The notes beneath the pieces are model-generated. The model was not told the origin of the DNA. It saw nothing but the letters and a program-made list of their open reading frames with translations, and ran no database searches. Below are positions 1 to 45,541 of a stretch of DNA of 45,541 nucleotides, in pieces (positions within the stretch are counted from its first letter, which is position 1; each line of letters begins with the position of its first letter). Source of the DNA: Roseospira goensis (lineage in GTDB: Bacteria; Pseudomonadota; Alphaproteobacteria; Rhodospirillales; Rhodospirillaceae); the NCBI RefSeq assembly GCF_014197795.1, contig NZ_JACIGI010000029.1:1-45541 (forward strand), read 5' to 3'. The translations under genes were made by a program, and so were the position numbers.

Positions 1-93
1 CGGGGCCTCCCTGGCAGTCTGTGTCGTGTCGCAACTACCAGTGTGTCAGACCGTCCCGTTGTCCGCCCCTCCCCGATTTTCCGTCATGAACCA
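1..93. repeat. Left copy of 93-bp terminal inverted repeat
   Basis: These 93 bases are a perfect reverse-complement match to 45447-45539. The inner part, containing CCCCGATTTTCCGT followed by ATGAACC, also recurs in variant form at 29888-29917. A dispersed repeat lying at both ends is the usual reason for an assembly to stop, so I read it as a contig-breaking repeat and not as the terminus of a linear replicon. No transposase is attached. Confidence 0.9.
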
Positions 94-135
94 AATAATC
101 GGCCGCGACTCATCCACTGACCGCGATCGTCGCTA
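94..135. repeat. Partial copy of composite palindromic intergenic repeat
   Basis: This segment runs from AATAATCGGCCGCGACTCAT to GACCGCGATCGTCGCTA. It aligns with the distal half of the repeat at 2592-2633. As there, the last three bases are the reverse complement of a TAG stop codon, here that of the DoxX gene. The first-hairpin half is absent, apparently cut off by the adjoining terminal repeat. Confidence 0.6.
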
Positions 136-651
136 GCGCCGCCGCGCCCGCCACCAGCGGCCCAGGAGATGGTCCAGCGAGAGCGGCCCCGGCCCGCGCA
201 GAATCAGCAACAGCAAGGCGGTGGCCCACAGGGCGTGCTCCGGCCAGTTGCCGGGGTAGACGAAGACCTGGATCACGGCCGTCATGACCAGCAGGCCCAG
301 GGCCGACAGGCGCGTGAACAGACCCAGGACCAGCAGCACCGGGAACACATGCTCGGCGGTGGTGGCGAGCTGGGCGGCCAGGTCGGGGGGTAGCAGCGGC
401 ACCGCGTACTCGTCCTGGAACAGGAAGTAGGTGGTGTCGGTGATCTCCCAGCCGGACACCTTGGTCTGGCCCGAGCGCCAGAACACGCCGGCCAGACCGA
501 GGCGGGCCAGGAGGCCGATGGTCCAGGCGGGCACCCGGTCGGCGCCGCGCGTTGTGGCGCACCAGACCGCGGCCAGGGGATGCGACGGGACGGCGCGACC
601 GTCGGCGCTGCCGGCGGGGGAGGCGGGCGCAGGGGGCTGGGGGCTGGTCAT
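133..651 (-). CDS. bufD: DoxX-family membrane protein, last gene of bufferin operon
   Basis: 172-residue DoxX-family inner-membrane protein. After a Pro/Ala-rich N-terminus it reads [20 protein letters not shown], the usual first DoxX helix with its Arg, followed by three further hydrophobic segments that include [20 protein letters not shown] and [14 protein letters not shown]. The chosen ATG overlaps the stop of bufC in an ATGA, showing translational coupling. DoxX proteins are recurrent accessory genes (BufD) of bufferin operons; their biochemical role there is not settled, and a membrane redox or quinone-linked role is inference. Family assignment is firm; participation in copper handling rests on the operon context. 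Confidence 0.85.
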
Positions 652-1532
652 GGCGACGGCGGCTCCGGTGGCGGGGTGGCACGGCTCATGAGCGGGTCGC
701 AGGGCGTGGATCCGTCGGCGGTCTGCGGCACCGCCACCTCGGTCAGCAGCCCCAGCGACACCAGGCGGGCCAGGGCGGCGGTCAGATCGAAGCCGTCCGC
801 GGCCCCATCCGGTGTGGACCTGGCGCTGTGGGCTGCGGCGTGGGCCGCGGCCTGCGCGGCCGTCGCCAGCGTCTGGCCCATCTCCAGGGCGAACAGCAGC
901 GACAGGGTGCCCCGGTCCGCCCGCGCCATCAGCACCTGCCCGCGCGGGCGACAGATCAGCACCGTGGCGCCGCCCTCGTCGAGCGAGACGGTCTCGCCCT
1001 CGGGCCAGTCCGGCTGGTGCATCGCCCAGATGCGATCCACCGGCCAGGGCGAGACCACGCATCGGAACGACGGGTGCACGGCGCAGCGGGCCATCGGGAC
1101 CAAGGCGGGCGGCACCGCGCCAAGGGTGGCCGGGGCGACCGGCGCGGCGTCCGCCGCCTGGAGCGCTCCCAGCCGGGCCCACTCCAGCCGCGCCACGTCG
1201 GGCAGATAGGGCAGCGACCGCGCCGGCTCATGGCCGGCCAGGAAGTCGGGCAGGCCGTCCCCATAGGCCGACACCACGGGCGAGTTCGGCGGGGTCTGGC
1301 GGATGTAGGCCCGCGCGGTCTGCGCGAAGAACGCCTCGCCCACCAGCGCGCGCACCACCGGGAAATTGGCGCCCAGGGCCTCCGTCAGTGTCAGGTGCGT
1401 GGTGTTGCGATGGATCTGCACGCGCTGCGCCGGGTCGAGCCCATGGCCCGCGACAAGACCGGCGAGGGGGGTGTCGTCCTCCCCGCGCACCGCACCGGCG
1501 AGGGTGCGCTGGATGTCGGCCAGCGACGGCAT
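648..1532 (-). CDS. bufC: BufC: DUF2063-type partner protein of the bufferin enzyme
   Basis: 294 residues. The N-terminal 90 or so residues form the DUF2063 domain (older name: putative DNA-binding domain), with the hallmark stretch [20 protein letters not shown], then [13 protein letters not shown] and the [19 protein letters not shown] region. The C-terminal half is variable. In bufferin and related MNIO clusters this protein is the obligate partner of the DUF692 enzyme and recognises the precursor peptide; it is not a transcription factor there. Its ATG lies inside the TGATG overlap with bufB and its stop overlaps the start of bufD. An Ala/His-rich stretch ([13 protein letters not shown]) sits near residue 240. 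I see no missing segments. Confidence 0.88.
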
Positions 1533-2419
1533 CACACCGGGTCCGGACGCGCCGCCAGGACCTGCGTCATGACGGTGGCGACGCGGCCGGCCTCCGCTGC
1601 CAGGTCCGGCCACGGGGGAATGTCGGTGTCGCGCTCGACCAGCGTCGGGCGGGGTCCGGTCCGGCGCAGCGTCTCGGCGTACAGGGCGAGGACCGCGTCG
1701 CCGACCGCGCTGCCGTGGTCGTCGATGCGGATTTCGACGCCGTCGACGACGCGCACGGCGTGACCGGCGAGGTGGATCTCGCCGACCGCCTCCAGCGGCA
1801 GCGCCGCCACATAGGCGCTCGGGTCGAAGCCCAGGTTGCGGGCGCTGACGACGACATTGTTCAGATCCAGCAGCAGGCCGCAGCCGGTGCGCCGCACCAG
1901 GGCGGACAGGAACGCCGGCTCGTCCATGTCCTGGATGCGAAAGGCGAAGTAACGCGACGGGTTCTCGACCAGGATTGGACGGCCGAGCGCCGCCTGGGTC
2001 TGGTCCACGTGGCGCGCGACGATGTCGAGCGCCTCGGTGGTGCAGGGCACCGGCAGCAGGTCGTTCAGGAAGGCGCCGGGCACGCCGCACCAGGCCAGGT
2101 GCTCCGACACGAGGGCGGGCTCATACCGCGCGACAACGCCGGCCAGCCGGGCCAGGTGGGCGGTGTCGAGGTCGTGGGCGCCGCCCAGCGACAGGCCGAC
2201 TCCGTGCACCGACAGCGGGTGTTCGCGGCGCACCGCCTCCAGCGCCCGGTGCAGGGGGCCGCCGTCCTGCATGTAGTTCTCGGCGTGCACCTCGACCCAC
2301 CGAACCGGTCCGGGGTCGTCCAGCAGCGCGGCGATGTGGCTCGGCTTGAGTCCGACGCCCACGGCGGTCCGGGGGAGGACGGCCTCGGGGTACGACGGGG
2401 TGGGCGAGGCTATGGGCAT
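1532..2419 (-). CDS. bufB: BufB: MNIO (DUF692) peptide-modifying oxidase
   Basis: 295 residues, full length for the DUF692/MNIO family of multinuclear non-heme iron oxidative enzymes with a TIM-barrel fold. Conserved metal-site blocks are visible in order: VEVHAENYM, SVHGVGLSLGG, SEHLAW, LVENPSRYF, LLDLNNVVVSARN, GEIHLAGH, RIDDHGS and VERDTDIPPW. Bufferin-type members convert cysteines of the BufA precursor into thiooxazoles, creating a copper-binding peptide. The start used has GGAG about 8 nt upstream; a longer N-terminal extension is possible but would run into the upstream repeat. It overlaps bufC by 3 nt and lies 211 nt after bufA. Confidence 0.92.
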   Translation of the reverse strand: MPIASPTPSYPEAVLPRTAVGVGLKPSHIAALLDDPGPVRWVEVHAENYMQDGGPLHRALEAVRREHPLSVHGVGLSLGGAHDLDTAHLARLAGVVARYEPALVSEHLAWCGVPGAFLNDLLPVPCTTEALDIVARHVDQTQAALGRPILVENPSRYFAFRIQDMDEPAFLSALVRRTGCGLLLDLNNVVVSARNLGFDPSAYVAALPLEAVGEIHLAGHAVRVVDGVEIRIDDHGSAVGDAVLALYAETLRRTGPRPTLVERDTDIPPWPDLAAEAGRVATVMTQVLAARPDPV

Positions 2420-2561
2420 GGCGGGCTCCGGTCGCGATGCGGCGCCCCAGGCGTGGAAAGGGGGCGGCAAGGGGGGCGTGAAGAGGGGGGGCGGACCACG
2501 CGACAGCGGCCCGCCCCGCCCGGCCTTGCCCTGGGGCGCGGGGTCACGATGCGAGGAGGAG

Positions 2562-2633
2562 ACGGATCGCGGCGCGATTTCGGTTTGTCGCGATAATCGG
2601 CTGCGATCCAGACATTGATCGCGATCCGCGCTA
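2562..2633. repeat. Composite palindromic repeat between bufA and bufB
   Basis: The segment contains GCGCGATTTCGGTTTGTCGC then GATAATCGGCTG, the right arm of the hairpin seen complete at 16087-16146 and 26110-26169. It continues with GATCCAGACATTGATCGCGATCCGCGCTA. It ends in the bufA stop codon. Placed inside the operon transcript, it could stabilise the bufA 3' end or lower read-through into bufB, which would suit a precursor needed in excess over its enzyme. That role is inference. Confidence 0.7.
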
Positions 2634-2891
2634 CGAGCTCTTGGGTTCCAGGCTGCCGCCGACGAGCTTGTCGCAGGTGCCCTCGGGCACGGCCACGAAG
2701 GCGTCGCCCTGCCCGTCCACCTTCGAGGAGCCGGCACAGGACGACGAGGCGGTCTGGCAATCGTTGTGGCCGGCCTTGGCCACGCCGTAGCACTTCTCCA
2801 TCTCGGCGGCGCTGACGGCGGTCGGCGCGGCCAGGGCGACGGCGGCGGTCATGGCGGCGGCGACGAGGGCGAACTTGTCGGTGGACGTCAT
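2631..2891 (-). CDS. bufA: BufA1-type bufferin precursor peptide (DUF2282)
   Basis: 86-residue precursor with a Sec signal peptide (Lys6, hydrophobic 7-26, likely cleavage after AVSA at about residue 28). The mature part holds four cysteines at 34, 45, 52 and 73, in KCYGVAKAGHNDC, SSSC and EGTC. This arrangement is the signature of class-1 bufferins (old name DUF2282). In the family the central cysteines are oxidised by BufB-BufC to thiooxazoles and the exported peptide chelates copper. The ATG follows AGGAGA with good spacing. It is the first gene of the bufABCD operon. No second precursor (bufA2) was found in the window. Confidence 0.92.
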   Translation of the reverse strand: MTSTDKFALVAAAMTAAVALAAPTAVSAAEMEKCYGVAKAGHNDCQTASSSCAGSSKVDGQGDAFVAVPEGTCDKLVGGSLEPKSS

Positions 2892-3285
2892 GGTCGGTCT
2901 CTCCTGGGTGCGACGGGGAGGCGATCCGGGCGGGATACGCCCCGCGTCGTGGGGCCTTGGCGGCGGTGCGGCGGGTCCGGTCGCGGCCGCCACCGATCAC
3001 GCCTTCACCCTGCGCGACGCCGGCGCGAGACGGAAATGCCGATGCGCCATCCTTTCCATAGCCGGAAGGCATGGCCTGAGGGCATGGCTGCCATGCTTCT
3101 TGCAGATCGCCGGGCGACCGGTGCGGGCGGGGACAGCGACCGACGTGTGACCGCCGACACAGGCGTGCATCCTGCGCTTGTGCAGCGTTGTCCCGACCCG
3201 CACAGTACCCGCAGGATCGGTGTCGTGACGGCAAAGGGGGGCGGGCAGGGCGGCGGCGCCGTCGTGCTGGAAGAGCCTGGGAGCA
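2892..3285. other. Divergent intergenic region, bufA / histidine kinase
   Basis: 394 bp without a convincing gene. It must hold the bufA promoter (minus strand) and that of the histidine kinase (plus strand). I could not identify a clear sigma-70 or ECF-type promoter. The only ordered motif is GCATGG-CTG-CCATGC, a perfect 6-3-6 dyad at 3082-3096, next to AGGCATGGCCT at 3068-3078. These may be operators; nothing ties them to a regulator. Confidence 0.4.
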
Positions 3286-4872
3286 ATGGGCAAGGCGTCG
3301 GGGCAGGATGCAGAGGGCAGACGGGCCGACCCGGACGGGGGGCGCTGGCGCGGCGGCTTCCGCCTCGGCAGTCGCGCCCTGGCGGTCTGCCTGGTCCTGG
3401 CTCTCCTGATGGTGATTTCGGCCCTCTGGCTGCATGTCCTGGATCGGGACGCCCAGCGCCGGCGGGCGGCGATCGACTCGTGGCTGGCGCTGGAAGGCCA
3501 GATCGTCGACACGGCCGCGCGCGCGACGCAGGCGTGGCTCGACGAACGCATCAACGAGGACGGGATCAGCGTCCAGCAGGCGGAGCGCGAGGCGCTGCGC
3601 CTGTTCATCGACCCGATCCAGCTCGGGGCCGATGGCGATGCCTGGATCTATAACCGGAACTACGTCGTGTTCGACGAAAGCCTGGATTTCCCCCGCAGCT
3701 ACTTCGGCAAGGAGATCGCCGAGGTCTTCGCGCTTCAGGCCCGATACGGGGCGGCCCACTACGAAGAGCTGGTCGCGGCGGTCCAGAACGCCGGCAGCGG
3801 CACCACCTGGTATATCTGGCTGCCCGAGAAGGGGCGCGAGTACGCCGCCTATACCTCGGTGCGGGTGCATGACGAAGCCTGGACCATCGGCCTGTCGACG
3901 CCGCAGGCGCAGATCCTGGAGGTCTTTCGGGTTCCGCAGACCTTCCGACACGAGGTCCTGGGCGCCATCATCATCAGCCTGCTGCTGATCGGGCTGGCAA
4001 CGGCCCTCTGGTTCAGCCATCGGGCCGACGCGCACCGCCTGGCGGTGCTGCGCGACAGCCACGCGCAGCTTGAACGGGCGGTGGCCGAGCGCACCCGGCG
4101 ACTGGAATCCATGAACCAGGACCTGAGCCGATCCAACCAGGACCTGGAGCAGTTCGCCTATGCCGCCTCCCATGACCTTCAGGCGCCGTTGCGGACCATC
4201 TCCGGTTTTCTCGGGCTGTTGCAGACCCGCTACGGGCCCCGCCTCGACGACGAGGCCCGCGAGTTCATCACCTATTCCATCGACGGGGCCAAGCGACTCA
4301 GCCGCCAGATCCACGCGCTGTTGGAGTACTCCCGGCTGACGACCGCGGAACGCAGCGTCACGGCCGTCTCGCTGACGCGGATCGTGACCGGGGCCGTCGC
4401 CAACCTGCGCGGTCCGATCGAGGAGACCGGGGCCCGCGTGCAGGTGCCCGACGACCTGCCGATGGTCGCCGTCGATCCGGCCCAGGCGACGGTCCTGTTC
4501 CAGAACCTGATCGGCAATGCCATCAAGTACCGGCACCCCGCGCGGGAGCCCGACGTGTGGATTGAGGTTGTCCAGGTCGGCGTTCGCTGGCGGATCAGCG
4601 TCGTCGACAACGGAATCGGAATCGCGCCGGAGTACCAGGGCCGGATCTTCGGGGTGTTCCAGCGCCTGCACGGGCCGGCCGACTACGAAGGGACGGGCAT
4701 CGGCCTCGCCCTGTGCAAGCGCATCGTCGAGCGGCACGGCGGCACCCTGACCGTGACCTCTGACGGCCGCAGCGGCGCCGCCTTCACGTTCAGCCTGGCC
4801 ATGCCGGACGGGATGGAAACCGACGCCGAGGGCGCCGCCGGCACCGATGCCGCCCCGGCCGCGGAGTCGTGA
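3286..4872 (+). CDS. Cache-domain sensor histidine kinase (orphan)
   Basis: 528 residues. A membrane helix lies near residues 29-50. Next comes a periplasmic sensory region of about 165 residues with Cache-like features (GDAWIYNRNYVVFDES and the YTSVRVHDEAWTIGLSTP block), and a second helix near 222-242. A coiled linker leads to the HisKA domain with phospho-acceptor His296 in AASHDLQAPLRT. The HATPase domain has the N box NLIGNAIKYR and G boxes DNGIGIAPEY and GTGIGLALCK. The kinase core resembles the phytochrome-like His kinase subfamily. No HAMP and no adjacent response regulator are present, so its partner is elsewhere. The ligand is unknown; its position divergent from the bufferin operon is suggestive only. 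The start is supported by a close GGGAG. Confidence 0.85.
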   Translation: MGKASGQDAEGRRADPDGGRWRGGFRLGSRALAVCLVLALLMVISALWLHVLDRDAQRRRAAIDSWLALEGQIVDTAARATQAWLDERINEDGISVQQAEREALRLFIDPIQLGADGDAWIYNRNYVVFDESLDFPRSYFGKEIAEVFALQARYGAAHYEELVAAVQNAGSGTTWYIWLPEKGREYAAYTSVRVHDEAWTIGLSTPQAQILEVFRVPQTFRHEVLGAIIISLLLIGLATALWFSHRADAHRLAVLRDSHAQLERAVAERTRRLESMNQDLSRSNQDLEQFAYAASHDLQAPLRTISGFLGLLQTRYGPRLDDEAREFITYSIDGAKRLSRQIHALLEYSRLTTAERSVTAVSLTRIVTGAVANLRGPIEETGARVQVPDDLPMVAVDPAQATVLFQNLIGNAIKYRHPAREPDVWIEVVQVGVRWRISVVDNGIGIAPEYQGRIFGVFQRLHGPADYEGTGIGLALCKRIVERHGGTLTVTSDGRSGAAFTFSLAMPDGMETDAEGAAGTDAAPAAES

Positions 4873-4940
4873 GCACCGGCCCCTCCGTCAGAGGGGCCGC
4901 CCGGCCGGGCGGACGACCGGTCGCGATGGCCGGTCCCGGC

Positions 4941-5927
4941 TCAGCGGGCGATGTCGACCACCAGGCGCCCGCGCACCTGCCCCTCCATCAGGCGCGCCGC
5001 CGCCGGGATCGCCTCGCTGAGGCCGATCTCGTCCGTCATGGCCGTCAGGTGGTTCGGATCGAGGTCGCGCGCCAGCAGCTCGTAGGCCGCCAGCCGCTCC
5101 GGCTTGGGCATGTAGACACTCTCGATGCCGCACAGCTTGACGCCGCGCAGGATGAACGGCGCCACCGAGGTGGGCAGGTCCATGCCGCCGGCCAGGCCGC
5201 AGGCGGCGACGGTGCCGAAGTACTTCACCTGGGAGAGCACGTTGGCCAGGGTGTGGCTGCCCACGGCGTCCACGGCGCCGGCCCAGCGTTCCTTGGCCAA
5301 CGGCTTGGCCGGGCCGGCGTACTCGGCGCGGTCCATGACGGCGGCCGCCCCCAGGCTCTTGAGATAGCCCTCCTCCTGGGTGCGGCCGGTCAGCGCCACC
5401 ACCTCGAAGCCGCGCTTCGCCAGCAGGGCGATGGCGACGCCGCCGAGGCCGCCGCTGGCGCCGGTCACCAGGACCGGCCCCTTGTCCGGTGTGACCCCCT
5501 GGCGGTCCAACTCCAGCACCGCCAGCGCGGCGGTGTAGCCCGCCGTGCCGATCGCCATGGCCTGCGCCGGCGTGAAGGCGGCCGGCAGCGGCACCAGCCA
5601 GTCGCCGGGTACCCGCGCCACCGCGCCCAGCCCGCCCCAGCGGGTTTCGCCGATGCCCCAGCCGTTCAGGACCACGGCGTCCCCGGCCTTGAAGTCGGGA
5701 TGCGCGCTCTCGGTGACCGTGCCGGCGAAGTCGATGCCCGGGATCATCGGCCAGGATCGCACCACCGGTCCCTTGCCGGTGATCGCCAGCCCGTCCTTGT
5801 AGTTCAGCGTCGAGTGACTGACCGCGACCGTGACGTCGCCTTCGGGCAGGTCGGCCTCGTCGACCTCGGTGACGGCGGCCTGGGTCGCCTTGTCCTCGGT
5901 CCGGGTCAGCAGAATGGCCTTGAACAT
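4941..5927 (-). CDS. acuI: Acrylyl-CoA reductase (NADPH), AcuI/YhdH-type MDR
   Basis: 328 residues, matching the AcuI/YhdH branch of the zinc-independent medium-chain dehydrogenase/reductases. Visible signatures are NYKDGLAITGKGPVVRSWPM, GIDFAGTV, VLNGWGIGETRWGG, the nucleotide-binding VTGASGGLGGVA, and the C-terminal LMEGQVRGRLVVDI. AcuI reduces acryloyl-CoA to propionyl-CoA in 3-hydroxypropionate and DMSP assimilation and detoxifies acryloyl-CoA. No zinc-binding cysteine cluster is present, as expected. The gene is divergent from a FadR-type regulator with a dyad between them, implying control by that protein. Substrate specificity is inferred from subfamily motifs. Confidence 0.9.
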   Translation of the reverse strand: MFKAILLTRTEDKATQAAVTEVDEADLPEGDVTVAVSHSTLNYKDGLAITGKGPVVRSWPMIPGIDFAGTVTESAHPDFKAGDAVVLNGWGIGETRWGGLGAVARVPGDWLVPLPAAFTPAQAMAIGTAGYTAALAVLELDRQGVTPDKGPVLVTGASGGLGGVAIALLAKRGFEVVALTGRTQEEGYLKSLGAAAVMDRAEYAGPAKPLAKERWAGAVDAVGSHTLANVLSQVKYFGTVAACGLAGGMDLPTSVAPFILRGVKLCGIESVYMPKPERLAAYELLARDLDPNHLTAMTDEIGLSEAIPAAARLMEGQVRGRLVVDIAR

Positions 5928-5987
5928 CGCGCAACCTCCCTCCTTGTGTGGTGCCGGGCACGGTCCCGACGGTGCGCACCGGCCCTC

Positions 5988-6004
5988 TATTTGTCAAACA
6001 AATA
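5988..6004. promoter_or_regulatory. FadR-type operator between acuI and GntR gene
   Basis: TATTTGTCAAACAAATA is a perfect 7-3-7 inverted repeat. Its core TTGTCAAACAA fits the FadR-subfamily operator pattern TNGTNNNACNA exactly. It lies 61 bp upstream of acuI and 71 bp upstream of the GntR/FadR regulator, so one site could control both genes, including autoregulation. Binding is inferred from the consensus. Confidence 0.7.
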
Positions 6005-6074
6005 CGGGAATGCCGATTGACGGTCCGTGTGGCCGGCTGGCCAGATGGGGTGGGACCCGGGAGAGGATATCGCC

Positions 6075-6824
6075 ATGGCGCTCGACTATCAGCCCTTGAA
6101 CCGCGATGGCCTTGCCCGCCAGATCGCGGACTCGCTGCGAACGGCGATCCTGACCGGCGACCTGTCGGTGGACGAGCGGCTGCCGACCGAGACCGACCTG
6201 GCGGCGCGCTACGGCGTCTCGCGCCCGACCATCCGCGAGGCCCTCAAGCGGCTGGCGGCGCAGAACCTGATCCGGTCCCGGCGCGGCCCCGCCGGCGGGA
6301 CGTTCGTCAACCGAATCGGCCTGACCGAGGCCCGCGACAGCCTGCGCATGATGGTCACGCTGATGGTCGGCATGGATGCGGTGACGCTCGCCGACGTGGC
6401 CGAGGCGCGCGACGTGCTGGAGCGGGTCTGCGCCCGCCTGGCGGCTACCCGGCGCGGTCCGGCCGACCTGGAGGCGTTGCGGGCGGCCCTGGCCGAGCAG
6501 CGCGATCCGGCCCTGTCCGACGAGGACTTCTGTGCCGCCGACGTGCGGTTTCACCGGGCCGTGGTGGAAGCCACGGGCAATGCCATGCTCGGCGTGCAGA
6601 TGGTCGGGGTGGTCGAGGCGTTGCAGCCGGTCCTCAACATGATCATCCATCGCGTCCGGGCGCGGCCACGGATCGTCGCGCATCACGCGGCGATTCTGGC
6701 GGCCATCGAGGCCGGCGACGCGGACGCGGCCGAAGCCGCCATGGGGGCGCTCATGGCCTATGTCGGCGAGCGGGCGGGCGAGGCCCAGATGCGACGACGG
6801 CCGGGCCGAGAGCCGGATCGGTGA
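6075..6824 (+). CDS. FadR-subfamily GntR transcriptional regulator
   Basis: 249 residues. The N-terminal winged helix-turn-helix (about 1-75) has the GntR signature LPTETDLAARYGVSRPTIRE followed by ALKRLAAQNLIRSRRG and the wing GGTFV. The C-terminal all-helical FCD domain shows metal/ligand positions in the blocks ARDVLERVCARLAA, DVRFHRAVVEATGN and IVAHHAAILAAIEAGD. FCD regulators sense small carboxylates. I chose the ATG preceded by GAGAGG; an upstream in-frame ATG at 6027 adds 16 residues that do not look like the family. It likely regulates divergent acuI through the dyad at 5988-6004. The inducer is unknown. Confidence 0.88.
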   Translation: MALDYQPLNRDGLARQIADSLRTAILTGDLSVDERLPTETDLAARYGVSRPTIREALKRLAAQNLIRSRRGPAGGTFVNRIGLTEARDSLRMMVTLMVGMDAVTLADVAEARDVLERVCARLAATRRGPADLEALRAALAEQRDPALSDEDFCAADVRFHRAVVEATGNAMLGVQMVGVVEALQPVLNMIIHRVRARPRIVAHHAAILAAIEAGDADAAEAAMGALMAYVGERAGEAQMRRRPGREPDR

Positions 6825-6968
6825 AGCCTTGGGTTGGCACGCGGCCCCCACTGCATGGACCGCTCCGCAGGGTGGCCCGCAGGGTGGCATGGCCGGTCGG
6901 CGGTCTGCCGTGCAGTACGAGACGAAGGGGGCGGTGGCAGCGGTCGGGGCCGCGCACCGCCGCCGGGG

Positions 6969-8198
6969 TCAGGCCGGGTCGCGCCACAGCGTCTCCGCGG
7001 CCGGCGGCTCCCCGTCCAGCAGCTCGCGGTAGACCGCCAGGGTCTGGCGGATCATGGCCTCCTTGGAGAACGCACGCCGGGTCTGCATCATGCCGCGCCA
7101 GGCCATGGCGTCGTAGGTGGCCTCGTCCAGGTCCAGGGCCAGGGCGAGGTGATCGGCCAGGCTGACGGCGTTCCCGGGTTCGAACAGCCAGCCCGACACC
7201 CCGCTCTCCACGATTTCCGGCGCCGCCCCGTGGCGTGGCGCCAGCACGATGCGGCCCAGCGCCTGCGCCTCCGCCGGCACCCGGCCGAAGGCTTCGGGCT
7301 CCAGCGAGGCCGAGACCACCACGGTGGCGAGCCGGTAGGCCGCCGGCATGTCGTCGCACTGCTCCAGGATGTGGACCTGTCCGCCCAGGCCGTGACGGGC
7401 GATCAGCTCCTCCAGCGTCCGCCGGTAGCCGGCGCGGCCCTGATCCGAGCCCACCAGCAGGCAGCGCACGCCGGGCCGGTTCAGTCGCGCCATGGCTTCG
7501 ATCAGCAGGGTCTGGCCCTTCCACCGGGTCAGGCGGCCCGGCATCAGCACCACCGGGGCGTCGTCGGGAAGACGCCACTGGGTCGCCAGTCGGGCGATGC
7601 GGTGCTCGCTGACCGCCTCGGGCGCGAACCGGCGCAGGTCGACGCCGCGCGGGATGACGCGCAGGCGCTCGGGCGGGGTGTGGTAGTGCTGGCGGATGTG
7701 GCGGGCGATGAAGCGGGAGATGGCGATCACCCGGTCGCCCTGGGTCATGACGCGGTTGTAGGGCGTCTTGATCCCGAACGGCCCGCGCGTGTAGGTGCCG
7801 TGAAAGGTGGTGACGAGCGGGATGCCGGCGGCGCGCGCCGCCCACAGCGCGCTCCAGGCCGGCGCCCGGCTGCGGGCATGGACCAGCGAGACACCGCGGC
7901 TGTCGATCAGGCGGGCGAGACGGCCGGCGTTGCGGCGCAGGGCCAGCGGGCGCTTGGTGGCCAGCGGCACTGAGACATGCGCGGCGCCGCAGCGGTCCAG
8001 GTCGCGCTCCAGCCGCCCGCCGGACGACGCCACCAGGGCGCCCCAGCCGGCGGCCGTCAGGCCCTCGGCGATGTCCACGGTGCCGCGCTCGACGCCGCCC
8101 GTCTCCAGGGCCGGCACGACCTGAAGGACGACCGGCGCGCCGGTGCGCGCGGCCGCGGTTTGGCCCGCCGTCCCCTCGGTGTTACCGTGCGCCGCCAC
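6969..8198 (-). CDS. GT4-family glycosyltransferase
   Basis: 409 residues with the GT-B, GT4 layout. The N-terminal Rossmann domain starts VVLQVVPALETGGVERGTVD, contains LVHARSRAPAWSALWAAR, and has TTFHGTY near residue 130. The C-terminal nucleotide-sugar domain has the hinge IPRGVDLRRF, the PGRLTRWKGQTLLIEAM motif and the donor-binding E-x7-E-like segment EPEAFGRVPAEAQALGR. The family transfers sugars in LPS, capsule or other glycoconjugates; donor and acceptor cannot be read from sequence. It stands alone, facing the regulator convergently, with no other polysaccharide genes nearby. The first 20 residues are a non-conserved, Ala/Thr-rich tail, so the true start could be slightly downstream. 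Confidence 0.85.
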   Translation of the reverse strand: MAAHGNTEGTAGQTAAARTGAPVVLQVVPALETGGVERGTVDIAEGLTAAGWGALVASSGGRLERDLDRCGAAHVSVPLATKRPLALRRNAGRLARLIDSRGVSLVHARSRAPAWSALWAARAAGIPLVTTFHGTYTRGPFGIKTPYNRVMTQGDRVIAISRFIARHIRQHYHTPPERLRVIPRGVDLRRFAPEAVSEHRIARLATQWRLPDDAPVVLMPGRLTRWKGQTLLIEAMARLNRPGVRCLLVGSDQGRAGYRRTLEELIARHGLGGQVHILEQCDDMPAAYRLATVVVSASLEPEAFGRVPAEAQALGRIVLAPRHGAAPEIVESGVSGWLFEPGNAVSLADHLALALDLDEATYDAMAWRGMMQTRRAFSKEAMIRQTLAVYRELLDGEPPAAETLWRDPA

Positions 8199-8210
8199 GC
8201 CACCCTCGCA

Positions 8211-8249
8211 CCCGCCCCCCGGTCCCGCCCCCCGGTCCCGCCCCCCGGT
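8211..8249. repeat. 13-bp tandem repeat in hydrolase leader
   Basis: Three perfect copies of CCCGCCCCCCGGT in tandem (8211-8223, 8224-8236, 8237-8249), followed by CCCG of a fourth. The array lies between the divergent glycosyltransferase and hydrolase starts, 24 bp before the hydrolase ATG. Such an array may vary in copy number by slippage. Confidence 0.9.
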
Positions 8250-8272
8250 CCCGCTATCGGAAAGGAGCGTCC

Positions 8273-9061
8273 ATGTCTCAGGAATCCCCGTCCGCCGCCG
8301 CTGCCGCCGCCGCGCCGCGCCGCCTGACCCGGCCGGACGGCGCCACCATCGCCTATCACTCCGTGTCCGGCAAGGGGCCGGGCGTCGTGTTCATCCATGG
8401 CTTCATGTCGGACATGACCGGCGGCAAGGCCACCTTCCTGGAGGCCTGGGCGCGCCGCACCGGCCGCGCCTTCGTGCGCTTCGACCAGCGCGGCCACGGG
8501 CAGTCCGACGGTCGCTTCGAGGACGGCACCATCGGGGCCTGGGCCGACGATGTCGTGCAGGTGCTCGACCACCTCACCGAGGGGCCACAGGTTCTGGTGG
8601 GCAGTTCGATGGGCGGGTGGCTCATGCTGCTGGCGGCGTTGGCCCGGCCGGACCGGGTGGCGGCCCTGGTCGGCATCGCCGCGGCGCCGGACTTCACCGA
8701 GGACCTGATGTGGTCGGTGTTCGACGACGCGGCGCGCGAGACCCTGGCGCGGGACGGCGTGCTGCAGGTGCCTTCGGACTACGGCGATGCGCCCTACCCG
8801 ATCACCAAGCGCCTGATCGACGAGGGCCGCGACCACCTGCTGCTGGGCGGACCGATCCCGATCCGCTGCCCGGTGCGGCTGATCCAGGGCATGAAGGACG
8901 ACTCGGTGCCGTGGGAGACCGGCCGGCGCCTGATGGACCGGCTGGAGAGCCCGGACGTGGACCTGACTCTGGTCAAGGAGGGCGACCACCGCCTGTCCGA
9001 GCCGCACGATCTGGCCCGCCTGGAGCGGGTGCTGGACGGGGCGCTGCACGGGGTGCCGTGA
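8273..9061 (+). CDS. Alpha/beta hydrolase, ABHD10-like thioesterase
   Basis: 262 residues. The alpha/beta-hydrolase triad is visible: Ser112 in the elbow VGSSMGGW, Asp209 or Asp210 in GMKDDSVPW, and His239 in GDHRLS. The oxyanion region is FIHGFMSDMTGGKA. Blocks such as FDQRGHGQSDG, LVGSSMGGWLMLLAALARPD and IPIRCPVRLIQGMKDD closely follow mitochondrial ABHD10, a depalmitoylase/thioesterase, so this is plausibly the bacterial counterpart. The Ala-rich N-terminus (residues 5-14) is low complexity. A good ribosome site (AAAGGAG) precedes the ATG. The substrate is unproven; an acyl-protein or acyl-glucuronide esterase role is inference from the homologue. Confidence 0.82.
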   Translation: MSQESPSAAAAAAAPRRLTRPDGATIAYHSVSGKGPGVVFIHGFMSDMTGGKATFLEAWARRTGRAFVRFDQRGHGQSDGRFEDGTIGAWADDVVQVLDHLTEGPQVLVGSSMGGWLMLLAALARPDRVAALVGIAAAPDFTEDLMWSVFDDAARETLARDGVLQVPSDYGDAPYPITKRLIDEGRDHLLLGGPIPIRCPVRLIQGMKDDSVPWETGRRLMDRLESPDVDLTLVKEGDHRLSEPHDLARLERVLDGALHGVP

Positions 9062-9172
9062 CGGCCGCACCGTTGCCTTCCCGCGGCACGCTGCCGCATC
9101 ATGCCGGCCGGCCGGTGCGAACGGACCGCCTCACGACCACCAAGGCCGGGAGGACACGACACCTTTGACTGT

Positions 9173-9190
9173 CGCCACATGGTTGTGGCG
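9173..9190. promoter_or_regulatory. Hairpin upstream of bdhA
   Basis: CGCCACA-TGGT-TGTGGCG is a perfect 7-4-7 inverted repeat 64 bp before the bdhA start. It has no T tract on either strand, so it is either an operator or a weak terminator for the upstream hydrolase. Nothing decides between them. Confidence 0.4.
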
Positions 9191-9253
9191 CAGCGTCCGG
9201 TTGCGGCCGGACGCGCCGGCGCTGCTGAACACCCTTGAGGAGGATCCGTCGCC

Positions 9254-10063
9254 GTGAGCGAACGTTATCTGGAAGGCAAGACCGCGTTGGTCACCGGGTC
9301 GGTGCAGGGCATCGGGCTGGCCATCGCCGAGGCTTTGGGCGCGGCCGGCGCCCGCGTGGCGGTCCACGGTCTGGCCGATTCGGCCACCGCCGAGGCCGCC
9401 ATGGACGCGGTGACGGCGGCCGGGGCGCCCGAAGTGTGCTTCTTCGATCACGACCTGCGCGCGGCGGCCGGCATCGACGCCCTGATGGACGGGGTGGCGC
9501 GCTGGGGCGGTGCCGACGTCCTGGTCAACAACGCCGGCATCCAGAAGACCGCGCCGCTGGCCGAGGTGCCGCCCGAGACCTGGTCCGCGATTCTCGACGT
9601 CAACCTGTCGGCGGCGTTCCATACCCTGCGTCGCGCGCTGCCGACGATGGCCGAGCGCGGCTATGGTCGAGTGGTCAACGTCGCGTCGGTGCACGGCCTG
9701 GTCGCCTCGAAGCACAAGGCGCCCTATGTCTCGGCCAAGTTCGGGCTGGTGGGCCTGAGCAAGGTGGCGGCGCTGGAGTACGCGGACGCCGGGGATCGCG
9801 CCCGCGGCGGGGTCACCGTGAACTGCATCGCCCCGGGCTGGACCGAGACCGCGATCATCGAGCCGCAGATTCAGGCGCGGGCGGCCGAACTGGGCGGTGA
9901 CAGAGCAGCCGGAATACGCAGTCTGTTGAGTGAAAAGCAACCTTCGCTTCGCACCTCTGACCCGAAAGAGATCGGCGCGGTTACGACTTGGTTGTGTCAT
10001 CCCGTCGCCCATAACATCACTGGGGTCGTTCTCCCCGTGGACGGCGGCTGGACCGCGCAGTAG
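9254..10063 (+). CDS. bdhA: D-3-hydroxybutyrate dehydrogenase (SDR)
   Basis: 269 residues, a classical short-chain dehydrogenase. It has the cofactor motif TGSVQGIG at 14-21, NNAG near 95, and the catalytic residues Ser145, Tyr158 and Lys162 in ASVHGLVASKHKAPYVSAK. The segments NCIAPGWTETAIIEPQI, LLSEKQPSLR and NITGVVLPVDGGWTAQ are typical of NAD-dependent 3-hydroxybutyrate dehydrogenases, which interconvert 3-hydroxybutyrate and acetoacetate during PHB turnover. The start is GTG with a strong GAGGAGG. From about 9898 to 10030 the codons abruptly become atypical for the window (AGA, ATA, TTG, AGT, CAA, CTT, TCT, AAA), although the protein stays in family, suggesting an imported 3' segment. 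Confidence 0.92.
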   Translation: MSERYLEGKTALVTGSVQGIGLAIAEALGAAGARVAVHGLADSATAEAAMDAVTAAGAPEVCFFDHDLRAAAGIDALMDGVARWGGADVLVNNAGIQKTAPLAEVPPETWSAILDVNLSAAFHTLRRALPTMAERGYGRVVNVASVHGLVASKHKAPYVSAKFGLVGLSKVAALEYADAGDRARGGVTVNCIAPGWTETAIIEPQIQARAAELGGDRAAGIRSLLSEKQPSLRTSDPKEIGAVTTWLCHPVAHNITGVVLPVDGGWTAQ

Positions 10064-10132
10064 GGTGCTGCCTTTCCAGGGGCCGTGGAACGACACGGCC
10101 CACCACTGACGCCGGGGCACGGGGAGCAAGAC

Positions 10133-10564
10133 ATGGCCCGGGGGCCGGACCGGCTCAATGCTGCGGGGCGGCGGCCGCCGCCCGCCCTGACGGACCCGCG
10201 TGCGGTCGATGGGGCACTGCGTGCGGCCGTGACTCAGCTCGATGCGGTGCTGGCGGAGCAGGACCGCGCCGCGACGCGCATCCTGGGGCTGGCCGAACTG
10301 CTGTTGGAACGCGCGCCGGACGACGCCATGCGGCTGCGCATCGAGGCCATCATCGAGTCCTGCGCCTTCCAGGACATCAGCGGCCAGCGCGTGCGCAAGG
10401 TGCGGGCGCTTCTGGCCCGGCTGACCACCTTGGCGCCCGGCACGCTGCGGGTCAGCGAAACGCCCATCGAGAGCCCGGCCGCCGCGCCCGCGGGCGTGGA
10501 CCCGGCGGCCGAGGGCGGGCCGGGCCTCACGCAGGAAGAGGTCGACCGCCTGCTTGGGAAGTGA
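10133..10564 (+). CDS. cheZ: CheZ-like CheY-phosphate phosphatase
   Basis: 143 residues, shorter than enterobacterial CheZ (about 214). It keeps the two diagnostic elements. The active-site helix is SCAFQDISGQRVRKV, with Asp81 and Gln85 in the D-x3-Q spacing; the Gln positions the water that hydrolyses CheY~P. The extreme C-terminus TQEEVDRLLGK resembles the CheY~P-binding tail of E. coli CheZ. Between them lies an Ala/Pro-rich linker of about 40 residues. The chosen ATG has GGAG upstream; an ATG 48 nt earlier is possible. No chemotaxis or flagellar gene is adjacent. Assignment is by motif, so which response regulator it serves is unknown. Confidence 0.8.
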   Translation: MARGPDRLNAAGRRPPPALTDPRAVDGALRAAVTQLDAVLAEQDRAATRILGLAELLLERAPDDAMRLRIEAIIESCAFQDISGQRVRKVRALLARLTTLAPGTLRVSETPIESPAAAPAGVDPAAEGGPGLTQEEVDRLLGK

Positions 10565-10580
10565 GCCGCCGCGCGGTCCC

Positions 10581-11030
10581 TCAGCGTGCCATCAGCGCCG
10601 CGAGATGGGGGGCCAGGTCGTGCGGCGGCAGCATCGACAGGTCCTTGTCCACCTCGGCGATGACCAAGCCCCGCAGCGGGTCGCTGAGTTCATCGCGCAG
10701 GTCGCCCAGCATCTGCGGCGGGGCGACGATCACCAGCCGATCGAAGGCCGCCGTGGTGCGGCCCCGCTCCAGCAACCCGGCAATGGCATGGGCGAAGCGG
10801 CGTTTTTCGTGGCGGTGCGGGTCGGTGGGCGGTTCCTTGGCATGGCGCAGATCGCCGACGCTCTCGAAGGTGCGGCCGGGGCGGTCGCTGGCGATGTCCC
10901 GGCTGGGCGGATCCGCGGCCGTCATCTCGTGAACCGGCGTGCGGGCGAGGTCGAGGGGCTGTCCCGTGGCCTCGAACACGCGGGCGCGCGTGGCGTCCGC
11001 CACCAGAACCCATGTGGTCGACGTGCTCAT
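10581..11030 (-). CDS. Host attachment family protein (PF10116-type)
   Basis: 149 residues. The start WVLVADATRARVFE, the RTFESVGDLRHAKEPPTDPHRHEKRRFAHAIA-type middle (Pro and His rich) and the end DRLVIVAPPQMLGDLR then VIAEVDKDLSMLPPHDLAPHL are the signature blocks of the family named for a plant-attachment gene. The fold resembles an eRF1/Pelota-like domain; the molecular function is not known. It is cytosolic, with no signal or membrane segment. It is convergent with the cheZ-like gene, 16 bp apart, and divergent from the ABC transporter operon. The ATG is preceded by GAGGACG. Confidence 0.82.
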   Translation of the reverse strand: MSTSTTWVLVADATRARVFEATGQPLDLARTPVHEMTAADPPSRDIASDRPGRTFESVGDLRHAKEPPTDPHRHEKRRFAHAIAGLLERGRTTAAFDRLVIVAPPQMLGDLRDELSDPLRGLVIAEVDKDLSMLPPHDLAPHLAALMAR

Positions 11031-11371
11031 GGTCGTCCTCCGTGCGGGGCGTGACTCCGCCCAAACTCTTTGATTCAGCGCAGAGTCACATCATCAATCC
11101 AAAACACGGCGTGAGTCAGGTTGATCACGGTCTGCCCTCGTGCACTGATCCAGGGCCGTGGGCTGGGGCCGAACCCTTCATGATGGACGCGACGGCCAGG
11201 CGTTGTCCATGACGCGCCGCAATCGTGCATGGCGCGGCGTCCGGCTCGCGGGCGCCCCCTGGCATCCTCATTGGCTTTCCGGTATGTCTGGCCGCAGCGC
11301 GGACGGCAAGGCCCCGGATCCCCGGAGCCGCGCCGCCCGCCACGATCGACCGAACAGGGGGACTCCGACCG
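11031..11371. other. Divergent intergenic region with degenerate repeat copy
   Basis: 341 bp between the host-attachment gene and the ABC transporter. It contains a degenerate copy of the composite repeat (11078-11132). The rest looks like ordinary GC-rich non-coding DNA; I found no convincing promoter, although one is needed for each direction. Confidence 0.5.
11078..11132. repeat. Degenerate copy of composite repeat, second-hairpin half
   Basis: GCGCAGAGTCAC then ATCAATCCAAAACACGGCGT and GGTTGATCACGG align without gaps to 16162-16212, where the same order forms a near-perfect hairpin. Here the stem is eroded (ATCAATCC against GGTTGAT, CAC against GTG). Unlike other copies it lies between divergent genes. 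Confidence 0.55.
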
Positions 11372-12592
11372 ATGACGATGCCCGCTCTGCGCGCCGCCCT
11401 GGCGGCCGCGCTGTCCGTGCCGCTGGCCCTGGCCGCGCCCGCCGCCTCCGTCGCCTGGGCCGCCGATGACGATCCGGCGAAGGTCGGCCCCGTGAAAATC
11501 GGCATGGTCACCACCCTGTCGACCAAGGCCGGCTACCTGGGCGCCGACGTGCGCGACGGCTTCCGGCTCGCGATCAAGCAGGGCGGCGGGGCGCTGGGGG
11601 GCGTGCCGGTCAACCTGCTGGTGGAGGACGACGACCGCGATCCCGGCAAGGGCCGCGAGATCGCCGAACGCTTCGTCACCCGCGACGACGTCAAGATCAT
11701 GACCGGCATCATCTTCTCGAACGTGGCGCTGGCGGTGATCCCCAAGGTGGTGAAGGACGGCGTGATCTACGTCAGCCCCAATGCCGGGCCGTCGCAGCTC
11801 GCGGGCAAGGGCTGCCATCCGTACCACTTCAACGTCGCCTGGCAGAACGACAACCTGCACGAGGCCATGGGCCAGTACGCCACCGATGCCGGGTTCGAGC
11901 GCATGGTGATCCTGGCCCCCAACTATCCGGCCGGAAAGGATGCCCTGGCCGGCTTCAAGCGCTTCTACACCGGCGGCACGGTGGTGAGCGAGGTCTATAC
12001 CACCCTGGGCCAGTCGGACTACGCCGCCGAGATCGCCGGGATCCGCAATGCGGAGCCGGACGCCGTGTTCTTCTTCCTGCCCGGCGGCATGGGCATCAAC
12101 TTCATGAAGCAGGTCCACCAGGCGGGCCTGGGCGAGAGCGTCCAGCTCATCGGCTCCGGCTTCTCGGCCGATCACAAGCTGCTCAACGCCGTCGGCGCGG
12201 CGGCCGACGGCATGCTGAACTCGGCGCAGTGGAGCCCGGACCTGGACACGCCGGTCAACGCCGCGTTCGTCGCGGCCTACCGGGCGGAATACGACGCCGT
12301 GCCGACGATCTATTCCCAGCAGGGGTACGACGCGGCCCTCGCCATCGGGGCCGCGCTGGAGGCCACCGGCGGTGACCTGTCCGATCTGGACGCCTTCGCG
12401 GCCGCGCTCAAGCAGGCCGACTTCGCCAGCCCGCGCGGTGATTTCCGGTTCGGCACCAACAACTTCCCGGTGCAGGATATCTACCTGCGCAAGGCGGTGA
12501 TGGACCCCGACGGCACCCTGCGCAACGAAGTCCAAGGCGTGATCTTCGAGGATCACGTGGACGCCTACGCGGCCGCATGCGCGATGAAGTGA
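11372..12592 (+). CDS. Branched-chain amino-acid-type ABC transporter substrate-binding protein
   Basis: 406 residues. The signal peptide (hydrophobic 7-29, cleavage near SVAWA-ADDD) leads to a type I periplasmic binding fold of the Leu/Ile/Val family: KIGMVTTLSTKAGYLGADVRDGFRLAIKQ, LLVEDDDRDPGKGREIAE, VIYVSPNAGPSQLAGKGC and YSQQGYDAALAIGAAL. Two cysteines (GKGCHPY and the near-terminal AAACAMK) may pair. It delivers substrate to the LivHMGF complex encoded directly downstream. The ATG has AGGGGG about 10 nt upstream. The true ligand may be an amino acid, amide or aromatic acid; members of this family vary widely. Confidence 0.9.
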   Translation: MTMPALRAALAAALSVPLALAAPAASVAWAADDDPAKVGPVKIGMVTTLSTKAGYLGADVRDGFRLAIKQGGGALGGVPVNLLVEDDDRDPGKGREIAERFVTRDDVKIMTGIIFSNVALAVIPKVVKDGVIYVSPNAGPSQLAGKGCHPYHFNVAWQNDNLHEAMGQYATDAGFERMVILAPNYPAGKDALAGFKRFYTGGTVVSEVYTTLGQSDYAAEIAGIRNAEPDAVFFFLPGGMGINFMKQVHQAGLGESVQLIGSGFSADHKLLNAVGAAADGMLNSAQWSPDLDTPVNAAFVAAYRAEYDAVPTIYSQQGYDAALAIGAALEATGGDLSDLDAFAAALKQADFASPRGDFRFGTNNFPVQDIYLRKAVMDPDGTLRNEVQGVIFEDHVDAYAAACAMK

Positions 12593-12641
12593 GGGAGGGA
12601 TCTCCGATCACCACCGACCCGCGACCATCTTTCGATTTCCA

Positions 12642-13556
12642 ATGCTCCTCTTCATCGAACAGGTTCTGAACGGGCTTCAGCTCGGGGTCATGCTGTTCCT
12701 GATGGCCTCGGGCCTGACCCTGGTGTTCGGGATCATGGGCCTCATCAACCTGGCCCACGGCTCGCTGTACATGATCGGCGCCTACGTCGCCGCCACCGTC
12801 ACCGCCTTCACGGGCAGCTTCCTGCTCGGCCTGCTGGCAGCCGTGCCGGCGGCGGCGCTGGTCGGCGCGGTCATCGAACGCGGCGTGATGCGCCACCTGT
12901 ACGACCGCGACCACCTGGATCAGGTGCTGGCGACCTTCGGCCTGATTCTGTTCTTCAACGAGCTGATGGTGATCCTCTGGGGCCGCCAGCCGCTGTTCAT
13001 GGCGATCCCGGAGGCGCTGTCCGGCACCGTCGAACTCCTGCCCGGCGTGCCCTATCCGGTCTACCGTCTGGTCATCATCGCCGTGGGGCTGCTGGTGGCG
13101 CTGGGGCTGTGGGGGCTGATCGCCCGCACCCGCCTGGGCATGCGCATTCGGGCCGGCGCCAGCGACCGCGAGACCGCGGACGCCCTGGGGGTCAACATCG
13201 CCCTGCTGTACACCGGGGTGTTCGCGCTGGGGGCGGCGCTGGCGGCGCTCGCCGGGGCCATGGCCGGGCCGCTGCTGGCGGTCGAGGCCGGCATGGGCGA
13301 AAGCATCTTGATCCTGACCTTCGTCGTCGTCGTCATCGGCGGGATCGGCTCCGTCCGCGGCGCCCTGGCCGGGGCGCTGCTGGTCGGGCTGGTGGACACC
13401 CTGGGCCGCGCCTTCCTGCCCCAGGTGCTGCGGCTGGTGACCGACGACGCCACCGCGGACGGCGCCGGCGCCAGCCTGGCGGCGATGGCGATCTACATCC
13501 TGATGGCGGCCGTGCTGGTGTGGCGGCCCAAGGGACTGTTCCCGGCCCATGGTTGA
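12642..13556 (+). CDS. livH: LivH-type ABC transporter permease
   Basis: 304 residues with about eight hydrophobic segments. LivH hallmarks are LNGLQLGVMLFLMASGLTLVFGIMGLINLAHGSLYMIGAY at the start (here read in parts) and IGGIGSVRGALAGALLVGLVDTLGR near the end, with TRLGMRIRAGASDRETADALG as the coupling loop that contacts the ATPases. No Shine-Dalgarno is evident at the ATG; GAGGGAGGG at the end of the preceding gene is about 45 nt away. It overlaps livM by 8 nt. Confidence 0.92.
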   Translation: MLLFIEQVLNGLQLGVMLFLMASGLTLVFGIMGLINLAHGSLYMIGAYVAATVTAFTGSFLLGLLAAVPAAALVGAVIERGVMRHLYDRDHLDQVLATFGLILFFNELMVILWGRQPLFMAIPEALSGTVELLPGVPYPVYRLVIIAVGLLVALGLWGLIARTRLGMRIRAGASDRETADALGVNIALLYTGVFALGAALAALAGAMAGPLLAVEAGMGESILILTFVVVVIGGIGSVRGALAGALLVGLVDTLGRAFLPQVLRLVTDDATADGAGASLAAMAIYILMAAVLVWRPKGLFPAHG

Positions 13557-14574
13557 GCGTCGTCCCCTCTCCGCCCGGCCGCGTCTGATCGTCTACGCCG
13601 TCGCCCTGCTGGTGCTCGCGCTGCTGCCGCCGCTGCTGACGGCGATCGGCGAGCCGTTCTACGTCATCCTGGCGACCCGTATGCTGATCCTGGCCCTGGC
13701 CGCCGTGAGCCTGGACCTGATCCTGGGCTACGGCGGGATGGTCAGCTTCGGCCATGCCGCGTTCGTGGGCGTGGGGGGCTATGTGGTCGGTATCCTGGCC
13801 CATCACGCCTTCATGGGCGAACCGCTGGTGCTGTTCGGCCTCACCCTGTCGGGCAGCAACGAGGCGCTGCTGGTCTGGCCGCTGGCGATGGCGGTCTCCG
13901 GGCTGGCGGCGCTGGTCATCGGGGCGCTGTCGCTGCGCACCGGGGGTGTGCACTTCATCATGATCACCCTGGCCTTCGCCCAGATGCTGTACTTCCTGAT
14001 GGTCTCGCTGGAGGCCTACGGCGGCGACGACGGTCTGCTCCTGTGGGGCCGCAACACCCTGGCCGGGGCCGACGTGCTGGGGGACCGCACCCTGTTCTAC
14101 TATCTCTGCCTGGGCCTGCTGACGGTGGTGCTGCTGGCCTTGCGCCGGCTGGTGGACAGCCGCTTCGGCCTGGTGTTGCAGGGCGCGCGCCAGAACGAAC
14201 GCCGCATGCGGGCGCTGGGGGTGCCGGTGACGCGCTACCGTCTGGCGGCCTTCACCCTGGCCGGGGCGCTCGCCGGCTTGTCGGGCGCGCTGGCGGTGAA
14301 CCACGCCGAGTTCGCTTCGCCCACCCTGTTGCACTGGACCCACTCCGGCGAGTTGCTGGTGATCGTGATCCTGGGCGGCATGGGCACCCTGGTAGGGCCG
14401 GTGCTGGGGGCGCTGGCGTTCGTGGGCCTGGAGGACCTGCTCGCCGGGATCACCGAGCACTGGCGCGTGGTGTTCGGGCCGGCGCTGGTGCTGGTGGTGC
14501 TGTACGCGCGCGCCGGGCTGCATGGCCTGCTGCTGGGCAAGCGGCCGCCGGGCGGGCCGGAGCGCAACCCATGA
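13549..14574 (+). CDS. livM: LivM-type ABC transporter permease
   Basis: 341 residues, second membrane subunit. LivM features are LDLILGYGGMVSFGHAAFVG, HFIMITLAFAQMLYFL, the coupling region GLVLQGARQNERRMRALG then RLAAFTLAGALAGLSGAL, and the C-terminal VIVILGGMGTLVGPVLGALA. Its start lies within the end of livH and its stop overlaps the livG start as ATGA, so the permeases and ATPases are translationally coupled. Confidence 0.92.
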   Translation: MVERRPLSARPRLIVYAVALLVLALLPPLLTAIGEPFYVILATRMLILALAAVSLDLILGYGGMVSFGHAAFVGVGGYVVGILAHHAFMGEPLVLFGLTLSGSNEALLVWPLAMAVSGLAALVIGALSLRTGGVHFIMITLAFAQMLYFLMVSLEAYGGDDGLLLWGRNTLAGADVLGDRTLFYYLCLGLLTVVLLALRRLVDSRFGLVLQGARQNERRMRALGVPVTRYRLAAFTLAGALAGLSGALAVNHAEFASPTLLHWTHSGELLVIVILGGMGTLVGPVLGALAFVGLEDLLAGITEHWRVVFGPALVLVVLYARAGLHGLLLGKRPPGGPERNP

Positions 14575-15323
14575 CGCCGCTGCTGGAGCTGGTCGGGCTG
14601 GTCAAGTCCTTCGGCGGCGTGACCGCCTCGGACGGCCTGTCGCTGACCGTGATGCCGGGGGAGGTGCACGCCCTCATCGGCCCCAACGGGGCGGGCAAGA
14701 CCACTGCCGTGGCCCAGATCGCCGGCGAGTTGCGCCCGGACGCCGGCCGTATCCTGTTCGACGGCCGCGACATCACCGGGCTGGCGGTGCACAGACGGGC
14801 GCTGCTGGGGCTGGGGCGGTCGTTCCAGATCACCTCGGTGCTGGGGGAGTTCTCGGTCCTGGACAACGTGGCGCTGGCGGTGCAGGCGCACGCCGGGCAC
14901 AGCTTCCGCCTCCTCGCCGATGCGCGCCGCGACCGCCGCCTGCGCGACCCGGCGCGCGCCGTGCTGGCCCGGGTGGGGCTGGCGGCGCTGGCCGGCCGGC
15001 CGGCGGCGACACTGGCGCACGGCGATCAGCGCAAGCTGGAACTGGCGATGGCGCTGGCGGGCGAGCCGCGTCTGCTGCTGCTCGACGAACCCATGGCCGG
15101 CATGGCGGCGGAGGATTCCGACCGCATGGTAGACCTGTTGCGGTCGCTGAAGGGCACGGTGGCGATGCTGCTGGTCGAGCACGACATGGACGTGGTCTTC
15201 GCCCTGGCCGACCGGGTCACGGTGCTGGACGGCGGGCGCGTGCTGGCCTCCGGCGCGCCGGCCGAGGTGCGGGGCGACGCGCGCGTGATCGCTGCCTATC
15301 TCGGCGAGGAGGCGGGGACATGA
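14571..15323 (+). CDS. livG: LivG-type ABC transporter ATPase
   Basis: 250 residues. It has Walker A GPNGAGKTT, a Q loop in GLGRSFQITSVL, the signature region TLAHGDQRKLELAMALA, Walker B RLLLLDEPMAG and the H-loop VEHDMDVVFALADRVTVLDGG. The LAHGDQ signature is the LivG variant of LSGGQ. The A-loop aromatic is in VKSFGGV. It pairs with LivF to drive import through LivHM. Start overlaps livM, stop overlaps livF. Confidence 0.93.
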   Translation: MTPLLELVGLVKSFGGVTASDGLSLTVMPGEVHALIGPNGAGKTTAVAQIAGELRPDAGRILFDGRDITGLAVHRRALLGLGRSFQITSVLGEFSVLDNVALAVQAHAGHSFRLLADARRDRRLRDPARAVLARVGLAALAGRPAATLAHGDQRKLELAMALAGEPRLLLLDEPMAGMAAEDSDRMVDLLRSLKGTVAMLLVEHDMDVVFALADRVTVLDGGRVLASGAPAEVRGDARVIAAYLGEEAGT

Positions 15324-16042
15324 CCGCGCCGCTGCTCGCCCTGGAGGGGGTGGCGGCCGCCTATGGCCGCACCCCGGTGCTGTTCGGCGTCGACCTGACC
15401 GTGCCGGCGGGGGAGGTCGTGGCGCTGATGGGCCGCAACGGCATGGGCAAGACGACGACGGTCCGCACCATCATGGGCCTGATGCCGGCGACGGCGGGGC
15501 GGGTCGTATGGCGCGGCCGTGACCTGGCGGGGCTGGCGCCGCACCGCATCGCCCACCTGGGCCTGGGGCTGGTGCCGGAGGGCCGACGGGTGTTCCCCAC
15601 CCTGACGGTGCGCGAAACCCTGGTGGCGACCGCCCGGCCGCCTGCGCCCGGTTCGGCGACGGGGGAGCCCTGGACGCTGGACCGCGTCCACGGCCTGTTC
15701 CCGCGCCTGGCCGAACGCGCCGACAGCCTGGGCGGGCAGCTCTCCGGTGGCGAACAGCAGATGCTCGCCATCGGCCGGGCGCTGATGACCAATCCGGCGC
15801 TGCTGATCCTGGACGAGGCCACCGAGGGCCTGGCGCCCGTGATCCGCGACCAGATCTGGGCCGTGCTGGGGCGGCTGAAAGCCGAGGGGCTGTCCATCCT
15901 GGTGATCGACAAGACCGTCAGTGCCCTGGCCCGGGTGGCCGACCGCATGGCGATCCTGGAGAAGGGCCGCGTGGTCTGGACCGGCACGCCGGCGGCCCTG
16001 CTGGCCGCGCCCGACGTGCAGCATCGGCATTTGGGGGTTTGA
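15320..16042 (+). CDS. livF: LivF-type ABC transporter ATPase
   Basis: 240 residues. It has Walker A GRNGMGKTT, Q loop LVPEGRRVFPTLTVRE, signature LSGGEQQMLAIGRALM, Walker B LLILDEATEGLAP, and an H-loop position in VIDKTVSALARVADR. In that segment the usual His after the D-loop region is replaced by Lys (IDKT), a variation seen in some LivF proteins. It is the last gene of the five-gene transporter operon and is followed by a palindromic repeat that may end the transcript. Confidence 0.92.
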   Translation: MTAPLLALEGVAAAYGRTPVLFGVDLTVPAGEVVALMGRNGMGKTTTVRTIMGLMPATAGRVVWRGRDLAGLAPHRIAHLGLGLVPEGRRVFPTLTVRETLVATARPPAPGSATGEPWTLDRVHGLFPRLAERADSLGGQLSGGEQQMLAIGRALMTNPALLILDEATEGLAPVIRDQIWAVLGRLKAEGLSILVIDKTVSALARVADRMAILEKGRVVWTGTPAALLAAPDVQHRHLGV

Positions 16043-16086
16043 TACCGGCCTCTGAATGAAGTCGGTTCATTCGTCGGCCGGTATTA

Positions 16087-16223
16087 CAGCCGATTGCGAC
16101 AAACCGGACTCGCGGCGCGATTTCGGTTTGCCGCAAAAATCGGCTGAGACTCATATAGGTCGCGCGGAGTCACGCGATCAATCCGAACCACATCGTGGTT
16201 CCGATTGATCGCGATCCGCGCTA
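16087..16223. repeat. Complete composite two-hairpin intergenic repeat
   Basis: The first hairpin, 16087-16146, pairs CAGCCGATTGCGACAAACCG with CGGTTTGCCGCAAAAATCGGCTG across a short GC-rich loop. The second hairpin, 16174-16212, is an 18-bp stem (GCGATCAATCCGAACCAC against GTGGTTCCGATTGATCGC, one mismatch) with loop ATC. The unit ends GCGATCCGCGCTA as at 2633. It follows the livF stop by 45 bp and probably acts as a 3' stabiliser or terminator. This is the fullest copy in the window. Confidence 0.8.
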
Positions 16224-16266
16224 ACCCTGCGGCAGCCACCCGCCGTACCGGAGCCCGTCCGTCCCC

Positions 16267-16473
16267 ATGCTCGCCATCCGCCTCAGCTTCTACGCCGTCG
16301 CCGTCCTGTTCGCCGTGCTCGGGGTGCAGCAGGGCTGGCATGCCGTCGCCGCCCTGGGCGCCGATCCGGGCGCCGATCCGGGCGACGGCGGCGGGATCAT
16401 CGCGGCCCTCTCGGCCGTGGCCTGTTTCGTGGCCGCCGCCGGCACGGTGTGGGTGACCCTGAAGCTGGAGTAG
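16267..16473 (+). CDS. Small two-helix membrane protein, function unknown
   Basis: 68 residues with two predicted helices: LSFYAVAVLFAVLGVQQGW (about 6-24) and IIAALSAVACFVAAAGTVWV (about 44-63), ending in KLE. The connecting loop carries GADPGADPGD, encoded by a direct 12-bp duplication (GCCGATCCGGGC twice). Not recognised. Support is G/C-biased third positions, a coherent membrane topology, a GGAG about 12 nt upstream, and a good terminator just after it. It could be an over-called ORF. Confidence 0.5.
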   Translation: MLAIRLSFYAVAVLFAVLGVQQGWHAVAALGADPGADPGDGGGIIAALSAVACFVAAAGTVWVTLKLE

Positions 16474-16494
16474 GGGCGCTGTGGTCCACCCCAA

Positions 16495-16535
16495 ACGCCA
16501 ACCGCCCCGGCGTCGCGGGACACCGGGGCGGGCGT
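16495..16535. terminator. Bidirectional terminator between small gene and bchE
   Basis: CCGCCCCGG pairs with CCGGGGCGG around a 13-nt loop, extended outward by AACGC and GCGTT across a small bulge. It sits in the 84-bp gap between two convergent genes, so it may serve both. No long T run follows, which is normal for such GC-rich genomes. Confidence 0.65.
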
Positions 16536-16557
16536 TGTCGCGGGCCGTTGGGGGGGG

Positions 16558-18357
16558 TTACCGCCGCGCCCCGGCCTCTTCCAGTTCCGGTTCCTTGCCG
16601 CTGGTGCAGGGCTTCATGGCGGCCGCCATCTCGTGTTCAGAGAGCTGCTGGTCGTTGCCGCCGCCGCAGCCGCCCATGGCCGACAGCATGGCGTGTTCGC
16701 TCATCTGCTCGTCGCCGCCGCCGCAGGCCATGACCTTGGTCCCGGTGTCCTGGTTCTGGGTACGGTCGAGCGGCTTGCCGGCCTCGGTATAGGCGCGGAT
16801 GCCGGCCTCGATCTCCTCCTGCTTCTTCTTGGAGGCGGTCTTCCAGCCGTCAGTGGCGGTGGCGTCCGGCGTGGCCTCCAGCTTGCGCGACCAGTCGAAG
16901 GCGAACTTGACCTTCTTGATGGTGTGCGGCCCCCAGTAGCCGACCTTGCCCAGGTTGTAGAACTGGCGCTTGAAGGCGCTGAGCATGTAGGCCTTGAGGC
17001 AGCCCTGCAGGTACTTGCGGCGCACCTTGTCGCCCGGCACCCACGGGTAGCTGAATAGCGCTTTCTTCGAGTAGAAGCGCCGGTAGCACGACATGACCGC
17101 GTCCAGCAGCTCGCCGCGGTCTATGGCGTTGGGCTTCATGATCGGGGTGACGAAGTTGTACTGCGAGAAATCGTGGACCTCGACCTTGTCGCCCATCTCC
17201 CGGTACAGGTCGGAGAACGGCCAGGGCGTGAACATGGACCAGTTGGCCATGTCCGGGTTCCAGTCCATGCAGAGCTGGAAGGTCTCCTCAATGGTCTCGC
17301 GCGTCTCGTTCTCCAGCCCGACGATGAACTGGGCCTCGGTGACGATGCCGTTCGCGCGCAGCAGGTCGATGGCCTTCTTGTTCTGGGCCACCGTGGTTTC
17401 CTTGTGGAACAGGTCCAGGTTGAGCTGGGCCGCCGCCTCGGTGCCAAGCGAGATGTGCACCAGCCCGGCCTCACGGTAGAACGGCAGCAGGTCCTCGTCG
17501 CGCAAGACGTCGGTGACGCGGGTGTTGATGCCCCACAACACGCCAAGATTGCGGGCCTTCAGCTCCTCGCAGAAGGCGACGAAGGCGCGCTTGTTGATGG
17601 TCGGTTCCTCGTCGGCGAGGATGAAGAAGCCAACCTTGTGCTCCTTCACCAGGGTCTCGATCTCGTCGACCACCTTCTTGGGGTCGCGCACCCGATAGTC
17701 GCGCCAGAATTTCCACTGCGAGCAGAAGGAACAGGTGAACGGGCAGCCGCGCGCCATGTTCGGGGTGGCGACCCGGGTTCCGGTCGGGATGTAGATGTAC
17801 TTGTCCCAGTCCAGCACGCTCCAGTCGGCGACGATGTCGTCGACGTTGCGGATCGGCGTCTCGGCCTGGGTGGCGATGACCTTGTCGCCCTCGGCGTAGG
17901 CGATGCCCTTGACCTGGCCGCGCGCGCCCGGCCACTCGCCGGCGTCCACGGACCGCACCAGGTTGAGGAACACCTCCTCGCCCTCGCCGCGCACCACGGC
18001 GTCGATCCAGGGGGCCTCGCGCAGCACCTGTTGGTACATGAAGGTGCCATGGATGCCGCCCAGCACGGTGACCACCCCCGGGAACATGTCGCGGGCGATC
18101 TTCAGCACTTCCTCGGCCTTGTAGATCGCCGGGGTGTTGGCGGTGGTGCCGACGATGTCGGGCTGTTCCTTGGCGAGCGCGGCGCGGAGCTGCTCCTCGG
18201 TCATGTCGTCGGTCATCGCATCGATGAACCGGATGTCGGTATAGCCGCCCTTTTCCTTCAGGTACCCGGCCAGATACGCGACCCAGGCCGGCGACCAGTT
18301 GCCGGCCACTTCGGCCCCGCCGGAGTGATAATTGGGCTGGACCAGAACGATCCGCAT
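16558..18357 (-). CDS. bchE: Anaerobic Mg-protoporphyrin IX monomethyl ester cyclase
   Basis: 599 residues. BchE is the oxygen-independent cyclase that forms ring E of bacteriochlorophyll from Mg-protoporphyrin IX monomethyl ester. The N-terminus [20 protein letters not shown] is characteristic. Residues 1-150 form a cobalamin-binding-like domain. The radical-SAM motif CPFTCSFC places the iron-sulfur ligands at Cys205, 209 and 212, followed by [14 protein letters not shown]. The Cys/Gly-rich tail ([29 protein letters not shown]) is typical of proteobacterial BchE and may bind iron. GGGGAGG precedes the ATG. The gene has its own promoter and a PpsR-like site upstream and no other bch gene beside it. 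Confidence 0.95.
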
Positions 18358-18522
18358 GAGCGGCCTCCCCAACGCAGATGAGAGATGACGGGCGCAGGCA
18401 ACAGACACTGCGCGGCGGACAGGAGCCCGTCGCCGCCGCGATCAGCCAGGACCGGGGTCTGTGCGCCAATCCCCTGCGACCAACCGGATAAGTCCTTGAG
18501 ATTGGATGATTCCTGATCGCAC

Positions 18523-18551
18523 ATTATCCGCGGTGCCTGGAGACGTGTCAA
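18523..18551 (-). promoter_or_regulatory. Sigma-70-type promoter for bchE
   Basis: Read on the minus strand, a perfect -35 TTGACA (18551-18546) is followed by a 17-bp spacer and -10 GATAAT (18528-18523), one base from consensus. It implies a leader of about 155 nt before the bchE ATG. An inverted repeat CGGATAA/TTATCCG (18485-18491 and 18524-18530) overlaps the -10 region and could form in the leader DNA or bind a regulator. Confidence 0.75.
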
Positions 18552-18569
18552 CCGCGCCGTGGGGGTCAA

Positions 18570-18587
18570 TGTCAAGAGAAGATGACA
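18570..18587. promoter_or_regulatory. PpsR/CrtJ-type operator upstream of bchE
   Basis: TGTCA-N8-TGACA, an exact TGT-N12-ACA dyad as bound by the oxygen/redox/light-responsive repressor PpsR (CrtJ) at photosynthesis promoters. It lies 18 bp upstream of the bchE -35 element, whose TGTCAA contains another TGTCA half. PpsR sites often occur in pairs; I see only one complete dyad. Confidence 0.7.
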
Positions 18588-18620
18588 GGGGACCGCTGGA
18601 CCGCGACACCGGGGCCGCGG

Positions 18621-19730
18621 TCAGGCCCGGCCGGGCGCCGGCCGCACGACGTGCAGGGTCCAGACCAGCAGCGTGACCAGGACCAGGGCGCCGGCCTGGT
18701 GGGCGACGGCCAGCGGGATCGGCACCAGGAGCAGCAGGGTGGCGATGCCCAGCCCGACCTGGAGCAGCGCGGCCGGGGTCAGCAGGCGCAGCGGCCAGCG
18801 GTCGGCGCCGGCGGCCGGCACCCGGCGTCCGGCCCAGGCGGTGGCCAGCACCGCCGCCAGGGTGAGCAGGGCCAGCAGGCGGTGTTGCCATTGCACGGTG
18901 ATGACGTTGTCGATCGGGTTGCGCCACCAGGGCGCCAGGTGGCCCAGGCCGTCCGGCACCCACTGCCCGGCCATGCGCGGGAAGGTGTTGAAGCTCAGGC
19001 CGGCCTTGAGCCCGGCCACCAGCGCCCCGGCCAGCACCGTAACCGCCGTCAGCGCGAGCGCCAGCCGGGCCAGCCGTCGGGTCGCCGTGATCGCGGGCGC
19101 GCGACCCGGGGGGTGGGTCGCGGGCGGCGGGCCGCGCCACAGGTCCAACGCCACCCACAGCAGCGCGCCGTAGATGACCACCGCGAGGCCGAGGTGAGCG
19201 GCGAGACGCAGGTGGCTGACGTCCGGGCGGTCCACCAGGCCGCTCTGCACCATCAGCCAGCCCAGCACGCCTTGCAGTCCGCCCAGACCGAACAGCGCGA
19301 CGAGCCGGCCATGATAGCCCGCCGGGATCGCCCCACGGACCCAGAACCACACCAGCGGCCCCAGGAAGGCGAGGCCGATCAGGCGGCCCAGCAGGCGGTG
19401 CAGGTATTCCAGCCAGAAGATGCCCTTGAAGCCGTCCAGGGTCATGTCCGTGTTGACGAGGCGGAACTCGGGGGACTGCTGGTAGCGCGCGAACAGCGCC
19501 TGCCAGTCGGCCTCGCCGAGGGGAGGCAGGATGCCCGTGATCGGGCGCCAGTCGACGATCGACAAGCCCGACTCGGTCAGGCGGGTCAGGCCCCCCAGCC
19601 CCACCATCAGCGCCACCAGGGCGGCGCAGGCCAGCAGCCACAGCGCCACCGCACGCGGCCGGGTGCGGTCGGCGTCGGCGCCGGCGCCGGCGCCGGCGGG
19701 TCCGCGAGCGGGGAGGAGGGCCGTCCGCAC
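18621..19730 (-). CDS. ctaA: Heme A synthase (COX15/CtaA, type 2)
   Basis: 369 residues, with eight membrane segments. It oxidises the C8 methyl of heme O to the formyl of heme A. Type 2 (alphaproteobacterial/mitochondrial) features are GGLTRLTESGLSIVDWRPITG, EYLHRLLGR with one heme-ligand His, GWLMVQSGL, HLRLAAHLGLA, QWQHRLLAL and VAHQAGALVL. The start is uncertain: I use GTG (codon 19730), 5 nt after the ctaB stop, with GGAG inside the end of ctaB at good spacing; no ATG occurs before the first helix. It is the last gene of the ctaB-side operon. Confidence 0.9.
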   Translation of the reverse strand: MRTALLPARGPAGAGAGADADRTRPRAVALWLLACAALVALMVGLGGLTRLTESGLSIVDWRPITGILPPLGEADWQALFARYQQSPEFRLVNTDMTLDGFKGIFWLEYLHRLLGRLIGLAFLGPLVWFWVRGAIPAGYHGRLVALFGLGGLQGVLGWLMVQSGLVDRPDVSHLRLAAHLGLAVVIYGALLWVALDLWRGPPPATHPPGRAPAITATRRLARLALALTAVTVLAGALVAGLKAGLSFNTFPRMAGQWVPDGLGHLAPWWRNPIDNVITVQWQHRLLALLTLAAVLATAWAGRRVPAAGADRWPLRLLTPAALLQVGLGIATLLLLVPIPLAVAHQAGALVLVTLLVWTLHVVRPAPGRA

Positions 19731-19734
19731 CGGC

Positions 19735-20613
19735 TCAACTCCACAGCATCGGCAGGTGGCGGTCCAGCAGCACGGCCAGGAACACCCCCATGAGGTAGAC
19801 CATGGAGCCGAAGAAGGTGCGCCGCGCCAGCGCCCGGTTGTCCGGATCCCGCAGCAGGGCCACGGCGGTATGCAGGAAGTGCAGTCCGAACAGCAGGCTG
19901 AGCAGCCCGTAGACCGCGCCCAGCTCCCCCAGGATCCAGGGCAGGGCGGCGGAGCCGACCAGCAGCACGGCGTTCGCCAGGATCGCGACGGCGCTGCGCC
20001 GCCCATCCACCAGCGCCGGCAGCATGGGCACCCCCGCGGCGCGGTAGTCGTCGCGCAGCAGCAGCGCCAGCGCCCAGAAGTGCGGCGGCGTCCACAGGAA
20101 CAGGGTGATCGCCATCAGCAGCGGCAGCAGCCAGATGCCGGGGTCGACGGCGGCCGCCCCGGCCAGCACCGCGAACGACCCGGCCGCGCCGCCCACGACG
20201 ATGTTCCACCAGGTGCGCCGCTTCAGCCACACCGTGTAGACGATGGCGTAGACGAAAGCACCCAGGAACAGATGCGCCGCCACCACCCAGTTCAGCGCCA
20301 CCGCCGCCAGGCCGACGCCGGCGGCCAGCAGCAGGGCGGCGAACGCCAGCGCGCGGCGGCGGTCGGCCGCGCTGGCCGCGACCAGCGGGCGGCGTGCCGT
20401 CCGCTTCATCAGGGCGTCGAGGTCGCGGTCGTACAGGTGGTTGAACACCGACGAACTGGCCGAGCCCAGCACCATGACCAGGGCCAGCACGGCCACGGTG
20501 GCGGCGTCGACGCTGCCGGTCTCCGAGACGGCCATGTAGCCGATCACGGCGGTGAGCGCGATGATGGTGCCGATGCGGAACTTGCACAGCTCCATGTAGT
20601 GGGCCAGCGTCAT
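19735..20613 (-). CDS. ctaB: Protoheme IX farnesyltransferase (heme O synthase)
   Basis: 292 residues of the UbiA superfamily, a polytopic membrane enzyme that adds a farnesyl group to heme B to give heme O. The two Asp-rich prenyl-diphosphate motifs are visible: NHLYDRDLDALMKRTARRPL near residue 65-85 and the second region LLRDDYRAAGVPMLP. Other family blocks are KRRTWWNIVVGGAAGS and LFLWTPPHFWALAL. The chosen ATG has GGGAGG upstream; the 38 in-frame residues before it lack family similarity. It lies between the DUF420 gene and ctaA, all in the same direction. Confidence 0.94.
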   Translation of the reverse strand: MTLAHYMELCKFRIGTIIALTAVIGYMAVSETGSVDAATVAVLALVMVLGSASSSVFNHLYDRDLDALMKRTARRPLVAASAADRRRALAFAALLLAAGVGLAAVALNWVVAAHLFLGAFVYAIVYTVWLKRRTWWNIVVGGAAGSFAVLAGAAAVDPGIWLLPLLMAITLFLWTPPHFWALALLLRDDYRAAGVPMLPALVDGRRSAVAILANAVLLVGSAALPWILGELGAVYGLLSLLFGLHFLHTAVALLRDPDNRALARRTFFGSMVYLMGVFLAVLLDRHLPMLWS

Positions 20614-20728
20614 GACGTGCCCTCCCTGCCTGGGCGGTGATCCTTGGGGAGACCGTTGCGCGGCCGTCCCACCCTGATCCTCACCCGAAAGGATAGGCTC
20701 GATTAACCCCGAAGTTTCGCGGGGCATG

Positions 20729-21160
20729 TCAGGCGGGCCGGTCGTAGAGCTGGTACAGCATCAGGTAGACCACGACGCCGCTGACCGTGACGCACAGCCA
20801 CAGCGGCAGGGTCCAGCGCGCGATGGCCTTGTGGCGCGCGAACACCCCGCGCCAGGCCCGCAACACGGTCAGGATCACCAGCGGCACGATGGCGATGGCC
20901 AACACCACATGCACGGTCAGGATCGTGTAGTAGACCGGCCGGATCAGGCCGGTGCCGGGGAAGACGAACATCGGCGCGGTGAAGTGATAGGTCAGGTAGC
21001 TGACCAGGAAGGCCGCCGAGACGCCCAGGGCGCCGAGCATGGCGGCCCGGTGGGCGTCGCGCCGGCCGGCGCGGATGAAGACATAGCCGGCGACCAGGAG
21101 CACCGTGGACAGGGCGTTGAGGCCGGCGTTGACGTGGGGCAGGACGGCGGCGGTGTCCAT
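20729..21160 (-). CDS. DUF420 membrane protein (CtaM-like oxidase assembly)
   Basis: 143 residues with four hydrophobic helices. It has the conserved positions of DUF420: LPHVNAGLNALSTVLLVAGY, RDAHRAAMLGALGVSAAFLVSYLTYHF, YYTILTVHVVLAIAIVPLVI and ARHKAIARWTLPLWL, with several membrane His. Firmicute CtaM of this family is needed for heme A-containing oxidase assembly. Its place directly before ctaB supports a related role here, but that is inference. GGGAG lies 9 nt before the ATG. Confidence 0.85.
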   Translation of the reverse strand: MDTAAVLPHVNAGLNALSTVLLVAGYVFIRAGRRDAHRAAMLGALGVSAAFLVSYLTYHFTAPMFVFPGTGLIRPVYYTILTVHVVLAIAIVPLVILTVLRAWRGVFARHKAIARWTLPLWLCVTVSGVVVYLMLYQLYDRPA

Positions 21161-21210
21161 GGCGGCGGGACTCCCTGACGTGGCGCGGCGCGCGGCGGGG
21201 CGGCGCGGGC

Positions 21211-21312
21211 TCAGAACCCGAAGGTGAGGATCTTGCCCACCATCGACAGGTACAGCAGGACGCAGACCGCGACCAGAAGCAGGGCCAGTTTGGTGTTGCT
21301 CAGGCGTCGCAT
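21211..21312 (-). CDS. 33-aa single-helix membrane peptide in oxidase assembly operon
   Basis: Short gene encoding MRRLSNTKLALLLVAVCVL followed by LYLSMVGKILTFGF: a basic N-terminus, one membrane helix (about 9-26) and a short tail. A strong GAGGAGA site stands 9 nt before the ATG. It is the first gene on the ctaB side, divergent from ctaC. Peptides of this form are found beside ctaB/ctaG in many proteobacteria as small oxidase-assembly proteins. The exact function is unknown; reality of the gene is well supported by ribosome site, composition and position. Confidence 0.72.
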   Translation of the reverse strand: MRRLSNTKLALLLVAVCVLLYLSMVGKILTFGF

Positions 21313-21926
21313 GGGCGGTGGTCTCCTCGGGGGCGGGGAGGGCGCGGGTCCGTGGACCGGGCGGTGCGAGGCGCCGGCCGGACGCGCGCGCCGCTTGGCG
21401 CAGTCAACGCGGGATGGATGCCGGGCGCAACCGTCAGCGTCGCGCGGCCGCTCGGCGGACGGGAAACCACGGTGTCCGAGCGGGCTGGTCAGACGGCGAC
21501 TCGCGGTCGGGGCCGCCCGAACGGGTGGGTCGAGTCGCGCGGCGCCCCATTCGTTCGGGCAGGAGTCGCGGTGAACCACGGTTTCCTAAAGTTTTCTTCG
21601 GCCATAACCATGACATGAGACTGCGTCCAATGTTCAGCGCGGAGGCGAATCGCTCCCGATATGGAGAGGGATAGGCGGTCGCATCCCGTTTTGATGAGCC
21701 CGGGGTCGGAACAAAAATGTCCGATCGGCCTTGTCGGACTATGACGGAGTCGTCATGATGACGGGGTCACGGGATGGGGTGCCCCCCTCGGTCGGTGAGG
21801 GCACGGGCGCGCAACGGCGCAGAACGAAGAATCAATCCTGTCGGCTCGCCGCCCCCGTCCCGTGACCGGATCCCGCCGTCCCGGCGTGCAGGTCCGCGGG
21901 AGGACACGCAGGAGGGGAGGTCCGCC
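21313..21926. other. Regulatory region between divergent oxidase operons
   Basis: 614 bp with no credible gene. It separates the assembly operon (minus) from ctaCDGE (plus). The stretch 21580-21770 has a lower GC content than the surroundings and contains two adjacent hairpins (21719-21739 and 21741-21756), 170-210 bp before the ctaC start. I could not pick a convincing -35/-10 pair for either side. Confidence 0.5.
21719..21756. promoter_or_regulatory. Two adjacent hairpins in ctaC leader
   Basis: GTCCGA and TCGGAC form a 6-bp stem with a 9-nt loop (21719-21739), followed one base later by ATGACG-GAGT-CGTCAT (21741-21756). Both are perfect. There is no T tract, so operators or an RNA leader structure are more likely than a terminator. 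Confidence 0.45.
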
Positions 21927-24549
<2,623 letters not shown>

Positions 24550-24580
24550 CCAGCACCGCCCCGGAGGGAGGAGAGCCGCC

Positions 24581-25150
24581 ATGGACCCGTCCGCCGATCG
24601 CCGCCCCGCCGCCCGCGCCAACGTCCGCATCGGCCTGGTGCTCGGCGGTGTCGCGCTGGGCATGGTGGGCCTGGCGTTCGCCGCCGTGCCGCTGTACCGC
24701 GTGTTCTGCCAGGTGACCGGCTACGGTGGCACGCCGCAGGTGGCGGCCGACGGCGCCGACGCCGGGGCGAGCGCCGCCGTGCCCGCGGACGCGCCGCCGA
24801 TCACGGTGCGCTTCGACGCCAACGTCAACCCCGAGTTGCCGTGGCGGTTCCGGCCCAACGACCGGGCCGTGACGGTGAGCCTGGGCGAGCAGGCGCTGTC
24901 CAGCTACCACGCGGTCAACACCGCCGACCGCGCCATCACCGGCACCGCCACCTTCAACGTCACGCCGGCCAAGGTGGCGCGCTACTTCACCAAGGTGGAC
25001 TGCTTCTGCTTCACCCGCCAGCGCCTGGAGCCGGGGCAGGCGGTCGACATGCCCGTGCTGTTCTATATCGACCCGGCGTTGCTGGACGACGTGCGCGCCC
25101 GCGACGTGCGCACCATCACGCTGTCCTACACCTTCTACGGCGCGACCTGA
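24581..25150 (+). CDS. ctaG: Copper chaperone CtaG/Cox11 for the CuB site
   Basis: 189 residues. One N-terminal membrane helix (about 15-36) is followed by the conserved AAVPLYRVFCQVTGYGG and a periplasmic immunoglobulin-like domain with the copper-binding KVDCFCFTRQRL. Other blocks are VRFDANVNPELPWRF, AVNTADRAITGTATFNVTP, PVLFYIDP and ITLSYTFY. It inserts copper into subunit I. The Ala/Asp-rich insertion after GGTPQV (about 50-66) is longer than usual. GGAGGGAGGAG precedes the ATG. The stop codon is embedded in a 17-bp tandem repeat. Confidence 0.95.
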   Translation: MDPSADRRPAARANVRIGLVLGGVALGMVGLAFAAVPLYRVFCQVTGYGGTPQVAADGADAGASAAVPADAPPITVRFDANVNPELPWRFRPNDRAVTVSLGEQALSSYHAVNTADRAITGTATFNVTPAKVARYFTKVDCFCFTRQRLEPGQAVDMPVLFYIDPALLDDVRARDVRTITLSYTFYGAT

Positions 25151-25185
25151 CCCAAGACGCGACCTGACCCAAGACGCGACCTGAC
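25141..25185. repeat. 17-bp tandem repeat overlapping ctaG stop
   Basis: CGCGACCTGACCCAAGA repeated at 25141 and 25158, with a partial third copy CGCGACCTGAC (25175-25185). Each unit contains the ACC-TGA end of ctaG, so the stop region has been copied three times. It lies 38 bp before the ctaE start and may alter spacing or RNA structure in the ctaG-ctaE gap. Confidence 0.9.
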
Positions 25186-25222
25186 GAGGGCGCGCCCCGC
25201 CGGCCCGCAGGGAGACCCCGCC

Positions 25223-26035
25223 ATGAGCAGCCCCGAGAGCAGTTCCGCCGGCCACGCGCCCGGTCATCCGTTCCACCTCGTCAATCCCAGCCCGTGGCCC
25301 GTGCTGGGCGCGATCGGGGCCTTCGTCATGGCCTACGGCGGGGTCGAGGTCATGCACGACGGCCCGCCCTGGATCCTGCTGGCGGGGCTGGCGGTGGTGG
25401 TGCTCACCATGGCGCTGTGGTGGCGCGACGTGGTGCGGGAATCGCGCGCCGGCGGGCATCATACGCGGCCGGTCCGGTTCGGGCTGCGCACCGGCATGGG
25501 GCTGTTCATCGCCTCGGAGGTCATGTTCTTCGTGGCCTTCTTCTGGGCCTACTTCCACAACGCGTTCCTGTTCAGCCCGGTGGTGGAACGCTGGCCGCCG
25601 GGCGACATGGCGGTGTTCGATCCCTGGGGGCTGCCGCTCATCAACACCGTCGTGCTGGTGACCTCGGGCGGCGTGCTGATGTGGGGACGCGGCGGTCTGG
25701 ACACCGGCGACCGCCGCCGGCTGGTGCTGGGCCTGGCGGGGGCGGCGCTGCTGGGCGCGGCCTTCCTGGTGCTCCAGGTCATCGAATACGCCCATGCCGC
25801 CTTTGCCTTCACCGACGGCATCTATCCGTCGGTGTTCTTCATGGCGACCGGGTTCCACGGCTTCCACGTCTTTGTTGGCGTGTGCTTCCTGCTGGTGTGC
25901 CTGGTGCGCGCCCGCGCCGGTCACTTCTCGGCCGAGAAGCACCTGGGGCTCCAGGCGGCCGAGTGGTACTGGCATTTCGTCGATGTCGTGTGGCTGTTCC
26001 TGTTCGGCTGGTTCTACGTCTACGTCGCACTGTAG
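25223..26035 (+). CDS. ctaE: Cytochrome c oxidase subunit III
   Basis: 270 residues, seven membrane helices. Subunit III blocks are FHLVNPSPWPVLGAIGAF, WWRDVVRES, VRFGLRTGMGLFIASEVMFFVAFFWAYFH (in parts), WPP, INTVVLVTSGG, ATGFHGFHVFVG and AAEWYWHFVDVVWLFLFGWFYVY, including the conserved carboxylate-rich lipid-contact region. It stabilises proton uptake by subunit I. GGGAGA precedes the ATG. Last gene of ctaC-ctaD-ctaG-ctaE, followed by a composite hairpin repeat. Confidence 0.96.
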   Translation: MSSPESSSAGHAPGHPFHLVNPSPWPVLGAIGAFVMAYGGVEVMHDGPPWILLAGLAVVVLTMALWWRDVVRESRAGGHHTRPVRFGLRTGMGLFIASEVMFFVAFFWAYFHNAFLFSPVVERWPPGDMAVFDPWGLPLINTVVLVTSGGVLMWGRGGLDTGDRRRLVLGLAGAALLGAAFLVLQVIEYAHAAFAFTDGIYPSVFFMATGFHGFHVFVGVCFLLVCLVRARAGHFSAEKHLGLQAAEWYWHFVDVVWLFLFGWFYVYVAL

Positions 26036-26109
26036 GGCGGCCGCGCCGGATGGCGCCGCGAAGCGGCGTGGATCTTGTCCTGACGGGTCAGGGCAAGATC
26101 CGACACTTA

Positions 26110-26214
26110 CAGCCGATTGCGACAAACCGGAATCGCGGCACGACTTCGGTTTGTCGCGATAATCGGCTGGAAAATCAATAATGTAGAGCCGATTCACGTT
26201 CGAAATCGGCTCTA
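26110..26214. repeat. Composite palindromic repeat between ctaE and CocE gene
   Basis: First hairpin at 26110-26169: CAGCCGATTGCGACAAACCG against CGGTTTGTCGC and ATAATCGGCTG, the same element as 16087-16146. A different second hairpin, TAGAGCCGATT with AATCGGCTCTA (11-bp perfect stem, 9-nt loop, 26184-26214), directly abuts the stop codon of the minus-strand CocE gene. Flanking A/T tracts suggest the second hairpin is a bidirectional terminator for the convergent pair. Confidence 0.8.
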
Positions 26215-28248
26215 TTATACGAAATCGCGCGGTAGCGTAACGTCCCAGTTGCGGCTGAAGATCCGCACGTCGCCCTCGAAGGCGTCGAGCTGGGCGGTGA
26301 TGCGGAACGTGGTCGGCGTCGCCGTCAGCACCGTGCGGGTGTCGGCCTTCACGGCCCAGCCGCCGCGCCGCAGGCCGCGCACCAGGTGGGTCTCGCCGCG
26401 CGCCGACAGCACGTCGTCGCCCACCGACTCGTACCATTCGAAGGCGCGATTCTCGACCGTGAGGTCGACGTCCTCCAGGTGCACCACCCCGTTGTCGTTG
26501 ATGACCTCCAGCACCGAGCGGTCCGCCGCAAGGTCGCGGTGGACCATCCAATTGTGATGGCCCGGCTCCAGCACCCGGCGCGGCGCCGGCGGCGCGGACT
26601 CCGGCGGCGGAAACGCGCGCAGGGTTTCGTCCTCGGGGCGCGGGGGGCGGACCGGCAGCGCCAGCGCGCTGCCCCCGGTGTGGACGGTCAGGCGCACCGG
26701 CTCCGGCGACGGCCAGGCCAGCGGCCAGTAGGAGGTGGACACCGACAACCGCACCCGGTGGCCGGCCGGGAAGGTCTGGGCGATGTCGTTCATCTTGACC
26801 GTGACGGTCTCGCGCCGGCCGGGCTGCATCGCCTCGGGATGCTCCCGGGACTGCCGATGGGTCAGGTTCAGCATGCCGTACGTCACCCGCGTGGCCTTGT
26901 CGTCCGGCGCCACGTCCGACAGCCGCACCGCCACCATGGCCAGGGGCTTGTCGCTCGACACCTCCAGGGTGGCCACCGGGGCCCCCAGGATCTCCAGCGG
27001 CTCCGTCAGGGGCGGGCTGTCGAACACCAGGGCGCCGCCGTCCTCCTGGCGCTGGTCGTGCGCGAGGTCGGGGCCGGCGGCGTAGGAGCACCACTTGCCG
27101 GCGAACAGGCCCAGCGTCAGCGGTGATTGCACCGGCAGCGCCACGTCGGCGCCGCTGGTCCCGGCGGGCAGGAGGCCGCAGGGGGTGAGCGCGTGACGCT
27201 GAACCCGCATATTGGGCGAGGGCCACACCGGCTCCGCCACCCAGCGGCCCGGGCGGTGGGTGTAGCTGGCGGTCGGCGGGACGCTGTCCTGCATCCACAC
27301 CCGCAGCATGGGCTCGTCCATCAGGCCGGTGTCGCGGTCCTTCAGCCAGTGGTCCCACCAGCGGATCGATTCCTGCAGGAACCCGATGGCGGGGCCCGGC
27401 ACCCCGATGTGGGGGTACTTGTGGCTCCACGGCCCGACCAGCCCCTGGCGCGGGACGCGCAGGTTGGCGAGCAGGCGGAAGACCGCATTGGAATAGCCGT
27501 CGGCCCAGCCGCTCACCGCCATCACCGGGCAGGTCACGGCGCCGTAGTCCTCGGCGATCGAGCCGTGGCGCCAGTAGGCATCGCGGCGCTGGTGGCGCAA
27601 CCAGGTCTCCAGCCACAGCCCGCTGCCCTCCAGACGCTCGGTCCACATCCTCCGCCAGCGGTCGCCCACGACCTCCGGGTCCGGCGGCAGCGCGGTGTAG
27701 GAGAACATCACCGAGGCCCAGGAGAGAGAGTCGCCCAGCAGGCACCCGCCCATGTGGTGGATGTCGTCGGCGTAGCGGTCGTCGGTCGAGCACAGGGTGA
27801 TGATGGCGCCCAGGGTCGGCGGGCGCAGGGCGGCGATCTGGAGGCCGTTGAAACCGCCCCAGGAGATGCCGATCATGCCGACCCGGCCGCTGCACCAGGG
27901 CTGCGCGGCCAGCCAGGCGATCACGTCGCAGCCGTCGTCCAGCTCCTGCGGCAGGTATTCGTCGGTCAGCACCCCGTCGGAGTCGCCGCTGCCGCGCAGG
28001 TCGACGCGCAGACAGGCGTAGCCGTGGCCGGCGACGTAGGGGTGCATCATGGAATCGCGATGCCGCGTCAGGTCGCGCCGGCGGTAGGGGATGTACTCCA
28101 GGATGGCCGGGACCGGATGATCGTCGGCGTCGTCGGGCCGCCACAGGCGGCCGGCGAGGCGGGCGCCGTCGCGCATCGGGATCCAGACCGTCTCGATGGC
28201 CCGGACCCGGTGCGGCAGGTCGGTGCGGTGATGCAGGCGGGGGGTCAT
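26215..28248 (-). CDS. CocE/NonD-family hydrolase (peptidase S15-like)
   Basis: 677 residues. The N-terminal alpha/beta-hydrolase domain has IPMRDGARLAGRLWRPDD, the nucleophile elbow GISWGG with Ser129, and VSGWADGYSNA carrying the likely catalytic Asp, then GPWSHKYPHIG with the likely His. The C-terminal jelly-roll typical of X-Pro dipeptidyl peptidase and cocaine esterase follows (SSDKPLAMVAVRLSDVAPD, RVRLSVSTSYWPLAWPSPEP). Such enzymes cleave esters, amides or Xaa-Pro bonds. No signal peptide, so cytosolic. The ATG overlaps the stop of the ATP-grasp gene (ATGA), meaning the two are made together. The substrate is unknown; the final 100 residues appear family-specific. Confidence 0.88.
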   Translation of the reverse strand: MTPRLHHRTDLPHRVRAIETVWIPMRDGARLAGRLWRPDDADDHPVPAILEYIPYRRRDLTRHRDSMMHPYVAGHGYACLRVDLRGSGDSDGVLTDEYLPQELDDGCDVIAWLAAQPWCSGRVGMIGISWGGFNGLQIAALRPPTLGAIITLCSTDDRYADDIHHMGGCLLGDSLSWASVMFSYTALPPDPEVVGDRWRRMWTERLEGSGLWLETWLRHQRRDAYWRHGSIAEDYGAVTCPVMAVSGWADGYSNAVFRLLANLRVPRQGLVGPWSHKYPHIGVPGPAIGFLQESIRWWDHWLKDRDTGLMDEPMLRVWMQDSVPPTASYTHRPGRWVAEPVWPSPNMRVQRHALTPCGLLPAGTSGADVALPVQSPLTLGLFAGKWCSYAAGPDLAHDQRQEDGGALVFDSPPLTEPLEILGAPVATLEVSSDKPLAMVAVRLSDVAPDDKATRVTYGMLNLTHRQSREHPEAMQPGRRETVTVKMNDIAQTFPAGHRVRLSVSTSYWPLAWPSPEPVRLTVHTGGSALALPVRPPRPEDETLRAFPPPESAPPAPRRVLEPGHHNWMVHRDLAADRSVLEVINDNGVVHLEDVDLTVENRAFEWYESVGDDVLSARGETHLVRGLRRGGWAVKADTRTVLTATPTTFRITAQLDAFEGDVRIFSRNWDVTLPRDFV

Positions 28249-29609
28249 GCCGCGACTCCCTCCTGTCCGTCGAAGCGCAGGTCGATCAGGCGCCATAGCC
28301 GCGCGAAGTCGCGCTTGAGGGCCGTGCGGCTGTCGGCACCCAGGAAGAGGGTCGCCAGCTCGTAGCTGTACGGGTCGCGCATGGTCATGTCCGCCAACCG
28401 CATCCCCGGCTTCACGTGCAGTTCGATCTCGGCCCCGGGGACGCGCGCCTCCAGGCGCCGCAGCGTGGCTTCATCGGGCGCATGCGAGACCACCCAGTCG
28501 TCGTGGTTCCCGTACAGCCGGGGCATGAACTTGGCGGCATAGCGGAAGCGGCCGCGCCGGGCCGGATAGTCCGGCCGCCGGCCCAGCGCCACGTCGATCA
28601 TCACTTCCTTGTGGGGCACGCCCTCCACCTTGTCGAACAGCGGACTGTGGGACTTCGAGATGCGGGCGTTGATCTCCAGCAGGGCGATGGCGTCGCGGTC
28701 GCGGTCGTAGAAGAACTCCATGTTGAAGGGGGTATCGGTCAGGCCGATATGCGCGACCACCCGTGTTGCCGCGTCCCGCATGCGCCCCTTGATGCGCTCC
28801 GGCAGGCTGGAGGGGTACTCGTACCGCTCCAGGCTGGAGCGGTTGCGGCCGCGGATCGAATCCACGATGCCGTAGATCTCCACCGTGCCGTCGAAGACGT
28901 AGCCCTCAAGGGTGCACTGCCGGCCCTGGGAGATGATGGCTTCGGCGATGCACTGGGGGCCGTCGAGGCCGGCCACCGCGTCGGGCAGGTCGGCGTACCC
29001 CATCAGCGCGTCGAGCGGGTCGGTGAACCGGTGGATGCCGGCGCGGATGGCGTCGAGCGCCTGGGCGAAGTCACCGCGGGTACGGATGCGGTAGCCGAGC
29101 AGCGAGGAATGCGCGGTCACCGGCTTGAGCCAGAACGGATAGTCCAGCGGCGGTGGATCGCGCCGGGAGACCGCGAACGGATCGACCAGGGCGAAGGGGG
29201 GCACCAGGTCGGGCACGGCTTCGGCCTGTGCCAGCCGGCTCCAGTACTTGTGCTCGCAGCGCAGCACGCTCTCCAGGCTCGGCCCCCGCAGGCCCCATTC
29301 CCGGCGCAGGATCGGCATCATCAGCACGCTGGGGAAATCCCAGTAGCCGACGATGGCGTCGACCGGGTCCGGAAACGCGCGCAGGGTGGCCCGCGCCTTG
29401 TCGAGCAGGGCCGGCACGTCGAAGCGTGGCGACGACACGATCTCGTCGAGGGTCAGAAGCTCGTGGAAGGCGTAGGCGTCGGCATTGCGGACCGCGCGCA
29501 GGAGCTTCAGGTTGAAGGGGTCCAGACCCATGACGAAGACGTTCGTCTTGCGTCGTCTCGGCGTGCGGTCGTCTGCCGCGGATTGGCGTGTCGGCGATTG
29601 GTGTGTCAT
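28245..29609 (-). CDS. ATP-grasp ligase-like protein of unknown substrate
   Basis: 454 residues. A pre-ATP-grasp domain (KTNVFVMGLDPFNLKLLRAV, with VGYWDFPSVLMMPIL) is followed by the ATP-grasp fold: WLKPVTAHSSLLGYRI, the phosphate-loop region, CIAEAIISQGRQCTLEGYVF, and the metal-binding end ALLEINARISKSHSPLF with the E-x-N pair. Architecture resembles carboxylate-amine ligases that join an acid and an amine through an acyl phosphate. Substrates cannot be read. It is upstream of, and coupled to, the CocE-type hydrolase, so one enzyme may make and the other break or trim an amide or ester. The start is the ATG at 29609 inside a degenerate 15-bp repeat; MGLDPFN at residue 27 is an alternative. 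Confidence 0.82.
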   Translation of the reverse strand: MTHQSPTRQSAADDRTPRRRKTNVFVMGLDPFNLKLLRAVRNADAYAFHELLTLDEIVSSPRFDVPALLDKARATLRAFPDPVDAIVGYWDFPSVLMMPILRREWGLRGPSLESVLRCEHKYWSRLAQAEAVPDLVPPFALVDPFAVSRRDPPPLDYPFWLKPVTAHSSLLGYRIRTRGDFAQALDAIRAGIHRFTDPLDALMGYADLPDAVAGLDGPQCIAEAIISQGRQCTLEGYVFDGTVEIYGIVDSIRGRNRSSLERYEYPSSLPERIKGRMRDAATRVVAHIGLTDTPFNMEFFYDRDRDAIALLEINARISKSHSPLFDKVEGVPHKEVMIDVALGRRPDYPARRGRFRYAAKFMPRLYGNHDDWVVSHAPDEATLRRLEARVPGAEIELHVKPGMRLADMTMRDPYSYELATLFLGADSRTALKRDFARLWRLIDLRFDGQEGVAA

Positions 29610-29981
29610 CGGTCGGCGTGTCCCTGCACCACGCGGACCGGCATCCGGTTGGTCCCGCCGCCATAACACCCCGTCGGGGCCGGGTGCCGGTCGTGCACCC
29701 ATCCCTTTCATGGTGACAGAGGTCGACGCGCGAGGCGAGTCCCGGTGTTGCCGGAGCCGTGCATAGGGCGCAGCCCGCACACCCGATGCGTTCATGGCGG
29801 GCGCCGTCCATGGGGCGCTGTGCCGCCCGACCCCCTCCCAGTCTCCTCCATAAAGGGGGAAGGCGTCCGGCCGGTGATCGACGCGGGCCCCGATTTTCCG
29901 TGATGAACCCTTTTTTGGGGCTGGAGCGGCGGGACCCGGTGGGCCAGGATGGGCGCCGTCATCCGTCCGCCGCCATCCCCG
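29610..29981. other. Divergent intergenic region with a copy of the terminal repeat core
   Basis: 372 bp between the ATP-grasp gene (minus) and the MarR gene (plus). Its one recognisable element is the repeat at 29888-29917. No promoter was assigned. An ATG at 29949, in frame with the MarR gene, lies in this region. Confidence 0.5.
29888..29917. repeat. Internal copy of the terminal-repeat core
   Basis: CCCCGATTTTCCGTGATGAA followed by CCCTTTTTT matches the inner end of the terminal repeats (45441-45471 read in reverse, and 71-93) except for one substitution (G for C) and one further change before the T run. It shows that the terminal sequence belongs to a dispersed family. Confidence 0.75.
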
Positions 29982-30431
29982 ATGTCCGCCTTCGACAAGA
30001 CCCAGTCCGCCGGCTACCTCGCCAACCACCTGGCGCGCCTGTTCGCCCAGGGCCTGCACCGGCGCATCCGGCCGCTCGGCCTGGCGCCGGCCCAGTTCAT
30101 GACCCTGCTGGAACTGTGGGCCGAGGACGGGTTGACCCAGAAGCAGCTTCTGGAGCGCCTGGATGTGGAACAGGCCACGATGGCCAACACGCTGGCGCGC
30201 ATGGAGCGCGACGGGCTGGTGGTGCGCACGCCGCACCCCCAGGATGCGCGCGCCCAGCAGGTGTGGCTGACGGACGCCGCGCGGGCGCTCCAGGCGCCCG
30301 CCACCGACGCCGCGCAGGCGCAGAACCGGCAGGCCCTCGCGGGCCTGTCGGCGGCCGAACAGGGCCAGTTCCTCGACCTCATGCGCCGTGTGCTGGCGAC
30401 GATGCGGGCCGGCGACGGCGGCCGGGCGTGA
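29982..30431 (+). CDS. MarR-family transcriptional regulator
   Basis: 149 residues: helical dimerisation segment SAGYLANHLARLFAQGLHRR, then the winged helix PAQFMTLLELWAEDGLTQKQ, LLERLDVEQATMANTLARME, wing RDGLVVRTPHPQDARAQQVW with the DxR of MarR proteins, and a C-terminal helix (LSAAEQGQFLDLMRRVLATM). The start at MSAFDK matches the family; an ATG 33 nt upstream would add a proline-rich leader. Its target is not evident: it is divergent from the ATP-grasp/CocE operon and convergent with the dehydrogenase. Ligands for this family are usually phenolic or oxidative compounds. Confidence 0.87.
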   Translation: MSAFDKTQSAGYLANHLARLFAQGLHRRIRPLGLAPAQFMTLLELWAEDGLTQKQLLERLDVEQATMANTLARMERDGLVVRTPHPQDARAQQVWLTDAARALQAPATDAAQAQNRQALAGLSAAEQGQFLDLMRRVLATMRAGDGGRA

Positions 30432-30450
30432 CGGAAGGCCCCCGCGCCCC

Positions 30451-31275
30451 TCAATCGTCTCCGTCGTCGAAGTGGCCGAAGGTGGCGAAGGCGCCGCCGT
30501 GGGTGGCGATCTCCGGGGCGCCCGGACCGTACGGCGGGTTGGCCGCCTCGACGGCCTCGCGGTAGAGTTCGGCGTTGTCCTGCGGCCGGAACCCGATGTG
30601 GGCGGCGGTGCGGTTGTCGTAGGGCGCATGGGTGTTGGCCGACACGCCGTAGATGATCGAGTGATCGGGGCGCGTGCAGGTCAGGGCCGCGCCGATCAGG
30701 CGCTCCAGGTCGGCGTAGCTGAGCCATGTGGACAGCATGCGGCGGTCGCGCGGCTCCGGGAAGCAGGAGCAGATCCGCATCGAGACGGCCTCGATGCCGT
30801 ACTTGTCCCAGTAGTACTGGGCCAGGCCCTCGCCATACGCCTTGGCGACGCCGTAGTTCGTGTCCGGGCGCGGCGGGGTGCGGGTGTCCAGCACCTGGCT
30901 GAAGGGGTAGTAGCCGACGGCGTGGATAGAGCTGGCCCAGATCACCCGGCGCACGCCGTTCTGCCGCGCGCCCTCGAACACGTTGTAGAGTCCCAGCATG
31001 TGGCCGCGCAGGATCTCCTGGAACGGGGCCTCCATGCCCTTGCCGGCGAGGTGGACCACGGCGTCCACGTCCCGCGTCAGGTCGCGCACCGGGGCGGGAT
31101 CGGCCAGATCGGCCTGGACGACCTCCTCGCGGTCGGCGGCGTCGGCCTCCGGCGGGTCCAGCGGGGCGATGTCGGTCACCCGCAGGTGGGTACAGTGCCG
31201 GCGCAGGGCCGGGCGCATCTGACGGCCCAGCGCCCCGGCGGCCCCGGTCAGCAGGATGCGGTGGATGGGTTTCAT
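30451..31275 (-). CDS. udh: Uronate-dehydrogenase-like NAD-dependent SDR
   Basis: 274 residues, extended SDR. It has the nucleotide loop LLTGAAGALGRQMRPAL, VVHLAGKGMEAPFQEIL, LYNVFEGARQNGVRRVIWAS, SIHAVGYYP, and the catalytic Tyr-x3-Lys in NYGVAKAYGE. The segment MRICSCFPEPRDRRMLSTWLS closely follows bacterial uronate dehydrogenases, which oxidise glucuronate or galacturonate to the aldarolactone. The end (GYGPGAPEIATHGG-type, with FGHFDDGDD) is acidic. Family is firm; the sugar acid substrate is inferred, and the usual aldarate pathway genes are not beside it. Confidence 0.78.
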   Translation of the reverse strand: MKPIHRILLTGAAGALGRQMRPALRRHCTHLRVTDIAPLDPPEADAADREEVVQADLADPAPVRDLTRDVDAVVHLAGKGMEAPFQEILRGHMLGLYNVFEGARQNGVRRVIWASSIHAVGYYPFSQVLDTRTPPRPDTNYGVAKAYGEGLAQYYWDKYGIEAVSMRICSCFPEPRDRRMLSTWLSYADLERLIGAALTCTRPDHSIIYGVSANTHAPYDNRTAAHIGFRPQDNAELYREAVEAANPPYGPGAPEIATHGGAFATFGHFDDGDD

Positions 31276-31640
31276 GGCGCGGCCTCCGGTCGCGGTTGAA
31301 CGAAATGACGGAGGGTACTGGGACCTGTTTGATCCGACCAAGGGTTTCGGGCCGGCCGGCCGCGCGTGGGCGGGCATGGCAAGGGCACGCCGGGTCGTCG
31401 CCGGCAGTCGGGTCGGCGGCGAACCTCGCCGACGCTCCGGAAAAGGCCAGGCAACGCTTTGTTCACCTGTCGACGTTAGACACGAGGGTGCCGAAGAGCG
31501 CCTTGGGATGACCATTCAACCGCGCCACGAAGTTCTGGAGAATCGGCGCCATTTCGGTTTGAGGGTATTTCTGGTCCGAGGATAGTATTACGGAAGCCTG
31601 ACTTTTTGCGGTATGGCCGTACAGCCAGGGAGTGCTCTAA
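31276..31640. other. Intergenic region upstream of first solute-binding protein
   Basis: 365 bp. The proximal half is GC-rich and featureless. The distal part (31540-31620) is AT-richer and carries the likely promoter of the next gene plus a GTATGGCCGTAC near-palindrome close to 31612-31623. No gene is supported. Confidence 0.45.
31559..31588 (+). promoter_or_regulatory. Possible promoter of first solute-binding protein
   Basis: TTGAGG (31559-31564) followed at 16 bp by GATAGT, or at 18 bp by TAGTAT (31583-31588). This is the best sigma-70-like match in an AT-rich pocket about 55 bp before the ATG. Moderate fit only. Confidence 0.4.
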
Positions 31641-32423
31641 ATGCGCTGGGTCGTTGCACTTGTGTTCAGTCTGATCCTGGTCGCGACGGCACAGGCCGGA
31701 GCCTCCGGCACCGCGCTGCGGGTGGCCACGGACGAATGGCCACCCTACGAGTATACCGTCAACGGCAAGATCGAGGGCGTGTCGGTCGCGATTCTCAAGG
31801 CGGTCCTGGACTCCATGGGTGTCGAGATCGCCAGCCTGTCGGTCTACCCGTGGTCTCGCGCGGTGACCATGACCGAGGCCGGCCGGACCGATGTGGTGTT
31901 CAGCGGCGCTCACATCCGGTCGCGCGAAGAGACGCTGTGGTATCCGCAGACGCCGCTCGTGACGTCGCAGTGGGTCGTGTTCGTCCGGGCGGCCGACAAG
32001 GAGCGGCTGCGCTTCGAGTCGTGGGCCGACATGACCAAGGGCCGCCTGGGCGTGGTCCGGGGCTACCGCTACGACGACGACTTTGATCTGTTCTACAAGC
32101 GCCACCTCGACTTCGAGGTGGTCAACGAGAACCGGCACAATTTTCTCAAGCTCGTCTCTGGGCGTGTCGACTACGTCGTCGCGGACCATCGCAACGGTTT
32201 GTTCCTGCTCCGTGTGATGGGCCTTGAGGATGAGGTCCATGTCTATGCCGACCGGCCGATCCAGGAAACGCGCTACTACGCGATGTTCTCGAAGCGGACC
32301 ATCGGGCAGGATTTCGTGGCTCGCTTCGATGCCGCATTGCGCGCGTTTCAGGACTCCGAGCGCTATCGCCGGCTGGTGCGGATCGCCATGAACTTTCCCC
32401 GGTTCGATGCCGTCGGCCCCTGA
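31641..32423 (+). CDS. Solute-binding protein family 3, orphan paralog 1
   Basis: 260 residues. Signal peptide 1-20 (RWVVALVFSLILVATAQAG), then a type II periplasmic binding fold: LRVATDEWPPYEYTVNGKIE, GVSVAILKAVLDSMGVEI, WSRAVTMTEAGRTDVVFSGA, GVVRGYRYDDDFDLFY and SGRVDYVVADHRNGLFLL. The Tyr/Trp in EWPPYEY are the usual ligand-stacking residues of amino-acid-type binders. No permease or ATPase gene is near, so it may feed a distant transporter or serve as a sensor. AGGGAG precedes the ATG. It is clearly paralogous to the next gene. Confidence 0.87.
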   Translation: MRWVVALVFSLILVATAQAGASGTALRVATDEWPPYEYTVNGKIEGVSVAILKAVLDSMGVEIASLSVYPWSRAVTMTEAGRTDVVFSGAHIRSREETLWYPQTPLVTSQWVVFVRAADKERLRFESWADMTKGRLGVVRGYRYDDDFDLFYKRHLDFEVVNENRHNFLKLVSGRVDYVVADHRNGLFLLRVMGLEDEVHVYADRPIQETRYYAMFSKRTIGQDFVARFDAALRAFQDSERYRRLVRIAMNFPRFDAVGP

Positions 32424-32658
32424 CCCGCGATCGTAACCGATCGAGCGGGCGCGGACCTTCGCAAAATATTAACTGCTACTTCGCAAGGTTTGTTCGGCGT
32501 TTCGACTGGCCAGTGTAGCCAATGCGAAATATGAGATGAATGTCTCGCATATTATTCGCGTATGGCGGTCAGTGAGGGCCGGATGTGAGGCGCGGATCCG
32601 CTCGCCGATTTCGTGATCTCACCTCTCGTGTTTCCACGGACTCTGTCGGAGGTCCCCT
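32424..32658. other. AT-rich spacer between the two binding-protein genes
   Basis: 235 bp, distinctly richer in A/T than the genes. It contains the palindrome ACTGGCCAGT (32505-32514) and an imperfect long inverted repeat spanning roughly 32521-32562, with arms TGCGAAATATGAGA and TCTCGCATATTATTCGC. It probably separates two independently controlled transcripts. Confidence 0.4.
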
Positions 32659-33411
32659 ATGAGAGCGCTGATCCTTGCGATTGCCCTAAGCATTCCCTTC
32701 GCGGTCGCGGCGTCGGCCCAGACCGCATCCGTCTCCTTCGCCACGGACGAATGGCCCCCCTACGAGTACACGCAGGACGGTGAGGTTACCGGCCTGTCAA
32801 CCGATGTGATCCGGGCGGTGATGGCCGAGATGGGCGTGACCATCGACTCGATCGACGCCGTGCCCTGGACCCGGGCCATCAAGCTGATCAACGCGGGGCG
32901 GGTCGCCGGCGTCTACAGCGGCGCCTACAACGAGAAGCGCGCGGCCATTCTGCTGTACCCCGAGACGCCGCTGGTGGAGTCGAGCTGGGCGGTGTTCGTG
33001 CGGGCGGCCGACCGCGATGCAACGCCGTTCGCGAGCTGGGACGACCTCAAGACGGGCATCGTGGGCGTGGTGCGCGGTTACGCCTATGATCCGGAGTTCG
33101 ATGCCTTCTACAAGGAGAACGCCGAGTTCGCCGAAGCGGACGACAACGAGACCAACTTCAAGAAACTGATGGCCGGCCGCGTGGACTATGTTGTCTGCGA
33201 CCTCATCAACGGCCTGCACATCATGAAGCAGCAAGGTATTCAGGATCAGGTCCACGCCTACATCGACAAGCCGATCGCCGAGACCGAGTACTTCGCGTTT
33301 TTCTCTCCGCAGGTGGTCGATGACGCGTTCGTGACCCGCTTCGACGAGACGCTGAAAGCCTTTCGCGAGACGGACGCGTACACGGACATCCTCGATTCCT
33401 ACCTGAAGTAG
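32659..33411 (+). CDS. Solute-binding protein family 3, orphan paralog 2
   Basis: 250 residues with a signal peptide (1-20, ending AASAQ). It aligns along its whole length with the upstream paralog: FATDEWPPYEYTQDGEVTGL, WTRAIKLINAGRVAGVYSGA, LYPETPLVESSWAVFVRAAD, GVVRGYAYDPEFDAFYKENA and AGRVDYVVCDLINGLHIM. The C-terminal helix DETLKAFRETDAYTDILDSY is typical. Differences lie mainly in the lobe-2 loops, suggesting diverged ligand preference. GGAGGT stands before the ATG. Followed by a hairpin terminator. Confidence 0.88.
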   Translation: MRALILAIALSIPFAVAASAQTASVSFATDEWPPYEYTQDGEVTGLSTDVIRAVMAEMGVTIDSIDAVPWTRAIKLINAGRVAGVYSGAYNEKRAAILLYPETPLVESSWAVFVRAADRDATPFASWDDLKTGIVGVVRGYAYDPEFDAFYKENAEFAEADDNETNFKKLMAGRVDYVVCDLINGLHIMKQQGIQDQVHAYIDKPIAETEYFAFFSPQVVDDAFVTRFDETLKAFRETDAYTDILDSYLK

Positions 33412-33432
33412 GGCGCTGAGCCGACCGGGGTC

Positions 33433-33452
33433 GGGGTCGGTCAATCGACCCC
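33433..33452. terminator. Hairpin after second solute-binding protein
   Basis: GGGGTCG-GTCAAT-CGACCCC, a perfect 7-bp stem with a 6-nt loop 22 bp after the stop codon. An overlapping GGGGTCG copy just upstream could pair with the same right arm. No T tract. Confidence 0.5.
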
Positions 33453-33548
33453 GGCGGGGCGCGGGGGCGGACGCGTGCCAGCACCGCGCCCGACCGGCGC
33501 CGGCGCGCCGTTCTTGCCTTCCCCGGCGCGGAAGGATAGAAGGCGACC

Positions 33549-34865
33549 ATGGCCCTGATCCAGACATCGGAAGAGTTGACCGCCTTTCGCGAGCGGTTGC
33601 ATGGCGAGCGCTTCGTCGCCGTCGACACAGAATTCATGCGCGAGAAGACCTACTGGCCCCAACTCTGCCTCGTGCAGGTCGCGGGCGCGGAGGAGGCGCG
33701 GTGCATTGATCCCCTGGCCCCCGGCATCGACCTGGAGCCGCTGAAGGACCTGATGCGCGATACCGGCACCTTGAAGGTCTTCCACGCCGCCCGCCAGGAC
33801 CTGGAGATCTTCCATCAGATGCTCGGCGAGCTGCCGCGCCCGCTGTTCGACACCCAGGTGGCGGCCATGGTGTGCGGCTTCGGCGAGCAGGTCGGCTACG
33901 AGACCCTGGCGAGCAAGCTGGCCAAGGCGCGCATCGACAAGACCATGCGCTTCACCGACTGGTCGCGTCGCCCCCTGTCGCAGAAGCATCTGTCCTACGC
34001 CCTGTCGGACGTCACCCATCTGCGCGTGGTCTACGAAAAGCTGGCCGCCATGCTGGCGGCCAACGGGCGCGCCGGCTGGCTGGACGAGGAGATGGCGGCG
34101 CTGACCGACGCGTCGTCCTATGAGACCGATCCCGAGGACGCCTGGCGTCGGCTGAAGGTGCGCGGCCGTTCCCAGCGCGTGCTGGCCGCCGTCATCGAGC
34201 TGGCGGCGTGGCGCGAGCGCGAGGCCCAGGCCCGCGACCTGCCGCGCCAGCGGGTGATGCGCGACGAGGCGGTGCTGGATATCGCGGTCCAGAACCCGGA
34301 GACGGTGGAGACATTGTCGCAGGTCCGCTCCATGTCGCGGGGCCAGGCGGAGGGACGCTACGGCCGCGAGATCCTGGAGTCCCTGGAGCGGGCCCGGGCA
34401 CGGCCGCTCGACAGCCTGCCCCGGCCGCCGATGCGGGAGGACCTGCCGCAGGGGCTCGGTCCCATCATTGACCTGCTCAAGGTGCTGCTGAAGATGAAGT
34501 GCGAGGCCGCCGGCGTGGCGCAGAAGCTGGTGGCCTCCAGCGCCGACCTGGAACGCATTGCCGCGGACGACCGGGCCGCCGTCCCCGCCCTGGAGGGCTG
34601 GCGCCGCGAGCTGTTCGGCGAGGCCGCGCTGGCCCTCAAACACGGCCGGCTGGCCTTGGCGGTCTCGGAGGACGGCCGCCACGTGGAGACTCTGGCGGTC
34701 GAGGTCAGCGACGACAGCGACGACAGCGACAACAGCGACCACACGGACGACAGCCGCGCCGGCACCGGGACCACCGGTGACGGTCCCGACGTGGGCGGTG
34801 ACGCCGCGGGTGAGCGTGCCGGCGGTGTGTCCGTGGCGATCCCCGTCGCCGATGCCGATCCGTAA
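33549..34865 (+). CDS. rnd: Ribonuclease D
   Basis: 438 residues. The DEDDy 3'-5' exonuclease domain (1-170) has ExoI VAVDTEFMRE with Asp26 and Glu28, ExoII VFHAARQDLEIFH, and ExoIII YALSDVTHLRVVYEKL with the catalytic Asp and Tyr. HRDC-type helical domains follow (about 200-370; e.g. DLPRQRVMRDEAVLDIA). RNase D trims 3' ends of tRNA and other stable RNAs. Unusual is the C-terminal tail of about 55 residues after VEVS: an Asp/Ser run (SDDSDDSDNSDHTDDS) and Gly/Thr-rich sequence from imperfect repeats of GACAGCGAC, absent from typical RNase D. Confidence 0.93.
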   Translation: MALIQTSEELTAFRERLHGERFVAVDTEFMREKTYWPQLCLVQVAGAEEARCIDPLAPGIDLEPLKDLMRDTGTLKVFHAARQDLEIFHQMLGELPRPLFDTQVAAMVCGFGEQVGYETLASKLAKARIDKTMRFTDWSRRPLSQKHLSYALSDVTHLRVVYEKLAAMLAANGRAGWLDEEMAALTDASSYETDPEDAWRRLKVRGRSQRVLAAVIELAAWREREAQARDLPRQRVMRDEAVLDIAVQNPETVETLSQVRSMSRGQAEGRYGREILESLERARARPLDSLPRPPMREDLPQGLGPIIDLLKVLLKMKCEAAGVAQKLVASSADLERIAADDRAAVPALEGWRRELFGEAALALKHGRLALAVSEDGRHVETLAVEVSDDSDDSDNSDHTDDSRAGTGTTGDGPDVGGDAAGERAGGVSVAIPVADADP

Positions 34866-34881
34866 CCTCCGGCCGGCGCCG

Positions 34882-37515
34882 TCAGATCGGCTCGGCGGGG
34901 CCGACGGTGTGGTTCTCTCTGAGATAGATGCAGAAATCGGCGACGGGAAGGGGGCGGCTGACCCAGTAGCCCTGGAACAGCGAGCATTCGTTGTCGCGCA
35001 GGAACTCCATCTGCTCCAGGGATTCGACGCCTTCCGCGACCACCTTGAATCCGAGGTTGCGGGCCAGCGACACGATGGTGGCGATGATGGCGGCGTCCTT
35101 GCTGTCGCGGCTGACGTCGCGCACGAACGTCTGGTCGATCTTCAGGGTGTCGATCGGGAAGGTCTTCAGGTAGTTCAGGGATGAGTACCCGGTCCCGAAG
35201 TCGTCGATGGACAGGGTCACCCCCATGGCCTTGAGCGCGCCAAGGGTCGCCACCGCGCGCTCGACGTCGCCGGTCATCACGCTTTCGGTGATCTCCAGAT
35301 CCAGGCAGCCGGCCGGCACGCCGGTGCGGTCCAGCACCTCCCGGACCGTCTCCAGGAGCGCGGAGTCGTTGAACTGGCGCACCGAGACGTTGACCGAGAC
35401 GCTGGGCGGGGCGATGCCCTGGGCGCGCCATTCCATGAACTGCTGACAGGCGGTGGCGAGGGTCCAGCGCCCGATGGGGATGATGAGCCCCGACTCCTCC
35501 GCCAGCGGGATGAAATCGCCGGGCCCCACCAGCCCGAGGCGGGGATGGCGCCAGCGGATCAGGGCTTCGGCGCCGACCAGGGTGCGGCCGTCGTGCGCCA
35601 CCTTGGGCTGATAGTGCAGCTCCAGCTCGTCGCGATTGAGCGCGTGGCGCAGATCGTTCTCCAGGTTCATCATCTCGACCGAGCGATGCGCCATGCTCTC
35701 CGAGAAGGTCAGGAACCTGCGATCGCCGGAGTGCTTGGCGTGGTACATCGCCACATCCGCGTTGCGCAGCAGCTCCTCGACGGACTCGGCCTGGTCCGGG
35801 AAATAGGTGATGCCGATCGACGGCAGACAGAACAGTTCGGCATCGAGGATCTGGAACGCCTCCGACAGCACGTCGATGATCTTTTCCGCCACCTGGTCGC
35901 CGACGTTGCCGTCGGCCACGTCCGACAGCACGATGATGAACTCGTCGCCCGCGAGGCGGCCGACGGTATCGGACATGCGCACCACCTGACGCAGGCGCCG
36001 CGCCACCAGCTTCAGAAGTTCGTCGCCGGCGGCGTGACCGTACGAATCGTTGATGTTCTTGAACCGGTCGAGATCGAGGAACAGCACGCACACCCGGGTG
36101 CCGTCGCGCCGGGCCTTGAGGATGGCCTGTTCCAGCCGGTCCATGATGAGGTACCGGTTGGGCAGGTGGGTGAGCATGTCGTAGTTGGCCTGGAAGCGGA
36201 TGTGCTCCTCGTCGCGCTTGCGCTTGGTGATGTCGGTGCAGGCGGCCACGTAGTGGGTCAGCGCACCGTCGCGGTCGCGCACCGCGGTCACCGACATTTC
36301 CATGGGGAAGGGGGGCGCGTTGCGGCGCGGTCCCCACGCCTCGCCCAGCCAGTGGCCCTCGCGCTCCACCCGGGCCAGCACGGTCTCCTCGAAGTTCGGT
36401 TCGTGCAGTTCCGGCGTGGTCAGCCGCGCCGGCCGGCTCAGCAGGTCGGCGGCGTCGCGCCCGGTCATGCGCTGGTAGGCCTCGTTGGCGCCCCAGACCA
36501 GGCGGTTGCGGTCGATGATGACGATGCCCTCGTGCACGCTGTTGACGACCTTGGCCATCAGGCGCAGGTCGGCCTCTGCCTGCTTGCGTTCGGTGATGTC
36601 CTCGACCGTGCCTTCGTACAGCAGGATCTCGCCGTCCTGGTCGCGGATGCTGCGGGCGTTCTCGGTGATCCAGATCACCGAGCCGTCCTTGCGGAACACC
36701 TGGGCCTCGAAGTTCTCGACCACGCCGTCCTGGTCCATGAGCTGGGTGAAGGTCAGGCGCGTTTCGGGATCGACGTAGGTCTGGCGCGCGATGTCCGTGC
36801 GGGCGGCGATCAGCGCCTCCGGGCTGTCGAAGCCGTAGATGCGCGCCAGGGCCGGGTTGACGTTGACGTAGCGCCCCGAGGGGGTGGTCTGGTAGATGCC
36901 CTCCAGGGCGTTCTCGAACAGCCCCCGATAGCGCGCCTCGCTCTCCCGCAGGGCGCGGGCCATTTCGGCCTCGTGCGTGGCGTCGCTGACGGTGACCTGC
37001 AACAACCGCTCGCCGTTGGCCCGCTCCGGCAGCCCGGCGGTCCCGACCGCCCCGGCGCCGCTGTCGGCCTCCCTGTCGGCCGCGCTGCCGCTCAGCGGCA
37101 CCGCGCGCAGGGTGACGCTGATCGGCTCGGTCCGGTCCAGGCGGCGCAGGCGGTAGACGACGGACGGCCGCACGCGGTCGTCGTGGCAATTGGTCGGGTC
37201 GTCGAGGCAACCCTGCACGCTGGCCCGGTCGTCATCCACGAACAGGCTGGTCAGGTCGCTGCCGAGCAGCCGGTCGGGCCGGCGGCCCGTTAGGCGGGAG
37301 AACCCACGGTTGATGTAGACGATGGTCCCGCCGCGCAGCACGACCAGGCCGGCGTGAAGGTGATCGACGATGTCGCGGTGGGAGATGTCCGGGGGCAGCA
37401 ACGACGACGGCGACGGGCCCGGCACCTCGCGGCGCCCGTCCTGGGCGGCGGAGGCCCCGTCCCCGGGTCCCTTGGGCGGCAGGAACCTCGCCAAGAGCCA
37501 GCCCCACGGCTTCAC
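34882..37515 (-). CDS. PAS-GGDEF-EAL cyclic-di-GMP protein
   Basis: 877 residues. Three PAS-type sensor modules: about 45-170 (HAGLVVLRGGTIVYINRGFS), about 200-320 (RYRGLFENALEGIYQTTPSG, with VFRKDGSVIWITENARSIRD) and about 330-455. Then GGDEF with a near-canonical RLAGDEF around residue 521-525, and EAL with GAEALIRW near 649 plus ITESVMTGD, DDFGTGYSSL and LKIDQTFV. Catalytic residues of both domains look present, so it may make and degrade c-di-GMP. No membrane helix. I chose GTG at 37515 because GGAGGAG precedes it ideally; ATG at 37530 would overlap that site. Regulated output unknown. Confidence 0.9.
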   Translation of the reverse strand: MKPWGWLLARFLPPKGPGDGASAAQDGRREVPGPSPSSLLPPDISHRDIVDHLHAGLVVLRGGTIVYINRGFSRLTGRRPDRLLGSDLTSLFVDDDRASVQGCLDDPTNCHDDRVRPSVVYRLRRLDRTEPISVTLRAVPLSGSAADREADSGAGAVGTAGLPERANGERLLQVTVSDATHEAEMARALRESEARYRGLFENALEGIYQTTPSGRYVNVNPALARIYGFDSPEALIAARTDIARQTYVDPETRLTFTQLMDQDGVVENFEAQVFRKDGSVIWITENARSIRDQDGEILLYEGTVEDITERKQAEADLRLMAKVVNSVHEGIVIIDRNRLVWGANEAYQRMTGRDAADLLSRPARLTTPELHEPNFEETVLARVEREGHWLGEAWGPRRNAPPFPMEMSVTAVRDRDGALTHYVAACTDITKRKRDEEHIRFQANYDMLTHLPNRYLIMDRLEQAILKARRDGTRVCVLFLDLDRFKNINDSYGHAAGDELLKLVARRLRQVVRMSDTVGRLAGDEFIIVLSDVADGNVGDQVAEKIIDVLSEAFQILDAELFCLPSIGITYFPDQAESVEELLRNADVAMYHAKHSGDRRFLTFSESMAHRSVEMMNLENDLRHALNRDELELHYQPKVAHDGRTLVGAEALIRWRHPRLGLVGPGDFIPLAEESGLIIPIGRWTLATACQQFMEWRAQGIAPPSVSVNVSVRQFNDSALLETVREVLDRTGVPAGCLDLEITESVMTGDVERAVATLGALKAMGVTLSIDDFGTGYSSLNYLKTFPIDTLKIDQTFVRDVSRDSKDAAIIATIVSLARNLGFKVVAEGVESLEQMEFLRDNECSLFQGYWVSRPLPVADFCIYLRENHTVGPAEPI

Positions 37516-37970
37516 GGCACACTCCTCCATCCTCTTCGGCGCCGATCGGACCGTCGTCACGCGACGCACGGGCCACCGCGCCGGTTGCCTCCGCCCACGC
37601 GGCCGGCGGGTGTCGGCGTCCCCCCAAGGACCAGTCTTTTAGTATTCTGGCATTCTTGCCGGATCCGGAATGCTGCCGGGTTCGTGGAGGCGCGGCGGGC
37701 GGGTCACGCCGACGCCCCTAACCATGAAACTTCATCCAGCTTGCCGAAAAAATCAATCGAATTCATTGCCCTACGAGGTAGTCCATGCGGAGTTGTTGCG
37801 AACAATAGGATAAATTGCTGAAAAACGTAAATAATTTCAGCTTGCATTCGTCCGCAATTGCCGTCGGACCGACCCCGGACCCCACACACTATAAGAAAGT
37901 CGGTGCCAGTATGCGCCTTTTTGGTGCGATTGCGCGCCGGCTCGCCGGAGCGACGCGTGCGGCGACCGGA
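37516..37970. other. AT-rich intergenic island
   Basis: 455 bp between two minus-strand genes. From about 37640 to 37910 the base composition drops sharply below the window average (for example AAAAACGTAAATAATTTCAG near 37820). An imperfect dyad (ATTCTTGCCGGATCCGGAAT) lies near 37654-37674. The region may hold the promoter of the PAS-GGDEF-EAL gene or be a relic of transferred DNA. Confidence 0.4.
37704..37889 (-). CDS. Doubtful small ORF in AT-rich island
   Basis: Open frame of 61 codons. From an internal Met it would read MQAEIIYVFQQFILLFATTP and end FFGKLDEVSWLGASA. No family recognised. Codon composition is unlike the neighbouring genes and no good ribosome site is visible. It may be a remnant of foreign DNA or simply an open frame in AT-rich sequence. 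Listed for completeness. Confidence 0.15.
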   Translation of the reverse strand: MCGVRGRSDGNCGRMQAEIIYVFQQFILLFATTPHGLPRRAMNSIDFFGKLDEVSWLGASA

Positions 37971-38888
37971 TCAGCCCGCCTGCGGGTCGGGGTCGAGCAC
38001 CCGGATCAGCGCGGCGTGGTCGAGCGCCCCATCGCCGGCCGCGATCAGGCGGTCGTACAGCGCCCGGTTCAGGGCCGTGGCGGGCAGGTCCAGGTCCAGG
38101 GCCGCCGCCAATGCCAGCGCCTGGTCCATGTCCTTGCGCTGGGTGGTGGCGCGGCCTCCCGGCGTGAACGCGCCCTCCACCATGCGCCGGCCGTGCACCT
38201 CCAGGATCCGCGAGGCGGCGAAGCCCCCCATCAACGCCTCGCGCACGCGGGCCGGGTCGACGCCGGCGCGCCGGGCCAGGGCCAGTCCCTCGGCCACGGC
38301 GCCGATGGTGAGTCCGACGATGACCTGGTTGGCGGCCTTCGCGACCTGTCCCGCGCCGACACCGCCAACGTGGGTGAGGTGCCGGCCCAGCACCGCCAGC
38401 ACGGGCCGCACCCGCGCCACGTCCGCGGCCGTCCCGCCCGCCATGATGGTCAGGTCGGCGGCTTCGGCGCCGGCCTGGCCGCCGGACACCGGGGCGTCCA
38501 CCCAGGCCCCGCCGGCGGCGCCCACCCGCTCGGCCAGCGCGCGCGTTTCCAGCACGGCGGTGGTGCCCATGTCGACGATCACGGTGCCGGGCCGCAGCGC
38601 CGCCAACAGCCCGTCGGGGCCGCCGACCACGGCTTCGACCGCCGGGGTATCGGTCACCATCAGAACGATGACGTCGGCGGCGGCGGCGACAGCGGCCGGC
38701 GTCTGCGCCGCGGCGCAGCCCGCCGCCACCAGCGCGGCGACCGGCCCGGGGCTGCGGTTGTGGACCGTGACGGTGGCCCCGGCGGCCTTCAGGTGGCGCG
38801 CCATCGGGCGCCCCATCAGGCCAAGGCCGATCAGTCCCAGGCGCTGGCCCGCCAGTGACGGGCGCGCCGCGGCGTCCGGGTCGGTCAC
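37971..38888 (-). CDS. Beta-hydroxyacid dehydrogenase (HIBADH / tartronate semialdehyde reductase family)
   Basis: 305 residues. Rossmann start LGLIGLGLMGRPMARHLKAAG, then HNRSPG, the substrate motif VDAPVSGGQAGAEAADLTIM, and the catalytic-Lys motif GAGQVAKAANQVIVGLTIGA. The C-terminal helical domain has QRKDMDQALALA. Family members reduce or oxidise 3-hydroxyisobutyrate, 2-hydroxy-3-oxopropionate or similar acids with NAD(P); substrate is not separable by eye. The start is uncertain: GTG at 38888 gives the shortest overlap-free product (5 nt after the upstream gene), and TTG at 38909 is an alternative. Neither has a strong ribosome site, so coupling to the TerB-like gene is likely. Confidence 0.86.
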   Translation of the reverse strand: MTDPDAAARPSLAGQRLGLIGLGLMGRPMARHLKAAGATVTVHNRSPGPVAALVAAGCAAAQTPAAVAAAADVIVLMVTDTPAVEAVVGGPDGLLAALRPGTVIVDMGTTAVLETRALAERVGAAGGAWVDAPVSGGQAGAEAADLTIMAGGTAADVARVRPVLAVLGRHLTHVGGVGAGQVAKAANQVIVGLTIGAVAEGLALARRAGVDPARVREALMGGFAASRILEVHGRRMVEGAFTPGGRATTQRKDMDQALALAAALDLDLPATALNRALYDRLIAAGDGALDHAALIRVLDPDPQAG

Positions 38889-38893
38889 GTGCG

Positions 38894-39328
38894 TCAGGCC
38901 CGGGTCCAACGGGCGCGGGCGCCGCGTTCGATGCCGGCGGCCACCAGACGGTCGATGTCCAGGCGGTGACGCAGCATCTCCAGCAGGCGCAGTTCCTCCT
39001 GCTCGGCCTTGCCGTCCGCCGCGATGACGTCCAGCGCCAGCGCGTAGGCGGTCTCGCGCAGCTTCGGCGGGAGGCTGTTGCGAATCACCGCGATGGCTTC
39101 CTCGACCCCGTGTTCGCCCGAGGAGATGAGCTGCATGCAGCTCTCGACGGCGCCGGGCACGCCGTCCGGGTCGAAGCCGTCGAAGGCCGGCAGTCCGCGC
39201 ACGATGCCGCTCATCGTGCGCAGTTCCTCGTCCTTGACGCTGGTGTCGACGGCCGAGGCCAGCACCATGGTGTAGATGAGGGCTTCCTGGGGAGACAACG
39301 TAACCTCAAGGCCGCTTGCGATGGTCAT
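38894..39328 (-). CDS. TerB-like (tellurite resistance TerB fold) protein
   Basis: 144 residues, all-helical. TerB-family blocks are LSPQEALIYTMVLASAVDTSVKDEELRTM (acidic metal-binding turn DTSVKDEE), then LPPKLRETAYALALDVIAADGKAEQEELRLLEMLRHRLDI with the second acidic turn ADGKAEQEE. These paired acidic motifs are the signature of the fold. Function in most bacteria is unknown; a tellurite role should not be assumed. Immediately upstream of the beta-hydroxyacid dehydrogenase in the same direction. Confidence 0.8.
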   Translation of the reverse strand: MTIASGLEVTLSPQEALIYTMVLASAVDTSVKDEELRTMSGIVRGLPAFDGFDPDGVPGAVESCMQLISSGEHGVEEAIAVIRNSLPPKLRETAYALALDVIAADGKAEQEELRLLEMLRHRLDIDRLVAAGIERGARARWTRA

Positions 39329-39460
39329 GACCCGCCTTACTCCGCATTCCGTCGGCGCCGCCACCCGAACGGCCGGGTTCGGGCCATGCGCCTGATCGGA
39401 CTTTACCCTTGGCGTGCACACGGGCTCAAGCGAAACGCGGCATGCGCGGGGTCGGCCGGG

Positions 39461-40765
39461 TCAGCCCAGGTCCGGTGCCTCGCTGATCTGCCACACCCGG
39501 TAGCCGGCATCGCGGATAGCCTGGGCGATGTCCTCCAGGTGGGCGCGCCCCTGGGTCTCGACCGTGAACGACAGGTCCGTGCACTTGGCCGACATGGTCG
39601 GCAGCAGCCGGTTGTGGGCCAGTTCGATGACGTTGCCGTCCTTGGCGGCGATGATGGCGGCCACGGCGGCGAGCTGACCGGGCGTGTCGGAGGCTTCCAC
39701 CGACAGCGTGCCGAGCCGGCCCTGGCGGGTCAGGCCGCGCAGGATCACGGACGCCAGGATGCGCGGGTCGATGTTGCCGCCGGAGAGCACCAGGCCGACG
39801 CGCCGGCCGCGGAACCGCTCCGGCTGGCACAGCACGGCGGCCAGGCTGGCGGCGCCCGCCCCCTCGGCCACGGTCTTCTCGACGTTCAGGTACAGGTTGA
39901 TGGCCCGCTCGATGGCGGCTTCGCTGACCACCGCCACGTCGACACCCTGGGTGGCCAGGATGTGGCGCGCGGTCGGTCCCGGGGCCTTGACGGCGATGCC
40001 TTCGGCCACCGTCAGCCCGCCCAGGGGGGAGCTGCGCCCGCTGAGCGCGTCGGCCATCGCGGGGTAGTACTCCGTCTGCACGCCGAGGATGTCGATATCG
40101 GGCCGCAGGGCGCGGGCCGCCACCGTCATGCCGCCGATCAGGCCGCCGCCGCCGATGGGCACCACCAGCGCCTCCAGGCTCGGCTCCTGCGCCAGCATCT
40201 CCAGGGCGGTGGTGCCCTGGCCGGCCATGATGCGGGGGTCGTCGTAGGGATGGATGAAGGTCAGGCCCTCGCGCGCCATGATCTCCTGTCCCCGCGGCAT
40301 GGACTCGGCCAGCGTCTCGCCCGCCAGTTCGACGCGGGCGCCCAGGGTGCGGGTGTTGTTGACCTTCACGAACGGGGTGTTGACCGGCATCACGATGACC
40401 GCCGGGATGCCGAGGCGGTGGGCGTGGTAGGCCACGCCCTGGGCGTGGTTGCCGGCCGAGACCGCCAGAACGCCGGCCCGGCGCTGCTCCTCCGTCAGAT
40501 CGAGCAGCCGGTTGAGCGCGCCGCGGTCCTTGAACGAGGCCGTGAACTGGAGGTTCTCGAACTTGACGAAGATCTCCGCGCCGGTGACGTCGGACAGGGT
40601 GCGCGAGTGCAGGAACGGCGTCGGCGGCACCGCGTCGGCAATGCGGGCGGCGGCGCTGCGCACGTCATCCAGGGTGATGGTCCAGGGCGGCGCGGGCGCG
40701 CCGGCGGGCGCGGTGGCCTCGGACACGGCGGCCTCTGGCACGGCGCGGGGTATGGCGGGGGGCAT
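39461..40765 (-). CDS. ilvA: Threonine ammonia-lyase with C-terminal ACT domain
   Basis: 434 residues. PLP-dependent fold type II: the Schiff-base Lys79 in ASFKDRGALNRL, SAGNHAQGVAYHAHRLG, the glycine loop PIGGGGLIGG, and the C-terminal Ser/Gly motif VLSGGNIDP. Residues from about 360 form an ACT domain (TLSVEASDTPGQLAAVAAII). It deaminates threonine to 2-oxobutyrate (or serine to pyruvate). The single ACT and length match the catabolic/TdcB-like or short IlvA type, not the long two-ACT biosynthetic enzyme. A 27-residue Ala/Pro-rich N-terminal extension precedes ITLDDVRSAAARI; the start could be downstream. Confidence 0.92.
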   Translation of the reverse strand: MPPAIPRAVPEAAVSEATAPAGAPAPPWTITLDDVRSAAARIADAVPPTPFLHSRTLSDVTGAEIFVKFENLQFTASFKDRGALNRLLDLTEEQRRAGVLAVSAGNHAQGVAYHAHRLGIPAVIVMPVNTPFVKVNNTRTLGARVELAGETLAESMPRGQEIMAREGLTFIHPYDDPRIMAGQGTTALEMLAQEPSLEALVVPIGGGGLIGGMTVAARALRPDIDILGVQTEYYPAMADALSGRSSPLGGLTVAEGIAVKAPGPTARHILATQGVDVAVVSEAAIERAINLYLNVEKTVAEGAGAASLAAVLCQPERFRGRRVGLVLSGGNIDPRILASVILRGLTRQGRLGTLSVEASDTPGQLAAVAAIIAAKDGNVIELAHNRLLPTMSAKCTDLSFTVETQGRAHLEDIAQAIRDAGYRVWQISEAPDLG

Positions 40766-40956
40766 GGCGGAGCCTCTCGGTCGGGACGGATGCGGGCACG
40801 GACGAACCGCACCCGTCACCTTACGGACGCGGCCCGCGGTTTGAAAAGCGGTCAGGTGGGGGAGACCGCAGACTCCGAGCGCCCGAGTCGGTTTTTTGCG
40901 CGGCGTCTCCGCCCTGCGCACCGGCCGTCGCCTGGCACCGCCGCCCCGAGACGCCA

Positions 40957-40990
40957 ACGGCCGCCGCCCCCGGAAGGGGACGACGGCCGT
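40957..40990. terminator. Hairpin downstream of phasin gene
   Basis: ACGGCCG pairs with CGGCCGT; inside, CCCC pairs with GGGG around GGAA. It lies 61 bp after the phasin stop in the gap before ilvA on the same strand, so it likely ends the short, highly expressed phasin transcript. No T tract. Confidence 0.6.
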
Positions 40991-41050
40991 GGCGGGCGCC
41001 GAATCCGTGATGGGCTCCGGCGCGGGATGACCCGGGCGCGCGGCGCGCGG

Positions 41051-41524
41051 TCAGGAGGCGGAGCCGGCCGGCTTCTTCGCGGCGCCGGTCTTCGGCGCGG
41101 CCTCGGCCTTCTCCATCATGCCCTTCATCTCTTCCAGCGTCTCGCTGAAGCGCTTGTTGAGCAGCTCGAAGACCTCGTTGTTGGACTTCGCCATCAACTC
41201 GGACATCTCGCGCATGTTGGAGATCATGCGCTCGAACGCATGCTTGGCCAGGTCGGTCTGGCGCGCCATGGCCTCCTGCGGGTCCTTCATGTCGCCCATG
41301 GACTGCGCGGTCTTGGCGTACTCCTCAATGCTCTGACGCAGCAACTCGGCCTGGCGCTGCATCACCGCCTGCATGCCCTCGAACGCCAGCTTGTTGGCGT
41401 TGGTCAGGGCTTCGACGTTCTTCTTCTGGCTCTCCACGATAGCGTCCAGGTCCACGCCCGGGATCTTCATGTCGTGCAGGTACTTCGTGAAATCGAAATC
41501 GAAAAACTCGGGCTGCTTGGCCAT
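41051..41524 (-). CDS. Phasin-family protein (PHB granule associated)
   Basis: 157 residues, amphipathic and almost entirely helical. The phasin_2-type core includes MKIPGVDLDAIVESQKKNVE, ALTNANKLAFEGMQAVMQRQ, AELLRQSIEEYAKTAQ, AKHAFERMISNMREMSELMA and KSNNEVFELLNKRFSETLEE. It ends in a short Ala/Lys/Pro tail (AAPKTGAAKKPAGSAS) as in many phasins. Phasins coat polyhydroxybutyrate granules. GGAGAGAG precedes the ATG. A perfect palindrome 128 bp upstream is a likely PhaR-type operator. Confidence 0.92.
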   Translation of the reverse strand: MAKQPEFFDFDFTKYLHDMKIPGVDLDAIVESQKKNVEALTNANKLAFEGMQAVMQRQAELLRQSIEEYAKTAQSMGDMKDPQEAMARQTDLAKHAFERMISNMREMSELMAKSNNEVFELLNKRFSETLEEMKGMMEKAEAAPKTGAAKKPAGSAS

Positions 41525-41651
41525 GGTCTCTCTCCAACTGTGGCGCGAGCGCAGGGCGGTCCGACGTCCGTCCCAACCCCTGGCATGCGGGCGGCGGACC
41601 TCTCGTTCCGCCTTCACGATAGAAAGAGCGATCCGGCCTGTCAACGGCTTT

Positions 41652-41666
41652 TTGTGCAGTGCACAA
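41652..41666. promoter_or_regulatory. Putative PhaR-type operator upstream of phasin
   Basis: TTGTGCA-G-TGCACAA, a perfect 7-1-7 palindrome in an otherwise GC-rich gap. Phasin genes in many proteobacteria are repressed by PhaR at TGC/GCA-rich dyads near the promoter. The match is in kind, not to an exact consensus I can verify. Confidence 0.55.
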
Positions 41667-41700
41667 TAGCGTCACACGGGAACCCGGAGCGGCCCTGAAC

Positions 41701-42471
41701 CTAAGCGGGGGCGGTGCCCGGTCCCGGGCCTGCCTTGCCGTCGCCGCCCTCCGCGCTGCCGGGGGCCGGGCCGTCGTCGCCCGCCGTCCAGGCCGGATCC
41801 GCGTCCGGGGCCGGTTCGACGCGGCCGCCGTCGTCGCGCCGGCGTCGCTCCCGGCACGGCACCACGCGACAGACCGTGCTGGCGACGCTGTCGGCGCGGT
41901 CCAGGTTCTTGTCCAGGGCCGCCATGGTCTGTGACAGGTCGGCGGTGTCGTCGTTGATCCACACCCGCATGGTCGCCAGATAGACCGCCGCCAGGCCCTG
42001 GCGCGTGGCCAGGCCGCCGAGGCCATCCCCCGACAGGCTGGCCGCCTCCAGCGCCAGGCCCATGGAATGCTGCACGCCCTGCATGGAGACAACGAAGGTG
42101 CCCGGGTCGAAGGGCAGATCCTTGATGATCGCTGCCAGGCCTGGCTTCCAGCGCGCCAGGGCGTCGTAGCGGCGCATCAGCATGTCGAACAGGCGGTCGC
42201 GGGCGCCGTCCTCTTCGGTGAAGCTCAGCGCCTCGTCGAGCATCGCGGCGTCGACATGCTCCCCCATGGCGCGCAGCACGGCGTTGCGCGAGCCGTGCAC
42301 CTTCAGCGCCTCGTTCAGCGGGATGCCGGCCCGGTCCGCGATCGCGGCCATGGTCAGCCCGCGCCAGCCGCGTTCGCCGGCCAGACCCAGAGCGGCGTCG
42401 ATGAGACGGTCGGAAACCGGGGCGGGCGCGCTGCCCGCAGACTCCGGATGGGAGGTGTCGTGCTCGGCCAT
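41701..42471 (-). CDS. TetR/COQ9-like regulator
   Basis: 256 residues. A TetR-type N-terminal helix-turn-helix: RLIDAALGLAGERGWRGLTM then AAIADRAGIPLNEALKVHGS. The ligand/dimer region (DRLFDMLMRRYDALARWKPG, LAAIIKDLPFDPGTF) resembles the TetR-derived COQ9 fold. The last 55 residues are an Arg/Asp/Gly/Pro-rich disordered tail (RRRRDDGG and so on). It lies upstream of the phasin gene in the same direction and downstream of dut. A regulatory role is likely from the helix-turn-helix; a lipid-binding COQ9-like role cannot be excluded. Confidence 0.78.
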   Translation of the reverse strand: MAEHDTSHPESAGSAPAPVSDRLIDAALGLAGERGWRGLTMAAIADRAGIPLNEALKVHGSRNAVLRAMGEHVDAAMLDEALSFTEEDGARDRLFDMLMRRYDALARWKPGLAAIIKDLPFDPGTFVVSMQGVQHSMGLALEAASLSGDGLGGLATRQGLAAVYLATMRVWINDDTADLSQTMAALDKNLDRADSVASTVCRVVPCRERRRRDDGGRVEPAPDADPAWTAGDDGPAPGSAEGGDGKAGPGPGTAPA

Positions 42472-42567
42472 GCTCGCCTTCCGTGTTTTCTGCCTTTGGT
42501 TCGGCACGCGTGCCGTAGTGCGGGAGAATCTGGGGACAAAGGCCGGGCGCCGCAACCGCCGGCCGGG

Positions 42568-43026
42568 TTACCCGGTCCCGGTGGAGCCGAAGCCGCCGGC
42601 GCCGCGCGGGCTGTCCGGCAGGCGCTCCACCGGCGCCCAGGCGAGGCGCGCGATCGGGGCGACGACGAGCTGGGCGATGCGCTGACCGCGCACGAGGGTC
42701 ACGGGCGCGGGCCCATGGTTGATGAGGATGACCCCGACCTCGCCGCGATAGTCGGCGTCGATGGTGCCCGGCGCGTTCAGCACCGTGACGCCGTGGCGGG
42801 CGGCCAGCCCGGACCGGGGCCGCACCTGGGCCTCGTGGTCGGGCGGCAGGGCCAGGGCCAGCCCGGTCGGGACGGTGGCGAAGGCGCCCGGCGCCAGCGT
42901 CAGCGGCTCGGTCACCGCCGCCAGCAGGTCGACGCCGGCCGCCCCGGCGGTCGCGTAGGTCGGCAGCGCCAGGTCCGCAGCGTGCGGCAGCCGCACGACC
43001 GGCACCGTCAGGGATGTGTCCGTCAC
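42568..43026 (-). CDS. dut: dUTP diphosphatase
   Basis: 152 residues, trimeric dUTPase. Motifs in order: 1 [11 protein letters not shown], 2 [11 protein letters not shown], 3 [19 protein letters not shown], 4 [12 protein letters not shown], 5 [10 protein letters not shown] (the Gly-rich arm closing over the active site). It hydrolyses dUTP to dUMP, keeping uracil out of DNA. Start is GTG, overlapping the stop of coaBC in GTGA; the coaBC-dut arrangement is common in proteobacteria. Confidence 0.95.
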
Positions 43027-44234
43027 GGCGCCGGTCCCAGGGTCTCGGCGATGCGCCGGGCCAGCCGCTCCGCCACCTCCGTCTTGTCCAGCGGCGGCCA
43101 GCCCTCCTCGCCGTCGCCGGTGAGGAGGGTGACCGTGTTGGCGTCGCCGCCGAAGGTGCCAGCGGCCGCGCCGACGTCGTTGGCGACGATCCAGTCGCAG
43201 CCCTTGCGGGCGCGTTTGTCGCGGGCGTGGGCGATCACGTGTTCGGTCTCGGCGGCGAAGCCGACCATCAGGGCCGGCCGGTCCGGTCCCGGGGCGGACA
43301 GGGTGGCCAGGATGTCCGGGTTCTCGGCCAGGGTGAGGGTGGGGCTGTCGCCGTCGGGAGCTTTCTTGAGCTTCTGGGCGGCGCTGCTGGCGACCCGCCA
43401 GTCGGCTACCGCGGCCGCGCAGACGGCGACGTCGACCGGCAGCGCGGCGCGGCAGGCGTCCAGCATGTCGCGGGCGCTCTCGACCGGCACCACCCGCACG
43501 CCGGCCGGATCGGGCTGTGTGACCGGGCCGGTCACCAGCGTGACCTCGGCGCCCAGCGCCGCCAGCGCGGCGGCGATGGCGTGACCCTGCTTGCCCGAAC
43601 TGCGGTTGGCGATGTAGCGCACCGGGTCGATGGGTTCGTGCGTCGGCCCGCTGGTGACCAGCACGCGGCGGCCGGCCAGCGGGCCGTCGGCGGTGCCGAG
43701 CCGGCGCGCGATGGCCTCCAGGATGGCGGCCGGCTCGGCCATGCGCCCGGGGCCGTACTCGCCGCAGGCCATGTCGCCGCTGTCCGGCCCGACCACCGCG
43801 ACCCCGCGCCGGCGCAGCCGCGCCATGTTGTCCTGCGTCGCCGGGTGCTGCCACATGCGCACGTTCATGGCCGGGGCGACCAGCACCGGCGTGTCGGTGG
43901 CCAGCAGCACCGTGGATGCCAGGTCGTCGGCCAGGCCGTGCGCCATCTTGGCCAGCATGTTGGCGGTCGCCGGCGCCACCACCAGCAGGTCGGCGTCCCG
44001 CGACAGCTCGATGTGGCCCATCTCGTGCTCGTCGGTGAGCGAGAACAGGGCGTCGTAGACCTTGTCCTCGCTGAGCGCCGACAGCGACAGCGGGGTGACG
44101 AACTGCTTCGCCGCCTCGGTCATGACGCAGCGCACGCGGGCGCCGCGCTCGCGCAGGCGGCGGATCAGCTCCAGCGTCTTGTAGGCGGCGATGCCGCCGG
44201 TGACGATCAGAAGAACGCGTCGGCCGTCCAGCAT
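43023..44234 (-). CDS. coaBC: Bifunctional CoaBC (Dfp) of coenzyme A synthesis
   Basis: 403 residues. The N-terminal flavin-dependent decarboxylase CoaC has [45 protein letters not shown] and the active-site Cys in [15 protein letters not shown]. The C-terminal CTP-dependent synthetase CoaB has [39 protein letters not shown] and the Lys loop [16 protein letters not shown] and GFAAETE. It converts 4'-phosphopantothenate to 4'-phosphopantetheine. Coupled to dut. Divergent from the fatty-acid-hydroxylase gene. Confidence 0.96.
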
Positions 44235-44379
44235 GGCGGGGCTCCGGATGGGGGGGCCGTGGGCGCGCAGGGTAGGGGGGCGGCGGGTGCGGCGCAAGGT
44301 GCCTTGGGCGCGCCGCCCCTTGCCCGGACGCGGACCGCGCTCATATGCCCCGCAGACCCGACTCGTTGCCGGAAGAGCC

Positions 44380-45270
44380 ATGTCCGACATGCTTCTGGGC
44401 CAGGAACCGCTGGTCCGCCTGAGTGCCTTCCTCGGTGTCCTGCTGAGCGTCGCGCTGTGGGAGGCCGTGCGGCCGCGCCGGCCGCGCCGGCAACCGCGCT
44501 GGCTGCGCTGGGGCAACAACCTGGCGCTGGTGGCGGTGGACACGCTGGCGCTGCGCCTGCTTCTGCCGGTGCTGGCGGTCGGGCTGGCGCTGGAGGCCGA
44601 AGCGCGCGGCTGGGGGCTGCTCAACGTGCTGGTGGTGCCGGAGGCGCTGGCGGTCGTGCTGTCGATTCTGCTCCTGGATCTGGTGGTCTACCTTCAGCAC
44701 GTCATGTTCCACGCCGTGCCGGCGCTGTGGCGCGTGCACCGCATGCACCACGCCGATACCGAAATCGACGTCAGCACCGGCCTGCGCTTCCATCCGGTCG
44801 AGATCGTGCTGTCCATGGTCCTGAAGCTGGCGGTGGTGGCGGCCCTGGGGCCGCCGGCGGTGGCGGTGCTGCTGTTCGAGGTGCTGCTGAACGCCACCGC
44901 CCTGTTCAACCACGCCAACCTGCGCCTGCCCGCGCGGGTGGACCGGGTGCTGCGCTGGGTCGTGGTGACGCCGGACATGCACCGGGTGCACCACTCGATC
45001 CGGCCGGAGGAGACCCACAGCAACTTCGGCTTCAACCTGCCCTGGTGGGACCGCCTGCTGGGGACCTATCGCGCCCAGCCGGCGGAGGGTCACGACGGCA
45101 TGACCATCGGGCTGCCCATCTTTCGCCATGTGCGCGAGCAGTGGCTCGACCGCCTGCTGATCCAGCCGTGGCGTTCGGCCCCGCGCGCCGACGTGACCCC
45201 GCGGGTGACGGCCGCCGCGCCGGGGGCGTTGGGTCGTCGCGCCGATGCGGATCCCGACCGGGACAGATGA
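44380..45270 (+). CDS. Fatty-acid hydroxylase/sterol desaturase superfamily protein
   Basis: 296 residues, with four or more membrane helices (about 12-28, 50-72, 80-107, 150-180). The di-iron His clusters are visible: HVMFH, HRMHH, then HANLR and HRVHHS, plus the C-terminal NFGFNLPWWDRLLGTYR. The superfamily hydroxylates or desaturates lipids, sterols or carotenoids with oxygen. In this phototroph-like context a carotenoid or hopanoid/lipid substrate is possible, but not shown. GGAAGAG precedes the ATG. The tail after PRADV is disordered. Confidence 0.86.
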   Translation: MSDMLLGQEPLVRLSAFLGVLLSVALWEAVRPRRPRRQPRWLRWGNNLALVAVDTLALRLLLPVLAVGLALEAEARGWGLLNVLVVPEALAVVLSILLLDLVVYLQHVMFHAVPALWRVHRMHHADTEIDVSTGLRFHPVEIVLSMVLKLAVVAALGPPAVAVLLFEVLLNATALFNHANLRLPARVDRVLRWVVVTPDMHRVHHSIRPEETHSNFGFNLPWWDRLLGTYRAQPAEGHDGMTIGLPIFRHVREQWLDRLLIQPWRSAPRADVTPRVTAAAPGALGRRADADPDRDR

Positions 45271-45446
45271 GGACCGAGGGGCCGCGCGGGCGCGTCCCCG
45301 CCCGGGAAAACCGGCGCCAAGACGGCGACGCCGCAGCGGTGCGACGCTCTTTGCGCGTTCATCTGCCCGCTCGGTCGGGGCGCGGTCGCCGTCTGTGACG
45401 GCCGGCCGCGAGTCCTGCTTGCACCATTCCTTCATTGGGAAAAAAG
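45271..45446. other. Non-coding right flank
   Basis: 176 bp after the last gene and before the terminal repeat. I see no gene or clear terminator. The A run at 45440-45445, next to the repeat, matches the T run that follows the internal repeat copy at 29911-29916, so the repeat element probably extends to about 45440. Confidence 0.4.
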
Positions 45447-45539
45447 TGGTTCATGACGGAAAATCGGGGAGGGGCGGACAACGGGACGGTCTGACACACT
45501 GGTAGTTGCGACACGACACAGACTGCCAGGGAGGCCCCG
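45447..45539. repeat. Right copy of 93-bp terminal inverted repeat
   Basis: Exact reverse complement of 1-93. Inverted, not direct, orientation means joining the ends would not give a simple circle. Two further bases follow to the end of the window. Confidence 0.9.
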
Positions 45540-45541
45540 TT

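Follow-up and report, generated by a model that had tools for sequence, protein, structure and literature searches.

The window analysed here, a stretch of 45,541 nucleotides that makes up one whole contig (C29) of the 4.18-Mb genome, begins with what is very probably (about 93%) a canonical bufferin operon of the Buf1 type, predicted to export a copper-chelating peptide, in an alphaproteobacterium of the Roseospira/Rhodospira kind. We favour a bufferin operon because its products match Pfam and NCBIfam models, because the four cysteines of the precursor and the adjacency of bufB and bufC to bufA are conserved in relatives, and because the genome has a single DUF2282 match and a single MNIO match, which lie together in it. 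Cysteine modification, export, copper binding and copper induction are attributed to this operon from family membership. Under the proposed mechanism, BufB and BufC would oxidise the two central cysteines of BufA, Cys45 and Cys52, to thiooxazoles in the cytoplasm, while Cys34 and Cys73 would pair as a disulphide. The Sec pathway would then carry the peptide to the periplasm, where it would chelate excess copper, with the DoxX protein BufD as a putative accessory membrane protein. The operon is likely to be expressed under copper stress. It is an ordinary, clear-cut instance of a system described before: the original prediction had its kind right, and novelty is absent.

Operon layout and family assignment

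The four genes are arranged as follows:

2631..2891 (stop codon included), minus strand: bufA, Buf1-type (DUF2282) bufferin precursor, 86 aa
1532..2419, minus strand: bufB, MNIO (DUF692) bufferin maturase, 295 aa
648..1532, minus strand: bufC, DUF2063 partner of the MNIO enzyme, 294 aa
133..651, minus strand: bufD, DoxX membrane protein, 172 aa

A four-gene bufA-bufB-bufC-bufD operon had been predicted at 133..2891, and all four open reading frames were found there on the minus strand. The predicted couplings among the last three genes are also present, as a 1-base overlap of bufB and bufC (TGATG) and a 4-base overlap of bufC and bufD (ATGA). The contig ends 132 bases past bufD, which sets the limit of the readable downstream sequence.

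The profile check proposed with the original prediction, against DUF2282, DUF692, DUF2063 and DoxX, placed all four proteins over the Pfam gathering scores, with matches far above chance level. The bufA product reached 86.7 bits against DUF2282 (PF10048; gathering cut-off 22.4; residues 31-81), the bufB product 336.2 bits against MbnB_TglH_ChrH (PF05114; cut-off 25), the bufC product 80.0 bits against DUF2063 (PF09836; cut-off 27.2; residues 1-281) and the bufD product 76.5 bits against DoxX (PF07681; cut-off 23.6). BufB also exceeded the curated cut-off of the NCBIfam model MNIO_BufB (NF050167; 361.7 bits vs 310). Three further NCBIfam scores weigh against the bufferin reading, since they fall under their cut-offs: BufA2 (NF050166) for bufA (38.8 bits vs 60), HvfC for bufC (50.9 vs 142) and HvfX for bufD (59 vs 80). 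The assignment to the Buf1 (DUF2282) bufferin family is nevertheless backed by curated models and by conservation in relatives. In a genome-wide profile search, the sole DUF2282 match and the sole MNIO match were those of the operon; no second bufferin precursor was found in the genome with the DUF2282 and BufA2 models, the latter finding bufA alone, under its cut-off.

The simple codon-position G+C rule by which open reading frames were picked favoured plus-strand frames over bufC and bufD. We overruled this wrong call because family matches and conservation support bufC and bufD; as the rule miscalled this region, the neighbour lists derived from it may miss genes.

The precursor and its enzyme

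The predicted length of the precursor, 86 aa, and all four predicted cysteine positions (34, 45, 52 and 73) were borne out when counted on the translation, and the N-terminus resembles, as judged by eye, a Sec export signal. The four cysteine columns are occupied by cysteine in 36/36 aligned precursors (35 relatives and the window). The precursor of locus L041, which has tandem precursor genes of which the farther one was used, carries two extra cysteines. A strict cysteine-spacing pattern missed 8 of the 36 precursors, which on inspection have a longer spacing between the second and third cysteines. The EGKCG motif is absent from the inspected translation of BufA, and no solved structure resembling the precursor was found at E values up to 1.

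Many His, Glu, Asp and Asn columns of the enzyme are kept across the 35 rows of the MNIO alignment (from which the short, weak match L025 was dropped), and the columns E43, H45, E47, H72, H107, E152, N153, D185, H216, D233 and H235 are kept in every row. The closest solved relative of BufB is 3bww (E 4e-35), and the best MbnB chain matches at E 1.2e-8; against the NCBIfam MbnB model (TIGR04159) BufB scores 51.9 bits, under the cut-off of 325. Its nearest named relatives are the enzymes of Roseospira and Rhodospira (L003-L007), which are 71-75% identical.

Conservation of the operon in relatives

The gene order A-B-C-D is kept in all five sister-genus loci, whose BufA copies are 74-86% identical to that of the window. 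Among the 35 relatives with bufA, bufB and bufC adjoin it downstream in 33; the two exceptions, L044 and L045, are loci of which just 1.5 kb per side was read. We detected bufD in 19 of the 22 longer loci (L003-L024, from the MNIO search). DUF2282 was found in 20 of the 41 genomes of the relatives set, own genome counted; within the genus, 6 of 7 genomes have it. As the loci were picked by similarity to the enzyme of the window or to DUF2282, these counts describe relatives and are no independent sample. L001, L002 and L026 were dropped from the spacing, MNIO and upstream comparisons as the own genome, and L031, L032, L033, L035 and L039 as being, judged by length, the same contigs as L003-L007. 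Two loci have no bufA row: the contig of L024 begins just ahead of the bufB match, and L025 is the short, weak match mentioned above.

A dispersed repeat between bufA and bufB

The bufA-bufB spacer measures 211 bases, compared with 78-118 in the sister loci, these lengths being approximate because the start codon in each relative was assigned as the first ATG that follows a stop. The first ~70 bases of the spacer represent a copy of a dispersed repeat:

2560..2633, minus strand: dispersed hairpin-type repeat in the bufA-bufB spacer, beginning at the bufA stop codon

In the own genome, the whole spacer as query gave 51 matches and the 74-base element gave 58, in counts for which only 40 candidate places were scored and some matches represent the opposite arm of one copy. 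Of the sister genomes G001-G004, three had no match and G003 had one short match. The repeat occurs three times in the window, at 2560-2633 (minus strand), 16087-16149 and 26110-26169, and the two further copies (matches 16116-16146 and 26139-26169) lie between open reading frames picked by the G+C rule. The 74-base repeat can fold as a hairpin, but taken alone its fold does not stand out from those of shuffled sequences (z -1.21, with 27 of 200 shuffles as good); the full spacer folds more stably than shuffled versions of itself (z -3.40). No RNA family reached its gathering threshold in the window.

REP elements offer an analogy for a role of such repeats in mRNA stability, and the spacer repeat could possibly play such a role here. 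A REP-associated transposase was considered for the repeat and rejected: contig C6 carries a weak Y1_Tnp match (C6:15266-15604; 27.5 bits, cut-off 23), and no scored repeat copy of C6 lies near it.

A conserved element upstream of bufA

The region upstream of bufA has diverged in the genus (mean column identity 52%), except for one short stretch:

3032..3073, minus strand: conserved element of ~42 bases, candidate promoter or operator, ending ~140 bases ahead of the bufA ATG

This element is found upstream of bufA in 6/6 congeners, that is, in the window and the five sister-genus loci, where it matches a majority-like sequence at 32-38 of 42 positions, while 50 letter shuffles of each locus never exceeded 24; the majority-like sequence was drawn from the same six loci, which raises their scores by construction. 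Among 30 other loci, L027 alone scored clearly above its shuffles (28 vs 22), and none of the remaining 29 did so (L021 ties at 22). In some species the left part of the element reads as an imperfect inverted repeat. When a 20-base pattern was searched in seven genomes (own, G001-G004, G025 and G026), matches with no more than one mismatch were confined to the bufA copies (own, G001, G002 and G003).

The element may be a promoter or an operator, and it provides a concrete site from which to search for whatever regulates bufferin operons devoid of sigma factor and NrsF genes. A wider regulon was set aside, as two-mismatch matches were about as common as with a reversed control pattern. A reading as a CueR operator, made by eye, was also abandoned, the left half not being kept in the sister species. 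One could imagine that in this species the repeat directly behind bufA protects the bufA transcript or terminates it and so fixes how much precursor is made relative to the enzymes, and that the upstream element is bufferin-specific, bound by a regulator, and controls the operon in the genus independently of CueR and of SigF/NrsF; we regard this combined proposal as improbable.

The adjacent sensor kinase

The original prediction had placed the operon next to an orphan sensor kinase. Such a gene is indeed present, divergent from bufA and separated from it by 394 bases:

3286..4872, plus strand: sensor kinase with HisKA and HATPase_c domains, 528 aa

The hinted link between the two found no support, as none of the five sister-genus loci has a homologue of this kinase beside bufA. 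In nine genomes searched, the closest homologues were 65% identical (G005) and 58% identical (G004), and both are distant from bufA: G005 carries the kinase homologue on contig C113 and bufA on C146, and G004 lacks any DUF2282 match. Two relatives out of 35, L027 and L030, do carry a histidine kinase gene immediately upstream of bufA, in tandem with it. These kinases match that of the window in the kinase core alone (31% and 26%) and differ from it in architecture, the one of L030 looking by sight like a receiver-kinase hybrid. The same places were recovered as L090:7060-8685 (plus strand; L027), with the histidine kinase gene upstream of bufA in tandem, and L091:5034-7088 (plus strand; L030), with a kinase gene of other build upstream of bufA. 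L027 and L030 are more distant relatives, and their two kinases are of different builds.

The sensor kinase was set aside as a partner of the operon on account of the sister-genus loci, and the kinases of L027 and L030, being other kinases in a tandem arrangement, were not retained as support for such a role. We take the kinase of the window to be a chance neighbour of the operon, though a little less surely in view of L027 and L030.

Copper context

Among the neighbouring genes scanned in the window, none that adjoins the operon is a copper-handling gene. COX2, COX1 and COX3, encoding subunits II, I and III of cytochrome c oxidase, a copper enzyme, were observed at 21774-26035 (plus strand), ~19 kb from the operon. 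Other observations on the contig include a B12-binding radical SAM protein (16558-18408, minus strand) with a UbiA prenyltransferase gene not far away (19735-20727, minus strand), and an open reading frame of 794 aa (28245-30629, minus strand) whose Pfam matches (ATP-grasp) are confined to its second half and which adjoins an X-Pro dipeptidyl-peptidase-like protein (26215-28296, minus strand).

Two sister genomes, a Rhodospira MAG (L006) and Roseospira visakhapatnamensis (L007), place a P-type ATPase gene divergent from bufA:

L006:1955-4192, minus strand: copper-translocating P-type ATPase, divergent from bufA
L007:1957-4392, minus strand: copper-translocating P-type ATPase, divergent from bufA

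Both products score above the copper-translocating cut-off of TIGR01511 (558.2 and 542.2, respectively; cut-off 397), and this neighbour is one reason why we favour copper. With the L006 ATPase as query against 45 loci and the window, matches were obtained only in L006, L007 and their duplicate reads L031 and L039. The homologue thus lies beside bufA in only 2 of 35 relatives (in 14 of them the sequence read covered just ~1.5 kb per side), and this rarity weighs against the copper reading. The nearest upstream open reading frames tested in the other sister loci encode a choice-of-anchor protein (L003), a DUF2269 protein (L004) and an acetylglutamate kinase (L005). The lack of a copper gene among the scanned neighbours of the operon in the window likewise counts against copper, as does the location of the own copper genes: the three copper-type ATPases and the one CueR that scored above cut-off are all on other contigs.

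Control by SigF/NrsF was also considered and is unlikely here, because the NrsF model (PF06532) found nothing in the own genome, while it did give a match in Caulobacter vibrioides, used as control. A literature search on Roseospira and copper returned nothing that concerned bufferins by title.

Alternative explanations

Antoine et al. (2025; PMC12452194) report that bufferins sequester periplasmic copper through thiooxazoles and enhance growth under copper stress. The same text describes fusions with MerC, a possible connection to gold and a homologue of DoxX linked to oxidative or sulphur stress, so that a bufferin-family operon could conceivably buffer another metal or answer redox or thiol stress. 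The scanned neighbours in the window, free of copper genes, would agree with such a role, but the copper-type P-ATPase that is the divergent neighbour of bufA in two sister genomes and the published growth benefit under copper stress speak for copper, and we judge a function unrelated to copper to be quite unlikely. The ATPase fits the published copper role and does not alter it. Decay or silencing of the operon is more improbable still. A dispersed repeat lies between bufA and bufB, but the four frames are open, the conserved residues are intact, and BufA and BufB keep 74-86% and 71-75% identity, respectively, with the sister-genus copies.

It is also tempting to see in the divergent kinase and the operon one copper-sensing unit, given their closeness, the histidine kinases directly upstream of bufA in L027 and L030, and the presence of the upstream element in L027, alone among the loci outside the genus. 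This element is, however, kept in sister species without the kinase, none of which has a kinase homologue beside bufA. The two closest homologues of the kinase lie away from bufA, one of them in a genome without a DUF2282 match, and the kinases of L027 and L030 stand in tandem rather than divergently, with identity (26-31%) limited to the kinase core and, in L030, a build that by sight is that of a receiver-kinase hybrid. A joint copper-sensing unit is therefore very unlikely, and a Buf1-type operon exporting a copper-chelating peptide remains our preferred reading.

Comparison with known systems

Bufferins of the Buf1 type have been described as DUF2282 precursors with four cysteines, the central two modified and the outer two disulphide-bonded, and the core of bufferin clusters as the genes for the precursor, the MNIO enzyme, the DUF2063 protein and the DoxX protein (Antoine et al., 2025; PMC12452194). 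The idea that the present operon is a compact version of the system has to be abandoned, as its four-gene set corresponds to this published core and is also the usual set in relatives.

More distant systems share single traits with it. BufB belongs to the enzyme superfamily of MbnB of the methanobactin pathway, but here its partner is a DUF2063 protein, the precursor carries an export signal (by eye), and the MbnB model gives 51.9 of the 325 bits required. The EGKCG/oxazolin peptides and 'captophorins' (PMC12452194; PMC13097082) carry thiooxazoles installed by MNIO enzymes, with a proposed copper-binding function, but BufA lacks the EGKCG motif. Buf2 bufferins have the same kind of maturation genes and are exported, but they contain six or twelve cysteines, in contrast to the four of BufA, which scores 38.8 against the BufA2 model, below 60. 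The closest likeness is to the Buf1 clusters, which according to PMC12452194 unite a four-cysteine DUF2282 precursor with MNIO, DUF2063 and DoxX genes in one operon, as here. The present operon differs from some of them in having no sigma factor/NrsF genes, which are described there as optional, non-core components of some clusters only. It thus adds one more well-formed Buf1 operon, placed with its relatives in the Roseospira/Rhodospira group.
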